Part shown: piece by piece, positions 1-64,000 of the stretch
Layout of the letters: each line of letters begins with the position of its first letter
Position numbering within the stretch: position 1 is the first letter of the stretch
Assembly (NCBI RefSeq): GCF_009932475.1
Contig: NZ_BJOV01000005.1
Location: 744,001-808,000 of the forward strand
Source of the DNA: Gordonia spumicola
GTDB lineage: Bacteria; Actinomycetota; Actinomycetes; Mycobacteriales; Mycobacteriaceae
Direction: 5' to 3'
Length of the DNA: 64,000 bases
The notes under the pieces: generated by a model
What the model saw: the letters and a program-made list of their open reading frames with translations, nothing else
Told to the model about the DNA's origin: nothing
Databases searched by the model: none
Position numbers and translations under genes: made by a program

Positions 1-725
1 CTGATGCGGGCGCTCACTCGGCGGGCGTCGTCGACGGTGCACGCCGCGACTCCGTTGCCGCTCTCCATGATCGCCCGATGGAACAGGCCGTCCGCGCGTG
101 GTGACGCCAGGAGCGATGCCACGCTCATCGCGCCCGCGGACTCGCCCATGATCGTGACCTGCGACGGGTCGCCGCCGAACGCCGCGATGTTGTCCGCGAC
201 CCATTCGAGCGCGGCGATCTGGTCGAGCAGTCCACGGTTCTCGGGCGCGCCGTCCACCGATGCGAAGCCGGACGCGCCGAGGCGGTAGTTGACGCCGACG
301 AACACGACGCCGTCGCGGGCGAAGGAGTCGCCGCGGTAGATGCTGATGCGGTTGGCGCCGCGCGTGAACGCGCCGCCGTGTATCCAGACCACGACCGGGA
401 GGCCGGACGCGTCCACATCCGGTGTCCACACGTCCGCGTTCAGATACTCGGCGCCGGGTGCCGAGACGTTCTCCAGGATCGACCCGATCGGCTCGGGGTA
501 GGCGACCTGTGGGGCCGCGGGGCCGTGGTCGCGGGCGTCGCGCGGCTCGGTCCACGCGGTCGGAGGTTGCGGCGCAGCGACCGCGAGGCCGCCGATAGGC
601 GCTGCGGCGTAAGGGATCCCGAGGAAGGCGGCGACGGTCGAACCGTTGCTCGCGGGGGTGAATCGACCGCGGACGGGGCCGTACGCGGTCTCGACGACAG
701 GATGCTCGATTGAGGCGGAGGTCAC
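1..725 (-). CDS. carboxylesterase, type B family (3' end outside window)
   Basis: This is the N-terminal 241 residues of a type-B carboxylesterase/lipase, which hydrolyses carboxylic esters. The reading frame stays open to the window edge, so the C-terminal half with the catalytic acid and His is not visible. Seen: the family start pattern (GPVRG, then AFLGIPYAAAP), the oxyanion-hole HGGAF at residues 116-120, and the nucleophile elbow GESAG with Ser196. The start is taken as GTG at 725, since the frame has no better start and a purine-rich stretch lies upstream. No signal peptide is seen, so it is probably cytoplasmic. The substrate cannot be read from sequence. It lies downstream of the metal-regulator gene, separated by a large inverted repeat. 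Confidence 0.9.
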   Translation of the reverse strand, partial: MTSASIEHPVVETAYGPVRGRFTPASNGSTVAAFLGIPYAAAPIGGLAVAAPQPPTAWTEPRDARDHGPAAPQVAYPEPIGSILENVSAPGAEYLNADVWTPDVDASGLPVVVWIHGGAFTRGANRISIYRGDSFARDGVVFVGVNYRLGASGFASVDGAPENRGLLDQIAALEWVADNIAAFGGDPSQVTIMGESAGAMSVASLLASPRADGLFHRAIMESGNGVAACTVDDARRVSARI

Positions 726-768
726 ATCATGCACCCTATCCGCTTCGGGCTCGGTCAGGCGGCTTCGT

Positions 769-837
769 CAAACTCAGTACTCAGAAGGCCGACCGAGGGC
801 AATCTTCCCTCGGCGGTCGCTGTCGGTACTGAGTTTG
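769..837. repeat. nested inverted repeat between metal regulator and esterase
   Basis: A perfect 12-bp inverted repeat (CAAACTCAGTAC at 769-780, GTACTGAGTTTG at 826-837) encloses a second GC-rich stem (GACCGAGGG at 791-799 against CCCTCGG..GGTC at 807-818). Transcribed leftward it lies just after the regulator gene and before the esterase start. It could be a terminator, although no T-run follows, or a pair of operator half-sites. Confidence 0.55.
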
Positions 838-846
838 CCGAATGCG

Positions 847-1530
847 TCAGACGCGATCGAGGAAGATCGCTCGGGCCGCGATGTCGCCCAGATGGATCGG
901 CGCGCCGTCGTCGACGCAGACCGTCACGGTCCCCGCGAACGGCCGTTTCTCGGTCATCCGGACGCGGCAGTCGAGGGCGATGCCGATCTCCTCGAAGTAT
1001 CGCAGCATCTCCGGGTCGGAGTCGGAGATGCGGGTGATCATCCCCAGGTCGTCGACATCCAGATCCGCCAGCTGCAGCGACGCCGACGATGGGACCGTTC
1101 CGTTCGCGTCCGGGATCGGATCGCCGTGCGGGTCGCGTTTGGGGTGCCCGAGTTTCGCGTCGATCCGCGAGAGGAGGAGTTCGGACACGGCGTGCTCGAG
1201 GACCTCGGCGTCGGTGTGCACCTCGTCCCAGCCGTAGCCGAGTTCCCGGACGAGGAACGTCTCGAGGAGTCGATGGCGTCGGACCATGCCGACCGCCGCC
1301 GTCCGGCCCGACTCGGTGAGGGTCACCGCACCGTACGGGGCGTGGTCGACCAACTCCTGATCGGCGAGCTTCCGGATGCCCTCGGACGCCGTCGACGGTG
1401 ACACGCCCAGCTTCTCTGCCAGCAGTTTCGTGGTCACCTTCACATCCGACCACTCCTGGGTCGTCCAGATCACTTTCAGGTAGTCCTGCGTGACGGACGA
1501 GAGTTCGTCGACCGGTCGGGAGTCGGGCAT
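847..1530 (-). CDS. DtxR/MntR-family metal-dependent transcriptional regulator
   Basis: A metal-sensing repressor of the DtxR/IdeR/MntR family. Residues 1-70 form a winged-helix DNA-binding domain (VTQDYLKVIW, then LGVSPSTASEGIRKL as the recognition region). Residues 70-140 form the dimerisation and metal-binding domain, with the family signature of HRLLE, EVHTDAEVLEHAVSE and the HP...GDPIP loop. A C-terminal FeoA/SH3-like part follows. The start is ATG at 1530, preceded by an AAGG ribosome site; a GTG at 1548 is possible. It is divergent from ribF, an arrangement matching the mycobacterial sirR-ribF locus. The metal (Mn or Fe) is not settled by sequence; the overall pattern looks more MntR/SirR-like than IdeR-like. 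Confidence 0.88.
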   Translation of the reverse strand: MPDSRPVDELSSVTQDYLKVIWTTQEWSDVKVTTKLLAEKLGVSPSTASEGIRKLADQELVDHAPYGAVTLTESGRTAAVGMVRRHRLLETFLVRELGYGWDEVHTDAEVLEHAVSELLLSRIDAKLGHPKRDPHGDPIPDANGTVPSSASLQLADLDVDDLGMITRISDSDPEMLRYFEEIGIALDCRVRMTEKRPFAGTVTVCVDDGAPIHLGDIAARAIFLDRV

Positions 1531-1577
1531 GAGTAGAACCTTACCCACCGGCCACTGCCTGGTCCGCGTTCGAGTCG

Positions 1578-1583
1578 TACTGT
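1578..1583 (+). promoter_or_regulatory. -10 box TACTGT, leaderless ribF transcript
   Basis: TACTGT fits the actinobacterial TANNNT -10 pattern and ends 6 bases before the ribF GTG. The mRNA probably starts at the start codon, and no ribosome site is present. Confidence 0.5.
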
Positions 1584-1589
1584 AGAGCC

Positions 1590-2549
1590 GTGTTGCGTTG
1601 GCGAGGTTTGGACGAGGTCCCTGCCGGATGGGGTCGCTGTGTGGTGACCATCGGCGTATTCGACGGCATTCACCGGGGGCATGCCCAACTGGTGAACGCG
1701 GCGACCCGGGCGGCCGCTGAGCGCGGCGTTCCCGCGGTGCTGATGACGTTCGATCCCCACCCGTCCGAGGTGGTCAGGCCGGGCAGCCATCCACCCCAGC
1801 TGTCGACGCTGCGTCGGCGAGCCGACCTCGCCGAGGAGATGGGCGTCGACGTGTTCTGCGTCATCCCGTTCACGCCGACGGTGGCGGCGCAGTCTCCGGA
1901 GGAGTTCGTCCACGAGGTGCTCGTGGAGCAACTCCACGCCGCCGAGGTGATCGTCGGCGACAACTTCACGTTCGGTCACAAGGCGCTCGGCGACGTGCCG
2001 AAGCTCCGCGAGCTCGGACAGCGGTTCGGCTTCGAGGTGACGGCGATGTCGCTGTTCGGCGAGCACGCCGTCACGTACTCGTCCACGTACATCCGTTCGT
2101 GCGTCGCGTCCGGTGACGTCGAACTCGCCGCCGAGGCGCTCGGCCGCCCGCACCGCGTCGAGGGCGTCGTCGTCCACGGGGAGAAGCGTGGACGAGACCT
2201 CGGCTATCCGACGGCCAACGTCTCGCCGCCCGAACACGCCGCGATCCCCGCTGACGGCGTGTACGCCGCCTGGTTCACCGTCCTCGGCGACAAGGAGGCC
2301 GACGACATCCGGATCGGCGAACGGTACGCGGCGTCGGTGTCGGTCGGAACCAACCCGACCTTCTCCGGGCGCAATCGCACCATCGAGGCGTACGTCCTCG
2401 ACGTCGATGCCGACCTCTACGGTCAGCACGTCGCGGTGGACTTCGTCAGTCGGCTGCGCGGGATGGAGTCGTACGACGGCGTCGACGCGTTGATCGCGGC
2501 GATCGCCGCCGACGTCGACAACACCCGGACCATCCTGTCGGGCGAGTGA
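1590..2549 (+). CDS. ribF: bifunctional riboflavin kinase / FAD synthetase
   Basis: Phosphorylates riboflavin to FMN and adenylates FMN to FAD in the cytoplasm. The N-terminal nucleotidyltransferase half (about 1-180) carries GVFDGIHRGH, the HxGH adenylyltransferase motif, and the FVGDNFTFG-like segment VGDNFTFGHK. The C-terminal kinase half (about 185-319) carries GEKRGRDLGYPTAN and a late PTFSGRNRTIEAYVLD stretch. At 319 residues it is full length for the family. The start is GTG at 1590, which puts a leaderless TSS six bases after a -10 box and gives the usual actinobacterial start LRWRGLDEVP. rpsO and pnp follow on the same strand. Confidence 0.97.
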   Translation: MLRWRGLDEVPAGWGRCVVTIGVFDGIHRGHAQLVNAATRAAAERGVPAVLMTFDPHPSEVVRPGSHPPQLSTLRRRADLAEEMGVDVFCVIPFTPTVAAQSPEEFVHEVLVEQLHAAEVIVGDNFTFGHKALGDVPKLRELGQRFGFEVTAMSLFGEHAVTYSSTYIRSCVASGDVELAAEALGRPHRVEGVVVHGEKRGRDLGYPTANVSPPEHAAIPADGVYAAWFTVLGDKEADDIRIGERYAASVSVGTNPTFSGRNRTIEAYVLDVDADLYGQHVAVDFVSRLRGMESYDGVDALIAAIAADVDNTRTILSGE

Positions 2550-2602
2550 GCGGACCTGCCGTCGACGGTTGAGGCGATTCCTCGGTTCGTCGGACGTCCT
2601 GG

Positions 2603-2608
2603 TAACAT
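2603..2608 (+). promoter_or_regulatory. candidate -10 box for rpsO
   Basis: TAACAT lies in the 149-bp gap between ribF and rpsO, about 90 bases before the rpsO ATG. It matches TANNNT, but no clear -35 box is seen. This would leave a leader of about 80 nt, a possible place for S15 autoregulation. Confidence 0.4.
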
Positions 2609-2698
2609 TCATCGCTGGTGTCGGCTGCGGTCCGTGGCGGCGCACCGTCCGCCCGGTGGCGGAACCTGGAACACGGAACTGGAACAAGGAGACCTCTC

Positions 2699-2968
2699 AT
2701 GGCATTGACCGCCGCAGAGAAGAAGACCATCCTCGCCGAGTACGGCGTGCACGAGACCGACACCGGTTCGCCGGAGGCTCAGGTCGCACTGCTGACCAAG
2801 CGCATCAAGGACCTCACCGAGCACCTCAAGCAGCACAAGCACGATCACCACAGCCGTCGTGGTCTGCTCCTGCTCGTCGGTCGCCGTCGTCGTCTGCTGA
2901 AGTACTTGGCAAGCGTCGACATCGCGCGCTACCGCTCGCTGATCGAGCGTCTCGGTCTGCGTCGCTGA
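2699..2968 (+). CDS. rpsO: 30S ribosomal protein S15
   Basis: An 89-residue primary 16S rRNA-binding protein of the 30S platform. The whole family pattern is present: [31 protein letters not shown] and RRRRLLKYL near the end. ATG at 2699 follows AAGGAG at about 2688-2693 with good spacing. A very strong intrinsic terminator lies 14 bases after the stop. pnp follows, as in most bacteria, but here has its own promoter. Confidence 0.98.
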
Positions 2969-2982
2969 CGCAGGACATTCCG

Positions 2983-3027
2983 GCTTCGAGGCCGCGACCC
3001 GCACGGGTCGCGGCCTCGAAGCGTTTT
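2983..3027 (+). terminator. rho-independent terminator after rpsO
   Basis: A perfect 18-bp stem (2983-3000 against 3005-3022) with a GCAC loop, followed by GTTTTG. It should separate rpsO from pnp transcription. Confidence 0.9.
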
Positions 3028-3042
3028 GTGCAGGGCGAATGC

Positions 3043-3315
3043 TAGAATGACCGTGCGATGAGGTGCCTGTACAACGGCATGCCGGTCGTGTCACGTCAGA
3101 TCGGTCCTCGGTAGTGGCTGTCGGAGCTCGGATGTTCCGGCCGCTTCGATCGATGGCCGTCTACTCACAGCGCGAGTGCGCTGTCCGCGACCGTACGGCC
3201 GTTCCCAGTCTCTTCATCACGGTGGATCCGCCGCGGCACGATGCTGCGCCGGGTCCGCAACCGCATATCCGCCGCACGTGGATCGTGACGGCACAAACAA
3301 AGGGAAATCCACTTC
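3043..3315 (+). promoter_or_regulatory. pnp promoter and long structured 5' leader
   Basis: An extended -10 element, TGC directly before TAGAAT (3043-3048), is the best promoter in this gap. It would give a leader of about 260 nt before pnp. The leader holds small hairpins, for example CAGCGC/GCGCTG at 3168-3183 and CGGCC/GGCCG just upstream, and an AAGGGA ribosome site before the ATG. Together with the rpsO terminator this accounts for the 347-base stretch without a gene. Autoregulation through a leader hairpin is known for E. coli pnp; for this leader it is only inference. Confidence 0.5.
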
Positions 3316-5583
3316 ATGACTGATGTCATCAACGACGACTTCGACGATTCGATCACCGAAGTCTCCGCCGTCATCGACAACGGCTCGTTCGGCACCCGGA
3401 CCATCCGTTTCGAGACCGGCCGCCTCGCGCTGCAGGCCGCGGGCTCGGTCGTCGCGTACCTCGACGAGGGCACGATGATCCTCTCGACGACCACCGCCTC
3501 GAAGTCGCCGAAGGATCACTTCGACTTCTTCCCGCTGACCGTCGACGTCGAAGAGCGCATGTACGCCGCCGGCCGCATCCCCGGATCGTTCTTCCGCCGC
3601 GAGGGACGCCCGTCGACCGACGCCATCCTCACCTGCCGCCTGATCGACCGTCCGCTGCGTCCGTCGTTCGTCGACGGTCTCCGCAACGAGATCCAGGTGG
3701 TCGAGACCATCCTGTCGCTCGACCCCAACGACCTCTACGACGTCGTCGCGATCAACGCCGCGTCCGCGTCCACCCAGATCGCCGGACTCCCGTTCTCGGG
3801 CCCCGTCGGCGGTGTCCGCGTCGCCCTCATTCCGACCGATGAGAACAAGGCAGGCCAGTGGGTCGCGTTCCCGACCGTCGAGCAACTCGAGGGCGCCGTG
3901 TTCGACATGGTCGTCGCGGGCCGCATCGTCGGCGGCGAAGGTGCGAACGCCGACGTCGCGATCATGATGGTCGAGGCAGAGGCCACCGACAACGTCCTCG
4001 AGCTCATCGCCGGTGGCGCCCAGGCGCCGAACGAAGCCGTCGTCGCCGAGGGTCTCGAGGCCGCCAAGCCGTTCATCGCAGCCCTGTGCGAGGCGCAGAA
4101 GCAGCTCGCCGCGGCCGCCGCCAAGGAGACCCGCGACTTCCCGCTGTTCCCCGCATACCAGGACGACGTCTTCGACGCCGTCTCGGAGTTCGCCTCGGCC
4201 CGCCTCGGCGACGCCCTCGCGATCGCGGGCAAGCAGGAGCGCGACAACGCGACCGACGCCCTCAAGGCCGACGTCCTCGCCGAGCTCGGCGACCGCTTCG
4301 AGGGCCGCGAAGGCCAGATCGGCGCGGCGTACCGCTCGCTGACCAAGAAGCTCGTCCGTCAGCGCATCCTCACCGACCACTTCCGCATCGACGGCCGCGG
4401 CATCACCGACATCCGCGCACTCTCGGCGGAGATCGGCATCATCCCGCGTGCACACGGCAGCGCCCTGTTCGAGCGCGGCGAGACCCAGATCATGGGCGTC
4501 ACCACCCTCGACATGGTCAAGATGGCTCAGCAGGTCGACTCGCTCGGCCCCGAGACCAGCAAGCGCTACATGCACCACTACAACTTCCCGCCGTACTCGA
4601 CCGGTGAGACCGGCCGTGTCGGTTCGCCGAAGCGTCGCGAGATCGGTCACGGCGCACTCGCCGAGCGCGCGCTCGTGCCGGTGCTGCCGAGCGTCGAGGA
4701 GTTCCCGTACGCGATCCGCCAGGTGTCCGAGGCCCTCGGCTCCAACGGTTCGACGTCGATGGGCTCGGTCTGTGCGTCGACGATCTCGCTGCTCAACGCG
4801 GGCGTCCCGCTGAAGGCTCCGGTCGCGGGCATTGCGATGGGTCTCGTCTCCGACGAGGTCACCATCGACGGCAAGACCGAGACCCGCTACGTCGCCCTCA
4901 CCGACATCCTCGGTGCGGAGGACGCGTTCGGCGACATGGACTTCAAGGTCGCAGGCACCAAGGACTTCGTGACCGCCCTGCAGCTCGACACCAAGCTCGA
5001 CGGCATCCCCTCGAAGGTTCTCGCCGGTGCGCTGAGCCAGGCCAAGCAGGCGCGCCTCACCATCCTCGACGTCCTCGCCGAGGCCATCGACGAGCCCGAC
5101 GAGATGAGCCCGTACGCGCCGCGGATCACCACGATCAAGATCCCGATGGACAAGATCGGCGAGCTGATCGGCCCCAAGGGCAAGACGATCAACGGCATCA
5201 CGGAGGAGACCGGAGCCAACATCTCGATCGAGGACGACGGCACCGTGTTCATCGGCGCCGCCGACGGCCCGTCCGCTCAGGCCGCGATCGACAAGGTCAA
5301 CGCCATCGCCAACCCGCAGCTGCCGAAGGTCGGCGAGCGCTTCCTGGGCACCGTCGTCAAGACGGCCGCGTTCGGCGCCTTCGTCTCGCTGCTCCCGGGC
5401 CGCGACGGCCTCGTCCACATCTCGAAGCTGGGCAACGGCAAGCGCATCGGCAAGGTGGAGGACGTGGTCAAGGTGGGCGACAAGCTCCAGGTCGAGATCG
5501 CCGACATCGACGAGCGCGGCAAGATCAGCCTCGTCCCCGTGCGTGACGACGCCGACAAGGCGGAGGAGAAGGCTGACGCCTGA
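3316..5583 (+). CDS. pnp: polyribonucleotide nucleotidyltransferase (PNPase)
   Basis: A 3'-to-5' phosphorolytic exoribonuclease that also adds nucleotides to RNA. It has two RNase PH-like core domains (about 15-250 and 350-580) joined by an alpha-helical linker. The KH domain follows with the [10 protein letters not shown] loop near residue 617, then an S1 domain ([28 protein letters not shown]) ending in a charged tail. At 755 residues it is full length for actinobacterial GpsI/PNPase. ATG at 3316 has an AAGGGA site upstream. A strong hairpin follows the stop and faces the convergent ceramidase gene. Confidence 0.98.
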
Positions 5584-5600
5584 TCCCCACTGATCGACGA

Positions 5601-5638
5601 GAATCGGCCCCCGACACGTGAGTGTCGGGGGCCGATTC
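5601..5638. terminator. bidirectional terminator between pnp and ceramidase gene
   Basis: A perfect 17-bp stem (5601-5617 against 5622-5638) with a GTGA loop, set between the 3' ends of two convergent genes. There is no long T-run on either side. Confidence 0.85.
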
Positions 5639-5660
5639 CGTCTCTTGGGCGGGGAGCGGT

Positions 5661-7727
5661 TCAGCCGACCTTGATGCGGCCGGTGGTGCCGGTGATCTCG
5701 CGCAGGGCGCCCGATCCGGACTTCACGTCGCCGTAGTAGCGGATACGGTAGTCGCCCGCGGGCGTATTGCGAGGGATGTGCCACGAGACCGTCACCTTGG
5801 ACGCCGACGCACTGCCGCCGGGGCGGACCCACGTCAACTCGGTCGACTCGTGATCGTCGTTGTAGGCGACGGTCCAGCCGGTGCCGGTGAACTTCTCGAC
5901 CGCGAAGTATCCCTTGGTGCCCTTGCCTCGACGGATCTTGTTGGTCGGGAAGGCTCCGCAGAAGCTGGCGGCGACGGTGGTGCCGACCTTGGCTGTCGAC
6001 GGGACCTTCGAGACCACTTGACCGAACTTGTAGCCGGGCATCGGGGTGTCGGCGGGCTGGCCGCCGAGCAGGTCGGGCTGCAGATCGTCGCGGTTGGCGG
6101 GGCGGACGCCCGCGGGTTTACGCGACCCGGCGGCCATCGTGCGCGCCATCGAGTGGAACTCCTGCATGTAGGCGCACAGCGTCCAGCGTCCGAACAGGCT
6201 CTCGCCGCCCTCGTACTGCTGAGCCACGTACTCCTCGGGGGTGACCGTGTACTGGCTGTAGCCGTTGGAGTAGCCCTGCAGCAGGACGTTCTCCAACGGC
6301 ATGTTCATGGCGTCGGCGACGAGCCTGCGGATGCGCAGACCCGCGATGATCGTCGTCTCCGACGGCATCGCGGCGAGCACGAGATCGCCGATGCGGATCA
6401 TCTGGATCGGCAGCCGCTGTTCGATCCACGGGCGCGGCGGCAGCAGCCCGAGGGGGAACAGGTCGGCCTTGGGGGCCTGGACGTCGACCATCCACGGTTC
6501 CGGAGTGGGGACCTTGCCCGCGCCGAGCGCCATCGCGAACTCGTTGCGCATGCCCTCGTGCAGGATGGACAACTGGCTGCGGTTGTTGTCCTCCATGCTG
6601 GTGGCCGCGGCGGCCATGCCCATGATGGCGGGGGAGGTGCGGGTCGACTTCCCGTTGGGGGTGTAGTGCCCGGAGATGTGCATGTCGTGCAGATTCAGGT
6701 AGCGCGAGGCCGTGTAGACGCCGCCCTTGCTCATCGCGCGGGCACCGGCGAGGGCGCGCTGCCCCGCCTCGTCCTGGCGGCGTCCGATCAGGATCCGGTT
6801 GGTGCGGTGGTCCTCGGTCGGGCCGCCGGGATTCATCTTGCGCAGCCACAGGTTCGGCGTCATGTCGCCCGCATTGGTCTGGGCGTGGGCGGCGACGAGA
6901 CCGTCGGTGCGCTGCTCGGCGAGGTACGCCGCGTAGCCCTTGTTGTCCGGCCCGATCTGGAAGTTGTTGTCGGTCAGGGACGTGCCGTGCGTGGCGAACC
7001 AGGTGATCTCGCCGATGGTGGTGCCGCCCTGGCGGAGCCGGATCGCGGTGACCTGCGGGTCGATGTGCTGTGGGAAGTGGCGGCGGTCGTCGGCCGGGTT
7101 GAGGCTGAACGCAGGCATCGACCGGTTGGCGCTGGCGTCGTGGAGTTCGTCGTGGCCGAGCTCCACGGTGCCGGGTGCGAGACTGCGGTGAGCCTCGTCG
7201 ACGGCGTCGAGCAGGCCCGCGATCTCGGCCTGCAGCGAGTTGTGCCGATGGCCCATCGCGGCGAGGACGTACGCGTAGTCCCACGAGGTGCCGCCGCACG
7301 AATTGTGGTTGTGCGTGGCGTTGATGTTCACGTTGTGGACGTTGTACGTGTCGCCGTACTTCTTCGACAGCGCGGACAGCAGCAGGTTGTGGTGCGAGGT
7401 GAACACGCACGCGATGTCGGCGGTGATGAACAGGACACGCTGTCCGGAAACGGCGTCGGCGATGATGAACGCGCGCGCCCAGGTGCGCTGCAGCATCCCC
7501 TTGGCGACCTGTTCGGCGTCGGAGTAGCCCATCATGCCCTGACCCGCGATCGCGCCGGTCATGTCGCCCTTGCCCGCGCCGACCAGATAGCCGTTCGACG
7601 ACGTCCCGTCCGCGCGTGCGGCGCCCGCCTGATCGAAGGAGGCTCCGCCGAGAGCGGCGGTCGCGGCCGTCGCGGTGGCGCCGATGGCGGCGGCCTGCAG
7701 GACGGAGCGGCGAGAGATGTCGGACAT
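5661..7727 (-). CDS. neutral/alkaline ceramidase family protein, Tat-exported
   Basis: A homologue of neutral ceramidase, a zinc amidase that splits ceramide into sphingosine and fatty acid. It is 688 residues from ATG 7727, behind AGGAG. The N-terminus has a twin-arginine signal (SRRSVLQAAA, then an Ala-rich stretch to about residue 38), so it should be exported folded. Family motifs seen: NINATHNHN (His139, His141), NRSMPAFSLNP, WFATHGTS (His247), MPSETT, and the long GYSNGYSQYTVTPEEY segment. The family hexapeptide GDVSPN is GDMTPN here (289-292 region), so the catalytic Ser is a Thr (Thr290). This may keep activity or shift it. A C-terminal immunoglobulin-like domain is present. It stands alone and converges with pnp. 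Confidence 0.9.
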   Translation of the reverse strand: MSDISRRSVLQAAAIGATATAATAALGGASFDQAGAARADGTSSNGYLVGAGKGDMTGAIAGQGMMGYSDAEQVAKGMLQRTWARAFIIADAVSGQRVLFITADIACVFTSHHNLLLSALSKKYGDTYNVHNVNINATHNHNSCGGTSWDYAYVLAAMGHRHNSLQAEIAGLLDAVDEAHRSLAPGTVELGHDELHDASANRSMPAFSLNPADDRRHFPQHIDPQVTAIRLRQGGTTIGEITWFATHGTSLTDNNFQIGPDNKGYAAYLAEQRTDGLVAAHAQTNAGDMTPNLWLRKMNPGGPTEDHRTNRILIGRRQDEAGQRALAGARAMSKGGVYTASRYLNLHDMHISGHYTPNGKSTRTSPAIMGMAAAATSMEDNNRSQLSILHEGMRNEFAMALGAGKVPTPEPWMVDVQAPKADLFPLGLLPPRPWIEQRLPIQMIRIGDLVLAAMPSETTIIAGLRIRRLVADAMNMPLENVLLQGYSNGYSQYTVTPEEYVAQQYEGGESLFGRWTLCAYMQEFHSMARTMAAGSRKPAGVRPANRDDLQPDLLGGQPADTPMPGYKFGQVVSKVPSTAKVGTTVAASFCGAFPTNKIRRGKGTKGYFAVEKFTGTGWTVAYNDDHESTELTWVRPGGSASASKVTVSWHIPRNTPAGDYRIRYYGDVKSGSGALREITGTTGRIKVG

Positions 7728-7771
7728 GAGTCTCCTCAAGGTGAAACGCGTTGTAGTCATGCGATTCTGTG

Positions 7772-7800
7772 ACCCTAGCCTCATTCGATCAATCGATCAA
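7772..7800 (-). promoter_or_regulatory. ceramidase promoter with overlapping tandem octamer
   Basis: Read on the minus strand, TTGATC (7795-7800) and TAGGGT (7772-7777) are separated by exactly 17 bases, a good -35/-10 pair. The -35 box overlaps two back-to-back copies of TCGATCAA (plus strand, 7785-7800), a candidate operator. Confidence 0.6.
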
Positions 7801-7834
7801 CAATCCTCGTCGAATGTCGTCGCGGGTCTGCTTC

Positions 7835-8626
<792 letters not shown>

Positions 8627-8629
8627 GAC

Positions 8630-9109
8630 GTGGCCGCCCGCAAGCCGGACCCCCGGCCGATCGTGCTGATGATCGGTTTCCTCGTGGTCGCCATGTGCGT
8701 CTACTTCGTGATCCTCGGACGCATGGCCGTGAACTTGATCGGCGAGGGGACCGCCGTCTCGATCGGTCTGGGCGTCGGCGTGTTCATCCTGCCGCTGTTG
8801 GGCGTGTGGATGATCGTGTCGACCCTGCGCTCGGGCATCGAGCATCAGCGCATGGCCGCCGCCGTCGGAGACCTCGGGCGAGAACTCGACGTCGACGATC
8901 TGCCGCGTCGTCCGTCTGGACGCATCGAACGCGACGCGGCCGACGAACTGTTCGCCTCGGTGAAGGACGAGTGGGAGGCTGACCCGTCCGACTGGGTGAG
9001 CACCTACCGCATCGCGCGAGCGTACGACTACGCGGGCGACCGCTCCCGCGCCCGCGAGATGATGAAGCGCGCATCGAGTCAGTATCGGGCGGCTCGATCC
9101 GCTCCTTGA
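8630..9109 (+). CDS. two-helix membrane protein of unknown function
   Basis: A 159-residue protein starting at GTG 8630, directly after dapB and so probably co-transcribed. Two hydrophobic helices (about residues 11-31 and 41-62) sit at the N-terminus. They are followed by a hydrophilic cytoplasmic part with a TPR-like helical look (SDWVSTYRIARAYDYAGDRSRAREMMKRA). I recognise it only as a conserved actinobacterial hypothetical found next to dapB. No catalytic motif is visible. Confidence 0.75.
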   Translation: MAARKPDPRPIVLMIGFLVVAMCVYFVILGRMAVNLIGEGTAVSIGLGVGVFILPLLGVWMIVSTLRSGIEHQRMAAAVGDLGRELDVDDLPRRPSGRIERDAADELFASVKDEWEADPSDWVSTYRIARAYDYAGDRSRAREMMKRASSQYRAARSAP

Positions 9110-9150
9110 GCGAGCTTGCGAGTCGAAAGGCCGTCCGGCATCCTGACCCG

Positions 9151-9603
9151 ATGGCCCGTCTGCTGATCGTCCACCACACGCCGTCGCCGCACTGCCAGGC
9201 GATGTTCGAGTCGGTGATCGCCGGTGCGACCGACCCCGAGATCGACGGGGTCGACGTGGTTCGCCGTGCGGCGTTGTCGGTGTCGGCGAGCGACTTCCTC
9301 GACGCCGACGGGTACATCCTCGGGACTCCGGTGAACCTCGGCTACATCTCGGGCGCTCTCAAACACGCCTTCGATGTGGCGTACTACCAGATCCTCGACT
9401 CGACCCGAGGTCGGCCGTTCGGGTTGTACCTGCACGGCAACGAGGGCGCCGAGGGCGCGGTCACCGCGGTCGACCGGATCACCACGGGACTCGGCTGGGA
9501 CAAGGCGCACGAGTACGTGATCGCGTCGAACAAGCCTGACAAGGTCGATCTGGACGCATGCTGGGAGCTGGGTGCGACCGTTGCGGCCCGCTTGATGGGC
9601 TAG
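9151..9603 (+). CDS. flavodoxin-fold / NADPH-dependent FMN reductase family protein
   Basis: 150 residues with a flavodoxin-like fold: a first strand and phosphate loop (LLIVHHTPSPHCQAM), then a DADGYILGTPVNLGYISGALKHAFD segment typical of small flavoproteins that bind FMN, and a late GNEGAEGAVTAVDRI. ATG 9151 is chosen over an upstream in-frame ATG at 9106, because the latter adds a non-conserved Arg/His-rich stretch that overlaps the previous gene. Its redox partner is unknown. It may be co-transcribed with dapB. Confidence 0.78.
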   Translation: MARLLIVHHTPSPHCQAMFESVIAGATDPEIDGVDVVRRAALSVSASDFLDADGYILGTPVNLGYISGALKHAFDVAYYQILDSTRGRPFGLYLHGNEGAEGAVTAVDRITTGLGWDKAHEYVIASNKPDKVDLDACWELGATVAARLMG

Positions 9604-9698
9604 GGGACCCTAGTTCTCTGAATCGCCTGCCCGGCGATGTCCGTTGGGCTACAGTCTCACCAAGCAAAATATTTAATGCAGACTATATGGAGGCTGAC

Positions 9699-10589
9699 AT
9701 GCTGACGTTCGACGGAAAAGTTGCGATCGTGACCGGTGCGGGGCGCGGACTGGGCGCCGCACACGCGGAGTTCCTCGCCGCTCGCGGCGCGAAGGTCGTC
9801 GTCAACGACCTCGGCGGTTCATCGCAGGGGACAGGCGCGAGCACGGCGCCCGCGGAGGAGGTCGTGGCCCGGATCGTCGCAGCGGGAGGGACCGCGGTCG
9901 CCGACTTCCATTCGGTCAGTGACGACCCCGAGGCCGTCGTCGCCACCGCGATCGAGGCGTTCGGCCGCCTCGACATCCTTGTCAACAACGCGGGCATCAA
10001 TCAGGTCCACGCGTTCGACGACGCGCCGATGGACTCCATCCGCAAGCACATGGAGGTCCACTTCTTCGGGACCGCCGGAATGTGCGCGGCCGCGTGGCCG
10101 CACCTCGTGCGCAGCGGTGCCGGACGGATCGTGAACACGTCGTCCCCGACCCTGATCGGCTTCCCGAAGCAGACGCCGTACGTCGCAGCCAAGGGAGCGA
10201 TCTTCGCGTTCACGCGGACGCTCGCGTTCGAGGCCGTCGACGTCGGGATCACGGTGAACGCGATCGCACCCACTGCGGCCACCCGCATGTCGGACGAGGC
10301 CGACCTGCCCGACGAGTTCAAGCAGTTCATGCGCGACAACCTGCCGACGTCGGCGATCAGCCCGGTCGTCGCCTACCTCGTCCACGAGTCGTGTGCGCTG
10401 AACGGCGAGGTCTTGCAGGCCCAAGGCGGAGAGGTGCAGCGACTCGTCCTCGGCTTCAACAAGGGGTTCGCGTCGGCCGACCTGACCCCCGAGGCGATCG
10501 CCGAGCACCTCGACGAGATCGTCGACCCCGCGACCCACGTGCCGTTCGCGCAGATTCACGAGCAGGATCTGAGCGCGGTGGGCAAGTAG
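9699..10589 (+). CDS. short-chain dehydrogenase/reductase, MFE-2/hydroxysteroid type
   Basis: An NAD(P)-dependent oxidoreductase of 296 residues. The TGAGRGLG cofactor loop is at 12-19, and VVVNDLGG (33-40) resembles the 3-hydroxyacyl-CoA dehydrogenase part of peroxisomal MFE-2. NNAG is at 96-99, with the active-site Ser148/149 and Tyr161-x3-Lys165 (YVAAK). A C-terminal extension beyond the core SDR fold ends about residue 296. ATG 9699 follows GGAGG; an ATG at 9687 is too close to any ribosome site. The upstream 95 bp hold TACAGT (9650-9655), a possible -10, and an unusually AT-rich run at 9664-9688. The substrate is probably an acyl-CoA or steroid intermediate (inference). Confidence 0.88.
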   Translation: MLTFDGKVAIVTGAGRGLGAAHAEFLAARGAKVVVNDLGGSSQGTGASTAPAEEVVARIVAAGGTAVADFHSVSDDPEAVVATAIEAFGRLDILVNNAGINQVHAFDDAPMDSIRKHMEVHFFGTAGMCAAAWPHLVRSGAGRIVNTSSPTLIGFPKQTPYVAAKGAIFAFTRTLAFEAVDVGITVNAIAPTAATRMSDEADLPDEFKQFMRDNLPTSAISPVVAYLVHESCALNGEVLQAQGGEVQRLVLGFNKGFASADLTPEAIAEHLDEIVDPATHVPFAQIHEQDLSAVGK

Positions 10590-10591
10590 AC

Positions 10592-10642
10592 CGCTGCCGG
10601 GCGCTCGAGTCGAGATCTCCGGACTCGGGCGCCGCGGCAGTG
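10592..10642. terminator. long imperfect hairpin between convergent SDR and PHA operon
   Basis: The arms are about 20 bp with a few mismatches (CTGCCGGGCGCTCGAGTC region against GACTCGGGCGCCGCGGCAG) and a 10-nt loop. It lies between two converging 3' ends. No T-run is present. Confidence 0.65.
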
Positions 10643-10656
10643 GAGCGCGTCCGACA

Positions 10657-11538
10657 TCAACCGCCCGGCGTGAACGTCACCGTGATGCTGCGCTGCCAGT
10701 TGCGCGAAGCGGGCTTCGTCGGGCCGAGGAACCGGTCGATGACCGGTGCGAAGACCTCGGAGCTCAACAGTGTGTCGATGTGACCGCCGTCGTGGACGTG
10801 GAGCGTCGCACGAGGCATGAGCGCGTTCATGATCCGGGCGTTGACCATCGGGATGATCGGGTCGTCCGTGCCCGCGATGATGAGTGTGCGCTGGCGGATC
10901 GTCGGCAGCGCGAACAACGACGTCCACACCGACCCGGCCATCAGCTGGTGGAGGTATCCCTTCTTCGATCCCGCATGGAGCTGGCGGATCAGGATCTGCG
11001 CGACGTCGTGACCGTCTGTGCGGACACGGCCGCCATACAGGTCGGCCGCGATCTCAGCACCGTATGAGGGGTCGCGAAACCGCTTGGGCGTCAGCATCTT
11101 CGACAACACTCGCGGACTGCCCGGCACCATGATCGCGCCGGTTCCGGTCGCGATGAGAATCAGCCTGCGGCACCGACGAGGGTTCTGGAACGCGAACTGC
11201 TGCGCCAAAGCGCCGCCCCAGCTGAGTCCGAGGATGTCGACCACGCCGATGTCGAGACGGTCGAGGACCCGCCCGAGAACCCAGGCGAGGTAGGGGAAGC
11301 CGTACGGCGCCGCGGACGCCGGGGACTCACCCGTCCCCGGGACGTCGAACCGGACGATCGGCCGGTCCGACTCGATGTGGTCGACGAGCGGGTCGAGGAC
11401 TTCCAGGCTCGCCCCGATCCCGTTGCACATGACGAGCGGGATCCCGGTGCCGGGCCGGTATCGGACGCGGATGCGTTGTCCGCCCGCGGCGATGTACACA
11501 TCGGCGACGGTGTCGTTCACATCGACGGTGTCGGTCAT
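10657..11538 (-). CDS. phaZ: alpha/beta hydrolase, intracellular PHA depolymerase type
   Basis: 293 residues resembling intracellular poly(3-hydroxyalkanoate) depolymerases of the Pseudomonas PhaZ type. The stretch GLSWGGALAQQFAFQNPRRC with Ser106, followed by RLILIATGTGAIMVPG, is characteristic. The catalytic Asp lies in IAGTDDPIIP and the His in DGGHIDTLL near the C-terminus. Its ATG overlaps the stop of the MaoC-type gene (ATGA), so translation is coupled. It is the last gene of the operon fadD-phaC-maoC-phaZ, where it would free hydroxy-acids from stored polymer. Confidence 0.85.
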   Translation of the reverse strand: MTDTVDVNDTVADVYIAAGGQRIRVRYRPGTGIPLVMCNGIGASLEVLDPLVDHIESDRPIVRFDVPGTGESPASAAPYGFPYLAWVLGRVLDRLDIGVVDILGLSWGGALAQQFAFQNPRRCRRLILIATGTGAIMVPGSPRVLSKMLTPKRFRDPSYGAEIAADLYGGRVRTDGHDVAQILIRQLHAGSKKGYLHQLMAGSVWTSLFALPTIRQRTLIIAGTDDPIIPMVNARIMNALMPRATLHVHDGGHIDTLLSSEVFAPVIDRFLGPTKPASRNWQRSITVTFTPGG

Positions 11539-11987
11539 CGGTACAGCACCACGCATTCGGCGACGCATGCCGGCCGACTCCCACCGTCGAGTTCGACAGC
11601 GATCGTGTAGACGGCTTCGACGCCCGCACGCTTGGTCTCGGCGGAGGTCACGACCACAGTGCCGCGCAGACGTGACCCGACAGGCACGGGGGACGGGAAC
11701 CGGACCTTGTTGAGTCCGTAGTTGAGCGCGGCCTCGACGTTCTGCACGTCGACGGCGCCCGCGATCATCTCGGGGAGCATCGACAACGTGAGGTAGCCGT
11801 GGGCGATCGTGCCGCCGAACGGGCCGTTCTTCGCACGCTCGACGTCGACATGGATCCACTGGTGATCGCCGGTCGCATCGGCGAACTGATTCACCCGATC
11901 CTGGTCGACGGTGATCCAGTCGGTGACGCCGAGCGTCTGGCCGACATGGTCTGCGATGGCGGCTGGGGATGAGATGACAGTGGGCAT
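11535..11987 (-). CDS. MaoC-like (R)-specific enoyl-CoA hydratase
   Basis: 150 residues of a single hot-dog domain. The hydratase-2 motif is plain: VNQFADATGDHQWIHVD, with the Asp and His that form the catalytic pair, then GPFGGTIAHGYLTLSMLP. In a PHA operon such an enzyme would turn enoyl-CoA from beta-oxidation into (R)-3-hydroxyacyl-CoA, the substrate of PhaC, as PhaJ does. Its ATG is 3 nt after the phaC stop, and its stop overlaps the next start. The PhaJ role comes from context plus family. Confidence 0.88.
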   Translation of the reverse strand: MPTVISSPAAIADHVGQTLGVTDWITVDQDRVNQFADATGDHQWIHVDVERAKNGPFGGTIAHGYLTLSMLPEMIAGAVDVQNVEAALNYGLNKVRFPSPVPVGSRLRGTVVVTSAETKRAGVEAVYTIAVELDGGSRPACVAECVVLYR

Positions 11988-11990
11988 GAT

Positions 11991-13691
11991 TCAGGACTCC
12001 AAGACGTAGGTGCCGGGTGCGGGGGCGAGCGGTTCGAAGCCTGCGGCTCCCAGCGCGCTCGGGGCGTTGACGCGGTCGCCGCTGCGTTCGGCGAGCCACT
12101 CGATGTGGTCGTTCCACCACGAGTCCGAGCGTTTCTCGGCGGTGGCGAGCCAGGTGTCGGGGTCGGCGTCGTGATCGACCTGTGCGATCCGGAACGACGC
12201 CTTCGGGTTGCCGGGCGGGTTGACGAGGGACGCGATGTGCCCGCTGCTGGAGAGGACAAAACGATTGTCCTTGCCGCCGAGGAGCGCGGCGCTGCGGTAC
12301 GTCGCCTGCCACGGGCAGATGTGGTCGGCGATTCCACCGATGACGTACGAGTCGCATTCGACGGCGCCGAGGTCGACCGGGGTGCCGAGCATCGTCGCCT
12401 GACCGGCGGTCACCAGGTCGTTGCCGAGACCCATCATCACCATGTCCTTGTGCAGCGCGGCCGCCATCCGAGTGGTGTCGGCGTTCCAGAACAGGACGTC
12501 GAAGGCGGGCGGAGTCCGGCCCTGGATGTAGTTGTTCACCCAGTACCGCCAGACGAGGTCGGTGGGCCGCAGCCAGGCGAACATCTCGGCCATCGCGCGG
12601 CCGTCGAGGTAACCGACCCGTGACGACTGCGCGATGGCCGCCGCGGCCGCACGCTCGCTCGTCAACGACGCGGCGAAACCGGCCTGGCTCTGATCGAGGA
12701 CGGTGACCCCGAGGGTGAGCGAACCGACCTTGTCGCCGTGTCCCGTCGCGGCGAGATGCGCCAGCACCATCGCGGCGAGGATTCCGCCGGAGCACGTGCC
12801 CGACAGGTTGGTCGTCTCGGCGCCGGTGATCACCTGCGTCGCGTCGATAGCGTCGATGATCGCCTGGCCGTACTCGTCGAAACCCCAGTCGCGGTGGCGG
12901 GCCTTCGGGTTGCGCCACGAGATCGCGAACACCTGCTGGCCGTTCGCGACGAAGTTCTCGATCATGCTGCGCTTGGGCGCGATGTCCATGATGTAGAACT
13001 TGTTGATCACCGGGGGGACCAGCAGCAGCGGCACCTCGTGCACGGTGGTGGTCGCGGGCGCGTAGTGGATGAGTTCGAACATCCGCGTGCGCAGGACCAC
13101 GGAGCCCCTCGTCGTCGCGACTGTCTCGCCGACTGTGAACGCGTCGGAGTCGACCATCGACGGAACTCGGGGCTTCGACGCCATGTCGCGGACGAAGGCG
13201 TTGACGCCGCGATACGCCGACATTCCGCCGGTGTCGATCAGGGCCTTCCACCCCAGCGGGTTGATCAGGATGTTGTTGGTCGGGGCCAGCCCTTCGATCA
13301 GATTGTCGAGAGCGAACCTGACCTTCTCGGCGTCCTTCCAGTCGAGTTCGGCGGCGTCGTACAACTGCTCGGCGGTGTCCGACGCGGCGAGGTAGGCCTG
13401 CTCGATGCGGCGAAGCAGCGGATTCTGAGTCCAGGCCGGATCGCTGAAACGCTTGTCACCGCGGGCCGGTGCGCGGTTCGACCGGCCGAGCGCGATGTCG
13501 CCGAGTTCCTTGGCGAGGCCCGCACCCTTCTCCGCGACGACGACAGGCTGTTTGGCGAGCGATGCGCCGAATCGCGCGAGCGGACCACTCGGGGTCATCC
13601 GGCGGGCGAAGGACTTGGTCGAGTTGACGAGGAGCAGGTCGAGCGGTGCGGCGATCTCCCCCGCGGCAGCCTGGTTCTGAGCGATTGTCAT
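11991..13691 (-). CDS. phaC: poly(3-hydroxyalkanoate) synthase
   Basis: Polymerises (R)-3-hydroxyacyl-CoA into storage polyester. 566 residues, the size of class I/II synthases that work without a PhaE or PhaR partner. An N-terminal PhaC_N region (RRIEQAY... to ...NPLGWKALIDTGG) leads to an alpha/beta-hydrolase core with the lipase-like box SGTCSGG. The nucleophile is Cys300, the acid Asp456 (GGIADHICPW) and the general base His485 (SSSGHIASLVNPP). Trp-rich motifs typical of the family are present. It starts 3 nt after the acyl-CoA synthetase stop. No phasin gene is seen nearby. Confidence 0.95.
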   Translation of the reverse strand: MTIAQNQAAAGEIAAPLDLLLVNSTKSFARRMTPSGPLARFGASLAKQPVVVAEKGAGLAKELGDIALGRSNRAPARGDKRFSDPAWTQNPLLRRIEQAYLAASDTAEQLYDAAELDWKDAEKVRFALDNLIEGLAPTNNILINPLGWKALIDTGGMSAYRGVNAFVRDMASKPRVPSMVDSDAFTVGETVATTRGSVVLRTRMFELIHYAPATTTVHEVPLLLVPPVINKFYIMDIAPKRSMIENFVANGQQVFAISWRNPKARHRDWGFDEYGQAIIDAIDATQVITGAETTNLSGTCSGGILAAMVLAHLAATGHGDKVGSLTLGVTVLDQSQAGFAASLTSERAAAAAIAQSSRVGYLDGRAMAEMFAWLRPTDLVWRYWVNNYIQGRTPPAFDVLFWNADTTRMAAALHKDMVMMGLGNDLVTAGQATMLGTPVDLGAVECDSYVIGGIADHICPWQATYRSAALLGGKDNRFVLSSSGHIASLVNPPGNPKASFRIAQVDHDADPDTWLATAEKRSDSWWNDHIEWLAERSGDRVNAPSALGAAGFEPLAPAPGTYVLES

Positions 13692-13694
13692 GGC

Positions 13695-15197
13695 TCATGC
13701 CTCCTGGGTGGCGAGGGGCGCGACGATGTCGCGCTTCTGGATCTTGCCGGTCGCACCGGTGGGCAGGGCGTCGACGAACCACACGCGGCGGGGATACTTG
13801 TAGGCGGCGACTCGGTCTTTCACGAATGCCCGGACATCGTCTTCGGCGATCGTCGCACCGGGCTTGAGCTGGACCGCGGCGCCCACCTCTTCGCCGAGGG
13901 ACGGGTGAGCGACGCCGATCACCGCAGCCGCGGCGACCGCGGGATGCTCGTACAGCACCTCTTCGATCTCGCGGGGGTAGATGTTGAGACCGCCGCGGAT
14001 GATCATGTCCTTGGTGCGATCGACGATCCGGTAGTACCCGTCCGCGTCCTTGACGCCGACGTCGCCGGTCGAGAACCAGCCGTCGGCGTCGATCGCCTCG
14101 GCGGTCGCCTCGGGCAGATTCCAGTAGCCCTTCATCACGTTGTGGCCGCGGATCTGGATCTCGCCGGGGGTGTCGATGCCTGCGTCCGCGCCGTCTGCGT
14201 CGATCACCCGCATCTGGACGCCCTCGATCGGAGTGCCGATCGTGCCGGCCCGGCGCTCGCGGTCGGGATGGTTGAACGACGCTACGGGCGACGTCTCGGA
14301 CAGGCCGTACCCCTCGAGGATCGCGGCGTCGAACGCGTTCTCGAAGTCGGTGATCACCTGACCGGGGAGGGCCGCTCCACCGGACACGCAGACGCGGAGC
14401 GAGTCCGTCGCGTCGTCGTCGGTGCGCGCGGCGACCAGTGCCGAGTACATCGTCGGGACGCCTTCGAAGACCGTCACTCGGTCGGTCGCGATGGTGTCGA
14501 TCACCAGTCGAGGATCGAATCGAGGGACGAGTGTCAGTGTCGCGGCGGAGATGACCGACGCGTTGAGCCCGCAGGTCAGCCCGAAGACGTGGAACAGCGG
14601 CAGGCATCCCATGATGACGTCGTCGCTGGTCGCTCCGAGGAGCGTGCGAACAGTCACCTCGGCGTTCCGATGCAGGCCCGCATGGGTCAGCTCGGCGCCC
14701 TTGGGCTTCCCCGTCGTCCCCGACGTGTGGAGGATGACGGCGGTGTCGTCGCCCGTGCACTCGGCGGCCGTTGAACGGGGTTCGGCGGCGCCGATCGCGG
14801 CGCGCAGGTCGTCGTCGGCGACGATGCAGGAGGCGCCCGCGAGGTCGGCCCCGGTCCGGGCCTCGCCGCTGAAGGCAGGTGCGGTGAACAGCAGGCTCGC
14901 AGTGGTGTTCGACAGCAGATAGGCGATCTCGCGGGACTTGAGGAGCGGATTCATCGGCACGACGACAGCACCGGCGCGCAGGGCTCCGTAGAAGAGGATC
15001 GCGAACTCCGGCACGTTCGGGAGCATCAGGCCGACACGGTCGCCTGCCACCAGGCCGCGGTCGCCCAGGAGGGTCGCGACCCGAGCCGATGCGTCGTCGA
15101 ACTCGGCGTAGGTGTACGTGACGTCACCGCACTTGAGGGCGATGCGTGACGGGTGCGCGGCGGCCGCGTCGAGGAGATTCTGGCTCAGGTTGACCAT
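13695..15197 (-). CDS. fadD: acyl-CoA synthetase (AMP-binding, FadD type)
   Basis: A 500-residue ANL-superfamily ligase that activates a carboxylic acid with ATP and CoA. The P-loop-like motif TSGTTGKPKGAELTH lies near residue 158. GYGLSETSP follows (A5), then STGDVGVKDADGYYRIVDRTKDMIIRGGLNIYP (A7-A8 with the hinge), and the C-terminal lysine motif PTGATGKIQKRDI (A10). It is the first gene of the PHA operon, so it probably supplies acyl-CoA for hydration and polymer synthesis or recovers acids released by the depolymerase. It resembles medium- to long-chain FadD proteins; the chain length is not readable from sequence. Confidence 0.92.
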   Translation of the reverse strand: MVNLSQNLLDAAAAHPSRIALKCGDVTYTYAEFDDASARVATLLGDRGLVAGDRVGLMLPNVPEFAILFYGALRAGAVVVPMNPLLKSREIAYLLSNTTASLLFTAPAFSGEARTGADLAGASCIVADDDLRAAIGAAEPRSTAAECTGDDTAVILHTSGTTGKPKGAELTHAGLHRNAEVTVRTLLGATSDDVIMGCLPLFHVFGLTCGLNASVISAATLTLVPRFDPRLVIDTIATDRVTVFEGVPTMYSALVAARTDDDATDSLRVCVSGGAALPGQVITDFENAFDAAILEGYGLSETSPVASFNHPDRERRAGTIGTPIEGVQMRVIDADGADAGIDTPGEIQIRGHNVMKGYWNLPEATAEAIDADGWFSTGDVGVKDADGYYRIVDRTKDMIIRGGLNIYPREIEEVLYEHPAVAAAAVIGVAHPSLGEEVGAAVQLKPGATIAEDDVRAFVKDRVAAYKYPRRVWFVDALPTGATGKIQKRDIVAPLATQEA

Positions 15198-15282
15198 GTC
15201 GGAGTCGCTTTCGGGTCGGTCGTCTTCGGTCCCTCAAGCGTGGTCTGTCGCACCCTGTCTGGGCGATGGTGAGCAAGCCAAC

Positions 15283-15296
15283 GTACCGATCCGTAC
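15283..15296. promoter_or_regulatory. near-palindrome upstream of the PHA operon
   Basis: GTACCGATCCGTAC matches its own reverse complement at 12 of 14 positions and abuts a perfect CCGTACGG at 15291-15298. It lies 86 bp before the fadD start, between the PucR-type regulator gene and the operon. It is a candidate operator; which protein binds it is unknown. Confidence 0.4.
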
Positions 15297-15313
15297 GGTG
15301 TGCACACGCACAG

Positions 15314-16522
15314 TCAGGTGCGCTGTCGGTGCCGCACCGGAAGCCGTGCGTCGACCTCGAACGCCAGGCATAGTTCGGCGACCTCGCGCGGGGACGACGT
15401 CGACCGCCCGGTCAGTTCCTCGATCCGGCGCAGCCGATGTCGGACGGTGTTCCGGTGCACAAAGAGCGCTTCGGCCGTCGCGGTGACGTTCCCGTCGGCG
15501 CTCGCCCACGCACGGAACGTCTCGAAGAGTGGATCGCGGTCGTCGGGCGCCAGGTCGTAGAGCCGGCGCAGGACCTTCGCGGCGAGGTCTGCACTCACAT
15601 CGGGCGTGCTCACGGCCGCGATGCCGAGGACGGACGCGTCGAAGACGGTGATGCCGGTGCCCGGACCGTCGACGGCCACCTGGGCGAAGCGAAGTGCGCG
15701 CGGCGTGTCGACAAGTTCGTCGTACGTCGAACTGACACCCACTCGTTCGTCGGTGTTGCGACCGATCACCTCCAGCAGGGTCTTCATCGAATCGCCGGTC
15801 GGAACGTGGATCACGCCGATCTGGCGTTCCGGTAGCAGCCGCCACGTCGAGTAGACCCCGCGTGCCCGGAGCTTGTTCTCGATGCCGGCGAGCGGATGTC
15901 GGCCGACCGTGGACGTCGCCGCGGCGGCGACGACGTAGGGGCCCCGGGCGGGTAGCCGGACCTGAGCGGCGACCTGCTGCAGCGTTGTTCCCGGGGTCGC
16001 ACGCCCGTCGAGGAGCTGCTCGGTGAGCAGAGCGCGTTCGGCGGCGTCGTCGATGATCCGCTCGGTCGTCGCGTCGTGATGCGCTTCGCTCATGGCGGTG
16101 GTGAACCTGTCGTGTCCGGTCCAGATACGTTCGGTCGCTTCCAGGATGGCGCGGTGCGAGTAGTCGCCGCGGCTCTCGACGACTGTCCGGAACTCCCGCC
16201 ACACCTGCTGGAATCCGATGCGGTAGGCGTGCATGAGCGGAACGAGTGGCACACCGAGTTCGGCTCGGCCGCGACCCGTCCGCCGTGCGGTCTCCGTGTC
16301 GAAATCGGAGCCGTCGGTGATCGCCGATACGACCTGCTCAAAGTTGGCATGGACGACGTCGCGCGTCCATTCCTTGGACACCACCGACGCGGTGTTGTAG
16401 TAGGGGATGTCGCGGTGGATCGCATCGGTGACCCGTTCGGTCAACGGGTCGAGTTGCTGTGCCAAGGCTTCGCCGATCCGGGTCAGTTCGGCGGCGAAAC
16501 GGGCAGGGTCGGCTGGTGTCAC
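15314..16522 (-). CDS. PucR/CdaR-family helix-turn-helix transcriptional regulator
   Basis: 402 residues. The N-terminal part (about 1-170) resembles the RsbT-rd-like sensory region of actinobacterial PucR proteins ([21 protein letters not shown]). A GGDEF-like CdaR middle domain follows, then the C-terminal PucR helix-turn-helix: [28 protein letters not shown] near residues 350-377. It starts at GTG 16522 and lies directly upstream of the PHA operon on the same strand, 116 bp from fadD. Regulators of this class next to phaC operons suggest local control; the ligand is unknown. Confidence 0.88.
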
Positions 16523-16668
16523 GGTTCGAGTCTGTCGTGTTCGGAGCTCACCGTGGCCGATTTCGCCCCGAGCGATGACGGGCCGCCCGACATCGCCCGA
16601 CCGACCCGTCGATCATCGACCTCGTCGACTCGCACACCGTTCGTTCGAGTAGGTGATCGCCGCCTGGG

Positions 16669-16674
16669 TACACT
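16669..16674 (+). promoter_or_regulatory. -10 box TACACT, leaderless thyA transcript
   Basis: TACACT is followed by exactly 7 bases and then the thyA GTG, the spacing expected when transcription starts at the start codon. No Shine-Dalgarno sequence is present. Confidence 0.6.
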
Positions 16675-16681
16675 CGGCCGA

Positions 16682-17488
16682 GTGAGCACGCCGATCCCCA
16701 CCCCGTACGAGGACCTGCTGAAACTGGTCCTGGAGACGGGGACGCCGAAGTCCGATCGCACCGGCACCGGGACGCGGAGTGTGTTCGGGCATCAGATGCG
16801 GTGGGACCTGTCGGAGGGCTTCCCCCTGATCACCACGAAGAAGGTCCACCTCAAGTCGATCGTTTACGAACTCCTGTGGTTCCTTCGCGGCGATTCGAAC
16901 GTCACCTGGCTGCGGGACCGCGGCGTCACGATCTGGGACGAGTGGGCCGACGCGGACGGCGAACTCGGCCCGATCTACGGCGTCCAGTGGCGCAACTGGC
17001 CGACGCCGTCCGGCGAGCATGTCGATCAGATCCAGGTCGCACTCGACACGCTGGCGTCCAATCCCGACTCGCGACGCAACATCGTCTCGGCGTGGAACGT
17101 CGGGGAGATCCCGCAGATGGCGTTGCCGCCGTGCCACGCGTTCTTCCAGTTCTACGTCGCCGACGGTCGACTGTCGTGCCAGCTGTATCAGCGCAGTGCC
17201 GACCTGTTCCTCGGCGTCCCGTTCAACATCGCGTCGTACGCCCTGCTCACTCACATGATGGCGCAGCAGGCGGGCCTGGAGGTCGGCGACTTCGTGTGGA
17301 CCGGCGGCGACTGCCACATCTACGACAATCACGTCGAGCAGGTGACCGAACAGCTCTCGCGGGAGCCGTTCGCGTATCCGACGCTCGACCTGCGCAAGGC
17401 GGCGTCGATCTTCGAGTACGAGTTCGACGACATCGCTATCGTCGACTACACGTCGCATCCGGCGATCAAGGCCCCGGTGGCAGTCTGA
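16682..17488 (+). CDS. thyA: thymidylate synthase, folate-dependent (ThyA)
   Basis: Methylates dUMP to dTMP using methylene-tetrahydrofolate, releasing dihydrofolate. 268 residues of typical length. The catalytic Cys151 sits in [15 protein letters not shown], with [11 protein letters not shown] near the N-terminus, the dUMP-binding [17 protein letters not shown] and the late [12 protein letters not shown]. It heads an operon in which dfrA, two genes down, recycles the dihydrofolate. A flavin-dependent ThyX is also encoded 19 kb downstream, so the cell has both routes. Confidence 0.98.
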
Positions 17489-17489
17489 C

Positions 17490-17993
17490 GTGGTCGGCAT
17501 CCGCAAGCGGGAACGCCCCGCACCGAACTATCGCACCGGCCCGATCACCGGCGCGTTCCGCTGGGTCGGTCCGGGCGTCACGGCGATCGTGTCGATCGTC
17601 CTGCTGGTCACCTATCCGTCGTTGCCCGAACGGGTCCCGACACACTTCAGCGGCGCGATGAACGCCGACTCGTACGGCCCGCGCTGGTCGGTGCTCGTGT
17701 TCGTGGCGATCTTCTCGGTTCTCGGCGGGGCGCTCGCGTTGCTCGCGCGTAGGCCGCAACTGTTCAACTTCCCCGTCAGCGTGACCGAGGACAACGCGCA
17801 GACGCTGTATCGCGAGGGCGAGACGATGCTCGTCTTCGTCGGAGTCGGGGTGTCTCTGCTGTACGCGGGCATCGGTCTCGCCCAGCACGAGATCGGCGGT
17901 GGCGTCGTCCTCGCGTCGGGCTTCACGATCATGATGGGTGCGGTGCTCATCGGATTGATCCGCATGATCCGTGTGCCGTCGGGAAGGCCGTGA
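17490..17993 (+). CDS. DUF1648-type membrane protein
   Basis: 167 residues with four predicted membrane helices (about 29-47, 67-88, 110-130, 134-156). The first loop holds LPERVPTHFSGAMNADSYG, the DUF1648 signature of P-x-H-F followed by a Gly-rich turn. It starts 1 nt after the thyA stop and ends 6 nt before dfrA, so it is transcribed with both. No function is known for the stand-alone domain; in other bacteria it is fused in SdpI-like immunity proteins and membrane regulators. Confidence 0.8.
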   Translation: MVGIRKRERPAPNYRTGPITGAFRWVGPGVTAIVSIVLLVTYPSLPERVPTHFSGAMNADSYGPRWSVLVFVAIFSVLGGALALLARRPQLFNFPVSVTEDNAQTLYREGETMLVFVGVGVSLLYAGIGLAQHEIGGGVVLASGFTIMMGAVLIGLIRMIRVPSGRP

Positions 17994-17999
17994 TCTGAG

Positions 18000-18497
18000 A
18001 TGGCGATCGCACTCGTCTGGGCGCAGGATCGCGTCGGAGCCATCGGCCGGGCGAACACCATTCCGTGGCGCGTGCCCGAGGACATGGCGCGCTTCAAGGA
18101 ACTCACCGGCGACGGCGCCGTCGTCATGGGCCGCAAGACGTGGGAGTCGCTGCCGGAGAAGTTCCGCCCGCTGCCCGGCAGGCGGAATGTCGTGATCACG
18201 CGTAGCGCGTCGTACGACGCTCCGGGGGCCGAGGTGGTCGCCGGACTCGACGCCGCACTCGACCTCGTCGGCGGTGTCGCGACGGTGATGGGCGGCGGCG
18301 AGATCTACGCGGCCGCGATGACACATGCGACGGAACTGCGGATCACCGAGATCGACCTTCTCGTCGAGGGGGCCGACGCGTTCGCGCCGGAGATCGATCC
18401 GGCCGTGTGGGAGGCGTCGTCGACGGGCGACTGGCTGTACTCGCGCACCGGCACCCTGTACCGCTTCGTGGACTACCGGCGTCGATCCTTCCCGTGA
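18000..18497 (+). CDS. dfrA: dihydrofolate reductase
   Basis: Reduces dihydrofolate to tetrahydrofolate with NADPH, completing the ThyA cycle. 165 residues. Motifs: LVWAQDRVGAIGRANTIPWRVPEDMARFKELT covers the folate and Met20-loop region, VVMGRKTWESLP is the cofactor region, GGGEIYAAA is the NADPH phosphate loop, and RITEID follows. The ATG at 18000 lies 6 nt after the preceding stop, and the stop overlaps the cobU GTG. It is the expected target of trimethoprim-type inhibitors. Confidence 0.97.
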   Translation: MAIALVWAQDRVGAIGRANTIPWRVPEDMARFKELTGDGAVVMGRKTWESLPEKFRPLPGRRNVVITRSASYDAPGAEVVAGLDAALDLVGGVATVMGGGEIYAAAMTHATELRITEIDLLVEGADAFAPEIDPAVWEASSTGDWLYSRTGTLYRFVDYRRRSFP

Positions 18498-19018
18498 CGA
18501 GCCATTTCATCCTGGGCGCCGCACGGTCCGGAAAGAGCCGACACGCCGCCGAACTCGCTGCCGCGTCGGGCGCCGATGTCGTGGTGATCGCGACCGCCGT
18601 CGCGGGCGACGACGAGACGGCGGCGCGCATCGCACGGCACCGGGCCGATCGTCCCGCCCACTGGACGACGGTCGACGAACCGTATTCGGTGGCGGCAGCC
18701 GTCGCCGCCCATGCGGCGGACGGCACGACGGTGATCGTCGACTGTCTCACCATGTGGCTGGCGAACCTCCACTACGGCGCCGGTCGGCCGGAGCAGCCGC
18801 ACTCGGCGATCGACGAACTGATCGCAGTCCTCGACGGCGTAGCGGGCCGGGTCCTGGTGATCTCGAACGAGATCGGTGCGGGCGTGGTGCCGGCCGACCC
18901 GGCGTCGCGCGCCTTCGTCGACGATCTGGGACGCCTCAATCAACGGGTCGCTGGCGTCTGCGACAAGGTCACCGTGGTCGCGGCTGGCCTGCCACTCGTG
19001 CTGAAGGACGTGCGGTGA
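18494..19018 (+). CDS. cobU: adenosylcobinamide kinase / adenosylcobinamide-phosphate guanylyltransferase
   Basis: Activates the cobinamide aminopropanol arm for lower-ligand attachment in B12 synthesis. 174 residues with the P-loop GAARSGKS at 8-15; the usual first GG is GA here. The guanylylated His is in ARIARHRADRP near residue 53. IVDCLTMWLANLHY and ISNEIGAGVVPADPASRAFVDDLGRLNQ follow, all family hallmarks. GTG 18494 overlaps the dfrA stop by 4 nt, and its own stop overlaps the next start. No cobS, cobT or other B12 gene is near, so it is an orphan of the pathway in this locus. Confidence 0.93.
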   Translation: MTSHFILGAARSGKSRHAAELAAASGADVVVIATAVAGDDETAARIARHRADRPAHWTTVDEPYSVAAAVAAHAADGTTVIVDCLTMWLANLHYGAGRPEQPHSAIDELIAVLDGVAGRVLVISNEIGAGVVPADPASRAFVDDLGRLNQRVAGVCDKVTVVAAGLPLVLKDVR

Positions 19019-20235
19019 CCGCCGACCTGTCGGCGTCTCAGGCGAGGCGGATCGCTCTCGCCGCCCAGGGGTTCGCCGGTCCAATGCCGGCCGGAACGCC
19101 GACGAGGAGCCACCTCAAACGGGTCGTCGGACGCACCCGGTTCCTCCAGATGGATTCGGTGAACATCCTCGCGCGTGCCCACTACATGCCGATGTTCAGT
19201 CGAGTCGGGCCGTACGACGAGGGGCTCCTCGACAAGGCCGCATGGAGTGACACGTCGCGGGCGCCGCGCCTGTTCGCCGAGTACTGGGCGCACGAGGCGG
19301 CGCTGATCCCGCTCGACGACTGGCCGCTGATGCGATGGCGGATGGACGACTTCCGCGACGGGCGATACCGATACACGCGCGATGTGCTCGCCCGCAGCAG
19401 GGATCTCGTCGGGGATGTGCGGGACGTGATCGTCGGACGCGGCGCGTCGACGCCGCGGCAGATCGAGGACGCGCTCGGCATCGAACGCGCCACCGCCGGA
19501 GCGGGCAGCTGGTGGGACCGCGGCGATGTGAAGCACGTGTGCGAGGCGCTGTTCGCCTCGGGCGAGTTGTCGGCGACACGCAACGGGAACTTCGTCCGGC
19601 ATTACGATCTCGCCGAACGGATCGTCGGAGCGGAGCGTCGCGACCGCGTGGTCGCGAGGCACGACGCGCACCGCGAACTGGTCGCGAACGCCGCGGCCGC
19701 GCACGGAGTCGCGACCGTCGCGGACCTCGCCGACTACTACCGCATGACGACGGCGCAGGTCAGGGCGGTTCTTCCCGACTTGATCGACGACGGCGTCGTC
19801 ACATCGGTGACTGTCGACGGGTGGCGTGACGGAGCGTACCTGCATCGTGAGGCGAGAACGCCGAGGTCGATCCGACGCAGCACACTGCTGTCGCCGTTCG
19901 ACCCCGTCATCTTCTTCCGCCCGCGGACCGAGCGGTTGTTCGACTTCCACTACCGCATCGAGATCTACGTCCCCGAACACAAGCGCGTCCACGGCTACTA
20001 CGTGCTTCCGTACCTGGTAGGCGACCGCGTCGTCGGCCGCGTCGACCTGAAGGCGGACCGCTCCGCAGGCGTCCTGCAGGTGCTGTCGGCACATGTCGAA
20101 CCGGGCGTCGACAAGGATGAGATCGCGCAGTCCCTCGCCGTCGACCTGCGGACGATGGCGTGCTGGCGCGGGCTCGACGACGTGAACGTCCACCCGCGCG
20201 GCGAGTTGGCACCCGCCCTAAGCTGTTCTCTATGA
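19015..20235 (+). CDS. winged-helix DNA glycosylase of the YcaQ/AlkX family
   Basis: 406 residues of the family that includes E. coli YcaQ and Streptomyces AlkZ, monofunctional glycosylases that remove bulky alkylated bases and unhook interstrand crosslinks. The Q-x-D catalytic motif is visible as LQMDSVN (Gln45, Asp47). Three winged-helix modules follow; LLSPFDPVIFFRPRTERLFDFHYRIEIYVP and HGYYVLPYLVGDRVVGRVDLKADR are diagnostic C-terminal family segments. The GTG start overlaps the cobU stop and the stop overlaps the next ATG. The substrate range is inferred from the family only. Confidence 0.88.
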   Translation: MTADLSASQARRIALAAQGFAGPMPAGTPTRSHLKRVVGRTRFLQMDSVNILARAHYMPMFSRVGPYDEGLLDKAAWSDTSRAPRLFAEYWAHEAALIPLDDWPLMRWRMDDFRDGRYRYTRDVLARSRDLVGDVRDVIVGRGASTPRQIEDALGIERATAGAGSWWDRGDVKHVCEALFASGELSATRNGNFVRHYDLAERIVGAERRDRVVARHDAHRELVANAAAAHGVATVADLADYYRMTTAQVRAVLPDLIDDGVVTSVTVDGWRDGAYLHREARTPRSIRRSTLLSPFDPVIFFRPRTERLFDFHYRIEIYVPEHKRVHGYYVLPYLVGDRVVGRVDLKADRSAGVLQVLSAHVEPGVDKDEIAQSLAVDLRTMACWRGLDDVNVHPRGELAPALSCSL

Positions 20236-20582
20236 ACACGTTCCAGCGCGTCGCCAAGGGCGTCAACACCGTCATGCGGCCACTGATGAAGGCCCCGGTC
20301 GTCGGCCCGATGCTCGGCAAGTCGATGACCACCGTCACCTACACGGGCCGTCGGAGCGGCCGGACGATCTCGCTGCCCGTCGCGTTCAAACGGCAGGGCG
20401 ACGACACGGTGATCATCGGTGTCGCCGCACCGTCACAGAAGACGTGGTGGCGGAACTTCCAGCCCGGCCCCGAGCCGATCACCGTCGAACTCGACGGCGT
20501 CGCCCGCACCGGCGCCGGTGTCGCGAAGGTCGGCGAGAAGGGCACCGCCGTCATCGTCACGCTCGACGCGCCGTCATCCTGA
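20232..20582 (+). CDS. small nitroreductase-fold protein (Ddn/DUF385 family)
   Basis: 116 residues resembling actinobacterial F420-dependent nitroreductase-fold proteins. The pattern TTVTYTGRRSGRTISLPVAF, then VIIGVAAPSQKTWWRNF and ITVELDGVARTG, follows the split-barrel fold used by Ddn-like enzymes to bind the deazaflavin F420. It lacks the full C-terminal end of longer members. The ATG overlaps the preceding stop (ATGA), and the stop overlaps the next ATG by one base. Whether it binds F420, FMN or neither is not settled by sequence. Confidence 0.75.
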   Translation: MNTFQRVAKGVNTVMRPLMKAPVVGPMLGKSMTTVTYTGRRSGRTISLPVAFKRQGDDTVIIGVAAPSQKTWWRNFQPGPEPITVELDGVARTGAGVAKVGEKGTAVIVTLDAPSS

Positions 20583-21769
20583 TGGCTCGCAGCCTGCCGC
20601 TCGACGGTGTCCGGGTCCTCGAACTCGGCAACTACATCGCCGCTCCCACCGCCGGACGGATGCTCGCCGACTTCGGAGCCGAAGTGATCAAGGTGGAGCG
20701 GGAGACCGGCGACGAACTCCGCAACTGGCGGCTGTACGACGGCGACACGTCGATGCTGTTCCGGACCATCAATCGGAACAAGAAGTCGATCGTCCTGGAC
20801 TTGCGCACCGAGTCCGGACGCGACGACGTCCGGGCCCTCGCCGCACACTGCGATGTGGTGCTCGAGAACTTCCGGCCCGGGACCATCGAGAAGTGGGGCA
20901 TCGGGCCCGAGGTGCTCAGTGCGGCGAATCCCGATCTGATCTTCGTGCGGATCTCCGCGTTCGGCCAGACCGGTCCGTACGCGGAGCGACCGGGTTTCGC
21001 GGCCGTCGCCGAGGCGTACGGCGGTTTCCGCGAACTCGTCGGCGACCCCGATCGCCCGCCGGTGCGAGTCGGTGTGTCGATCGGCGATTCGATCGCCGGT
21101 CTCTACGGCGCGTTCGGCGCGGTGATGGCGCTGTACGAGCGCCTGCGTCGCCGCGACGAGTCCGACGAGCCGCTGCCACTGGCGGAGCGGATCGTCGACG
21201 TCGCGCTCAACGAGGCGATCTTCTCGATGATGGAGTCGCTGGTCCCCGATCTCGGTGCGTACGGCGTCACCCGGGAGCGGACCGGTGGTCGGATGGAGGG
21301 CATCGCGCCGTCGAACGGCTACACCTGCGGCGACGGACTGTCGGTAGTGATCTCCGGCAACGCCGACGCGATCTTCGGCCGCTACATGCGGGCGATCGGC
21401 AGACCCGACCTCGCCGACGATCCCGACCTGTCGACCAACGACGGTCGGTGGCGTCGACGCGACGAGGTCGACGACGCGATCGGTGCCTGGACTGCGACCC
21501 TGGCCCGTGCCGAGGTGCTGGCCGTGCTCGACGAGGCCGGTGTGCCGGCGGGCCCGATCTACACCGCGGCCGACATCGTCGCCGATGAGCAGTACCGTGC
21601 CCGAAACATGGTGCAGCACTTCGACGTCGACGCCGGTGGCGACTCTCCGCGGTCGGTCGGCTTCCCCGGCATCGTGCCGGTCCTCGGCGAGAAGTCGTTG
21701 CCGATCCGCAGCGTCGGACCGGACCTCGGAGAGCACACCGAGGAGATCCGGCGACGGTTCCTCCGATGA
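20582..21769 (+). CDS. CaiB/BaiF family CoA-transferase
   Basis: A 395-residue class III CoA-transferase, related to formyl-CoA, alpha-methylacyl-CoA and carnitine-CoA enzymes. The N-terminal LPLDGVRVLELGNYIAAPTAGRMLADFGAEVIKVE is typical. The catalytic Asp169 is in SIGDSIAG, and NRNKKSIVLDL and FRPGTIEKWGI are also present. It is the last gene of the thyA operon, and an HMG-CoA-lyase-family gene lies after the propeller array, so acyl-CoA metabolism may link them. The substrate is unknown. A weak hairpin (about 21783-21817) follows the stop. Confidence 0.9.
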   Translation: MARSLPLDGVRVLELGNYIAAPTAGRMLADFGAEVIKVERETGDELRNWRLYDGDTSMLFRTINRNKKSIVLDLRTESGRDDVRALAAHCDVVLENFRPGTIEKWGIGPEVLSAANPDLIFVRISAFGQTGPYAERPGFAAVAEAYGGFRELVGDPDRPPVRVGVSIGDSIAGLYGAFGAVMALYERLRRRDESDEPLPLAERIVDVALNEAIFSMMESLVPDLGAYGVTRERTGGRMEGIAPSNGYTCGDGLSVVISGNADAIFGRYMRAIGRPDLADDPDLSTNDGRWRRRDEVDDAIGAWTATLARAEVLAVLDEAGVPAGPIYTAADIVADEQYRARNMVQHFDVDAGGDSPRSVGFPGIVPVLGEKSLPIRSVGPDLGEHTEEIRRRFLR

Positions 21770-21886
21770 TCGGTCGATCCACGGCCCTCCGCCGACGCAT
21801 TGCCGTCGGAGGTGGATGAGTAGCCCGATCTTCGGGTCAGTCGGCCGGTTGAATGGGTGACCGCGGGGAATCCGGCCGTCCGGCGG

Positions 21887-21892
21887 TAAGGT
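21887..21892 (+). promoter_or_regulatory. -10 box TAAGGT ahead of the propeller array
   Basis: TAAGGT ends 7 bases before ATG 21900, which places the transcription start at that ATG. It is the only good promoter candidate in the 165-bp gap before the array. Confidence 0.5.
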
Positions 21893-21899
21893 TCGCCAC

Positions 21900-21938
21900 A
21901 TGCCCATCACTCCCGTTCCGGACAGTCGTGTCCGGTGA
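21900..21938 (+). CDS. 12-residue leader peptide upstream of the propeller array
   Basis: The frame reads MPITPVPDSRVR and then TGA. Its ATG is 7 bases after a TANNNT box, so it would be translated from a leaderless mRNA. Its TGA overlaps the GTG of the first array gene (GTGA), which itself has no ribosome site. The 3' half forms a hairpin, CCGGACA at 21918-21924 against TGTCCGG at 21929-21935, whose base includes the first G of that GTG. Translation of the peptide would open the hairpin and hand ribosomes to the array. Expression is inferred; proline content is high (3 of 12). Confidence 0.5.
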   Translation: MPITPVPDSRVR

Positions 21939-23602
21939 GTGACGCCGACAGTCCCGAGATCGCGTCCAACGGCGACCGAACGCGCGACGGCCTGAAGTCG
22001 CTCGTGCCGTTCGCGGCGATCGTCGGTCTGCTCGCCGCGTCCGCAGTGTTCGCGGCCTACAGTCTGATGTCGGCGGACACCGGAGCCGACTCGTCCTTCG
22101 CACCGCTCCGGATTCCGCTCGCCGTCGCCGTGATGACGGCCGCATCGGTCGGCTGCTTCGGGGCATGGGTCGCCTGGCGGGGTGCGACCCCGGAGTCTGG
22201 ACGATTCGTGCGGACGGCCGCGCTCTCGGCGTTGGCGGCGTTGGTCCTGGGCGCAGCGTCGTATGGGATGTTCGCCACCGACACGTTCACCGGGTTCAGT
22301 CACACGCGTGCCGTGAATGCCGTCGCCGCGGCGATCATCGCCCTCGGTGCGCTCGCAATGGCAGGCGAACAGCTCACGGATCGTCCGACGCGCGCACCGA
22401 CGTGGGTGACGGCCGTCGCCGGACTTGTTGTCCTCGCCGTCGTCGGAGCAGCAGTCGCGGTCGGGCGGCCACCGGCGTCACCGGACGGACAGACGGAGAT
22501 CAGCGTCGACATCGGCGACCTCACGCCCTGGCCGAGCGTCGACCCGCCGAAGCGGATCTCGACGTCGTACACACGGGTCGCGACCTCGGAGAAGCACCGT
22601 CGGGGAGACGACGACTACGTCACTCGCTACCAACTCGGACACGGGTATCTCACCGATCGATTCGAGATGGTCAACGCCGCGACCGGCACGGTTCGGTGGC
22701 GGATCGACACGCCCACCGACCGACCGGTGCGGGTGGTCGTCGTCGACGGTGCCGGGCTGGCCGTCGTCATCGACGCCGATCGCCCAGGAGGCCGACGAGC
22801 CACCGCGATCGACGCCGAGACGGGTGCCGTCCGATGGACGTCGGACCAGCAACTGACGACTTGGCAGACGGGAGGCGTCGCGGAGGTGCGACTCCTCGAC
22901 GAGGGAGTGCTCACCGGCGTCAGCGACGACGCACATACCCTCACCGCGTTCTCACCGAAGAACGGGCAGCCGACATGGTCGCACCGAGTCGAAGGCGACT
23001 GCGTGATCAGACATGTCGACACCCGTCCGCGACTGGCAGCAGTGGTCTCATGCCCTGGATTGCCGAACCGCATGCGTTTCCTCGACGCCGACGCCGGTCG
23101 GATGACGTCGCAACGAGACTACGACCGCGGCGACTTCTCGTCGATGAGACTGCTGGAGATCGCCGATCGATTCGACCGCACCGAACCGTCGGCGCGGACG
23201 GCCGGGGTGACCGACCTGGCGTCCGGCAGACGCACGCTCACATTCGCCCCCGACGAGAGACTCGATTCCTGCACCGCAGCGGCCGACTGCCTGATGGTGG
23301 CGCGCCGGTACCCCGACGTCGACCGTGCGTCGCGCATCGTGTCCCTGACGGGTGCGCGACCCGATGTGCGCGTCGCACAGGAGGCTCCGACGGGTCTGCC
23401 GATGTGGCTGGACGACCAGGTGGTGTGGGTCATCGAACCGGAGCAGTCGACCGCGCATCGGTGCGGCCTGACGATCGTCGACCGCCGGACGGGTCACGGG
23501 TCGTGGGTTCCCGACGTGTGCGGTGACCTGTTTGTCGTCGACGGTGCGGTGATCGTCGCCACGGACGCGGAGCTGTACCGATTCGAAGGAGCAGACCGAT
23601 GA
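21935..23602 (+). CDS. propeller array gene 1 (type A): 5-TM protein with PQQ-like beta-propeller
   Basis: 555 residues, not a named gene. Five membrane helices (about 22-45, 60-82, 93-115, 126-146, 155-177) put the C-terminus outside if the N-terminus is inside. From about residue 200 a PQQ-like propeller follows, with docking repeats such as MVNAATGTVRWRI and AIDAETGAVRWT. Cysteines are paired as C-x16-C (CVIRHV...VVSC) and C-x5-C (SCTAAADC), conserved in gene 3 of the array, plus one extra pair. No haem site, lipobox or quinone-enzyme residues are seen. GTG 21935 overlaps the leader-peptide stop, and its own stop overlaps gene 2. Closest relative in the window: gene 3. Confidence 0.85.
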   Translation: MSDADSPEIASNGDRTRDGLKSLVPFAAIVGLLAASAVFAAYSLMSADTGADSSFAPLRIPLAVAVMTAASVGCFGAWVAWRGATPESGRFVRTAALSALAALVLGAASYGMFATDTFTGFSHTRAVNAVAAAIIALGALAMAGEQLTDRPTRAPTWVTAVAGLVVLAVVGAAVAVGRPPASPDGQTEISVDIGDLTPWPSVDPPKRISTSYTRVATSEKHRRGDDDYVTRYQLGHGYLTDRFEMVNAATGTVRWRIDTPTDRPVRVVVVDGAGLAVVIDADRPGGRRATAIDAETGAVRWTSDQQLTTWQTGGVAEVRLLDEGVLTGVSDDAHTLTAFSPKNGQPTWSHRVEGDCVIRHVDTRPRLAAVVSCPGLPNRMRFLDADAGRMTSQRDYDRGDFSSMRLLEIADRFDRTEPSARTAGVTDLASGRRTLTFAPDERLDSCTAAADCLMVARRYPDVDRASRIVSLTGARPDVRVAQEAPTGLPMWLDDQVVWVIEPEQSTAHRCGLTIVDRRTGHGSWVPDVCGDLFVVDGAVIVATDAELYRFEGADR

Positions 23603-25251
23603 TGCGGGGCAGTCGACGGCTGGCCGATGCGGCACCCGGAGTGTGGGCCGCGGGCTGCGCGGCAGCAGTGTGCGGGGTGATCCTCGCACTCGCGGCGATC
23701 ATCGGCGCCGGACCGACATCCGCCGTCGACGGCACGGACACCACATTGCGCGTCGTGGCGATCGTGTCGCTGGCGGTGATCGCCGTATGCACGGGAGTCA
23801 CCTGGTGGATCGACCACGGTGCGCGCGGCGGGCATGACAATGATCGGATCGCCCTGCGACGATGCGACACCGTCGCCGTGGCTGCGCTGGCCGCAGCATG
23901 GCTCGGTGCGGGTGTGCTGACGATAGTGGCCTTCCGGATCGGTTCGCGGCGAGATCTGCTCGTCCTCGTGGACGAGAATGCGGCGACCGTGTGCGCCCTC
24001 GCCGGTGCCGGATGCGCGCTCGCGCTGCTCGGGTGCCTGAGCCGCGCGGCTCGGCGGGCGGGCGACGGCGATTCGTGTGTCGACACCCGACGACGTCGAC
24101 GGGCATTGGCGATGGGGGTGGCGGGAACGACAGCTGCGATCGTCGTGTTCGTGATGATCCCCGCGCTGTCCGACGCGTCGCGTGTCGTCCGAGGGCCGGA
24201 CACCGTCGACGCCGTCGATGTGCCCGCGATGCCTACGAGCATGGGTGCCGCCGTATTCCGGTCGTCGTTGACCAGCCGTCTCGACAGCGCGGTTCTGCCT
24301 GCGGGGGCGGGCTACGTGGTCCGCGACGGACATACCCTCACCGCGTTCGACGGCCGTGACGGCTCGGTCCGGTGGCGGTTCGACGCATCGGCATTGGGAG
24401 AGGACGTCGGAGTGCGTACTGTCGACGGCCCCGACGGGGAGGTCCTCGTGGTCGCGGGCGACCGGTTACTGGTCGGCCTCGACGCGATGACCGGGCGGCT
24501 GCTGTGGAGGTCATCGGACACGACCAAGACCACGACCGACGAGTCGACCACGTTCCGAGACCTCCGCACCGGACGCGTCGAACGGACCGTCGAGCACCAA
24601 TCGTGCCTGTCGCGCGACTGGAGCGTGAGATTCATCGTGTGGACGTCGTGTGATGTGGGCACCACGGTGACCGTCGCCGACTGGGCGACCGGATCGGAAC
24701 GGCGGGTCGACCTGCCCGCGATCGGCGCCGATGAACAGAGCGGCAGCGTTATTTTGATCGGCCACGACATGTTCGCGATCCCGTTCGCGCGGATGTCGGA
24801 CGACGAGCATCGACCGACGGGGCAGCGCCGGTACGTCCTCGTCGACGCGGTCCGCGCCGTGGTTGTCGACGACTTCACGACGTCGTCCGATCCAACGGAG
24901 ATCAATGCGGCCGGCGTGCTGGTCATGCACGGATCCGACGACACGGTGGAGTTCCGCGACACGCTGTCCAAGCGCACCATCCGTGTGGCCGACGTGCCCG
25001 GCGGTGACCGTTGGGCGGGGACCTGGATCGGAACGACGTATGCGGTCGGCTCGAGCGACGGTGAGATCCGGATCATCGACCCGGCGACTCGAACCGTCAC
25101 AGCGCGGAACGACGTCTGCACCCCCGGACAATTTCGCACGGGTGCCGTCACCGCCATCACCGTGGCGCCGGGTGCGGTCGTCGTCGAGTGCAAGGTGGAG
25201 TACATGCCGTTCGACATCGAGTTGGTCGGTCTGACCACGGAGGTGGCCTGA
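23599..25251 (+). CDS. propeller array gene 2 (type B): 5-TM protein with PQQ-like beta-propeller
   Basis: 550 residues. Helices lie at about 14-37, 49-71, 91-113, 128-147 and 168-190. Between helices 3 and 4 is the segment RIGSRRDLLVLVDENAATVC, nearly repeated in array gene 5. The propeller carries AFDGRDGSVRWRFD, GLDAMTGRLLWRSSD and GSSDGEIRIIDPATRTV. Type-B cysteines: C-x14-C (CLSRDW...TSC) and C-x23-C (CTPGQF...VEC), likely two disulfides outside the cell. ATG 23599 overlaps the stop of gene 1 by 4 nt. The C-terminus reads IELVGL before a short tail, a type-B hallmark. Confidence 0.85.
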   Translation: MMRGSRRLADAAPGVWAAGCAAAVCGVILALAAIIGAGPTSAVDGTDTTLRVVAIVSLAVIAVCTGVTWWIDHGARGGHDNDRIALRRCDTVAVAALAAAWLGAGVLTIVAFRIGSRRDLLVLVDENAATVCALAGAGCALALLGCLSRAARRAGDGDSCVDTRRRRRALAMGVAGTTAAIVVFVMIPALSDASRVVRGPDTVDAVDVPAMPTSMGAAVFRSSLTSRLDSAVLPAGAGYVVRDGHTLTAFDGRDGSVRWRFDASALGEDVGVRTVDGPDGEVLVVAGDRLLVGLDAMTGRLLWRSSDTTKTTTDESTTFRDLRTGRVERTVEHQSCLSRDWSVRFIVWTSCDVGTTVTVADWATGSERRVDLPAIGADEQSGSVILIGHDMFAIPFARMSDDEHRPTGQRRYVLVDAVRAVVVDDFTTSSDPTEINAAGVLVMHGSDDTVEFRDTLSKRTIRVADVPGGDRWAGTWIGTTYAVGSSDGEIRIIDPATRTVTARNDVCTPGQFRTGAVTAITVAPGAVVVECKVEYMPFDIELVGLTTEVA

Positions 25252-25252
25252 G

Positions 25253-26923
25253 ATGTCGACCGCGGAACTCGAGCGGGTGGCCGTCGACGAACCGGAGTCT
25301 TTCGACCTCTGGTCGATGCCGTTCCTCGGCATCGGAGCGATCGTCGGGTCGATCTACCTCGCGGCCAGGTCGCTGACGGTGTCGCCGATCACTCGCGACG
25401 GCGGATTCTCCGCGGTGCAGGGCCAGGTGGCCTGGACGATCATCGTGGCGGGGGTGATCGCGGTCGCCGCCACGGGGTCGGTCGTGGTGAGACGCGACGT
25501 CCGGGGCGTGACGCTGGCAGTGCGTGCGATGGTCGGAGTCTGCTGGATCGCGGTCTTCGCGGTCGCATGCGGGTCCGGGATGTTCCTCGGCGACCGCTAC
25601 CACGGACCGAACCATTCGGCTGCGATGAGTGCGACCTGGTTCTCGCTGGTGGGCATGCTGGTCGCCATGATGCTCCGGCGTGCGCCGAGGGATCGTTCGC
25701 GTCTCGCACCGGTGCGTGAGTCGGCGAAGTCCGCGGTTGTCGCGGTGCTGATTCCGCTGATCGTCGCCGTCGCGATCACCCAACCCTGGAAATCCGATCC
25801 GATCGACGACGCCGACACCCGTGGTGATCTTGTCGTCGAACTCGCCGATACGCATCCGTGGACGGACAGCCCGCCGCCGCGCAGGGTGACGCTCGCTCCG
25901 ACGCGGATCACGAGCGACGTCAAGCCGTCGAGCTGGTCCCGACACGACGAGCCGGTCGGCGGTGGGTTCGTCACCTCGAACCTCGAAATGGTCAACGCCG
26001 ACACCGGAACCGTGCGGTGGCGGATCGACGGAGACTCGCTCGACTACCGCTCGTCGACGTTCGTCGACAGCGTCCATTCGCTGGTCGTCATCAGCCAGCC
26101 GCATCGAACCGGCGGACCGACGACAACGGCGATCGACGCGGAGACCGGCACCGTCCGGTGGACGCAGCCAGTCGCGCTCACCACCTGGGAACACGGCTAC
26201 CAACAGGGGAAGACACTGATCGGGACGGGCGTTCTCGCGACGATCACTCCGGACGCCCGAATCATGCGGGCGTTGTCTCCCACGGACGGCACCCCGACGT
26301 GGGACTACCGGGTCGGCTCGGAGTGCGCGATCGTGCACGTCGAGTCCAGACCCATGCTGTCGGTCATGGTCGGCTGTGCCGGGCGGGGCGTCGTCGAGCA
26401 CATCCTCGACCCGGACACCGGACGACTCGTCGCCGGTCCGCTGAGCGTCGACACGCAGGATTCGGCGTCACGCGCCCTCGCGCCGGTCGGCGACAGGTTC
26501 CGTGCGACCGCCGCCACGACCGGCCGAGCCTTCAACTATGCAAGCGGCGTGATCGACACCCGGACGGGTCGGACGGTGGCCCGCCGGTCGGGGGCGGACG
26601 GTTCGGGCATGCCACTGACCTGTGATGCGACCGCCGACTGCCTCATGCGGACGACAGGGGGCCGCGGCGAACTCGTCTCACTGACCGGTGCACACCCGCC
26701 GATCGCGGTGAATGCGTCGACGGTGAACGCCGAGCGCGCGATCTGGCTCGCCGATCAGATCCTATGGGTCGACGACGTCAAGACGGGCCGGCTTGTTGTC
26801 GTCGACCGGACGTCGGGAGCGGTGACGACGACGCCGGTGCCCGCCGGCTCACTGGCGGTCGTGCCGGGAGCTGTCCTCCTCCGGGAAGGGACGACGCTGC
26901 TTCGATTCGAGGGGAAGGCATGA
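25253..26923 (+). CDS. propeller array gene 3 (type A): 5-TM protein with PQQ-like beta-propeller
   Basis: 556 residues, the second type-A member. It shares with gene 1 the repeats MVNADTGTVRWRID and AIDAETGTVRWTQ, the LTTW segment, the C-x16-C pair (CAIVHV...MVGC), C-x5-C (CDATADC) and the ending LLRFEG. The membrane part again has five hydrophobic stretches, but its sequence differs from gene 1, so the propeller is the better conserved half. It starts 1 nt after the stop of gene 2, and its stop overlaps gene 4 by 4 nt. Function unknown. Confidence 0.85.
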   Translation: MSTAELERVAVDEPESFDLWSMPFLGIGAIVGSIYLAARSLTVSPITRDGGFSAVQGQVAWTIIVAGVIAVAATGSVVVRRDVRGVTLAVRAMVGVCWIAVFAVACGSGMFLGDRYHGPNHSAAMSATWFSLVGMLVAMMLRRAPRDRSRLAPVRESAKSAVVAVLIPLIVAVAITQPWKSDPIDDADTRGDLVVELADTHPWTDSPPPRRVTLAPTRITSDVKPSSWSRHDEPVGGGFVTSNLEMVNADTGTVRWRIDGDSLDYRSSTFVDSVHSLVVISQPHRTGGPTTTAIDAETGTVRWTQPVALTTWEHGYQQGKTLIGTGVLATITPDARIMRALSPTDGTPTWDYRVGSECAIVHVESRPMLSVMVGCAGRGVVEHILDPDTGRLVAGPLSVDTQDSASRALAPVGDRFRATAATTGRAFNYASGVIDTRTGRTVARRSGADGSGMPLTCDATADCLMRTTGGRGELVSLTGAHPPIAVNASTVNAERAIWLADQILWVDDVKTGRLVVVDRTSGAVTTTPVPAGSLAVVPGAVLLREGTTLLRFEGKA

Positions 26924-28521
26924 TCGACGATGTGTCGGCGGCGAGCGCCGCGCGGGGAGTAGGTGTCGTCACCGGTGTCGCGACCATAGTCACCGGTGTG
27001 TGGGCGATCGTCGGGAGAGCGGCCGTCGAGACCGCGTCGGGCGCCGACGTCCTGGTCCTCACGATATCGGTCGCATCGATCATCGTCGCGGGTGTCGCCG
27101 CGACCGTGCTCTTGGTTCCGGGCCGCGCGGTGCGCGACTGGATGCGCGCAGGGCTCGGCGCGCTGCTCGTCGTCGGCGTGCTCGCCTACGGGTTCGCGAC
27201 GACCTCGCTGGTCGCGCGCCGACCGGGATCGACATATGTCGACGAGACGTCGTCGACGGTGTTCGCCGCCGCGACGGGTGCGTGCGCGCTCGTGACCGTG
27301 GGAGCGGCGTACGTCGCGCTCGGCAGGGACTCCCGCGGTCGCCGTGCCACACTCCGGTGGGCGATCCCCGCAGCGCTCCTTACCGCGATCATCGTGACGA
27401 CGTCGCTGACGATGGCGGTCGGGGCGTCGCGCGACCGGATCATCGACGGTCCGGTCGTCGGCGACAGCGTTGCGAGCCCGGACGACCCGACATCGATCGA
27501 CCGAGTCGCCTTCCGGATCCGCTCGGTCAAACCGCAGGTCTGGTGGTCGACGGCGGGGCTCGTGCTCGTCGACGCCGATGTCGTAACCGCCTACCACGGG
27601 GCCACCGGACGAGTCCTCTGGACGTACGAGAAGCCGGATGTCCTCGACGGCGAGGTCCGGGTGATCAACGACAGCGCCACGTCGACGGTGGTCCTCGCGG
27701 GCAGCGTGGTGTCGATGGGCTTGGACGCCGTGACCGGGCGAGTCCTGTGGCGGTCGGCACGCTCGCTGTTCGGAGGATCGGACTGGGACTCCGGAAAGCG
27801 GGTGGTCGTCGACGACGAACCGGGTGGCGCGGCGCGCGTGCGATTCGGCGATCCGCGGACCGGTCGAACGGCCTTCGATGAGACGATGTCGTGCATGCCC
27901 GCGTACGCATCGCAGGCGCACGACCTCGTCCTGTCGTCGTGTGACGATCGTCGGGCTGTTCGTGTCATCGACATGGAGACGGGACGGCAACGGGACGTCC
28001 GACTGAGCGGGACGCTCGACGACTCGTCGTGGGCGAGCGCGCTCGGCAACGGGTTCGTCGCGGTCGGGACGGGCAGGGACGCGCCCTACTCGGTGTCCGT
28101 CGTCGACACTCGGACGGCGACCGAGGTCGACCACTTCACCTCTGACCTCGTGCCGATCTCGGCGTCACCTTCGGGCATCCTGGTCATGGACCAGCCGCAG
28201 GAACGCATGCGCGGCGACGGCCGGGACGTGAGGATCAGGGATGTCCGCGCTCACCGCTCCTCGCTGATCGGACTCGGCTCACTGAGGGCACGCAGCCACG
28301 AGTGGTTCGGCGACACGCTCCTCGTGGCGAGCGGCTCCGACGGGTTCGCGGTCGTCGATCCTCACACCCGTGCCGTCACCCGGCACGCCGATGTCTGCAC
28401 CCCCGACCAGTACTCGAGCGCTCGGACGTCGGACCTCTACGCGGTTCCGGGGGCGATGCTGGTGTTCTGCTCGAACGAGGGCTACCTCCCATACACGATG
28501 GAGATCGTCGGCCTGAACTGA
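26920..28521 (+). CDS. propeller array gene 4 (type B): 5-TM protein with PQQ-like beta-propeller
   Basis: 533 residues from ATG 26920, the overlap point with gene 3 (ATGA); a longer open frame upstream only repeats gene-3 DNA in another frame. Five hydrophobic segments precede residue 175. The propeller has AYHGATGRVLWTYE, VSMGLDAVTGRVLWRSA and VVDPHTRAVTRHADVC. Type-B cysteines are present (C-x15-C, C-x23-C). The VSMGLD..TGRVLWRSA stretch and a preceding D-R-V-A-F-R motif are shared with gene 6, its nearest relative. The C-terminus is MEIVGLN. The 67-bp gap after it holds a promoter for gene 5. Confidence 0.85.
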   Translation: MIDDVSAASAARGVGVVTGVATIVTGVWAIVGRAAVETASGADVLVLTISVASIIVAGVAATVLLVPGRAVRDWMRAGLGALLVVGVLAYGFATTSLVARRPGSTYVDETSSTVFAAATGACALVTVGAAYVALGRDSRGRRATLRWAIPAALLTAIIVTTSLTMAVGASRDRIIDGPVVGDSVASPDDPTSIDRVAFRIRSVKPQVWWSTAGLVLVDADVVTAYHGATGRVLWTYEKPDVLDGEVRVINDSATSTVVLAGSVVSMGLDAVTGRVLWRSARSLFGGSDWDSGKRVVVDDEPGGAARVRFGDPRTGRTAFDETMSCMPAYASQAHDLVLSSCDDRRAVRVIDMETGRQRDVRLSGTLDDSSWASALGNGFVAVGTGRDAPYSVSVVDTRTATEVDHFTSDLVPISASPSGILVMDQPQERMRGDGRDVRIRDVRAHRSSLIGLGSLRARSHEWFGDTLLVASGSDGFAVVDPHTRAVTRHADVCTPDQYSSARTSDLYAVPGAMLVFCSNEGYLPYTMEIVGLN

Positions 28522-28574
28522 TCGGTGGTCGGTCGGTTGGATGAGCGCAATGCGGGATGTGCGCGGTTCGTCGA

Positions 28575-28580
28575 TATCGT
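28575..28580 (+). promoter_or_regulatory. internal -10 box TATCGT before array gene 5
   Basis: TATCGT is followed by 8 bases and then ATG 28589. This would give a leaderless transcript for genes 5 and 6, separate from genes 1-4. It lies in the only gap inside the array longer than 1 nt. Confidence 0.45.
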
Positions 28581-28588
28581 CGTCCACT

Positions 28589-30238
28589 ATGCACGTCACC
28601 TCCGAATCGGATGAGCGGACGCGAAACCCGCTGATGAATGCCGCGCCGAAGACGTATGCGGCCGGACTCGCTGCTGCGGTCGCGGGGACCGCGCTGAGTA
28701 TCGCCGCGATCGTCGGACGCGGCCCGACGTCTGCCATATCCGGTGTCGATCACACCCTCCTGGTGATCGCGGCCGTGTCGCTCGTCGCGATGGCGGGATC
28801 CGCCGCCGGTGTGTGGTGGACGGTGCGCGGCACCGCGGTCGACGGCGGCCGGGCCGCCGATCGACGGGCCGACACCGTCGGTGTCGCGGCGCAGTTCGCG
28901 GCATGGCTCGGAGTCGCCGCGCTCGGAATCGTCGCCGTTCAGATCGGATCGAAACGCGATGTGATCGTCCTCGTCGACGAGAACGCCGCGACCGTGTGCA
29001 CCTTCCTGGGGGCCGCCTGTGCACTGACGGTGCTCGCCTGCCTCAGTGCTGCCTCTCGGCGAACCAGGCGCGGGCGCGTGGAGACGACGGTCGGCCGAGG
29101 GCGGGTCGTCGGGACCGTCATCGCGGCGACCACGGTGATCGCGACAGCCGCAGCGACCCTCGTGGCGTCCGAGCTGTCGCACGTGGTTCACGGTCCCGAC
29201 CGGATCGAGGCCGTCGACGTCCCGCCGGTGCCGTCCGACCTGGGCGTCCCCGGTGAGCGATCACTGATCATCGAAGAGGGTCGGACGACACCGACCTCGG
29301 TCGGGCCCGGATTCATGATGGCGACCGATCGGACGGTCACCGCCTACGACGGTCTCACCGGGCGTATCAGGTGGTTCTTCGACGGCTCTGCGATCTCGAC
29401 CGGTGACATTTCGACGTCTGTCCTCGCCGAGGCGGACGGCGATGTTGTCGTCGTGTCGGGCGATCTCCTGACTGTCGGACTCGACGGGAACACCGGGCGG
29501 TTGCTGTGGCGGTCGGCCGACACCGGAGGCAGCGGTTGGTCCCCGATGGTGGAAGTGCGGAATCCGCGCACCCGTCAGCTCACCGCGACCGTTGATCTCT
29601 CGTGTTCGCCCCCGAACTCCGTGACCGTGTCGTATGTCGTGTGGATGTCGTGCCTTCGCGCGGGCGACCTCATGCTCGTCGAACGGTCGTCGGGTGTCGA
29701 ACGGTCGGTGAGTCTCCCCGACGCGTCACACGCGCGTGTGGCCGAGATCGAGGTGGTCGGCCGCGACGTACTCGCTGTCGAGTACTGGAGCGAGCCCGAT
29801 CCGAACCTGTCGTCGCCGCCGCGGCGCTTTGTCATCGTCGACGCGGTGCGAGGAGAGGTGATCGACGACTTCGAGACCACGGCCACGATCGCGTCGATCA
29901 GTGAGCACGGCGTCATGGTCCTCCACGACGCCGATCTACGGGGACTCAGCTTCCGGGACACCGCGACGAAGCGGACCGTGGTTCCGACGCAGGCCGGACT
30001 CGCTCTCGGAACCGCAGGCGCGTGGGTGGGGGAGCGCTACGCGGTCGGCGGGTCGGACGGCGAGATCCGACTTGTCGATCCTTCGACGGGGACAGTCGGG
30101 GTGCGCCATGACATCTGCTCGCGATCGGGCTACGGCGAGGGCTACGTCTCGGGCATCACCCCTGTACCGGGGGCCGTACTCGTTCAATGCCGTGTCACGA
30201 GTCCGCAGTCCGCGACGGAGACGGTGGCCGTGCGATGA
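28589..30238 (+). CDS. propeller array gene 5 (type B): 5-TM protein with PQQ-like beta-propeller
   Basis: 549 residues from ATG 28589; an ATG at 28541 would lie upstream of the best -10 box. The membrane half is close to gene 2: NAAPKTYAAGLAAAVAG in helix 1 and GSKRDVIVLVDENAATVC between helices 3 and 4. Propeller repeats: AYDGLTGRIRWFFD, TVGLDGNTGRLLWRSAD and GGSDGEIRLVDPSTG. Cysteines follow type B (C-x15-C and C-x23-C). The stop overlaps gene 6 by 4 nt. Its similarity to gene 2 along the whole length points to duplication inside the array. Confidence 0.84.
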   Translation: MHVTSESDERTRNPLMNAAPKTYAAGLAAAVAGTALSIAAIVGRGPTSAISGVDHTLLVIAAVSLVAMAGSAAGVWWTVRGTAVDGGRAADRRADTVGVAAQFAAWLGVAALGIVAVQIGSKRDVIVLVDENAATVCTFLGAACALTVLACLSAASRRTRRGRVETTVGRGRVVGTVIAATTVIATAAATLVASELSHVVHGPDRIEAVDVPPVPSDLGVPGERSLIIEEGRTTPTSVGPGFMMATDRTVTAYDGLTGRIRWFFDGSAISTGDISTSVLAEADGDVVVVSGDLLTVGLDGNTGRLLWRSADTGGSGWSPMVEVRNPRTRQLTATVDLSCSPPNSVTVSYVVWMSCLRAGDLMLVERSSGVERSVSLPDASHARVAEIEVVGRDVLAVEYWSEPDPNLSSPPRRFVIVDAVRGEVIDDFETTATIASISEHGVMVLHDADLRGLSFRDTATKRTVVPTQAGLALGTAGAWVGERYAVGGSDGEIRLVDPSTGTVGVRHDICSRSGYGEGYVSGITPVPGAVLVQCRVTSPQSATETVAVR

Positions 30239-31878
30239 CCGCTCCGGCGCAGGTTCGCCAGTTGGGTCCGCGGGCGATCGCGGCGTCGTCGGCCGCGGGG
30301 ATCGGAGTCGCGTGCTCGGTGTCCGCGGCGGCCGCGTCGATCGCGGCGATTCGGGGCAGCGACCCGGTCGCGTCGGCCGATGCCGCGGACGTGCTCCTCG
30401 TGGGCATCTGCGTGGTCGTGCTCTGTTGTGTGGCGGTGGCCGCGGCGACGGGCGGGTGGATCAGTTGGTCGACGGTTCGTGCCCGACGCATCGATCGAGC
30501 CATGTTGGGTGCGACGTTCGGCTTCCTGTACTTCTTCGCGGCAGCGGCGGCCGTCGCCGCGCTCGCCGAGGTGTCCTCACGCCAGCCGACGCTCGGTGCG
30601 CTCGATGTGCACGCATCGGCGGGATTGACGACGATCGCGGTCGTGAGCGCCATGGTCGCTCTGACATGCCTCATGGTGGTCGTCTGCACCGTCGACCACC
30701 ATGTGACCCGGGCAGGTCGACGCCGCATGTCGGCGATGACGTCGGGTGCGGCGTTGGTCACGACCGTCTGTGCGGCGGTGGCGGCGATCGCGGTGGGCGG
30801 TTCCGACGGGCGGGTGGCGGCGGGCCCGGTAGAAGCGGCGGCCGTCGCAGTCCCACCCGATCCCGTGGCGATCGACACCGTCGCCTTCCGATTCGAGACC
30901 GCCGACGATAGCGCGCAGGTGGCGGCGTCGGGTGCGGGATTTGTGGTCCTCGGTGATGAGATCACCAGCTATGACGGCATCACCGGCAGACCGAGGTGGA
31001 CGTTCGACCCGCAGTTCCGCGTGCACGACGTGATCCCCGCGGGGTCCGGCGACACCTCGACGGTGGTCATCGTCGGCTCGCCCGTGTCGATGGGGCTCGA
31101 CGGGATCACCGGGCGCGTGCTCTGGCGGTCGGCATCGATCCCGTACGGGGGTATGGGCTACGGGGCCAGCACCCTGGTCGGGGTCGATTACTTCGATCCG
31201 CGCATCAGAGTTCTCGATCACCGCACCGGCGGCACCGCGATCGATGCGAACCTCACGTGCCCGGTGGTCCTCGGTTCGGACGCGACACACCTGGTCCGCG
31301 CCGCCTGCGACGACCCGTCGCGCCTCGTCATCGCACCGCTCGACGGTGGCGATGCCCGGACCCTTCGCCTCACCGCCCGGCCACATGGCGACGTCGGAAC
31401 GATTCGGGCGCTCGGCAACAGCCTGTTCGCGGTCGTCGCGTCGGGCGAGGCGCGGACGTCCGAGATCGTGATCATCGACGCGGACGCCGGGGTCGAGATC
31501 GACAGGTTCACATCGCGGCTGCTCCCGACTGCGGCGTCGGCGTCGGGACTGATCGCCCTGGATGAAAGCGCGCTGGGGATCGTGTCGTTCCGTGACACGC
31601 GATCTCGTCGAACCATCGGCGTGCGGGCCGACGAGGACACGCAGGTCTCTGTGCAGAAGGGTGCGTGGGTGGGGGATCGGTTCGCGGTGGGTATGCGCGG
31701 GGCGATGCGGGTGATAGACCCGAGGCGTCGGACCGTGTCGCCGCCGCGACCCGTGTGCACTCGGACTCCGGACGACGAACCGACCCTGCGCATCAGACGC
31801 GGGACCGGCTCGTTCCTCGTGGAGTGCTTCACAGATGGCGACGGATACGGAGACCGAGAGCTCGTCGGCCTCCGCTGA
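30235..31878 (+). CDS. propeller array gene 6 (type B): 5-TM protein with PQQ-like beta-propeller
   Basis: 547 residues from ATG 30235 (ATGA overlap with gene 5). Five membrane segments lie before about residue 195. The propeller carries SYDGITGRPRWTFD and VSMGLDGITGRVLWRSA, close to gene 4, and ends in RELVGLR. Type-B cysteines are kept (C-x15-C, then C-x22-C). It is the most diverged at its C-terminal repeat (VCTRTPDDEP). It is the last gene of the array; the 55 bp that follow hold the promoter of the next gene and no visible terminator. Confidence 0.84.
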   Translation: MTAPAQVRQLGPRAIAASSAAGIGVACSVSAAAASIAAIRGSDPVASADAADVLLVGICVVVLCCVAVAAATGGWISWSTVRARRIDRAMLGATFGFLYFFAAAAAVAALAEVSSRQPTLGALDVHASAGLTTIAVVSAMVALTCLMVVVCTVDHHVTRAGRRRMSAMTSGAALVTTVCAAVAAIAVGGSDGRVAAGPVEAAAVAVPPDPVAIDTVAFRFETADDSAQVAASGAGFVVLGDEITSYDGITGRPRWTFDPQFRVHDVIPAGSGDTSTVVIVGSPVSMGLDGITGRVLWRSASIPYGGMGYGASTLVGVDYFDPRIRVLDHRTGGTAIDANLTCPVVLGSDATHLVRAACDDPSRLVIAPLDGGDARTLRLTARPHGDVGTIRALGNSLFAVVASGEARTSEIVIIDADAGVEIDRFTSRLLPTAASASGLIALDESALGIVSFRDTRSRRTIGVRADEDTQVSVQKGAWVGDRFAVGMRGAMRVIDPRRRTVSPPRPVCTRTPDDEPTLRIRRGTGSFLVECFTDGDGYGDRELVGLR

Positions 31879-31921
31879 CCGGCGCCGAGTGCACGGGCGA
31901 GCCGGGTTCGTCGGGCGTCGA

Positions 31922-31927
31922 TAGACT
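31922..31927 (+). promoter_or_regulatory. -10 box TAGACT, leaderless HMGL-family gene
   Basis: TAGACT is separated by 6 bases from ATG 31934. No ribosome site is present. Confidence 0.55.
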
Positions 31928-31933
31928 CGCGAC

Positions 31934-32863
31934 ATGACAGCCCTCCACGATGCGATCCTGCGCGATGTGACCCTGCGTGACGGCCTGCAGTTGACGGGCA
32001 AGGCCCTCGACGTGGGTACGCGCGTCGAGCTGGCTCGCACCCTGCTCGCCGCGGGTGTGCCCGAGATCGAGATCGGGTCGATGGCGCGGCCCGATCTGGT
32101 GCCGCCGATGGCGGGATCGTTGGACGTCGTCGCCGCGCTCACCCCGGAGGAACTCGACCGCTGCTGGATCTGGGTGGCGACGCCACGACACGTCGAGAAG
32201 GCGATCGCCGCGGGAGCGCGGAACGTGCAGTACTGCTTCTCGGCGTCGGACGCCCACAACAAGGCGAACATCGGCCGCGTCACCGAGGACAGCGTTGCCG
32301 CGATGCCCGCGGCGGTCGACATGGTCCGCGAGGCGGGCGGACGGATCCAGCTGTGCATCGCGACCGCGTTCACGTGCCCGTTCGACGGCCGGGTCGACCC
32401 CGACCGGGTCCGCGGGATCGTCGCCGATGCACGGACCTGCGACGCCGATGACGTCGTCCTCGCGGACACCCTCGGGCAGGCGCATCCGGCCCAGGTGTCG
32501 GACTTGTTCGCGACTGTCGACGCGGGCGATCGTCGCCTCGTGTTCCACGGGCACAACACCTGGGGGATGGGCGTGGCGAACTCGCTGGCCGCGATCAGCG
32601 CGGGCGCGACGATGGTCGACGGGGCGCTCGGCGGCCTCGGCGGGTGTCCGTTCGCGCCCGGTGCCAGCGGCAACACCGCATCCGAGGATCTCCTGTTCGC
32701 CACCCGCCCCGACTATCTGACTCCGGATGTGCTGGCCGACCTCGTCCGTGCGGGGGAGCGGCTGCTCAGCGAACTCGGCGAGACCTCGCGCTCCAAGACC
32801 GCGCAGGGGGCGCGATCAAAAGCATTGTCGTTCGAGTGGGTGATCGACCGTACCGGCCAGTAA
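31934..32863 (+). CDS. HMG-CoA lyase family protein (DRE-TIM metallolyase)
   Basis: 309 residues of a TIM-barrel metallolyase. The divalent-metal/substrate motif DVTLRDGLQ is at 11-19, EIGSMARPDLVPPM replaces the usual VSP segment, HGHNTWGMGVANSLAAI gives the metal His pair, and GGLGGCPFAPGASGN carries the catalytic Cys238 typical of 3-hydroxy-3-methylglutaryl-CoA lyases. It probably cleaves HMG-CoA or a related 3-hydroxyacyl-CoA into acetyl-CoA and a keto acid in leucine or branched-acid breakdown. No other leucine-degradation genes are adjacent, so the exact substrate is open. Confidence 0.88.
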   Translation: MTALHDAILRDVTLRDGLQLTGKALDVGTRVELARTLLAAGVPEIEIGSMARPDLVPPMAGSLDVVAALTPEELDRCWIWVATPRHVEKAIAAGARNVQYCFSASDAHNKANIGRVTEDSVAAMPAAVDMVREAGGRIQLCIATAFTCPFDGRVDPDRVRGIVADARTCDADDVVLADTLGQAHPAQVSDLFATVDAGDRRLVFHGHNTWGMGVANSLAAISAGATMVDGALGGLGGCPFAPGASGNTASEDLLFATRPDYLTPDVLADLVRAGERLLSELGETSRSKTAQGARSKALSFEWVIDRTGQ

Positions 32864-32866
32864 ACT
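32861..32866 (+). promoter_or_regulatory. -10 box TAAACT, leaderless HAD gene
   Basis: TAAACT overlaps the TAA stop of the preceding gene and is followed by 7 bases and ATG 32874. Confidence 0.55.
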
Positions 32867-32873
32867 CCCAGCC

Positions 32874-33644
32874 ATGGTCAATGGAGTCACGCGCGACGGT
32901 AAGACGTACAAGCTCGTCATGTTCGATCTCGACGACACGCTCGCCCCGTCGAAGACGGCGATGAGCGACGAGATGGTCGCACTGTTCCGCGAACTGCTCT
33001 CGACGAGCCTGGGTTGCATCATCTCGGGCGGCCAGTACGGCCAGTTCCAGTCGCAGGTCCTCGACCGGCTCGGCGACTTCCCGGACAGGGCGAACCTGCA
33101 CCTCATGCCGACCAACGGAACGCGCTACATCCGCTGGTCGGGCGACGAGTGGGACACCGTCTACGCCGAGGACCTGTCCAGCGAACAGAAGTCGCTCGCC
33201 ATGAAGGTCGTCGAACAGGGCGCCCGCGACCTCGGCCTCTGGGAGGAGAAGACGTGGGGCCCGATCCTCGAGGACCGGGGCAGTCAGGTCACGTTCTCGG
33301 CCCTCGGCCAATCGGCGCCCGTCGACGCGAAGGCCGCGTGGGACCCGGACGGCCGCAAGAAGGAGTCCCTGCGCGCGTACGCCGCCGAACGTCTCCCCGA
33401 ACTCGAGGTCCGAAGCGGGGGGTCGACCTCCGTCGACATCACCGCCAAGGGCATCGACAAGGCGTTCGGCGCCCGCCGTCTCATGGAGATCCTCGGCCTC
33501 ACTGTCGACGACATCCTGTTCTTCGGGGACCGCCTCGACGACGGCGGCAACGACCGACCCGTCGCGGACCTCGGGATCGACTCGGTCCACGTCCACGGCT
33601 GGGAAGACACGTACACCAAGCTCGGCGCGGTCGTCCGCGGCTGA
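32874..33644 (+). CDS. HAD-IIB hydrolase resembling eukaryotic-type phosphomannomutase
   Basis: 256 residues of the haloacid-dehalogenase superfamily. Motif I is MFDLDDTLAPSK (nucleophile Asp in D-L-D-D-T), and motif IV is FFGDRLDDGGND. The middle holds GPILEDRGSQVTFSALGQSAP followed by AKAAWDPDGRKKESL, a pattern shared with eukaryotic phosphomannomutases and their bacterial HAD-IIB cousins. It may act on a sugar phosphate in the cytoplasm. Mutase or phosphatase activity cannot be told apart from sequence. It converges with the phosphatase gene, 23 bp away. Confidence 0.85.
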   Translation: MVNGVTRDGKTYKLVMFDLDDTLAPSKTAMSDEMVALFRELLSTSLGCIISGGQYGQFQSQVLDRLGDFPDRANLHLMPTNGTRYIRWSGDEWDTVYAEDLSSEQKSLAMKVVEQGARDLGLWEEKTWGPILEDRGSQVTFSALGQSAPVDAKAAWDPDGRKKESLRAYAAERLPELEVRSGGSTSVDITAKGIDKAFGARRLMEILGLTVDDILFFGDRLDDGGNDRPVADLGIDSVHVHGWEDTYTKLGAVVRG

Positions 33645-33667
33645 GTTCGGGGAACCGCCGCGCCCGG

Positions 33668-34495
33668 TCAGCGCAGCAGGCTCGCGCGGAGCGAGTTGAT
33701 GTCCGCGGTCGTGAGACGGAGGCCCTTGCGGATGTATCCGTCCATCGAGCCGTACCGACGCTTCGCGGCGGCGAACGACGTGTTCAGCAGGCCGAGATTG
33801 ACACCGTTCAGGAAGTCGTTCGGCGACGCGTGACGGAACCGGTTCGACGCCAGGTAGTCGGCGTTGATGGTCGCGCGGTCCACGCCGAGGATCGTCAGCA
33901 GGGTCGCGGTGACCCAGCCGGTGCGGTCCTTGCCGGCCGAGCAGTGGTAGAGGGTCGTCTCACCGCGGGCCGCGGTCGACTTGATCGCGAGCAGGGTACG
34001 ACGGACCTCGGTGCGGGCCTGCTCGTTGGTGACGAACTGCGCGTAGGCCTGGTTCAGGTCGACGAGCGAGACGGGCGAGACGCCGCCGAGCACGTCGGCG
34101 TTCACGGTGCGCGCACCGGGGACGGGGCGGTTGGGCTGGAACCGCTTCTCCAGGTCGGTCCGCAGATCGACGACCGTCGTCACTCGGCGCTTGACGAGCT
34201 TGCGGGTGTCGGCCGGGGTGATCTTCGACAGATTGTCGCTGCGCAGCACGAGGTCGTCGACGTGTTTGCCGCCGAGACCGCGGTAGCCGTCGAGTGTACG
34301 GGTGTTCTGCGTGCCCGCGAGGCCGATCTCGCGGCCTGGTGTGAGCACCGTCGACGACAGTGCGGGGCTGGCTCCGGGTGCCGCCGACGCGGACGGGGCG
34401 AGCATCGTCCCGGCGACGGGCGCGGCCAGTATCGAGGTGGACAGGGCGATCGTCACGGTGCGGCGACGGAGAGCGGAAGTGTTCACGTCGATCAT
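33668..34495 (-). CDS. exported MptpB/LipA-type tyrosine or lipid phosphatase
   Basis: 275 residues. A signal peptide is clear: RRR at 10-12, a hydrophobic core to about 30, and cleavage near ASA-AP (38-40). The phosphatase loop HCSAGKDRTGW has Cys185 and Arg191; the Lys within the loop is the mark of the MptpB/LipA group, whose members take phosphotyrosine and phosphoinositides. The N-terminal RTLDGYRGLGG and LRSDNLSKIT are typical of this group, as is DLRTDLEK. It starts at ATG 34495 without a good ribosome site. It is divergent from an alpha/beta hydrolase across a 30-bp dyad, so the two may share control. Confidence 0.9.
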   Translation of the reverse strand: MIDVNTSALRRRTVTIALSTSILAAPVAGTMLAPSASAAPGASPALSSTVLTPGREIGLAGTQNTRTLDGYRGLGGKHVDDLVLRSDNLSKITPADTRKLVKRRVTTVVDLRTDLEKRFQPNRPVPGARTVNADVLGGVSPVSLVDLNQAYAQFVTNEQARTEVRRTLLAIKSTAARGETTLYHCSAGKDRTGWVTATLLTILGVDRATINADYLASNRFRHASPNDFLNGVNLGLLNTSFAAAKRRYGSMDGYIRKGLRLTTADINSLRASLLR

Positions 34496-34541
34496 GATGC
34501 ACCCGTTCGGGCCCGATCGCACGACATCGACGGCCGCTGAC

Positions 34542-34571
34542 AATTCAAGTGAACACATGTACACTCGAATT
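34542..34571. promoter_or_regulatory. 30-bp dyad overlapping the -10 box of the hydrolase gene
   Basis: AATTCAAGTG (34542-34551) and CACTCGAATT (34562-34571) are inverted with 9 of 10 matches around a 10-base centre containing ACATGT. The -10 box TACACT (34560-34565) of the rightward gene lies within it, 8 bases before ATG 34574. The stretch is far richer in A+T than its surroundings. A bound protein would block that promoter and possibly the divergent one. Confidence 0.6.
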
Positions 34572-34573
34572 TC

Positions 34574-35809
34574 ATGACCGCAGTTCATGCCGTGCACGAC
34601 GATGCGAGGACCCGTGAGGTCCGTGCGCTCACCGACCTCGCCCTGACGGAGGTCGGCGTCGCTGTCGGCGGCGTGCACAGCACGCACCGCAGCATCTCCG
34701 ACCGCGTCTTCCGAGGTGTCCGGGCGGTCACCGGTCGCGCGGTCGAGCCGATCAAGACCGTCCACGACGCGATCACCGACGGTGTGTACACGGTCATCCG
34801 GACCGGAGCCGACACCGCCGCCGCCGTCGGCGGCTCCGTCGCCGACCTGCCCCTCGCATCGCCGCCGTCGCACACCAAGGCCGGGGCGACGGTCATCGCC
34901 GCGGTCACCGGACTCATCGGCGACGATCTCGCCGAACGTCGGTCGGTGCTCGCCGAGGGCGGTGTGACCTTCCGGGTCGACGGCGCGCCCGTCGCCTTCG
35001 GTCGCGACGAGGTGGCCGCCGCGTATCCGGAGGCCACCGGCAAGCTCATCGTCTTCGTGCACGGACTGATGGAGACCGAGCACGCGTTCGCGCTCGGGGA
35101 GGGACCGCACTACGGTCCGCTGTTCGCCGAACTCGGCCACACGCCCGTGTACGTCCGCTACAACTCGGGGCGGCACATCTCCGTCAACGGCCGCGCCCTC
35201 GACCTCGCCCTCGACCGGCTGGTCCGCGACTGGCCGGTGCCGGTCGACCAGGTGGTCCTCGTCGGGCACTCGATGGGCGGCCTCGTCGCGCGCAGCGCCG
35301 TCCACCACGCCGACCTGGCGGGCCGGTCGTGGGTCCGCGCGGTCACCGCGACCGCGAGCCTCGGCACGCCGCACCTCGGCGCCCCGCTCGAATCGCTCGC
35401 GCACTACGCGAGCGCGGCCCTGGCGACCTTCCGTGAGACGTCCGCGTTCGGGACGTTGCTCCGCAGGCGCAGCGCGGGCATCCGCGACCTCCGCGGCGGG
35501 AGCATCGTCGACGCCGACTGGGAGGGTCGTGATCGCGACGAACTCGGCGCGGCCATCGCCGAGGAGGTCCCGCTCCTCCCGGGAGCCGACCACTACTTCG
35601 TGTCGGCGTGCGTCGCGCGCTCGGGCCGCAATCCGATCGGTTGGATCGTCGGCGACGGGCTGGTGCTCAGGCCGAGCGCGAGCGGTGTCAATCGTGCGCG
35701 CCGCATCGGGTTCGACCGCGCCAACGGCGTTCACCTGCCCCGCGCACACCATTTCAGCCTGCTCGCCCACGAAGACGTCGCGATCGCGCTCATCGACTGG
35801 GTCGGCTGA
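34574..35809 (+). CDS. alpha/beta hydrolase, lipase/PGAP1-like
   Basis: 411 residues. About 130 N-terminal residues are helical, with small hydrophobic patches and no signal peptide. The hydrolase core then begins at KLIVFVHGLMETEHAF. The nucleophile elbow is VGHSMGG with Ser233; SLGTPHLGAPLE follows, a stretch typical of lipases and PGAP1-like esterases that act on membrane lipids. A late HFSLLAHEDV carries the likely catalytic His. The promoter lies in a dyad shared with the divergent exported phosphatase. The lipid substrate is unknown. Confidence 0.82.
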   Translation: MTAVHAVHDDARTREVRALTDLALTEVGVAVGGVHSTHRSISDRVFRGVRAVTGRAVEPIKTVHDAITDGVYTVIRTGADTAAAVGGSVADLPLASPPSHTKAGATVIAAVTGLIGDDLAERRSVLAEGGVTFRVDGAPVAFGRDEVAAAYPEATGKLIVFVHGLMETEHAFALGEGPHYGPLFAELGHTPVYVRYNSGRHISVNGRALDLALDRLVRDWPVPVDQVVLVGHSMGGLVARSAVHHADLAGRSWVRAVTATASLGTPHLGAPLESLAHYASAALATFRETSAFGTLLRRRSAGIRDLRGGSIVDADWEGRDRDELGAAIAEEVPLLPGADHYFVSACVARSGRNPIGWIVGDGLVLRPSASGVNRARRIGFDRANGVHLPRAHHFSLLAHEDVAIALIDWVG

Positions 35810-35885
35810 CTCGGCCCGGCACGACTGCGAGACAATGGCCCGACGGGGCCGGTGCAGGCCCGACGATCCACGTGAGGAGTGACGG

Positions 35886-37578
<1,693 letters not shown>

Positions 37579-37579
37579 C

Positions 37580-39397
37580 ATGTCGGGTTCGCAGCGTCGT
37601 CGTCGTGCGGGTCGTCCGGCGGGTCCGCCGAGCGAGAACACCCAGGCCAAGCCCAAGAAGAACACCCCGGCCGTACCCGAGGCCACCGGCATCGGCGTGA
37701 CGGGCGACATCATCGACAGGTTGACCGCCCCGAAGCCGCTCGCACGGGGCGGCCTGCGCGTGGTCGCACTCGGCGGCATCGGTGAGATCGGCCGCAACAT
37801 GACCGTCTTCGAGTACGACGGCAAGCTCCTCATCGTCGACTGCGGCGTCCTCTTCCCGGAAGACCAGCAGCCCGGCGTCGACCTGATCCTCCCCGACTTC
37901 AGCTACCTGGAGGGACGCACCGACGACATCGAGGCCGTCGTGCTCACCCACGGCCACGAAGACCACATCGGCGCCGTCCCGTTCCTGCTGAAGCTGCGCG
38001 GCGACATCCCCGTCGTCGGTTCGCGCTTCACACTCGCGCTGGTCGCCGCCAAATGCCGCGAGCATCGCCTGCGGCCGACGCTCGTCCAGGTGGCCGAGGG
38101 CGACCGCCAGGACTTCGGCGCGTTCGACTGCGAGTTCTTCGCCGTCAACCACTCCATCCCGGACGCGGTGGCGGTCGCGATCCGGACGCCCGCGGGCCTG
38201 GTCCTGCACACCGGCGACATCAAGCTCGATCAGCTTCCCCTCGACGGCAGACTCACCGACCTCGCGGGCTTCTCGCGGCTCGGCGACGAGGGCGTGGACC
38301 TGTTCCTCGTCGACTCGACGAACGCCGAGGTCCCGGGTTTCGTGACTCCCGAACGCGACATCGGCGGCGTGCTCGACAACGTGATCGGCAAGGCGAAGCA
38401 ACGGGTGATCGTCGCGTCGTTCGCCAGCCACGTGCACCGCATCCAGCAGATCGTCGACGTCGCGCACAAGCACGGCCGTCGCGTGACGTTCGTCGGACGG
38501 TCGATGGTCCGCAACATGCAGATCGCGCAGGACCTCGGCTACCTGTCGGTGCCCGAAGGCGTCGTCGTGGACATGGACACGGCCGCGACCCTGCCCGATC
38601 ACCGCCTGGTGCTCATCTCGACAGGCTCGCAGGGCGAGCCGCTGTCGGCGCTGTCGCGAATGGCGCGCGGCGAGCACCGCCAGATCAACATCCGTGCCGA
38701 CGATCTCGTGGTCCTCGCGTCGTCGCTGATCCCCGGCAATGAGAATTCGGTGTTCGCCGTGGTCAACGGGCTCGCCAAGCGCGGTGCGACGGTCATCACG
38801 CAGGCGAGCGCCAAGGTCCACGTGTCGGGCCACGCGTCGGCGGGCGAACTGCTGTACCTGTACAACGCGGTGCGTCCGTCCAATGCGATGCCGGTCCACG
38901 GCGAGTGGCGTCACCTGCGTGCGAACGCCGCGCTCGCCGAGGCGACCGGTGTGCCGTCCGATCGCATCGTGCTCGCCGAGGACGGCGTGATCGTCGACCT
39001 GGTCGACGGTCGCGCGCAGATCACCGGACGCGTGCCGGTCGGTCACGTGTACGTCGACGGCCTGTCGGTCGGCGACGTCGGCGACTCGACGCTCTCGGAC
39101 CGTCTGGTCCTCGGCGAGGGCGGATTCATCTCGATCACGGTGGCCGTCGACGCGGGCACCGGTGTCGCGGTCAGCGCGCCCAAGGTGGACGGCCGCGGCT
39201 TCTCCGACGATCCGACGGCGCTGTCCGACGCGGTGGTCCTCGTGGAGAAGATGCTCACCGAACTCGCCAACGAGGGCGTCACCGACACGCATCGGATCGC
39301 GCAGGGCGTCCGTCGGGCCGTCGGACGGTGGGTCGCGAGCAAGTACCGCCGTCGCCCGATGATCGTGCCGACCGTCATCGCGGTCGGGGACGACTAG
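37580..39397 (+). CDS. rnj: ribonuclease J
   Basis: A metallo-beta-lactamase/beta-CASP nuclease with 5'-to-3' exo- and endonuclease activity for mRNA turnover and rRNA maturation. 605 residues. The N-terminal tail is basic and Pro-rich (1-50). The zinc motif THGHEDHIG is at 123-131, the CGVLFPEDQQPGVDLILPDF stretch is typical, the beta-CASP part carries STGSQGEP, and the C-terminal HVSGHASAGE is followed by the RNase J C-terminal domain. ATG 37580 lies one base after the dapA stop. Confidence 0.96.
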   Translation: MSGSQRRRRAGRPAGPPSENTQAKPKKNTPAVPEATGIGVTGDIIDRLTAPKPLARGGLRVVALGGIGEIGRNMTVFEYDGKLLIVDCGVLFPEDQQPGVDLILPDFSYLEGRTDDIEAVVLTHGHEDHIGAVPFLLKLRGDIPVVGSRFTLALVAAKCREHRLRPTLVQVAEGDRQDFGAFDCEFFAVNHSIPDAVAVAIRTPAGLVLHTGDIKLDQLPLDGRLTDLAGFSRLGDEGVDLFLVDSTNAEVPGFVTPERDIGGVLDNVIGKAKQRVIVASFASHVHRIQQIVDVAHKHGRRVTFVGRSMVRNMQIAQDLGYLSVPEGVVVDMDTAATLPDHRLVLISTGSQGEPLSALSRMARGEHRQINIRADDLVVLASSLIPGNENSVFAVVNGLAKRGATVITQASAKVHVSGHASAGELLYLYNAVRPSNAMPVHGEWRHLRANAALAEATGVPSDRIVLAEDGVIVDLVDGRAQITGRVPVGHVYVDGLSVGDVGDSTLSDRLVLGEGGFISITVAVDAGTGVAVSAPKVDGRGFSDDPTALSDAVVLVEKMLTELANEGVTDTHRIAQGVRRAVGRWVASKYRRRPMIVPTVIAVGDD

Positions 39398-39399
39398 AC

Positions 39400-40032
39400 A
39401 TGTCGCTCGCCAGGGACGAACGCGCGGCTCTCGTCGCGACGCTGCGCAGCGTCGGACCGGACGCGCCGACGATGTGCGAGGGCTGGACCGCCCGTGATCT
39501 GGCGGTCCACCTCGCGATTCGGGAACGACGACTCGACGCGGCGGCCGCGATGGTGCTTCCGCCGCTCGCCGGTCACGCCCGATCGGTCGAGGCGTCGTAT
39601 GCGGCGAAACCGTGGCCGGTGCTGATGCGGACGGTGCTCGACGGTCCGCCCTGGTATTCGCCGTTCCGCCCCCTCGACGCGGTGGTGAACCTGGCGGAGA
39701 TGTTCGTTCATCACGAGGATCTGTTGCGCGGGGGAGCGGACCGCAACGGTCCGTTCCTGCCGCGGAAGCTGTCGCCCGAGATGAATCGGGCACTCGAGAC
39801 GCCGCTGTCGGTCATGGGTCGACTCACGCTCGCGAAGTCGCCGGCCCGGGTGACTCTCGGCTCCCCGGACGGACGAGAGCTTCTCACCGTCGGACGCGGG
39901 GAGGCCGTCACGGTCACCGGGACCGTCGGCGAACTGCTGCTGTTCGCGTTCGGACGGGCGCCCGTCGATGTGACGGTGACCGGCTCGGACTCCGCGGTCG
40001 GCGCACTGCTGAAGTCCGAGCGCTCCATCTGA
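39400..40032 (+). CDS. TIGR03085-type metal-binding protein (DinB/mycothiol maleylpyruvate isomerase fold)
   Basis: 210 residues. The N-terminal half has the DinB/MDMPI four-helix look: LARDERAALVATLRSVGPDAPTMCEGWTARDLAVHLAIRERR, with His in AVHLA and later MFVHHEDLLRG supplying likely metal ligands. In actinobacteria this fold often works with mycothiol. The C-terminal part resembles an SCP-2-like or steroid-carrier tail (TVTGTVGELLLFAFGR). It starts 2 nt after the rnj stop, so it is in the same operon. Its reaction is unknown. Confidence 0.8.
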   Translation: MSLARDERAALVATLRSVGPDAPTMCEGWTARDLAVHLAIRERRLDAAAAMVLPPLAGHARSVEASYAAKPWPVLMRTVLDGPPWYSPFRPLDAVVNLAEMFVHHEDLLRGGADRNGPFLPRKLSPEMNRALETPLSVMGRLTLAKSPARVTLGSPDGRELLTVGRGEAVTVTGTVGELLLFAFGRAPVDVTVTGSDSAVGALLKSERSI

Positions 40033-40109
40033 GGCGCCGAACGTCACGAATAGAACACGACAAGCACCGTCTCGGTGTTGCGGGTGTGACTGTTGTGATT
40101 GTTGGGTAC

Positions 40110-40115
40110 TAGGCT
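40110..40115 (+). promoter_or_regulatory. -10 box TAGGCT, leaderless ftsK transcript
   Basis: TAGGCT is followed by 6 bases and ATG 40122. The 89-bp gap before ftsK is T/G-rich and has no ribosome site. Confidence 0.5.
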
Positions 40116-40121
40116 GATCGT

Positions 40122-42908
40122 ATGGCTTCTCAAGCAACCACGCGTGGACGTGCGGCTGCCGGTTCCTCCGCGTCCAAGTCGGGAGCGAACCGGAAGCCGG
40201 CAGGCGCGCGGCAGGCCCCGAAGGGGCGCGGCGGATCGCAGCCCGCGGCCCGCCGCAAGGCTCCCGCCGGTCGAGCCGCGCCTCGGGCCGCGTCGAAATC
40301 GGAGGATCTGCACCGCCCGTCCGTGATGACGACGGTCGGTCACGGAGCCGCGTCCGCGTGGACGATGCTCGCCAAGGGCATAGGCAATCTCGCACGCGTC
40401 GGCACGCACCGCGACGACCAGCCGTCGCCTCGACGCGACGGCGTCGCACTCGCCATCGCGCTGCTCGGCGGCGTCGCCGCGCTCGGCGTGTGGTTCCACG
40501 CGTTCGGTCCGGTCGGAGCGTTCATCGACACGCTGATCCGTGCGTGTGTCGGGTCGATCGCCTACTTGGTCCCGGTCCTGCACCTCGCCGCCGCGGTGAT
40601 GCTGATGCGCTTCGCGCCCAATCCGGACAGGCGGATCCGCACGGTGGGCGGCACCCTGTTGCTGGCCGTCGCGGTCCTCGGGATGACCCATCTCGTCCAG
40701 GGCGCGCCCCGCGAGTACGACGGACGCGGCGACGCCGCCGGCTTCCTCGGCTACACCGTCGGAGGTCCGCTCACCGACGCCGTCACCGTGTGGCTGTCGG
40801 TGCCCGTCTTCCTCCTGCTCGCGGCGTTCGGCGTGCTCGCGCTCAGCGGGTACACGGTGCGCGAGGTCGTCAGTGGAGCGTCGGCGTACCTGGGCCTCGG
40901 TCGTGACTACAGCTACGACGACTACGACGACTATGACGAGTACGCAGACGACGACTACGACTACGACGACGGGGACGAGGACTACGCGGACGATCCCGCG
41001 CCGCCGCGCACTCACAACGAACCGGATGCGACCGACGACGGCTACGGCGATCCGTACGACAACTACCCGCCCGACGAGCGCAGGCGTCCCCAGGAGCGTC
41101 GTGCGCGTGGCGATCGGCCGACGCGCGAGCGCCCTGCCCGGTCGAGTCTGCGGTCCGACCACGACCGCGCCACCCGCACCTCGCCGTCCGTCTCCTCGCG
41201 CCGCACCGCGGGCGAGGACCGCGACGACCACATGCCCGACCTGATCACCGAGCCGATCCTGCCGGACACCCATGTCACCGAGCCGATCGGTCCGATCGCC
41301 GACCTCGACCCCGAGCCCGTTCGCGAACCGGAGCGCAGGCGTCGACCCGTGCGTCGTGAACCCGCGCCGACGCCGCCTCCCGTGCCGCGGGCGCCCGCCG
41401 CTGCGCGGACCACCGACAGCGGCTACGAGCTGCCGCCCGCCGATCTGCTCATCGCGGGCGACCCGCCGAAGTCGGGGAGCTCGGCCAACGAGGACATGAT
41501 CGATCGGATCAACTCGGTGCTCGAACAGTTCAAGGTCGACGCCGCCGTGACCGGGTACACCCGCGGTCCGACGGTGACCCGCTACGAGGTCGAACTCGGG
41601 CCGGCCGTCAAGGTCGAGAAGATCACCCAGTTGCAGCGGAACATCGCCTACGCCGTCGCCACCGACAATGTGCGCCTGCTCGCGCCGATCCCGGGGAAGT
41701 CGGCGGTCGGCATCGAGGTGCCCAACTCCGACCGCGAGATGGTCCGACTGGCGGACGTCCTCGACGCACCGAGCACCCGGCGCGACGACCACCCGCTGAT
41801 CATCGGTCTGGGCAAGGACATCGAAGGCGACTTCGTCAGCGCGAACCTCGCGAAGATGCCGCACCTGCTGGTCGCGGGTTCCACCGGATCGGGCAAGTCG
41901 AGCTTCGTGAACTCGATGCTGGTGTCGTTGCTGACCAGGGCGACCCCCGACGAGGTGCGGATGATCCTCATCGACCCCAAGATGGTCGAGCTCACCCCGT
42001 ACGAGGGGGTCCCGCACCTGATCACCCCGATCATCACCGAACCGAAGAAGGCCGCGGCGGCGCTCGCCTGGCTCGTGGAGGAGATGGAGCAGCGGTACAT
42101 GGACATGAAGATGTCCCGCGTGCGGCACATCAACGACTTCAACGACAAGGTCCGCTCGGGCGAGATCAGCACGCCACTCGGGTCCGAACGCGTCTACAAG
42201 CCGTATCCGTACATCGTGGCGATCGTCGACGAGCTCGCCGACCTCATGATGACCGCGCCGCGGGACGTCGAGGACGCGATCGTGCGCATCACGCAGAAGG
42301 CCCGCGCCGCGGGCATCCACCTGGTGCTCGCGACGCAGCGTCCCTCGGTGGACGTCGTCACCGGTCTCATCAAGACCAACGTGCCGTCGCGTCTCGCCTT
42401 CGCGACGAGCTCGCTGACCGACTCCCGAGTCATCCTCGATCAGCCGGGCGCGGAGAAGCTGATCGGCATGGGCGACGGGCTGTTCCTGCCGATGGGCGCC
42501 AACAAGCCGGTCCGCATGCAGGGCGCGTTCATCACCGACGAGGAGATCACGGCGGTCGTCGAGTTCACCAAGGAGCAGTCGGAGCCGGTCTACACCGAGG
42601 GCGTGACCTCGGCGAAGGCGTCGGACAAGAAGGACATCGACTCCGACATCGGCAACGATCTCGACGATCTCCTGCAGGCCATCGAGCTCGTCGTGTCCAG
42701 CCAGTTCGGGTCGACGTCGATGCTTCAGCGCAAGCTGCGCGTCGGCTTCGCGAAGGCCGGTCGTCTGATGGATCTGATGGAGACGCGTGGCGTCGTCGGT
42801 CCCAGCGAGGGATCGAAGGCGCGCGACGTCCTGGTCAAGCCGGAGGACCTCGCGGGCGTCATCGCGTCCATCACGGGTGGCGGCGCGGACGACGGTTCGT
42901 TAGACTGA
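40122..42908 (+). CDS. ftsK: DNA translocase FtsK
   Basis: A septal DNA pump that moves chromosome termini and aids dimer resolution. 928 residues. The N-terminus is basic (1-60); about four membrane helices lie within residues 105-245. Next is an Asp/Tyr tract (about 264-292), then a Pro/Arg-rich linker to about 440. The motor follows, with Walker A GSTGSGKS near 586, [24 protein letters not shown] and [15 protein letters not shown]. The C-terminal gamma winged helix (about 838-905) recognises polar KOPS-like sequences. The -10 box of the terC riboswitch lies in its last codons. Confidence 0.96.
42901..42906 (+). promoter_or_regulatory. -10 box TAGACT of the terC leader, inside the end of ftsK
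   Basis: TAGACT covers the last sense codons of ftsK and runs into its stop codon. It would start transcription near 42913, just before the riboswitch-like leader. Confidence 0.6.
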
Positions 42909-42912
42909 CGTC

Positions 42913-43084
42913 AGATCAGGAGGGGAGTATCCCCTTACCTATGGCGTCTCCGTCAATACGGACGTGCCGCGGGCATCCGCCGATCGGATGCCGGGCCCGC
43001 TCCCGGAGCGCCGCCGTCGCCCGCGCGACGGTGGGAGAGACCTCCAGCATCGCTCAATCGAGCTGAACGCTGGAGGTTTTTTTC
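42913..43084 (+). ncRNA. probable yybP-ykoY manganese riboswitch upstream of terC
   Basis: The leader begins AGGAGGGGAGTA (42918-42929) and ends with GGGAGAGACCTCC (43033-43045), the two conserved blocks of the yybP-ykoY Mn2+ riboswitch class. The first AGGAGG can pair with CCTCC to close the P1 stem. GC-rich hairpins lie between (for example around 42970-43010). CCTCC is also the 5' arm of a terminator that ends at the terC start, so ligand binding should free the terC ribosome site and allow read-through. Class assignment is by conserved blocks and the terC context, not by a covariance search. Confidence 0.75.
43040..43083 (+). terminator. conditional terminator enclosing the terC Shine-Dalgarno
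   Basis: ACCTCCAGC (43040-43048) pairs with GCTGGAGGT (43069-43077), followed by seven T residues to 43083. The 3' arm contains GGAGG (43072-43076), 8 bases before ATG 43085, so the same hairpin can stop transcription and hide the ribosome site. Confidence 0.8.
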
Positions 43085-44062
43085 ATGCACGTTTCTCTGA
43101 CCGCCTGGATCGTCACCGGGCTGGTGATCCTCGGTTTGTTCGTCTTCGACTTCTTCGCCCACGTCCGCACCCCGCACGAGCCGACGCTGCGCGAGTCGGG
43201 CTTCTGGTCGGCCGTCTACATCGGCATAGCGATCCTCTTCGGCGGCTTCGTCTGGTGGCAGTGGGGAGGCGTGTACGGCGGCGAGTACTTCGCGGGCTAC
43301 GTCACCGAGAAGGCGCTGTCGGTCGACAACCTCTTCGTGTTCGTCGTCATCATGGCGAAGTTCGCGGTGCCGAAGATCTATCAGCAGAAGGTGCTGCTGC
43401 TCGGCATCGTGATGGCGCTCGTGATGCGCGGCGCCTTCATCGCCGTCGGAGCCGCCGCGATCGACGCGTACAGCTGGGTGTTCTACCTGTTCGGCCTGTT
43501 CCTGATGCTCACCGCGGTCAAGCTGCTCACCGAGAGCGACGAGCCCGTCGAACACGAGAAGGAGCGTGAAGGTCGTCTCGAACGGATCGTGAAGAAGTTC
43601 TTCCGCACCGCCGACGAGTACGACGGCGACAAGTTGATCACCCGCGTCGACGGGAAGCGGATGATCACGCCGCTGCTGCTCGTGCTCGTGGTCATCGGGT
43701 TCACCGACGTGCTGTTCGCCCTCGACTCGATCCCGGCGATCTACGGCCTCACGCAGGAGCCGTACCTGGTGTTCACCGCCAACGCCTTCGCGTTGATGGG
43801 TCTGCGCCAGCTGTACTTCCTGCTCGGCGGCCTGCTCGACAAGCTGATCTATCTGTCGTACGGACTGTCGTTCATCCTCGGCTTCATCGGCGTCAAGCTG
43901 GTGCTGCACGCCCTGCACGAGAACACGCTGAGCTTCATCAACGGCGGACAGTCGGTCCATGTGCCGGAGATCTCGACGCCCCTGTCGCTCGCGGTCATCG
44001 GCGGCACTCTCGTGCTGACCACCGTCGCCAGCCTCGTGGTGTCGAAGAGCCGCGCGAGGTGA
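43085..44062 (+). CDS. terC: TerC-family membrane protein, probable manganese exporter
   Basis: 325 residues with about eight or nine membrane helices. The family motifs are ALSVDNLFVFVVIMAKFAVP and FTDVLFALDSIPAIYGLTQEP, whose acidic residues are thought to bind metal. It has the long soluble loop (about 140-185) found in Alx/TerC proteins. Members act in manganese efflux or in metal loading of exported enzymes. The upstream manganese-type riboswitch supports a role in Mn homeostasis. ATG 43085 uses GGAGG within the terminator hairpin. Confidence 0.93.
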   Translation: MHVSLTAWIVTGLVILGLFVFDFFAHVRTPHEPTLRESGFWSAVYIGIAILFGGFVWWQWGGVYGGEYFAGYVTEKALSVDNLFVFVVIMAKFAVPKIYQQKVLLLGIVMALVMRGAFIAVGAAAIDAYSWVFYLFGLFLMLTAVKLLTESDEPVEHEKEREGRLERIVKKFFRTADEYDGDKLITRVDGKRMITPLLLVLVVIGFTDVLFALDSIPAIYGLTQEPYLVFTANAFALMGLRQLYFLLGGLLDKLIYLSYGLSFILGFIGVKLVLHALHENTLSFINGGQSVHVPEISTPLSLAVIGGTLVLTTVASLVVSKSRAR

Positions 44063-44068
44063 CGGCGC

Positions 44069-44356
44069 CTACGTGTCGCCGAACGGTCCGAGGACCTGCC
44101 GCCACTCGGTGACGCGGATCGCCGACACCGCGTCCCGCTCGACGAAGGGATCGTTCGCGAGAAGCTCGCGGACGGCCTCTTCGTCGGCGGCGACCAGCAT
44201 CAACGCGGCGCCGCTCCCGTCGACGAACGGGCCGATGAACAGCAGTCGGCCGTCGTCGAAGAGCGTCCGGAAGTAGGCGCGGTGAGCGGGACGGTGTTCG
44301 TCGCGGACCGAGGCCGAGTCGGGGTCGTAGGTGTAGTCGACGTGAAAGACGGGCAT
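44069..44356 (-). CDS. YciI-like protein
   Basis: 95 residues, a ferredoxin-like dimeric alpha/beta barrel fold. The pattern FHVDYTYDPDSASVRDEHRPAHRAYF holds the His-Asp pair proposed as active site in YciI proteins, followed by RLLFIGPFVDGSGAALMLVAADEEAVRELLANDPF. It converges with terC (6 bp between the stops) and follows the acetyltransferase gene by 10 bp, so it is probably read from that promoter. No reaction is known for this group. Confidence 0.85.
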   Translation of the reverse strand: MPVFHVDYTYDPDSASVRDEHRPAHRAYFRTLFDDGRLLFIGPFVDGSGAALMLVAADEEAVRELLANDPFVERDAVSAIRVTEWRQVLGPFGDT

Positions 44357-44366
44357 TGTTGCCTCT

Positions 44367-44900
44367 CTAGAGGTGCGCGAGCATCCGGGTGTTGCCGAGG
44401 GTGTTCGGCTTCACGTAGCTGAGGTCGAGGAACTCGGCGACGCCCGTGTCGTAGGAGCGGGTCATCTCGTCGTACACCTCCTTGGTGACGGGAGTGCCGT
44501 CGATCTCGACGAACCCGTGGCGGGAGAAGAACGTCGTCTCGAAGGTCAGCACGAAGACGCGTTCGAGTTCGAGTTTGCGGGCCTCGTCCATGAGCCGGGC
44601 CACCACGCGATGACCGACGCCGCGCCCGGCGCTCTCCTTGGCGACGGCGACGGTGCGGACCTCGCCGAGATCGGACCACAGCACGTGGAGCGCCCCGCAC
44701 CCGACGACCGCGCCGTCGACCTCGGCGACCCAGAACTCCTGGACAGCCTCGTACAGGGTCACCAGATTCTTCTCCAGAAGGATCTTCCCCGCGTACACGT
44801 CGATGAGTTCTTTGATCCGCGGCACGTCGGAGGTCCTGGCTCGTCGCACGAAGACCTCCGACGACCCGGCGGGACGCGGCGGTGACTCGTGATTCGACAT
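44367..44900 (-). CDS. GNAT amino-acid N-acetyltransferase (ArgA/Rv2747 type)
   Basis: 177 residues from ATG 44900. A single GNAT domain: RTVAVAKESAGRGVGHRVVARL is the acetyl-CoA loop (Q/R-x-x-G-x-G/A type), with FETTFFSRHGFVEIDG in the C-terminal half. It resembles the short actinobacterial N-acetylglutamate synthases, which make the first arginine precursor without a kinase-like domain. The start is set by TATTCT eight bases upstream; a TTG three codons earlier is less likely. It is divergent from pgsA, an order recalled from mycobacteria. Confidence 0.85.
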   Translation of the reverse strand: MSNHESPPRPAGSSEVFVRRARTSDVPRIKELIDVYAGKILLEKNLVTLYEAVQEFWVAEVDGAVVGCGALHVLWSDLGEVRTVAVAKESAGRGVGHRVVARLMDEARKLELERVFVLTFETTFFSRHGFVEIDGTPVTKEVYDEMTRSYDTGVAEFLDLSYVKPNTLGNTRMLAHL

Positions 44901-44908
44901 GGGACACA

Positions 44909-44914
44909 AGAATA
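44909..44914 (-). promoter_or_regulatory. -10 box TATTCT, leaderless acetyltransferase gene
   Basis: On the minus strand TATTCT is followed by 8 bases and ATG 44900. It is divergent from the pgsA promoter 50 bp away. Confidence 0.5.
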
Positions 44915-44962
44915 GTCGCTGTCATCGCAACGCCCGACAGCAGTGGCCGGACGCCGTGCCGA

Positions 44963-44968
44963 TAGGCT
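44963..44968 (+). promoter_or_regulatory. -10 box TAGGCT, leaderless pgsA transcript
   Basis: TAGGCT is followed by 7 bases and GTG 44976, which fixes the pgsA start. Confidence 0.55.
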
Positions 44969-44975
44969 TACGTCC

Positions 44976-45581
44976 GTGACTGAACCAGTGCGCCGTGTCG
45001 ACGGTGATCATGCGTCGGCGGTGCCGCCGGTGATCAACGTCGCGAATGCGTTGACGATGTTCCGCATCGTCCTGGTTCCGGTGTTCGTGGTGGCGTTGTT
45101 CGTCGACTCCGGGGAGTCGACGACGTGGCGGATCGCCGCCTTCGTGGTGTTCGCGGTCGCCGCCATCACCGATCAGGTGGACGGGCGGATCGCTCGCGGC
45201 TGGAATCTCGTCACCGACTTCGGGAAGATGGCCGACCCGATCGCCGACAAGGCGTTGATCGGCGCGGCACTGCTGGGACTGTCGATCCTCGACGTTCTGC
45301 CGTGGTGGGTGACGATCGTGATCCTCGCCAGGGAGATCGGTGTGACGCTGCTGCGGTTCTGGGTGATCCGCCACGGAGTCATCGCGGCCAGCAGGGGCGG
45401 CAAGCTCAAGACGTTGTTGCAGGCCGTCGCGATCGGGCTGTTCATCCTGCCCGACGTGTCGGTGCTGCACACGGTGGCGTGGGTGGTGATGATCGCCGCG
45501 GTGATCGCGACCGTCGTCACCGGTCTGGACTACGTGTGGCAGGCGATCCGCCTGCGGTCGAGCGGCTCGTCGGTCGAGTAG
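44976..45581 (+). CDS. pgsA: CDP-alcohol phosphatidyltransferase, phosphatidylglycerophosphate synthase type
   Basis: 201 residues and about five membrane helices. The CDP-alcohol signature D-G-x2-A-R-x8-G-x3-D-x3-D is seen as DGRIARGWNLVTDFGKMADPIADK. The usual first Asp of DxxDG is shifted (TDQVDGRIAR), which still fits the motif. It should make phosphatidylglycerophosphate from CDP-diacylglycerol and glycerol-3-phosphate at the membrane. A leaderless start is supported by its -10 box. clgR follows after a 106-bp gap with its own promoter. Confidence 0.92.
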   Translation: MTEPVRRVDGDHASAVPPVINVANALTMFRIVLVPVFVVALFVDSGESTTWRIAAFVVFAVAAITDQVDGRIARGWNLVTDFGKMADPIADKALIGAALLGLSILDVLPWWVTIVILAREIGVTLLRFWVIRHGVIAASRGGKLKTLLQAVAIGLFILPDVSVLHTVAWVVMIAAVIATVVTGLDYVWQAIRLRSSGSSVE

Positions 45582-45587
45582 CCGGTA

Positions 45588-45613
45588 GGAACATCGCGAC
45601 GGCGACGATCGTT
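45588..45613 (+). promoter_or_regulatory. ECF (SigE/SigH-like) promoter for clgR-pspA
   Basis: GGAAC (45588-45592) and GTT (45611-45613) are 18 bases apart, the pattern of envelope-stress sigma factors such as mycobacterial SigE. A second, SigA-like box TAGGGT (45626-45631) lies closer to the gene. Confidence 0.55.
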
Positions 45614-45687
45614 AGTAAATTCGGATAGGGTCGTCGTCACGGGATCGTGATGGATTCGCGACCTGGAGAAGTGCGGGAGGAGAACAC

Positions 45688-45990
45688 GTGACTGTGCTGC
45701 TGCGTGAGGCGATCGGCGACCAGCTGCGTCGTGTGCGGACCGGCCAGGGCCGGACGCTGCGCGAGGTGTCCACCGGGGCACGCGTCAGTCTCGGCTACCT
45801 GTCCGAGGTCGAGCGCGGGCAGAAGGAGGCGTCGAGCGAACTGCTCGCCTCGATCTGCGATGCGCTCGAGGTCGAGATCAGCGACGTCCTGCGTGATGTC
45901 GCGGGCGCGATGGCTCCCGACTCCACCGATGCGGTCGTCGAGGTCATCGCGCCGCAGGCCGACTCCGCCGCGGCACTGGCCGCGGCCTGA
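45688..45990 (+). CDS. clgR: ClgR-type XRE-family transcriptional regulator
   Basis: 100 residues. A Cro/CI helix-turn-helix covers residues 9-65: [51 protein letters not shown]. It matches the actinobacterial ClgR regulators that activate clp protease genes and their own operon with pspA. GTG 45688 follows GGGAGGAG. The C-terminal tail ends in small residues (AALAAA), a pattern ClpP-type degradation could act on; proteolytic control is known for relatives and inferred here. Confidence 0.93.
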
Positions 45991-46041
45991 GCCGTACTCT
46001 CCAAGCAACTGTTGGCATCGACACTTCAGAGGAATTAGGCA

Positions 46042-46848
46042 ATGGCAAACCCCTTCGTCAAGGCATGGCGTTACCTGATGGCGCTCGGCAACTCCAAGAT
46101 CGACGAGCACGCCGACCCGAAAGTCCAGATTCAGCAGGCCATCGAAGACGCGCAGCGTCAGCACCAGGCGCTCTCGCAGCAGGCCGCGGCCGTCATCGGC
46201 AACCAGCGCCAGCTGGAGATGCGACTGAACCGCCAGCTCGAGGAGATCGAGAAGCTCCAGGGCAACGCCCGCCAGGCGTTGACGCTCGCCGATCAGGCGG
46301 CCACCGCCGGGGATGCGGCCAAGGCCGCCGAGTACACGAACGCCGCTGAGGCCTTCGCCGCTCAACTGGTGACCGCGGAACAGAACGTGGAAGACCTCAA
46401 GGTGCTCCACGACCAGTCGCTGACCGCCGCCGCCCAGGCCAAGCAGGCCGTGGAACGCAATGCGATGGCGCTGCAGCAGAAGCTCGCCGAGCGGTCGAAG
46501 CTCCTCAGCCAGCTCGAGCAGGCGAAGATGCAGGAGCAGGTCAGCGCGTCGCTGAACAGCATGAGCGAGCTCGCGGCTCCCGGGAACACGCCCAGCCTGG
46601 ATCAGGTCCGCGACAAGATCGAACGTCGCTACGCGAATGCGCTCGGGTCGGCCGAACTCGCCAAGGGCTCGGTCGCCGGTCGCATGGCCGAGGTGGAGGC
46701 CGCAGGCGTCCAGCTGGCCGGTCACGCGCGCCTCGAACAGATCCGCGCGAGCATGAACGGCGGGTCGCTGACCGCCGGGACCCAGGCCGCGGCGCCGCAG
46801 GTCGCTCCGGGACAGGCCGCTCCCGCCGTCGACACGGAGAAGCACTGA
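46042..46848 (+). CDS. pspA: PspA/IM30-family membrane-stress protein (35-kDa antigen type)
   Basis: 268 residues, almost entirely helical. The N-terminal [39 protein letters not shown] is typical of the mycobacterial 35-kDa antigen; long coiled-coil heptads run from about 35 to 185. The C-terminal tail (about 245-268) is Ala/Pro-rich. PspA proteins coat and stabilise damaged inner membrane. It lies 51 bp after clgR with its own AGAGGAA site. The small membrane partner genes known after pspA in M. tuberculosis are missing here. Confidence 0.94.
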
Positions 46849-46859
46849 CGCGGATCGCC

Positions 46860-48035
46860 GTGGTGGCGGGCTCGGACGCGGGCCACGCCTTTCCGGCGCT
46901 CGGCCTCGCCACGCGGTTCGTCGACGCAGGCGACGACGTGATCGTCTACACCGGCGAGCGCTGGGTGTCGGAGGAGGCACGGACCGGCGCGACGGTGCGG
47001 GAACTGCCCGGACTGGCCGCCCTGCCGGGGGAGGACGACGAGGACGCGGGAGCCAAGCTGAGCACTCGCGCGGCGCGAATGGCTCTGGCACTGGCCCCGG
47101 AACTGGCGGCCGCGGGTGTTGAACTCGTCGTCAGCGACGTGATCACTCGTGCGGGGGGATGGGCGGCCGAGTTGATCGGCGTGCCGTGGATCGAGCTGTC
47201 CCCGCATCCGCTGTACGAGCAGTCGCGCGGTCTTCCGCCGATCGGTGCGGGCATGGCGGCGGGCGTCACCTGGCAGACGCGTCTGCGCGACCGCGTCCTG
47301 CGCGGTATGAGCGCCCGCGCGGTGGCCTCCGGCGCGCGCGCCACGGCCGTCGCCAGGCGGTCGATCATGCTGTCGCCGGAGCCGCGTCCCGCGGCGCGGT
47401 TCGTCGCGACGCTCCCCGGGCTCGAGGTGCATCGGCCGGACTGGCCCGAACGGACCCATCTGATCGGCCCGTTGCTGCACGAGCCGACCGTCGACGTCTT
47501 CGAACGGCCCGCTGGCGACGGACCGCTCGTCGTCGTGGCGCCGTCGACGGCGAAATCCGGCGAGGCCGACCTCGGTGCGGCGGCGTTGCACGGGCTCGCC
47601 GATCTGGCCGCCGATCGACCGCTTCGCGTCGTCTACTCGGCGCTGACCGCGCCGCCCGCCGCCTGCCGCGTGCCGACCGGTCTCGTCGCCGGAACCGCCC
47701 GGCAGGACGAGGTGCTCGCCGACGCCGCCGTCGCCGTGTGCGGCGCCGGACACGGCATGCTCGCGAAGTCGTTGCTCGCGGGCGTGCCGGTCGTGACGGT
47801 GCCGGGAGGAGGAGACCAGTGGGAGCTCGCCAACCGCGTGTCGCGCGCCGGCTCCGGTGTGATCGTCCGCCCCGCGACACCGTCGGCCATCGCCGACGCG
47901 GTGGCCCGAGTCCTCGACGACCCGACGTACGCCCGGAGCGCGCGAACCGTGGCCCGCGGTGTCACCGGGGTAGTCGATCCGGTGGTCGTCGCGCATCGTG
48001 TGCTGTCCGAGAAAGGTGCCCTGACATGCGCTTGA
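46860..48035 (+). CDS. MGT-like glycosyltransferase (GT-B fold, Rv2739c type)
   Basis: 391 residues with a GT-B fold. An N-terminal GSDAGHAFPALGLATRFVDAGDDVIVYTG acceptor half leads to a C-terminal nucleotide-sugar half with CGAGHGMLAKSLLAGVPVVTVPGGGDQWELANRVSRAGSG, close to the UGT/MGT donor-binding signature. The start is GTG 46860, 11 nt after the pspA stop; a second GTG follows at once, and no strong ribosome site is seen. It may be co-transcribed with pspA. Its last 10 bases overlap the DUF3046 gene. The acceptor is unknown. Confidence 0.85.
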   Translation: MVAGSDAGHAFPALGLATRFVDAGDDVIVYTGERWVSEEARTGATVRELPGLAALPGEDDEDAGAKLSTRAARMALALAPELAAAGVELVVSDVITRAGGWAAELIGVPWIELSPHPLYEQSRGLPPIGAGMAAGVTWQTRLRDRVLRGMSARAVASGARATAVARRSIMLSPEPRPAARFVATLPGLEVHRPDWPERTHLIGPLLHEPTVDVFERPAGDGPLVVVAPSTAKSGEADLGAAALHGLADLAADRPLRVVYSALTAPPAACRVPTGLVAGTARQDEVLADAAVAVCGAGHGMLAKSLLAGVPVVTVPGGGDQWELANRVSRAGSGVIVRPATPSAIADAVARVLDDPTYARSARTVARGVTGVVDPVVVAHRVLSEKGALTCA

Positions 48036-48220
48036 CAGAGTTCACCGAGCTCGTCGGCATCGAGTTCGGGCGGCTGCGCGCCGACGCGATGCTCGTCGAC
48101 CACGTGCTCCTGGAACTGGGCGGTCGAACCGGCGCGCAGGCCATCGCCGACGGCGTGGATCCCCGTGACGTGTGGCGCGCGCTGTGCCGCGATTTCGAGG
48201 TCCCGGCCAACCGCTGGTGA
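48026..48220 (+). CDS. DUF3046 small protein
   Basis: 64 residues, MRLTEFTELVGIEFG to FEVPANRW, the usual conserved actinobacterial gene upstream of recA. A compact, acidic helical protein with no known motif; VDPRDVWRALCRDF is the best conserved block. ATG 48026 overlaps the end of the glycosyltransferase gene, so translation is likely coupled. Too small for most annotation filters, but its position and sequence make it a firm call. Confidence 0.9.
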   Translation: MRLTEFTELVGIEFGRLRADAMLVDHVLLELGGRTGAQAIADGVDPRDVWRALCRDFEVPANRW

Positions 48221-48257
48221 GGTTCCATCACACGATGTTCGGGCGTGTCGCTTGCCC

Positions 48258-48279
48258 TCGAACATCTGTTCGCTAGACT
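48258..48279 (+). promoter_or_regulatory. SOS box and -10 box of recA
   Basis: TCGAACATCTGTTCGC (48258-48273) matches the actinobacterial LexA box TCGAAC-N4-GTTCGA with one end mismatch. It abuts TAGACT (48274-48279). LexA binding would cover the promoter. Confidence 0.85.
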
Positions 48280-48463
48280 GGAGTGGAACCGAATCGCCGG
48301 TCCGTGCGTCCGACCTTATATGAAGAGCAACAGCATCGAGGCCCAGGACAGCACCAGCACGACGTCGACTCGGAACGGCACGACGAAATTGTCGGAGGTC
48401 GGCTCTACGGTGGTCATCGAACCGCCGGATGAGCCGGAGAATGACCAGAACGAGGAGACCACC

Positions 48464-49510
48464 ATGGCACCCGTCACCGATCGACAGAAGGCGCTCGACC
48501 TCGCGCTCGCGCAGATCGACAAGAACTTCGGCAAGGGCTCGGTCATGCGACTGGGCGAAGACACCCGTCCGCCGATGGAGGTGATCCCGACCGGTTCGGT
48601 CGCGCTCGACATCGCGCTCGGCATCGGCGGACTGCCCCGCGGCCGCATCGTCGAGGTGTACGGCCCGGAGTCGTCGGGTAAGACGACCGTCGCGCTCCAC
48701 GCGGTCGCCAACGCTCAGGCGGCGGGCGGCATCGCCGCTTTCATCGACGCCGAGCACGCGCTCGACCCGGAGTATGCGGCGAAGCTGGGCGTCGACATCG
48801 ACGCGCTCCTCGTCTCGCAGCCCGACACCGGTGAACAGGCGCTCGAGATCGCCGACATGCTGATCCGCTCCGGAGCCCTCGACATCCTCGTCATCGACTC
48901 CGTCGCGGCGCTCGTGCCGAAGGCCGAGATCGAGGGCGAGATGGGCGACAGCCACGTCGGCCTGCAGGCTCGTCTCATGAGCCAGGCGCTGCGCAAGATG
49001 ACCTCGGGCCTCAACAACTCGAACACCACGGCCATCTTCATCAACCAGCTGCGCGAGAAGATCGGCGTCATGTTCGGCTCGCCGGAGACCACGACCGGCG
49101 GCAAGGCCCTCAAGTTCTACGCGTCGGTCCGCCTGGACGTCCGTCGCATCGAGACGCTGAAGGACGGCACCGACGCGGTCGGCAACCGCACCCGCGTCAA
49201 GGTCGTGAAGAACAAGGTCGCGCCGCCGTTCAAGCAGGCCGAGTTCGACATCCTGTACGGCCACGGCATCAGCCGCGAGGGCTCGCTGATCGACCTGGGC
49301 GTGGCGGAGGGCTTCATCCGCAAGTCGGGCTCGTGGTTCACCTACGAGGGCGATCAGCTCGGACAGGGCAAGGAGAAGGCGCGCAACTTCTTGATCGAGA
49401 ACCCGGACATCGCCAACGAGATCGAGACCAAGATCAAGACGAAGCTCGGCATCGGCGTCCGCACCGACGACGACGCCGACGCGGTGGCGCCCGAACCCGT
49501 CGACTTCTGA
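48464..49510 (+). CDS. recA: recombinase RecA
   Basis: The strand-exchange protein and SOS co-protease. 348 residues. Walker A is GPESSGKTT at 67-75, Walker [14 protein letters not shown], loop L1 [22 protein letters not shown] and loop L2 [20 protein letters not shown]. No intein interrupts it. ATG 48464 follows GAGGAG. The same frame stays open upstream to an ATG at 48320, so a 48-residue extension is formally possible but lacks a ribosome site and family support. The leader is about 175 nt from the SOS promoter. recX follows 8 nt after the stop. Confidence 0.97.
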
Positions 49511-49518
49511 TCGAACCG

Positions 49519-50031
49519 ATGGTGGAACGCGAATCCACTCGCTCGGGCCCGTCCGCCTGGGACGCCGCACTGCGGCTCCTCGGCGCACGGGCCCGCAGTC
49601 GTCAGGAGATGCACGACCGGCTCGTCGCACGAGAGTTCCCGGCCGACGAGATCGAACGGACGATGGCCCGGCTCGACGAGTGGAAGCTGCTCGACGACAC
49701 CGACTTCGCCCACGAGTGGGTGCGGTCGCGCAGCACGACGTCGCAGCGGGGGAGGCTCGCGCTCAAACGCGAACTGCGGACGAAGGGCATCGCCGACGAT
49801 GTCGCCGCCCAGGCGCTCGACACGATCGACCCCGACGCCGAGCGGGACACGGCTCACGCGCTCGCCGAGAAGAAACTGACCTTCGACGCGCAGGAACTCG
49901 CCGATCCGGCGATCAGGGCGAAGGCGTACCGGCGTCTGACCGGTGCGCTCGGGCGCCGCGGCTACCCGCCGGACGTGATCACCTCCGTGGTGAAGGACGT
50001 GATCGCCGCCCGGCGGGACGGGGTCGACTGA
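49519..50031 (+). CDS. recX: RecA regulatory protein RecX
   Basis: 170 residues that bind and restrain the RecA filament. Three helical RecX repeats: ALRLLGARARSRQEMHDRLVAREFP, LDEWKLLDDTDFAHEWVRSR with RLALKRELRTKGI, and YRRLTGALGRRGYPPDVI. Starts ATG 49519, just after recA; a longer frame upstream runs through recA DNA and is dismissed. The stop lies inside a terminator-like hairpin shared with the convergent transporter operon. Confidence 0.93.
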   Translation: MVERESTRSGPSAWDAALRLLGARARSRQEMHDRLVAREFPADEIERTMARLDEWKLLDDTDFAHEWVRSRSTTSQRGRLALKRELRTKGIADDVAAQALDTIDPDAERDTAHALAEKKLTFDAQELADPAIRAKAYRRLTGALGRRGYPPDVITSVVKDVIAARRDGVD

Positions 50032-50057
50032 GACCCAGTCGACTACGGCTCAGTCGA
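50024..50057. terminator. bidirectional hairpin overlapping the ends of recX and gluD
   Basis: TCGACTGAG (50024-50032) pairs with CTCAGTCGA (50049-50057), with a further CC/GG inside. It includes the stop codons of both convergent genes. No T-run. Confidence 0.65.
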
Positions 50058-50916
50058 GTGCCGCCGCCGGCACCTCGGCGGTCGTCTTGCCCGACGATCG
50101 CTTGCCCTCGCGGAGTCGACGCTCCAACCTGCGGGCGAGGGCGGTGAGGGCGAAGTTCAACGCGATCATGATGAGCGCGACCACGATCAGTGACGGCAGG
50201 TAGTTGCCGAAGTACGACGCCGCCTTCTGCCCCGACTTCACCACCTCGATGTAGCCGATGGCGTAGCCGAGCGCGCTGTCCTTGAGCGCGATGACCATCT
50301 GCGACACGAGTGCGGGCAGCATCGCCGTGACAGCCTGGGGCAGGAGGATCATCCGCATCATCTGGGACTTGCGCATGCCGATCGACTTGGCTGCCTCGCT
50401 CTGTCCGTTCGGCAGTGACGCGATGCCCGCCCGCAGGATCTCGGCGATCACCGATCCGTTGTAGAACGTCAGACCGAACACGACGGCGGCGAACGCCAAC
50501 TGGGACGACGGGACCACCGCGTACGCGGCGAAGAAGTAGTACGCGAAGTAGATCAGGATCAGGACGGGGATCGCGCGGAACACCTCCACCAGCACGCCGG
50601 AGAGCTTGCGCACCCACGCGTGATCGGACAGTCGTCCCACGCCGAGGACGGCTCCGAGGATCAGGGCGAACACGATGGACAGCACCGCGGCCTTCAGCGT
50701 CCCGAGCACACCGGGCAGGATCCAGGTGGTCCAGGTGCCCGCTTGGGTGAACGGCTCCCACTTCTCGGCGGTGAGCTGTCCGTTGTCGTTGAGCGCGATC
50801 ACCACGTACGCGATCACGGCGACGACGATCGCCAAGAAGATCACGGTGGTGATCATGTTCCGCGTCCGGGCGCGGGGTCCCGGAGCGTCGTAGAGGACTG
50901 TCGCCTGCTGCGTCAT
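50050..50916 (-). CDS. gluD: glutamate-type ABC transporter permease (GluD)
   Basis: 288 residues of a HisM/GlnP-type permease. One extra N-terminal helix (about 20-42) is followed by a periplasmic stretch, then five core helices. The EAA loop reads [22 protein letters not shown], where it docks on the ATPase. The C-terminal cytoplasmic tail is basic ([16 protein letters not shown]). ATG 50916 overlaps the gluC stop by 4 nt. It is the last gene of the gluABCD operon. Confidence 0.92.
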
Positions 50917-51596
50917 CGCTTGACCGCCCATCGTTTCGCGGCCCATCCGAAGACGGCGCCCTCCGTGAGGGTGATGATCATGAAGCCGACGGCGATGATC
51001 GCGAAGATGGCCATGATCTGGTCTCCGTGGGATTCGAGTTCGGTCTTCATGAGCAGCGACGCCTCGGCGACTCCGATCACCGACGCGATGGTCGTGTTCT
51101 TGGTGAGTGCGATGAGCACCGAGCCCATCGGGCCGATCACCGTCCGCATCGCCTGCGGAAGGACGACGAGGCCGAGCACCTGCGGGAACGACATCCCGAG
51201 CGATCGCGCGGCCTCGGCCTGCCCGAGCGGGACCGTGTTGATTCCGGACCGGAGCGTCTCGCACACGAAGGTCGCCGTGTACAGGATGAACGCGAGGATC
51301 GCGAGACGGAAGTTGTTGTTGACGATGAAGTCGCCGTCCTCCCGCGCCAGTGCCAGACCGAGATTCTGGTAGAGGCCGACCGAGCAGAACAGAACGATGA
51401 GGGTGAGCGGGGTGTTGCGGACGATGTTGACGTACGTGGTGGCGAATCCGCGCATCACCGGGACCGGTGACACGGCCATCGCGGCGAGCAGGGTTCCCCA
51501 GATGAGGGCTCCGACGGCCGACAGCACCGTCAGTTTGATCGTCACCCAGAATGCGGGCCACAGTTCGGGGCCCATGCTGTCCCAGAGCGCAGACAT
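50913..51596 (-). CDS. gluC: glutamate-type ABC transporter permease (GluC)
   Basis: 227 residues, five membrane helices, with the EAA loop [22 protein letters not shown] in the second half. It pairs with GluD to form the membrane channel. Its ATG overlaps the gluB stop by one base (TGATG). The family imports polar amino acids, and the order ATPase, binding protein, permease, permease matches the Corynebacterium gluABCD system; glutamate as substrate is by analogy. Confidence 0.92.
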
Positions 51597-52594
51597 CAGG
51601 CGGCTCCTTCACAAGGTGTGGATGTGCTGTTCAGGAAGTCGAGGTCACCGACGGACGGCAGGAGGTCGTAGTCGACCGACGGGTCGTTCGCTCGCTGGGT
51701 GAACGCGTCGACGTCCTTGTCGCCGAGGTACTCGCGCAGCGCGGCCTCCCACGGCGACTTCCCGCCGGGCGGTGCGACGAGCATCGCCCGGAGCGCGTCG
51801 TTGACGGCGTCGACGGCGTCCGGGTACTCCTTCGGCATGCCGATGCCGTAGCGCTCCTTGGAGAACGGCGCACCGGCCTTCTTCAGGGCGTCCTTGACGC
51901 AGGCGTCTTTCGGGTACGTCATCGAGACGAGTTTGAACTCGCCCGGATACCGATTGGAGTAGCCCGCGAGGATCGTCTCGTCGGTGGTGAGCGCGTCGAC
52001 CTTGCCGCGCCGCAGCGCCTCGACGCACGACGAGTAGGTGTCGTACTCCTGCAGCTGGACACCTGTCAGCTGGGCCTTCACGTTCTGCGCGGGCGTCGAA
52101 CCGGACACCGAGCAGAGCTTCTTGCCGTTGTTCAGGTCGGTGAGGGAGTTGAGGGAGTCGTCGTCCTTGCGGACCAGCAGGCCCTGGTAGGTGACGAGGT
52201 AGGGACCTGCGAACGCGACCTTGCTCGCGCGGGCCGTGTTGATCGAATAGGTCGCCGCGATCATGTCGACCTCACCGTTGTTGATGAGCGTCTCGCGCTG
52301 CGCAGACGGCGTCTCTCGCCAGCTGATCTTCGGATGGGCGACGCCGAGCTGATCGGCGATGTGGTCGACGACGAACTCCGACACCGTCGGGTCGAACCCG
52401 ACGACGGAACCGTCCGGCTTCTGCAGGCCCATGCCGGGTTGATCGAACTTGGTGCCGAGGATCACCTTGCCGTTGCGGATCGATTCGAGCAGGTTGCGAG
52501 GCTGCGAACTGCCGCACGCGGTCAGGAACGTGGCGACGACGGCGAGCACCGCCGCGAGTGCGGCGAGCCGTCGCAGGGGAGATGGTCTGATCAT
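51596..52594 (-). CDS. gluB: glutamate-type substrate-binding lipoprotein (GluB)
   Basis: 332 residues. A lipoprotein signal with the lipobox LTAC (Cys27) anchors it to the outer face of the membrane. The mature part is a SBP_bac_3 fold: [34 protein letters not shown], then [33 protein letters not shown] and [13 protein letters not shown]. Two Cys pairs might form disulfides. It starts 1 nt after the gluA stop. It is slightly longer than typical members at the C-terminus, where [13 protein letters not shown] ends the protein. Confidence 0.92.
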
Positions 52595-52595
52595 G

Positions 52596-53348
52596 TCAGT
52601 GCCCCAGGATCTTCGACAGGAAGTCGCGGGCGCGGTCCGACTTCGGCGCCGTGAAGAAGCTCTCCGGGTCGGTGTCCTCGACGATGGCGCCGTCGGCCAT
52701 GAAGATGATGCGGTCGGCGGCCTTGCGCGCGAAGCCCATCTCGTGGGTGACGACGACCATCGTCATGCCCTCGCGGGCCAATGAGACCATCACGTCGAGC
52801 ACCTCGGACACCATCTCGGGGTCGAGCGCGGACGTCGGCTCGTCGAAGAGGAGCACCTTCGGGCCCATGGCGAGCGATCGGGCGATCGCCACGCGCTGCT
52901 GTTGGCCGCCGGACAGCTGTGCCGGGTACTTGTCCTTCTGTGTGGTGACGCCGACGCGCTCGAGGAGTTCGAGGGCGCGTCTCTCGGCGTCGGCGGGTTT
53001 GGCCTTGCGCACCTTGATCGGCCCGATCGTGACGTTCTGCAGGATCGTCTTGTGGGCGAACAGGTTGAACGACTGGAACACCATGCCGACGTCCGATCGC
53101 AGGCGGGCGAGGTCGCGGCCCTCGGCGGGCAGCAGTTCGCCTTCGATGCGGATCTCGCCGCTGTCTATGGGTTCGAGTCGGTTGATGGTGCGGCAGAGGG
53201 TCGACTTGCCGGAGCCCGACGGCCCCAGCACGACGACGACTTGGCCTCGTGGGATCTGCAAGTCGATGTCTTTGAGCACGTGGAGGTCCCCGTAGTGCTT
53301 CTGAACATTCGTCATCGAGATCATCGGTGTGACGTTCGTGTCGGTCAT
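52596..53348 (-). CDS. gluA: glutamate-type ABC transporter ATPase (GluA)
   Basis: 250 residues. Walker A is GPSGSGKST, the Q-loop [12 protein letters not shown], the signature LSGGQQQR, Walker [15 protein letters not shown] and the switch [11 protein letters not shown]. It powers the import of an acidic amino acid with GluBCD. ATG 53348 is selected because TACGTT lies 7 bases upstream, the leaderless pattern; a GTG ten codons earlier lies upstream of that box. The gene heads the operon and is divergent from miaB. Confidence 0.95.
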
Positions 53349-53355
53349 ACGTATC

Positions 53356-53361
53356 AACGTA
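53356..53361 (-). promoter_or_regulatory. -10 box TACGTT, leaderless gluA transcript
   Basis: Minus-strand TACGTT is followed by 7 bases and ATG 53348. Confidence 0.5.
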
Positions 53362-53453
53362 GTTGTGGGTGCGGACACATTTGGGCGGGACGCGCGAAGA
53401 AGTGTGTATCCAGTCGGTGACGATCGTGTGCCGAGTCGATTTGCCCCTCCGCG

Positions 53454-53459
53454 TAACCT
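53454..53459 (+). promoter_or_regulatory. -10 box TAACCT, leaderless miaB transcript
   Basis: TAACCT is followed by 7 bases and GTG 53467. A GGAGGA touches the GTG and is too close to act as a ribosome site. Confidence 0.55.
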
Positions 53460-53466
53460 GGGAGGA

Positions 53467-54987
53467 GTGAGTGGTGCAGTGACGAGGTCGTATTCGGTAC
53501 GGACCTACGGGTGTCAGATGAACGTCCACGACTCCGAGCGCATCGCCGGACTGTTGGAGGACGCGGGGTACGTCGCGGCGACCGACGACGATGCGGCCGA
53601 CCTGGTCGTGTTCAACACGTGTGCGATCCGCGAGAACGCCGACAACAAGCTGTACGGGAACCTGTCGCACCTGGCGCCGGTGAAGTCCGGGCGGCCCGGA
53701 ATGCAGATCGCGGTCGGCGGATGCCTGGCCCAGAAGGACAAGGACGTCGTCCTGACGAAGGCTCCGTGGGTGGACGTCGTCTTCGGCACGCACAACATCG
53801 GGTCGTTGCCCGCCCTTCTCGACCGGGCCCGTCACAACGAGCGGGCGCAGGTGGAGATCCTCGACTCGTTGGAGACCTTCCCGTCGACGCTGCCCGCACG
53901 CCGTGACTCCGCGTACTCGGGCTGGGTGTCGGTGTCGGTCGGCTGCAACAACACGTGCACCTTCTGCATCGTCCCGTCGCTGCGCGGCAAGGAGGTCGAC
54001 CGGCGTCCGGGCGACGTGCTCGCCGAGGTGCAGGCGCTGGTCGACCAGGGCGTCCTCGAAGTGACTCTCCTCGGCCAGAACGTCAACGCGTACGGCATGT
54101 CGTTCGCCGATCCGGACACCCCGCGCAATCGAGGCGCGTTCGCCGAACTGCTCCGCGCGTGCGGCGCCATCGAAGGACTCGAACGTGTGCGGTTCACGTC
54201 GCCGCACCCGGCGGAGTTCACCGACGACGTCATTGAGGCGATGGCGCAGACCCCCAACGTGTGTCCCCAACTGCACATGCCGCTGCAGTCCGGATCGGAC
54301 CGCGTCCTCAAGGCGATGCGGCGCAGCTACCGCAAGTCGAAGTTCCTCGGCATCCTGGAGCGCGTCCGCGAGGCGATGCCGCACGCGGCGATCACCACGG
54401 ACATCATCGTCGGATTCCCCGGCGAGACCGAGGAGGACTTCGCGGAGACCCTCGACGTCGTCGAGAAGGCCAGGTTCACCAGCGCTTTCACCTTTCAGTA
54501 CTCGGCGCGCCCGGGCACACCTGCCGCGACGATGCCCGATCAGGTCCCGCCGGAGGTGGTCTCCGAGCGCTACCAGCGGCTCATCAAGCTGCAGGAACGG
54601 ATCTGCCTGGAAGCCAACCAGGAGCTCGTCGGCACCGAGGTGGAACTCCTCGTCGTCGCCGACGAGGGCCGTAAGAGCGCCGCGACCGGCCGCATGACCG
54701 GCCGCGCACGTGACGGCAGGCTCGTGCACTTCGCCGTCGACCCCGCGGCGGGGATCCGCCCCGGCGACATCGTGACGAGCACTGTCACCGAGGCCGCGCC
54801 GCACCACCTGATCGCCGACGCCGGTGTCGCGTCGATCCGCCGGACCAAGGCGGGCGACGCACATCAGGCCGGGACGACCCCGACGACGTCGCCGGTCGGA
54901 TCGAATGTCGGGCTCGGCATGCCGACGATCGGTGCGTCGCCCATCGTGGAAACGGCTTCGGCCTGTGGAACTGGAGGATGCGCATGA
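53467..54987 (+). CDS. miaB: tRNA-2-methylthio-N6-dimethylallyladenosine synthase MiaB
   Basis: A radical-SAM methylthiotransferase that adds SCH3 to i6A37 of tRNA. 506 residues. The N-terminal UPF0004 domain has Cys16, Cys52 and Cys86 for the auxiliary 4Fe-4S cluster; the radical-SAM motif GCNNTCTFC has Cys160, Cys164 and Cys167; a C-terminal TRAM domain (about 375-440) binds tRNA. A Gly/Thr/Pro-rich tail of about 40 residues follows and ends ACGTGGCA. The start is set by the leaderless promoter. Its substrate is made by MiaA, encoded 4 kb downstream. Confidence 0.96.
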
Positions 54988-55601
54988 GCGCGAACAACTC
55001 GGACGGCCCCGACGACAAGGCCACGTTCGGCGAGTACGAGGACGATCTCCGCAAGGCGGAGCAGAAGGTCGCGGGCGAGATCGACCCCGGCGCACGGGCC
55101 GTCGTCGTCGCGGTATGCGTGCTCGTCGCTCTGCTGTCGGTGATCCTGCCGCACGCGGGCGAGGCGAACGGACTCGACGTGCTCACCATGTCGGCGACGG
55201 CGCACGCCGAGTCGATCGCGCTGCCGTCGAGGGTCTTCGTCTACCTGCTGGTGATCTTCGGCATCGGCTTCTCGGTGATCGCGCTGCTCACCCGGCGGTG
55301 GGTGATCGCGTGGATCGCCCTGTGCGGTTGCGCGGTCGCGTCGGTCGCCGGGATGCTGGCGATCTGGACGCGCAACACGGTCGGCGTCGCGTCGTGGTCG
55401 GAGCCGTCCGGCGCGAGCATCGGTCTGATCCTCGGCTGGTTCGCGGCCATCGTCCTGACCTTCCACTGGTCGAGGACGGTGTGGGCGCGCAGCAACTATC
55501 ACCTCGCGCTCGAAGCCGAACGCCGCGCCAAGGCCGCCGAAGCCGAGGCCGCGGGCCTCGCACTGCAGCGCAAGTCGGGCACCGCGCCGCTCGACGACTG
55601 A
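54984..55601 (+). CDS. three- to four-helix membrane protein (Rv2732c type)
   Basis: 205 residues from ATG 54984, which has GGAGG at the right distance; an ATG two codons earlier touches that site. The cytoplasmic N-terminus is acidic (1-38). Helices are at about 39-57, 85-105, 110-128 and 145-163, followed by an Ala/Glu-rich helical tail ([15 protein letters not shown]). The start overlaps the miaB stop (ATGA). This pairing with miaB is conserved in mycobacteria, but no function is known. Confidence 0.8.
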
Positions 55602-55604
55602 GAG

Positions 55605-56936
55605 TCAGCGGTCGGACAGCGCCGACTGCGCGGTGCCGGCCCAGTCCCGCCACTGGGCGGCCTGCTCACGGAGCTTGGCGGCCTCGCGGTCCTTGCCGGC
55701 CTCGGCGGCCTTCGCGGCCTGTTCGTCGAGCTTGTCGGCGCGTTCGACGAACTGCGCCGCGCGGGCCTGCGCCTCGGGGTCGGTGCGCGTCCAATCGGCG
55801 TCTTCCGCGTCGCGTACGGCCTTCTCGAGTGCACGCACCCGGTTCTCCAGCGCGTGCATCTGTTCGCGCGGAACCTTGCCGATCTCCTCCCAGCGGTCGC
55901 GGAAGGTGCGGAACGCGGTGCGGGCGCCGTCGAGGTCCTTCGCCGGATCGATGGTCGCCTCGGCCTCGGCGAGCAGTTCGAGCTTCGCCTTGGCGTTGTC
56001 GGCGAACTCGGCGTCCCGCTCGGAGTTGACGGCGTTCCGGGCGGCGAAGAACACGTCCTGTGCCGCCTTGAATCGCGTCCACAGCGCCTCGTCGGCGTCG
56101 CGCGGCGCCCGGCCCGCGGCCTTCCACTCCTGCAGCAGGTCACGGAAACGGCCCGCGGTCGGGCCCCAGTCGGTCGACGCCGACAGGGCCTCGGCCTGCG
56201 CGATCAGCTCCTCCTTGCGGGCCTTGGCTCCGGCGCGTTCGCGGTCGAGTTCGGCGAAGTAGGCGCCGCGACGGCGGTTGAACGCGTCGCGGGCCTTGGA
56301 GAAGCGTTTCCACAGGGCGTCGTCGGTCTTGCGGTCGACGCCCTTGATGGTCTTCCACTCGTCGAGGATCGCGCGGAGACGGTCGCCTCCGGTCTTCCAC
56401 GACGTGCCCTCGGCGCCGATCTGCTCGGCCTCCGCCGCCAGTTCCTCCTTGCGGGTGATGGCCGCGGCGCGCTGCTCGCCTCGCTCGGCCTTGACCTCCT
56501 CGGCGACGCCGTCGGCGCTGGCGACGATCCGGTCGAGTCGGGCGGTCAGTTCGTCGACGTCGCCGATCACCTGGGCGGTCGGCAGCGTCTCCAGCAGGTG
56601 CGCCGCGGCGGTCTGCGTCTTGCGCGGATCACCCGAGCGGGCGGCGAGACGCTCCTCGAGGATCTCGACCTCGGTGGCGAGGTCGGCGAACTTGCGGGCG
56701 AAATGCGCGAGGCCCTCGTCGACGGTGCCCGCCTGCCATGACCCGATGCCGCGTTCACCGGACGCGGTGATGAGCCAGACCGTGCCGTCGGGGTCGATCC
56801 GACCGTGCTTGGACGGATCGGAGACGTCGACGTGGTGCACCGGGACCGCCGGGGTCGGCGCGCCCTGCGGCCGTGGGCCCGGCTTGGGGCCCGCGGTCGA
56901 GGGGCCGGGCTTGGGTCCTGGGGTCGGGTTGGTCAT
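55605..56936 (-). CDS. DUF349 domain coiled-coil protein
   Basis: 443 residues. The N-terminus (1-30) is a Gly-Pro-Lys repeat region (PGPKPGP units). A small domain follows with HGRIDPDGTVWLI and GERGIGSWQAGTVDEGLAHFARKF. From about 150 on come DUF349 three-helix repeats, each with a W-K-x-G or similar core, such as LDEWKTIKGVDRKTDDALWKRFSKARDAFNRRR and LLQEWKAAGRAPRDADEALWTRFKAAQD. Related proteins are associated with ribosomes or nucleoid/SOS-linked growth control, without a settled role. ATG 56936; no strong promoter found. It is divergent from the Rv2728c-like gene. Confidence 0.88.
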   Translation of the reverse strand: MTNPTPGPKPGPSTAGPKPGPRPQGAPTPAVPVHHVDVSDPSKHGRIDPDGTVWLITASGERGIGSWQAGTVDEGLAHFARKFADLATEVEILEERLAARSGDPRKTQTAAAHLLETLPTAQVIGDVDELTARLDRIVASADGVAEEVKAERGEQRAAAITRKEELAAEAEQIGAEGTSWKTGGDRLRAILDEWKTIKGVDRKTDDALWKRFSKARDAFNRRRGAYFAELDRERAGAKARKEELIAQAEALSASTDWGPTAGRFRDLLQEWKAAGRAPRDADEALWTRFKAAQDVFFAARNAVNSERDAEFADNAKAKLELLAEAEATIDPAKDLDGARTAFRTFRDRWEEIGKVPREQMHALENRVRALEKAVRDAEDADWTRTDPEAQARAAQFVERADKLDEQAAKAAEAGKDREAAKLREQAAQWRDWAGTAQSALSDR

Positions 56937-57064
56937 TTCGGATGTCCCTACTGTCCTATCGCCGCGCGTCACGGCTGCCGTTCACTACAGACTTCATTCA
57001 AGCAGGTCAGGAGTGGGCGCGGGGCGGCCCGGCAGACATTTGGCAAAACGGGCGGTGCTGCCGG

Positions 57065-57070
57065 TACGGT
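57065..57070 (+). promoter_or_regulatory. -10 box TACGGT, leaderless transcript
   Basis: TACGGT is followed by 7 bases and GTG 57078. Confidence 0.5.
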
Positions 57071-57077
57071 CGATCGC

Positions 57078-57767
57078 GTGCTTGCCGAGGTAGCGATCGT
57101 CCCCAGTGCACCCCTGTTGGTGCCGGAATTGGCTGGTCCCGACGCCGTCGAGACGGACGTCGTGCGTGCGGCGGTCGATGCTGCGGGTCGTTCGCTCGGC
57201 GCATCGGCCGACAGGTGGATCGCGATCGGCGCCGACGGTCGTGCACGACGGTTCGCCGCATACGGCGTCGACGTCCCCGTGTCGGTGAGCCGGACCGGTG
57301 ACGACGTGCCGCTGCCGCTGTCGATGCTGATCGCCGCCTGGCTGCGCGGCCGCACGGCGCCGGACGCGACCGTCGACGCTCACCTTGTCGCCGACGACGC
57401 CTCGCCCGCGGAGGCCGCCGAGCGGGGACGCCGCCTGGCCGAGATCATCGACGCGGATCCCGAACCGGTCGGACTGCTCGTCGTCGGCGACGGCGCTACC
57501 GCGCTGTCGGCATCGGCGCCCGGCGGCGGCGACCGTCCGTCGGCACACGAGGTGCAGGCCGTGATCGACACCGCATTCGCCGCAGCCGACGCGGAAGCGC
57601 TGAACGCGCTCGACCCGCGGGTGTGCGATGCGGAGGGCGTCGGCGGTCGAGCCCCGTGGCAGGTCCTCGCGGGCCTCGCGGCGGGCCGGACCTTCACACC
57701 GACCGTGCGTTTCGTCGGAGCCCCGTTCGGCGTCGGCTACACGGTCGCGACCTGGACTCCCCGGTGA
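57078..57767 (+). CDS. class III extradiol dioxygenase-fold protein (Rv2728c type)
   Basis: 229 residues. [18 protein letters not shown] at the N-terminus and the [36 protein letters not shown] end are shared with actinobacterial proteins placed in the LigB-like superfamily. The metal-binding His residues of true dioxygenases are not obvious here, so it is probably not an oxygenase. GTG 57078 is set by the leaderless promoter; a longer frame upstream crosses the promoter. The stop overlaps the miaA GTG. Confidence 0.75.
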
Positions 57768-58666
57768 CCGCTCCGATCGCCGTCGTCGGCCCGACCGCCA
57801 GCGGCAAGTCGGCGCTCGCCCTCGACCTCGCCGAACGTCTCGGCGGGCAGATCGTCAACGTCGACGCGATGGCCCAGTACCGCGGCATGGACATCGGCAC
57901 GGCGAAGCCGCCGGTGCACGAGCGGCGCGGCATCGTCCATCACCTCATCGACGTGCTCGACGTGACGGAGACCGCGACCGTCGCCGGCTACAAGGCCGCC
58001 GCCACCCGAGTGATCGAGGATCTCGTGGCCGACGGCGTCGTCCCGATCATCGTCGGCGGCTCGATGATGTACGTCCAGGGTCTGCTCGACGACTGGGAGT
58101 TCCCGGCGACCGACCCGACGGTGCGCGCGCGGTACGAGGCCGAACTCGAGACGATCGGCTCGCTGGCGTTGCACGCGCGGCTTGCCGTCGTCGATCCGGT
58201 CGCGGCGTCGACGATCCTCGACACGGACGGCAGGAGGATCGTCCGGGCGCTCGAGGTCGTCGAGATCACCGGGGAGCCGTTCGCGGCCTCGGCCCCGGTC
58301 ATCGGCGAGCCCCGGTGGGGGACACGGATCCTCGCGATCGACCGTGATCGGGACCTGCTCGACGAGCGCATCGAGGCACGGACGGCTCAGATGTTCGCCT
58401 CCGGTTTCCGCGACGAGGTGCTCGCCCTGTGCGAGGTCGGTCTGCGCGAGGGCAAGACGGCGTCGCAGGCGATCGGGTACGCGCAGCTCCTCGCCCACCT
58501 GGACGGGGAGTACGACCTCGCGACCGCGCAGGAGCTGACGTTCATCGGCACCCGTCGATACGTCCGCAGGCAGCGGTCGTGGTTCCGTCGCGATCACCGG
58601 GCGGTGTGGCTCGACGCGGCGTCGCCGACCCTGCTCGACGACGCGTTGCGCGTGGTCGACCGGTGA
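57764..58666 (+). CDS. miaA: tRNA dimethylallyltransferase
   Basis: Adds dimethylallyl to A37 of tRNAs reading UNN codons. 300 residues. The P-loop GPTASGKS is at 9-16, then [19 protein letters not shown] (the DSxQ-like motif, with Ala-Gln), [17 protein letters not shown], and the C-terminal [24 protein letters not shown] 57764 overlaps the preceding stop by 4 nt. dapF follows 27 bp later with its own promoter. Confidence 0.96.
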
Positions 58667-58680
58667 CGCCGGGCGATGCG

Positions 58681-58686
58681 TAAAAT
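58681..58686 (+). promoter_or_regulatory. -10 box TAAAAT, leaderless dapF transcript
   Basis: TAAAAT is followed by 7 bases and ATG 58694, which decides the start over an ATG at 58676. Confidence 0.6.
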
Positions 58687-58693
58687 CACCGAC

Positions 58694-59593
58694 ATGACTG
58701 CCGCGACCGCACTCTCGTTCGTCAAGGGCCACGGGACCGAGAACGACTTCGTCGTCATTCCCGACCCGAACGTGCAGGTGGACCTGACCGTCGACCTGGT
58801 CAGAGCCCTCTGCGATCGGCAGCGAGGAATCGGAGCCGACGGCGTGCTCCGCGTGGCGACGGCAGGCGCACTCGTCGACGCCGGCGTGCTCGACGCTCTG
58901 CCCGAGGGAGTGGCGCCGACCGACTGGTTCATGGACTACCGCAACGGCGACGGTTCGATCGCCGAGATGTGCGGCAACGGCGTGCGCGTGTTCGCGCACT
59001 ACTGCCGCGCCGCGGGTCTGGTCGACACGGACACCTTCTCGGTCGGTTCGCGGGCCGGTTCGCGGTCCGTCGCGATCCACTCCTTCGACCAGGTGACCGC
59101 GGACGTCAGTGTCGCGATGGGCCGGGTCCGCCTCGACGGTCCGAGCGCGGTCGGCATCGCGCGCGGCCGCTACATCGGTGAGCGCGTCGACGTCGGGAAC
59201 CCCCACCTCGCGTGCGTGGTCGACGGTCTGACCCCGGAAGCGCTGGCCGCACTCGACCTGACGACGGGCGCGCATCTCGACGCCGACGTCTTCCCGAACG
59301 GGGCCAACGTCGAGATCCTGACACCGCTCCGACCCGCCGATTCGGACGTCGACTTCACCGCTCACATGCGTGTCTTCGAGCGGGGTGTGGGGGAGACCCG
59401 GTCGTGCGGCACCGGACTGGTGGCCGCGGCGAGTGCGGCGCTCCACGGCATCGGTCGAGACAACGGCGTGGTCGGCATCACGATCCCCGGCGGCTCCGTC
59501 GTGGTGACCGTCGGCGACGACGCCGCGGTGCTGCGCGGACCGTCGCGTCTGGTGGCTCACGGCGCCCTCAACGCGGGCTGGGACCTGCGCTGA
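58694..59593 (+). CDS. dapF: diaminopimelate epimerase
   Basis: Interconverts LL- and meso-diaminopimelate, the last step before peptidoglycan use and lysine. 299 residues. The two catalytic cysteines are Cys93 (EMCGNGVRVF) and Cys238 (RSCGTG). FVKGHGTENDFVVIPD at the start, MDYRNGDGSIAEMCGNG and GNPHLACVVD complete the pattern. The start is set by the leaderless box. It is slightly longer than the usual 270-280 residues because of insertions near 60-75, as in other actinobacteria. Confidence 0.97.
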   Translation: MTAATALSFVKGHGTENDFVVIPDPNVQVDLTVDLVRALCDRQRGIGADGVLRVATAGALVDAGVLDALPEGVAPTDWFMDYRNGDGSIAEMCGNGVRVFAHYCRAAGLVDTDTFSVGSRAGSRSVAIHSFDQVTADVSVAMGRVRLDGPSAVGIARGRYIGERVDVGNPHLACVVDGLTPEALAALDLTTGAHLDADVFPNGANVEILTPLRPADSDVDFTAHMRVFERGVGETRSCGTGLVAAASAALHGIGRDNGVVGITIPGGSVVVTVGDDAAVLRGPSRLVAHGALNAGWDLR

Positions 59594-59669
59594 CGGCGGG
59601 CGGTGCGGACGCCGCGGCACAAAACTGGGATGCGTCGGCCCGGCCCGACCGTGCACAATGGTCGACGGA

Positions 59670-61079
59670 ATGACTGAAACGCACATCGACACCCCCGAAC
59701 ATCCCACGACCGGCGAGCTCGCGCTCGACGACCGCGCATCCCTGCAGCGAGTCGCCGGACTGTCCACCGAGCTCGACGACGTCACCGAGGTCGAATACCG
59801 CCAGCTCCGACTCGAGCGGGTCGTACTCGTCGGTGTCTGGACGTCGGGAACGCTCGCCCAGGCCGAGGCCAGTCTCGCCGAACTCGCGGCTCTCGCCGAG
59901 ACGGCGGGCTCGGAAGTCCTCGAAGCCCTCCACCAGCGGAGGTCCAAACCGGATCCCGCGACCTACCTCGGCTCCGGCAAGGCACAGGAGCTGCGGGAGG
60001 TGGTCCTCGCGACCGGAGCGGACACCGTGGTCTGCGACGGCGAACTGACCCCCGCCCAGCTGACCGCCCTGGAGAAGGTCGTCAAGGTCAAGGTGATCGA
60101 CCGGACCGCCTTGATCCTGGACATCTTCGCGCAGCACGCCACGTCCCGCGAAGGCAAGGCTCAAGTGTCGCTCGCTCAGATGGAGTACATGTTGCCGCGC
60201 CTGCGCGGCTGGGGCGAGTCGATGTCCAGGCAGGCCGGCGGCCGGGCGGGAAGCAACGGCGGCGTCGGCCTCCGCGGCCCGGGCGAGACGAAGATCGAGA
60301 CCGACCGCCGTCGCATCCGCGAACGGATGGCGAAGCTCCGCAAGGAGATCCGCGGCATGAAGACGGCGCGGACGGTGAAGCGCGCCGCGCGTCGCAAGGG
60401 GACGGTCCCGGCGCTCACCGTGGTCGGCTACACGAACGCGGGCAAGTCGAGCCTCGTCAACGCGATGACCGGGGCCGGAGTCCTGGTGCAGGACGCCCTG
60501 TTCGCGACCCTCGATCCGACGACCCGGCGCGCCGAACTCGCCGACGGCCACGAAGTGGTCTTCACCGACACCGTCGGTTTCGTCCGGCATCTGCCGACGC
60601 AACTGGTCGAGGCGTTCCGGTCCACGCTGGAAGAGGCGGTCGACGCCGACCTCCTGATCCACGTCGTCGACGGAGCCGACCCGTTCCCGGACCAGCAGAT
60701 CTCGACCGTCCGCCAGGTGCTGCGCGACGTGCTCGACGAGGAGAAGCTCCCGTCGCCGCCGGAACTGCTCGTCATCAACAAGATCGACGCGATCGACGAC
60801 CTGCGGATGACGACGCTGCGCGCGGAGTTCCCCGACGCCGTGTTCGTGTCGGCGAGGACCGGCGAGGGACTCCCGACGCTGTTCGAGCGGATCACCGCAT
60901 TCGTGCAGCGCGACGACGTCGAAGCCGATCTGCAGGTGCCGTTCGCACGCGGTGAGGTGATCTCGCGCCTGCACCAGTACGCACACGTCCTGTCGACCGA
61001 GCACAACGACGAAGGCACCCGCCTGCACGTGCGGATGCCTTCGTCGTTGGCCGGCGAGTTCGCCGACCTCATCGTCTGA
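59670..61079 (+). CDS. hflX: GTPase HflX
   Basis: A ribosome-splitting GTPase that rescues stalled or heat-damaged ribosomes. 469 residues. The N-terminal HflX domain holds VWTSGTLAQAEASLAELAALAETAG and DPATYLGSGKAQEL. A Gly-rich linker (GGRAGSNGGVGLRGPGETK) and a coiled-coil follow, then the GTPase with G1 GYTNAGKSS near 251, G3 DTVGF and G4 NKID. ATG 59670 is preferred, with GGA just upstream; ATG 59658 four codons earlier is possible. It converges with the HPr gene. Confidence 0.94.
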   Translation: MTETHIDTPEHPTTGELALDDRASLQRVAGLSTELDDVTEVEYRQLRLERVVLVGVWTSGTLAQAEASLAELAALAETAGSEVLEALHQRRSKPDPATYLGSGKAQELREVVLATGADTVVCDGELTPAQLTALEKVVKVKVIDRTALILDIFAQHATSREGKAQVSLAQMEYMLPRLRGWGESMSRQAGGRAGSNGGVGLRGPGETKIETDRRRIRERMAKLRKEIRGMKTARTVKRAARRKGTVPALTVVGYTNAGKSSLVNAMTGAGVLVQDALFATLDPTTRRAELADGHEVVFTDTVGFVRHLPTQLVEAFRSTLEEAVDADLLIHVVDGADPFPDQQISTVRQVLRDVLDEEKLPSPPELLVINKIDAIDDLRMTTLRAEFPDAVFVSARTGEGLPTLFERITAFVQRDDVEADLQVPFARGEVISRLHQYAHVLSTEHNDEGTRLHVRMPSSLAGEFADLIV

Positions 61080-61085
61080 ACTCGA

Positions 61086-61346
61086 CTAGTCGGCGTCGAG
61101 GTCCTTCGCGACGAGGGCCGCGATCGCGTCGACGGCGGCCTGATCGTCGCTCTCGACGGTGATCGACGCGCCCTTCTCGGCGCCGAGGGTCATGATCATC
61201 AGTGCGCTGCCAGCGTCGACCGGCGCGCCGCCGTCGGCTGCGAGGGTGACCGACGAGCCGAGGGCCGCGGCGGCTTCGGCGATCAGGGTCGCCGGGCGGG
61301 CGTGGAGACCGACTGCGGAGCCGACGGTCACGGTGGTGCTGGGCAT
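61086..61346 (-). CDS. ptsH: phosphocarrier protein HPr
   Basis: 86 residues. The phospho-accepting His15 sits in VGLHARPAT, with the later SALMIMTLGAEKGASITVES matching the regulatory Ser region of Gram-positive HPr in position. It relays phosphate from enzyme I to the fructose EIIABC encoded just upstream. ATG 61346 follows AAGG; the longer upstream frame adds a non-conserved stretch. It is the third gene of the fruK-fruA-ptsH operon. Confidence 0.94.
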   Translation of the reverse strand: MPSTTVTVGSAVGLHARPATLIAEAAAALGSSVTLAADGGAPVDAGSALMIMTLGAEKGASITVESDDQAAVDAIAALVAKDLDAD

Positions 61347-61395
61347 TGTTGCGCCTTTCGAGTTGGATCTGATGGGGTTCAAGCCGATTCGAGCG

Positions 61396-63378
61396 TCAGG
61401 CCGCGACGGCCTTCGGCGAGAACTGCTTGGCGGCGATCACCGCGAAAGCGGAGACGACCATGCCAACGAGGATAGCGATCAGGAACTTCCACCACGTTCC
61501 GTTCATCGCGAACAGCACGAAGACGCCGCCGTGTGGGGCCCGGAGCTGCGCGCCGAGTGCCATCGACAGGCCGCCGGTGACCGCGCCGCCGAGCATCATC
61601 GACGGGATCACCCGCAGCGGGTCGGCAGCGGCGAACGGGATCGCGCCCTCGGAGATGAACGACGCTCCGAGCAGCCACGCCGCCTTCCCGTTCTCGCGTT
61701 CGGGTTCGGTGAACAGCGCCGGACGCAGCGTGGTCGCGAGGGCGAGGGCCAGCGGCGGAACCATTCCCGCGGCCATGACGGCAGCCATGAACTCCCACTG
61801 GCCCGCCCCCGCGTCGACGGCTCCGATTCCGGCGACGCCGACCGCGTACGCGGCCTTGTTGACCGGTCCGCCGAGATCGAAGCACATCATCAGGCCGATG
61901 ACGATGCCGAGGACGATCTTCGAGCTGCCGGACATCGAGTTGAGCGCGTCCTCGAGGGAGCGGTTCACCCACGACAGCGGACCCGCGAGCAGCATGTACA
62001 TCACGGCGCCCGTGATGAGCGTGCCGAGCAGCGGGATGATGACGACGGGCTGCAGGCCACGCGCCCACTGCGGAAGAGGCAGCTTCGACAGCCACAGTGC
62101 GACGACGCCCGCGATGAGACCGCCGACCACGCCGCCGATGAAGCCCGATCCGACGGTGACGGCGATGACGCCCGCGGTGAAACCGGGAGCCAGGCCGGGC
62201 CGGTCGGCGATGGCGTACGAGATGTAGCCGGCCAGTACGGCCACCATCAGGCCCATCGCGGCTCCGCCGACGGCGAAGCTGACACCGCCGATGTATTCGG
62301 CCAGGCCGCCGGGCGGGAGATTCCACAGGCTGTTGTTCAGGGCGACGTACGCGCCGTTCGACAGGCCGGAGTCGCCGTGGGAGTTGCCGATCTCGTAGCC
62401 CGCGATCAGGAAGCCGAGGGCGATGAGCAGACCGCCCGCGGCGACGAACGGGATCATGTAGCTGACGCCGGTGAGCAGTGCCTGCTTGAGGCGACCGCCG
62501 ATGCCCATGCCGCCCGCTGCGGTCTGATCGGTCGGCGCGGGGCCGTCACCGGCGGCGACACGTCGTGCGTGCGGATCGGTCGCCGCCGCGACGGCTTCGC
62601 CGATCATGGCGTCGGGCTCGTTGATCGCTCGTTTGACGCCGGATTCGACGACCGGCTTCCCCGCGAACCGCTCACGGCCCTTGACTCCGACGTCGGTCGC
62701 GAAGATCACCGCGTCCGCGGCATCGAGCTGGGCCGCGGTGAACGGAGTCGTGCCGGACGAGCCCTGGGTCTCGACCGCGAACTCGACGTCCGCCCGTTCG
62801 GCGGCGAGCTTGAGCGCGTCGGCGGCCATGTACGTGTGCGCGATGCCCGTCGGGCAGGCGGTGATCGCGAGGATCAGGCTCTTGTCGGTCGGAGCGGGCT
62901 CCGCCGGGGCGGCCTCCGCTGGCTTCGGCGAGACCGCCTCCGTGACGAGGTCGACGATCGCGGCGTCGTCGGCCGCGTCACGCAGACTTGTGACGAACTC
63001 CGGTCGGACGAGCGCGCGAGCGAGCGCGCTGAGGACCTTCATGTGCTCACTGCCCGCGCCGGCCGGCGCGGCGATCAGGAACACGATGTCGGCGGGGCCG
63101 TCCTTCGCGCCGAAGTCGACGGCCGTGGAGAGCCGCGCCATGGCGAGAGTCGCCGACGTCACCGACTCCGCACGCGCATGGGGGATGGCGATGCCGCCGG
63201 GCAGGCCGGTCGGTGAACTCGCCTCGCGTGCCAGGGCTCCGGCGATGAGGTCCTCGGGGTCGGCGGACCGTCCGGCGTCGCCGACGAGGCCGGCGAGCGT
63301 GCGTATCACCGCCTCGGCATCGGCGCCCGCATCGGCGTCGAGCAGCACCAGTGACGGTGTGATGATGGAGTCGGACAT
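61396..63378 (-). CDS. fruA: PTS fructose transporter subunit IIABC
   Basis: 660 residues that import fructose and phosphorylate it at C1. EIIA (1-150) has the phosphorylated His67 in GGIAIPHARAES; a Pro/Ala linker (150-165) leads to EIIB (166-265) with Cys175 in AITACPTGIAHTYM. EIIC (about 300-655) has some eight to nine membrane helices, with MIPFVAAGGLLIALGF, MCFDLGGPVNKAAY and FISEGAIPFAAADPLRVIP near the sugar site. ATG 63378 follows AAGGTAG. It works with HPr and with FruK, which adds the second phosphate. Confidence 0.95.
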   Translation of the reverse strand: MSDSIITPSLVLLDADAGADAEAVIRTLAGLVGDAGRSADPEDLIAGALAREASSPTGLPGGIAIPHARAESVTSATLAMARLSTAVDFGAKDGPADIVFLIAAPAGAGSEHMKVLSALARALVRPEFVTSLRDAADDAAIVDLVTEAVSPKPAEAAPAEPAPTDKSLILAITACPTGIAHTYMAADALKLAAERADVEFAVETQGSSGTTPFTAAQLDAADAVIFATDVGVKGRERFAGKPVVESGVKRAINEPDAMIGEAVAAATDPHARRVAAGDGPAPTDQTAAGGMGIGGRLKQALLTGVSYMIPFVAAGGLLIALGFLIAGYEIGNSHGDSGLSNGAYVALNNSLWNLPPGGLAEYIGGVSFAVGGAAMGLMVAVLAGYISYAIADRPGLAPGFTAGVIAVTVGSGFIGGVVGGLIAGVVALWLSKLPLPQWARGLQPVVIIPLLGTLITGAVMYMLLAGPLSWVNRSLEDALNSMSGSSKIVLGIVIGLMMCFDLGGPVNKAAYAVGVAGIGAVDAGAGQWEFMAAVMAAGMVPPLALALATTLRPALFTEPERENGKAAWLLGASFISEGAIPFAAADPLRVIPSMMLGGAVTGGLSMALGAQLRAPHGGVFVLFAMNGTWWKFLIAILVGMVVSAFAVIAAKQFSPKAVAA

Positions 63379-63414
63379 GGCGTTCTACCTTGCTGTGGAG
63401 GGGTGGGACTACTC

Positions 63415-63441
63415 GGGAGGAACTGCGTGGGAGGAACTGCG
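63415..63441. repeat. two-copy 14-bp tandem repeat between fruK and fruA
   Basis: GGGAGGAACTGCG occurs at 63415-63427 and again at 63429-63441. It lies in the 70-bp gap between the two genes, 37 bp upstream of the fruA start. Confidence 0.6.
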
Positions 63442-63448
63442 GGACGGA

Positions 63449-64000
63449 CTACAACGGGGTGACGCTGACGGAGTCGTCGAGCATGTCGGGCGTCGGCGGT
63501 GTGGTGCCGGGCAGGGCGGCGGCGGCGGAACCGTAGGCGACCGCGTTGGCGAGCCGGCGGGCCGGATCGTCCCCCCTCACTTCGGCGATCAGATATCCGG
63601 CGAGCGAGGAGTCCCCGGCTCCGACCGTGCTGCGGACCCGTATTCGGGGTGCGGTGGCGAACCACGCCTTCCCGTCGACGGCCAACACCGCCCCGGAGCC
63701 GCCGAGCGTGGTGAGAACCGCTCCGCCCGTCGACGCGGCGAGTTCGAGGGACGCGGCCGCGGCGGCGGACGGGTCGCCCGCTCCGGCGGCGGCCTCCAAC
63801 GCCGAGGGATCCGCGCCCGTCAGTTCGGCGAGCTCCTCGGAGTTGGGCTTCATGAGGTGCGGCCCGGCGGAGGTGACGTGCGTCAGCGGGGCTCCGGAGG
63901 TGTCGACCGCCACGCGGACGCCCGCCTGCCGGACGCGTGCCACGAGGTCGGCGTACCAGGTGTCGGGCAGACCGGGCGGGAGGGACCCGCAGAGCGCGAG
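63449..64000 (-). CDS. fruK: 1-phosphofructokinase, PfkB family (5' end outside window)
   Basis: The C-terminal 183 residues of a ribokinase-fold sugar kinase; the frame is open to the window edge. LMKPNSEELAELTG is the central PfkB block. RSTVGAGDSSLAGYL carries the catalytic Asp in the G-A-G-D anion-hole motif (signature 2). It should phosphorylate fructose-1-phosphate, the product of the PTS encoded just downstream, to fructose-1,6-bisphosphate. The stop lies 70 bp before the fruA start. Confidence 0.93.
   Translation of the reverse strand, partial: LALCGSLPPGLPDTWYADLVARVRQAGVRVAVDTSGAPLTHVTSAGPHLMKPNSEELAELTGADPSALEAAAGAGDPSAAAAASLELAASTGGAVLTTLGGSGAVLAVDGKAWFATAPRIRVRSTVGAGDSSLAGYLIAEVRGDDPARRLANAVAYGSAAAALPGTTPPTPDMLDDSVSVTPL

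Follow-up and report, generated by a model that had tools for sequence, protein, structure and literature searches.

Paired genes for membrane-anchored beta-propellers of two subfamilies form a tandem array in Gordonia spumicola and most likely encode hetero-oligomers

The window analysed here, a stretch of 64,000 nucleotides from the genome of Gordonia spumicola, contains six consecutive genes on the forward strand between positions 21,935 and 31,878, all with open frames, as an earlier note on this DNA had described. They fall into two subfamilies, A and B, and comprise g1 (subfamily A; 21935..23602, GTG start, 555 aa), g2 (B, the partner of g1; 23599..25251, 550 aa), g3 (A; 25253..26923, 556 aa), g4 (B, the partner of g3; 26920..28521, 533 aa), g5 (B; 28541..30238, 565 aa, with an uncertain start codon, an internal ATG giving about 534 aa instead) and g6 (B; 30235..31878, 547 aa). 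Neither g5, the sister of g2, nor g6, the sister of g4, is preceded by an A gene. Four of the five junctions are as tight as first reported, with ATGA overlaps at g1/g2, g3/g4 and g5/g6 and a gap of 1 nt at g2/g3; the g4/g5 gap is 19 nt. Upstream, a TANNNT element (TAAGGT, 21887..21892, forward strand), which we take to be of the -10-like promoter type, lies 7 nt 5′ of the ATG of a candidate leaderless 12-codon leader frame (21900..21938, forward strand) that overlaps the g1 start (GTGA); both features are readings of the sequence alone. A TANNNT element is also found 6–7 nt 5′ of the A start in two other loci (L028 and L032).

The array is flanked on the left by a gene for a family III CoA-transferase (20444..21769, forward strand; the listed frame begins too early) and on the right by a gene for an HMGL-like lyase (31934..32863, forward strand), which has 83–87% identity to its best named relatives in four Gordonia species and 64–87% over eight Gordonia records. 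A second TANNNT element (TAGACT, 31922..31927, forward strand) lies 6 nt 5′ of the HMGL-like start, and in the array-less locus of genome G045 the same place is occupied by TACACT. The surrounding genes, some of which we presume to be of the pnp, dapB, thyX and dapA kind, are ordinary, in keeping with the housekeeping context originally claimed.

Hydropathy places five helices ahead of the propeller in all six proteins, and the AlphaFold models of g1 and g2 display five long N-terminal helices, predicted at low confidence (pLDDT mostly ~35–60), followed by strands; both observations agree with the architecture first proposed. The N-terminus together with loops 2 and 4 contains 64 lysine and arginine residues, compared with 16 in loops 1 and 3, which places the propeller outside the cytoplasm. 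The inner loops are short (8–24 residues), with no cytoplasmic domain. Profile score and fold both assign the proteins to the PQQ_2/BamB-like propeller superfamily (PF13360): the PQQ_2 cut-off is exceeded by four of the six (g1, g2, g3 and g5); g4 and g6 give no Pfam match at E up to 1, and their assignment rests on paralogy to g2 and g5 (28–30% identity). Fold searches return BamB, Rv3035 and other propellers; in the lists for g2, eukaryotic WD40 proteins stand at or share the top, which we take to reflect common propeller geometry. The propeller repeats reported previously are present, but only two or three strict copies occur per protein, fewer than one per blade. In 34 of the 35 aligned rows the cysteines of the propeller part are even in number, with recurring pairs near its middle and end, and this suggests that the propellers carry disulphides, as would suit a location outside the cytoplasm. 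The six propellers contain neither a CC pair nor a CxxCH motif, and the first 60 residues show nothing resembling a lipobox, so the lack of a haem site and lipobox originally noted holds.

The earlier note treated the six proteins as equal paralogues, which proved incorrect. BLAST separates g1 and g3 (33% identity) from g2, g4, g5 and g6 (28–42%), any matches across this divide being weak or partial, and in a maximum-likelihood tree of 35 rows A forms one clade (support 100/99), with g1 + g3 (99/82), g2 + g5 (100/100) and g4 + g6 (98/93) as groups and the four B genes of the window together (90/91). This tree carries a long-branch warning, its deeper forks are uncertain, and B as labelled is not a single clade (two changes). 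The BLAST split and the tree nevertheless rule out a single uniform family and give the order A B A B B B. The order in which the sisters occur, g2 g4 followed by g5 g6, is what duplication of an A B A B block and loss of two A genes would give; a search for a remnant of A before g5 gave only chance-level matches. Divergence is unevenly spread along the proteins: g1 and g3 are more alike in the propeller than in the membrane part (41% versus 25% identity), whereas the reverse is true of g2 and g5 (37% versus 51%), so propeller-led diversification is not general.

Across the array and other loci, each of the nine A genes examined (g1, g3, L028, L029, L032, L033, L035, L037 and L111) is followed directly, on the same strand, by a B gene, the A gene of L035 having been detected only when its locus was scanned. 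All nine pairs overlap by 1–4 nt, through ATGA in seven and TGATG in two. In addition, locus L030 of genome G006 encodes an in-frame fusion of an A membrane domain (E = 1e-20) with a complete B membrane domain (5e-21) and propeller (2e-60). The A–B pairing is thus well supported, and its constancy, together with the overlaps and the fusion, makes an A:B hetero-oligomer the most likely unit. A candidate second fusion, in G182, was set aside; nine helices are predicted, but its first part is nearer the B than the A membrane profile. Distance matrices of A and B are correlated over seven pairs (r = 0.53, exact permutation p = 0.005), although linked inheritance alone could produce such a match without contact. 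Outside the window, the nearest relatives of both g1 and g2 are the pair in genome G030, and those of both g3 and g4 the pair in G006. B also occurs without A, namely as g5, g6, the lone gene of G052 (L036; no remnant of A was seen upstream) and two genes in G030 (L037). The arrangement A B A B B B recurs at no other locus read, and a fixed six-subunit complex is not supported.

A parallel arrangement exists among more distant relatives (C), which include two groups supported in the tree, C1 and C2. C2 adjoins C1 in five of five loci (L038, L113, L114, L119 and L121), spread over two genera and oriented convergently in three cases and divergently in two. The C2 profile was itself built from these five loci, and no further strong C2 was found among the matches listed in 351 genomes, so the tally of five is not an independent one. 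In three loci read (L031, L034 and L039), C1 has no C2 beside it. Thus A and C2 were always found with a partner and B and C1 were not, the same pattern in both systems. Two weak matches to the A profile, in G307 and G047, fall in the C2 group of the tree and are therefore not A.

At the position of the array, other Gordonia genomes have an empty site. In G045, 12 window genes were found, eight at 88–97% identity and four at 69–77%, and in G024 seven, four at 89–94% and three at 68–75%, some of the low values stemming from over-long called frames; in both genomes the HMGL-like gene directly follows the CoA-transferase gene (41 and 87 nt apart, respectively, by tblastn ends), with no array between them. 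No array homologue was found at this locus in any of the 11 other Gordonia genomes counted (L041/L104, L042/L105, L043/L107, L044/L109 and L046/L110, each pair being one genome, and L047, L101, L102, L103, L106 and L108). The CoA-transferase gene adjoins the HMGL-like gene in six of these 11 and was not found within the locus in the other five. The count leaves out L045 (a 3.8 kb contig) and L096 (G. oryzae, 64%), neither of which gave a homologue. Recent local amplification is unlikely, as the window paralogues differ by 58–72% within A and within B, yet eight of the 12 window genes in the array-less G045 locus are 88–97% identical to their counterparts. This absence, with only 28–42% identity within A and within B, indicates that the array probably arrived ready-made (or was lost repeatedly) and was not amplified in place. 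No direct repeats at the insertion edges were noticed among the 20 of 55 families listed. Plasmid cargo was considered and set aside (no matches of g2 or g3 in plasmids), as was phage cargo (no match of g2 in phage records or of g3 in viral contigs, in a search sensitive to close relatives only).

The copy-number survey proposed in the earlier note reveals that presence and number vary. A profile of the six array proteins finds matches in at least 12 of 59 Gordonia genomes at 1e-5, the window's own included, with one to six matches each, and at 1e-6 the A and B profiles match at least 7 and at least 32 of 351 family genomes, respectively, some of the B matches being C types; these counts are lower bounds, based on the best 23 candidates per genome for the six-row profile and the best three for the A, B and C1/C2 profiles. 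A search of genome contigs found no named relatives of g2. The genome of the window has a second A–B locus (L111) and hence at least eight copies. Both the L111 pair and the G030 array (B, broken A, B, B) are located 3′ of a tRNA-Arg(CCG) gene, at distances of 0 and ~530 nt, and share one syntenic place after a gene that we take to be sbcC-like. A tRNA-Ser(TGA) gene lies ~95 nt from L029 and ~1.1 kb from L039. By raw count, seven of 18 loci scanned have a tRNA gene, which in L035, L040 and L129 is several kb from the propeller gene.

The genes turn over by gain, loss and breakage of copies, and where rates of evolution were measured they were higher than in neighbouring genes. In L033 the A gene is broken by a stop and in L037 by a frameshift and stops, the following B remaining open in both. 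Between G001 and G028, dN/dS is 0.36 for B and 0.41–0.51 for two pieces of A, and one neighbour gives 0.18; in the comparison of G027 with G032, C1 gives 0.39 and three neighbours 0.13–0.29. All values are well under 1 and do not demonstrate diversifying selection. In the former comparison dS is ~0.1 for the A–B pair and 0.48 for the neighbour, which, against that one neighbour only, hints at exchange of the pair.

Taking these observations together, we favour an accessory, diversifying two-subunit complex for recognition or protection at the cell envelope, and give this explanation as a whole a probability of about 0.5. The array would be one operon, probably with its own promoter, encoding hetero-oligomeric membrane complexes. 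Their building block would be one A and one B subunit lying side by side in the cytoplasmic membrane, each with five helices and, on the outer side, a BamB-type propeller stapled by disulphides. A would be translated first and the overlapping stop and start codons would couple translation of B, so that the amounts of the two would stay equal. On this reading the array holds two diverged A:B pairs (g1:g2 and g3:g4) and two extra B subunits (g5 and g6), each complex containing at least one A and one B, whose two propellers could form a bipartite binding surface. The propellers would most likely have binding partners in the envelope or outside the cell, different ones for different pairs; the presence of diverged pairs in one operon, their gain and loss and their faster evolution suggest partners that vary between strains, and hence an accessory repertoire for recognition or protection rather than a part in core metabolism. 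Given the short inner loops and the lack of a linked enzyme, direct binding or blocking appears likelier than signalling. What the complexes would bind, and to what benefit, is a guess. The choice posed initially, between receptors and subunits of a hetero-oligomer, thus resolves in part: the nine pairs and the fusion support the hetero-oligomer as the unit, and receptors are possible for the set as a whole, as presence and number vary among Gordonia genomes.

More tentatively, and as a possibility that we hold well short of even odds, A:B and C1:C2 may represent an undescribed class of two-subunit complexes in Gordonia and its relatives, whose cassettes travel, accumulate as diverged arrays and are lost, and which may serve as a repertoire for strain-specific recognition of, or immunity to, phages, bacteriocins or contact toxins. 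Homogeneous polyimmunity loci are likewise made up of tandem diverged paralogues in variable copy number. By contrast, the accessible portion of PMC3482391, which treats tandem immunity loci, states that immunity proteins had not been found to include beta-propellers, and a Pfam scan of ten genes neighbouring those of the array type recognised no toxin. PADLOC gave no significant match for eight proteins (one at E up to 1, for g1 at 0.51), and PHROGs nothing better than E = 0.097. Neighbouring genes offered no clue to function: no pair-specific neighbour recurred among those compared, and the clusters present in at least three loci looked, by eye, generic or derived from synteny. If the complexes do recognise attackers or kin, they would constitute a new diversifying surface repertoire in mycolic-acid bacteria.

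The best-placed alternative, though an improbable one, is that the propellers act as scaffolds of envelope assembly, docking a lipoprotein and a membrane glycosyltransferase, with several versions for several enzymes. The analogy is with the propeller MMAR_1667/Rv3035, which acts with FecB and AftB and is a putative lipoprotein (PMC12802301); the available part of that source mentions no five-helix domain, unlike the array proteins, which have one. The array proteins are not orthologues of Rv3035, as the same genome has a relative of its own elsewhere, a separate lipoprotein-like gene (L140) that matches 9p3f at 6.8e-64 and is not among the matches of the array profiles A1, A2 and A3 at E up to 1. 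Moreover, the array type occurs in few genomes (by lower bounds), a poor fit to a constant envelope task, and neither a lipoprotein nor a glycosyltransferase was seen repeatedly next to the pairs, among neighbours that are partly annotated. BamB (YfgL; PF13360/TIGR03300), a lipoprotein of outer membrane assembly without membrane helices, differs in the same way from the array proteins, which have five transmembrane helices, no lipobox-like motif and a best score of 30.1 bits (g1) against the TIGR03300 equivalog cut-off of 285.2. Were the scaffold explanation correct, the FecB–AftB–Rv3035 finding would extend to a variable, duplicated set.

A still less probable explanation is that of signalling receptors, in which an outside ligand shifts the membrane helices and the shift is sensed by a cytoplasmic partner whose gene lies elsewhere. 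The several diverged versions with outside propellers would suit such receptors, and two genes of this genome look, by reading, like joins of a kinase with a PQQ-type propeller; however, the inner loops of 8–24 residues offer no cytoplasmic domain, and no pair-specific kinase or regulator was seen to recur. It is rather unlikely, too, that the genes are duplicates of little use or in decay, maintained by drift and dispersed by recombination that occurs in part at tRNA sites. Decay is hard to square with six long frames, all intact and tightly joined, with dN/dS of 0.36–0.51 where measured and with the retention of cysteine pairs at 25–40% identity, despite sporadic presence, the stops or frameshift in A genes of G028 and G030 and a GC3 of 0.81–0.85 in the six array genes, below the median of 0.89 for the 41 other called window genes of at least 150 aa, although eight of those 41 do not exceed 0.85 either. 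Quinoprotein dehydrogenases can be dismissed: the short matches to PQQ alcohol dehydrogenases span one to a few blades, the best score against TIGR03075 (PQQ-dependent dehydrogenases) is 13.9 bits for a cut-off of 480.05, the propellers have ~340 residues, and both a haem motif and the CC pair, whose vicinal disulphide is a feature of PQQ-dependent dehydrogenases, are lacking. As far as tested, the absence of these motifs and of any full-length quinoenzyme match, together with the propeller folds, supports the original view of non-enzymatic envelope proteins.

Propeller proteins of this kind are commonly annotated singly as PQQ-binding-like, without a known role. For the favoured two-subunit reading, the A-then-B order, the overlaps, the fusion and the C1/C2 parallel make them a testable system. 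A literature search, whose scope lay outside most subscription journals and all bioRxiv preprints, found no account of such paired or tandem membrane propellers. One gene resembles the array genes by description only: pbr1, a species-specific propeller gene of Nocardia farcinica, a member of a related genus, has the same PQQ-binding-like annotation and a restricted distribution, and in the accessible part of its source serves only as a diagnostic target (PMC9198645).

Immediately upstream of g1, the first of the six propeller genes, a TANNNT element stands 7 nt ahead of an open frame of 12 codons whose 3' end runs into the g1 start codon (21887-21938); judged from its sequence, this frame could encode a leaderless leader peptide. 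Comparable TANNNT elements lie directly 5' of the A start at two other loci with an A gene followed by a B gene (L028 and L032).

The genome of the window carries a second, diverged A-B pair (L111:8363-11698; G000:C5 about 302860-306200), which is immediately preceded by a tRNA-Arg(CCG) gene. In another Gordonia genome, a further propeller array, with the gene order B, broken A, B, B, occupies this tRNA-Arg site (L037:4271-10311).

One relative has nine helices, its membrane domain being doubled and joined to a single propeller (L112:4163-6316). On reading, two genes elsewhere in the window's own genome (L138 and L147) seemingly combine a PQQ-type propeller region with sequence resembling a Ser/Thr kinase. 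Among the more distant C-type propellers, those of group C1 lie near SSS-type symporter genes, presumably acetate permease like, in several Gordonia genomes (L034, L038, L119 and L121), with remnants or pieces of these genes near the C1 propeller at L031. A further C-type propeller (L117:3740-11748) is flanked by PE/PPE genes on one side and, on the other, by a large gene containing a MinD/ParA-type ATPase domain.
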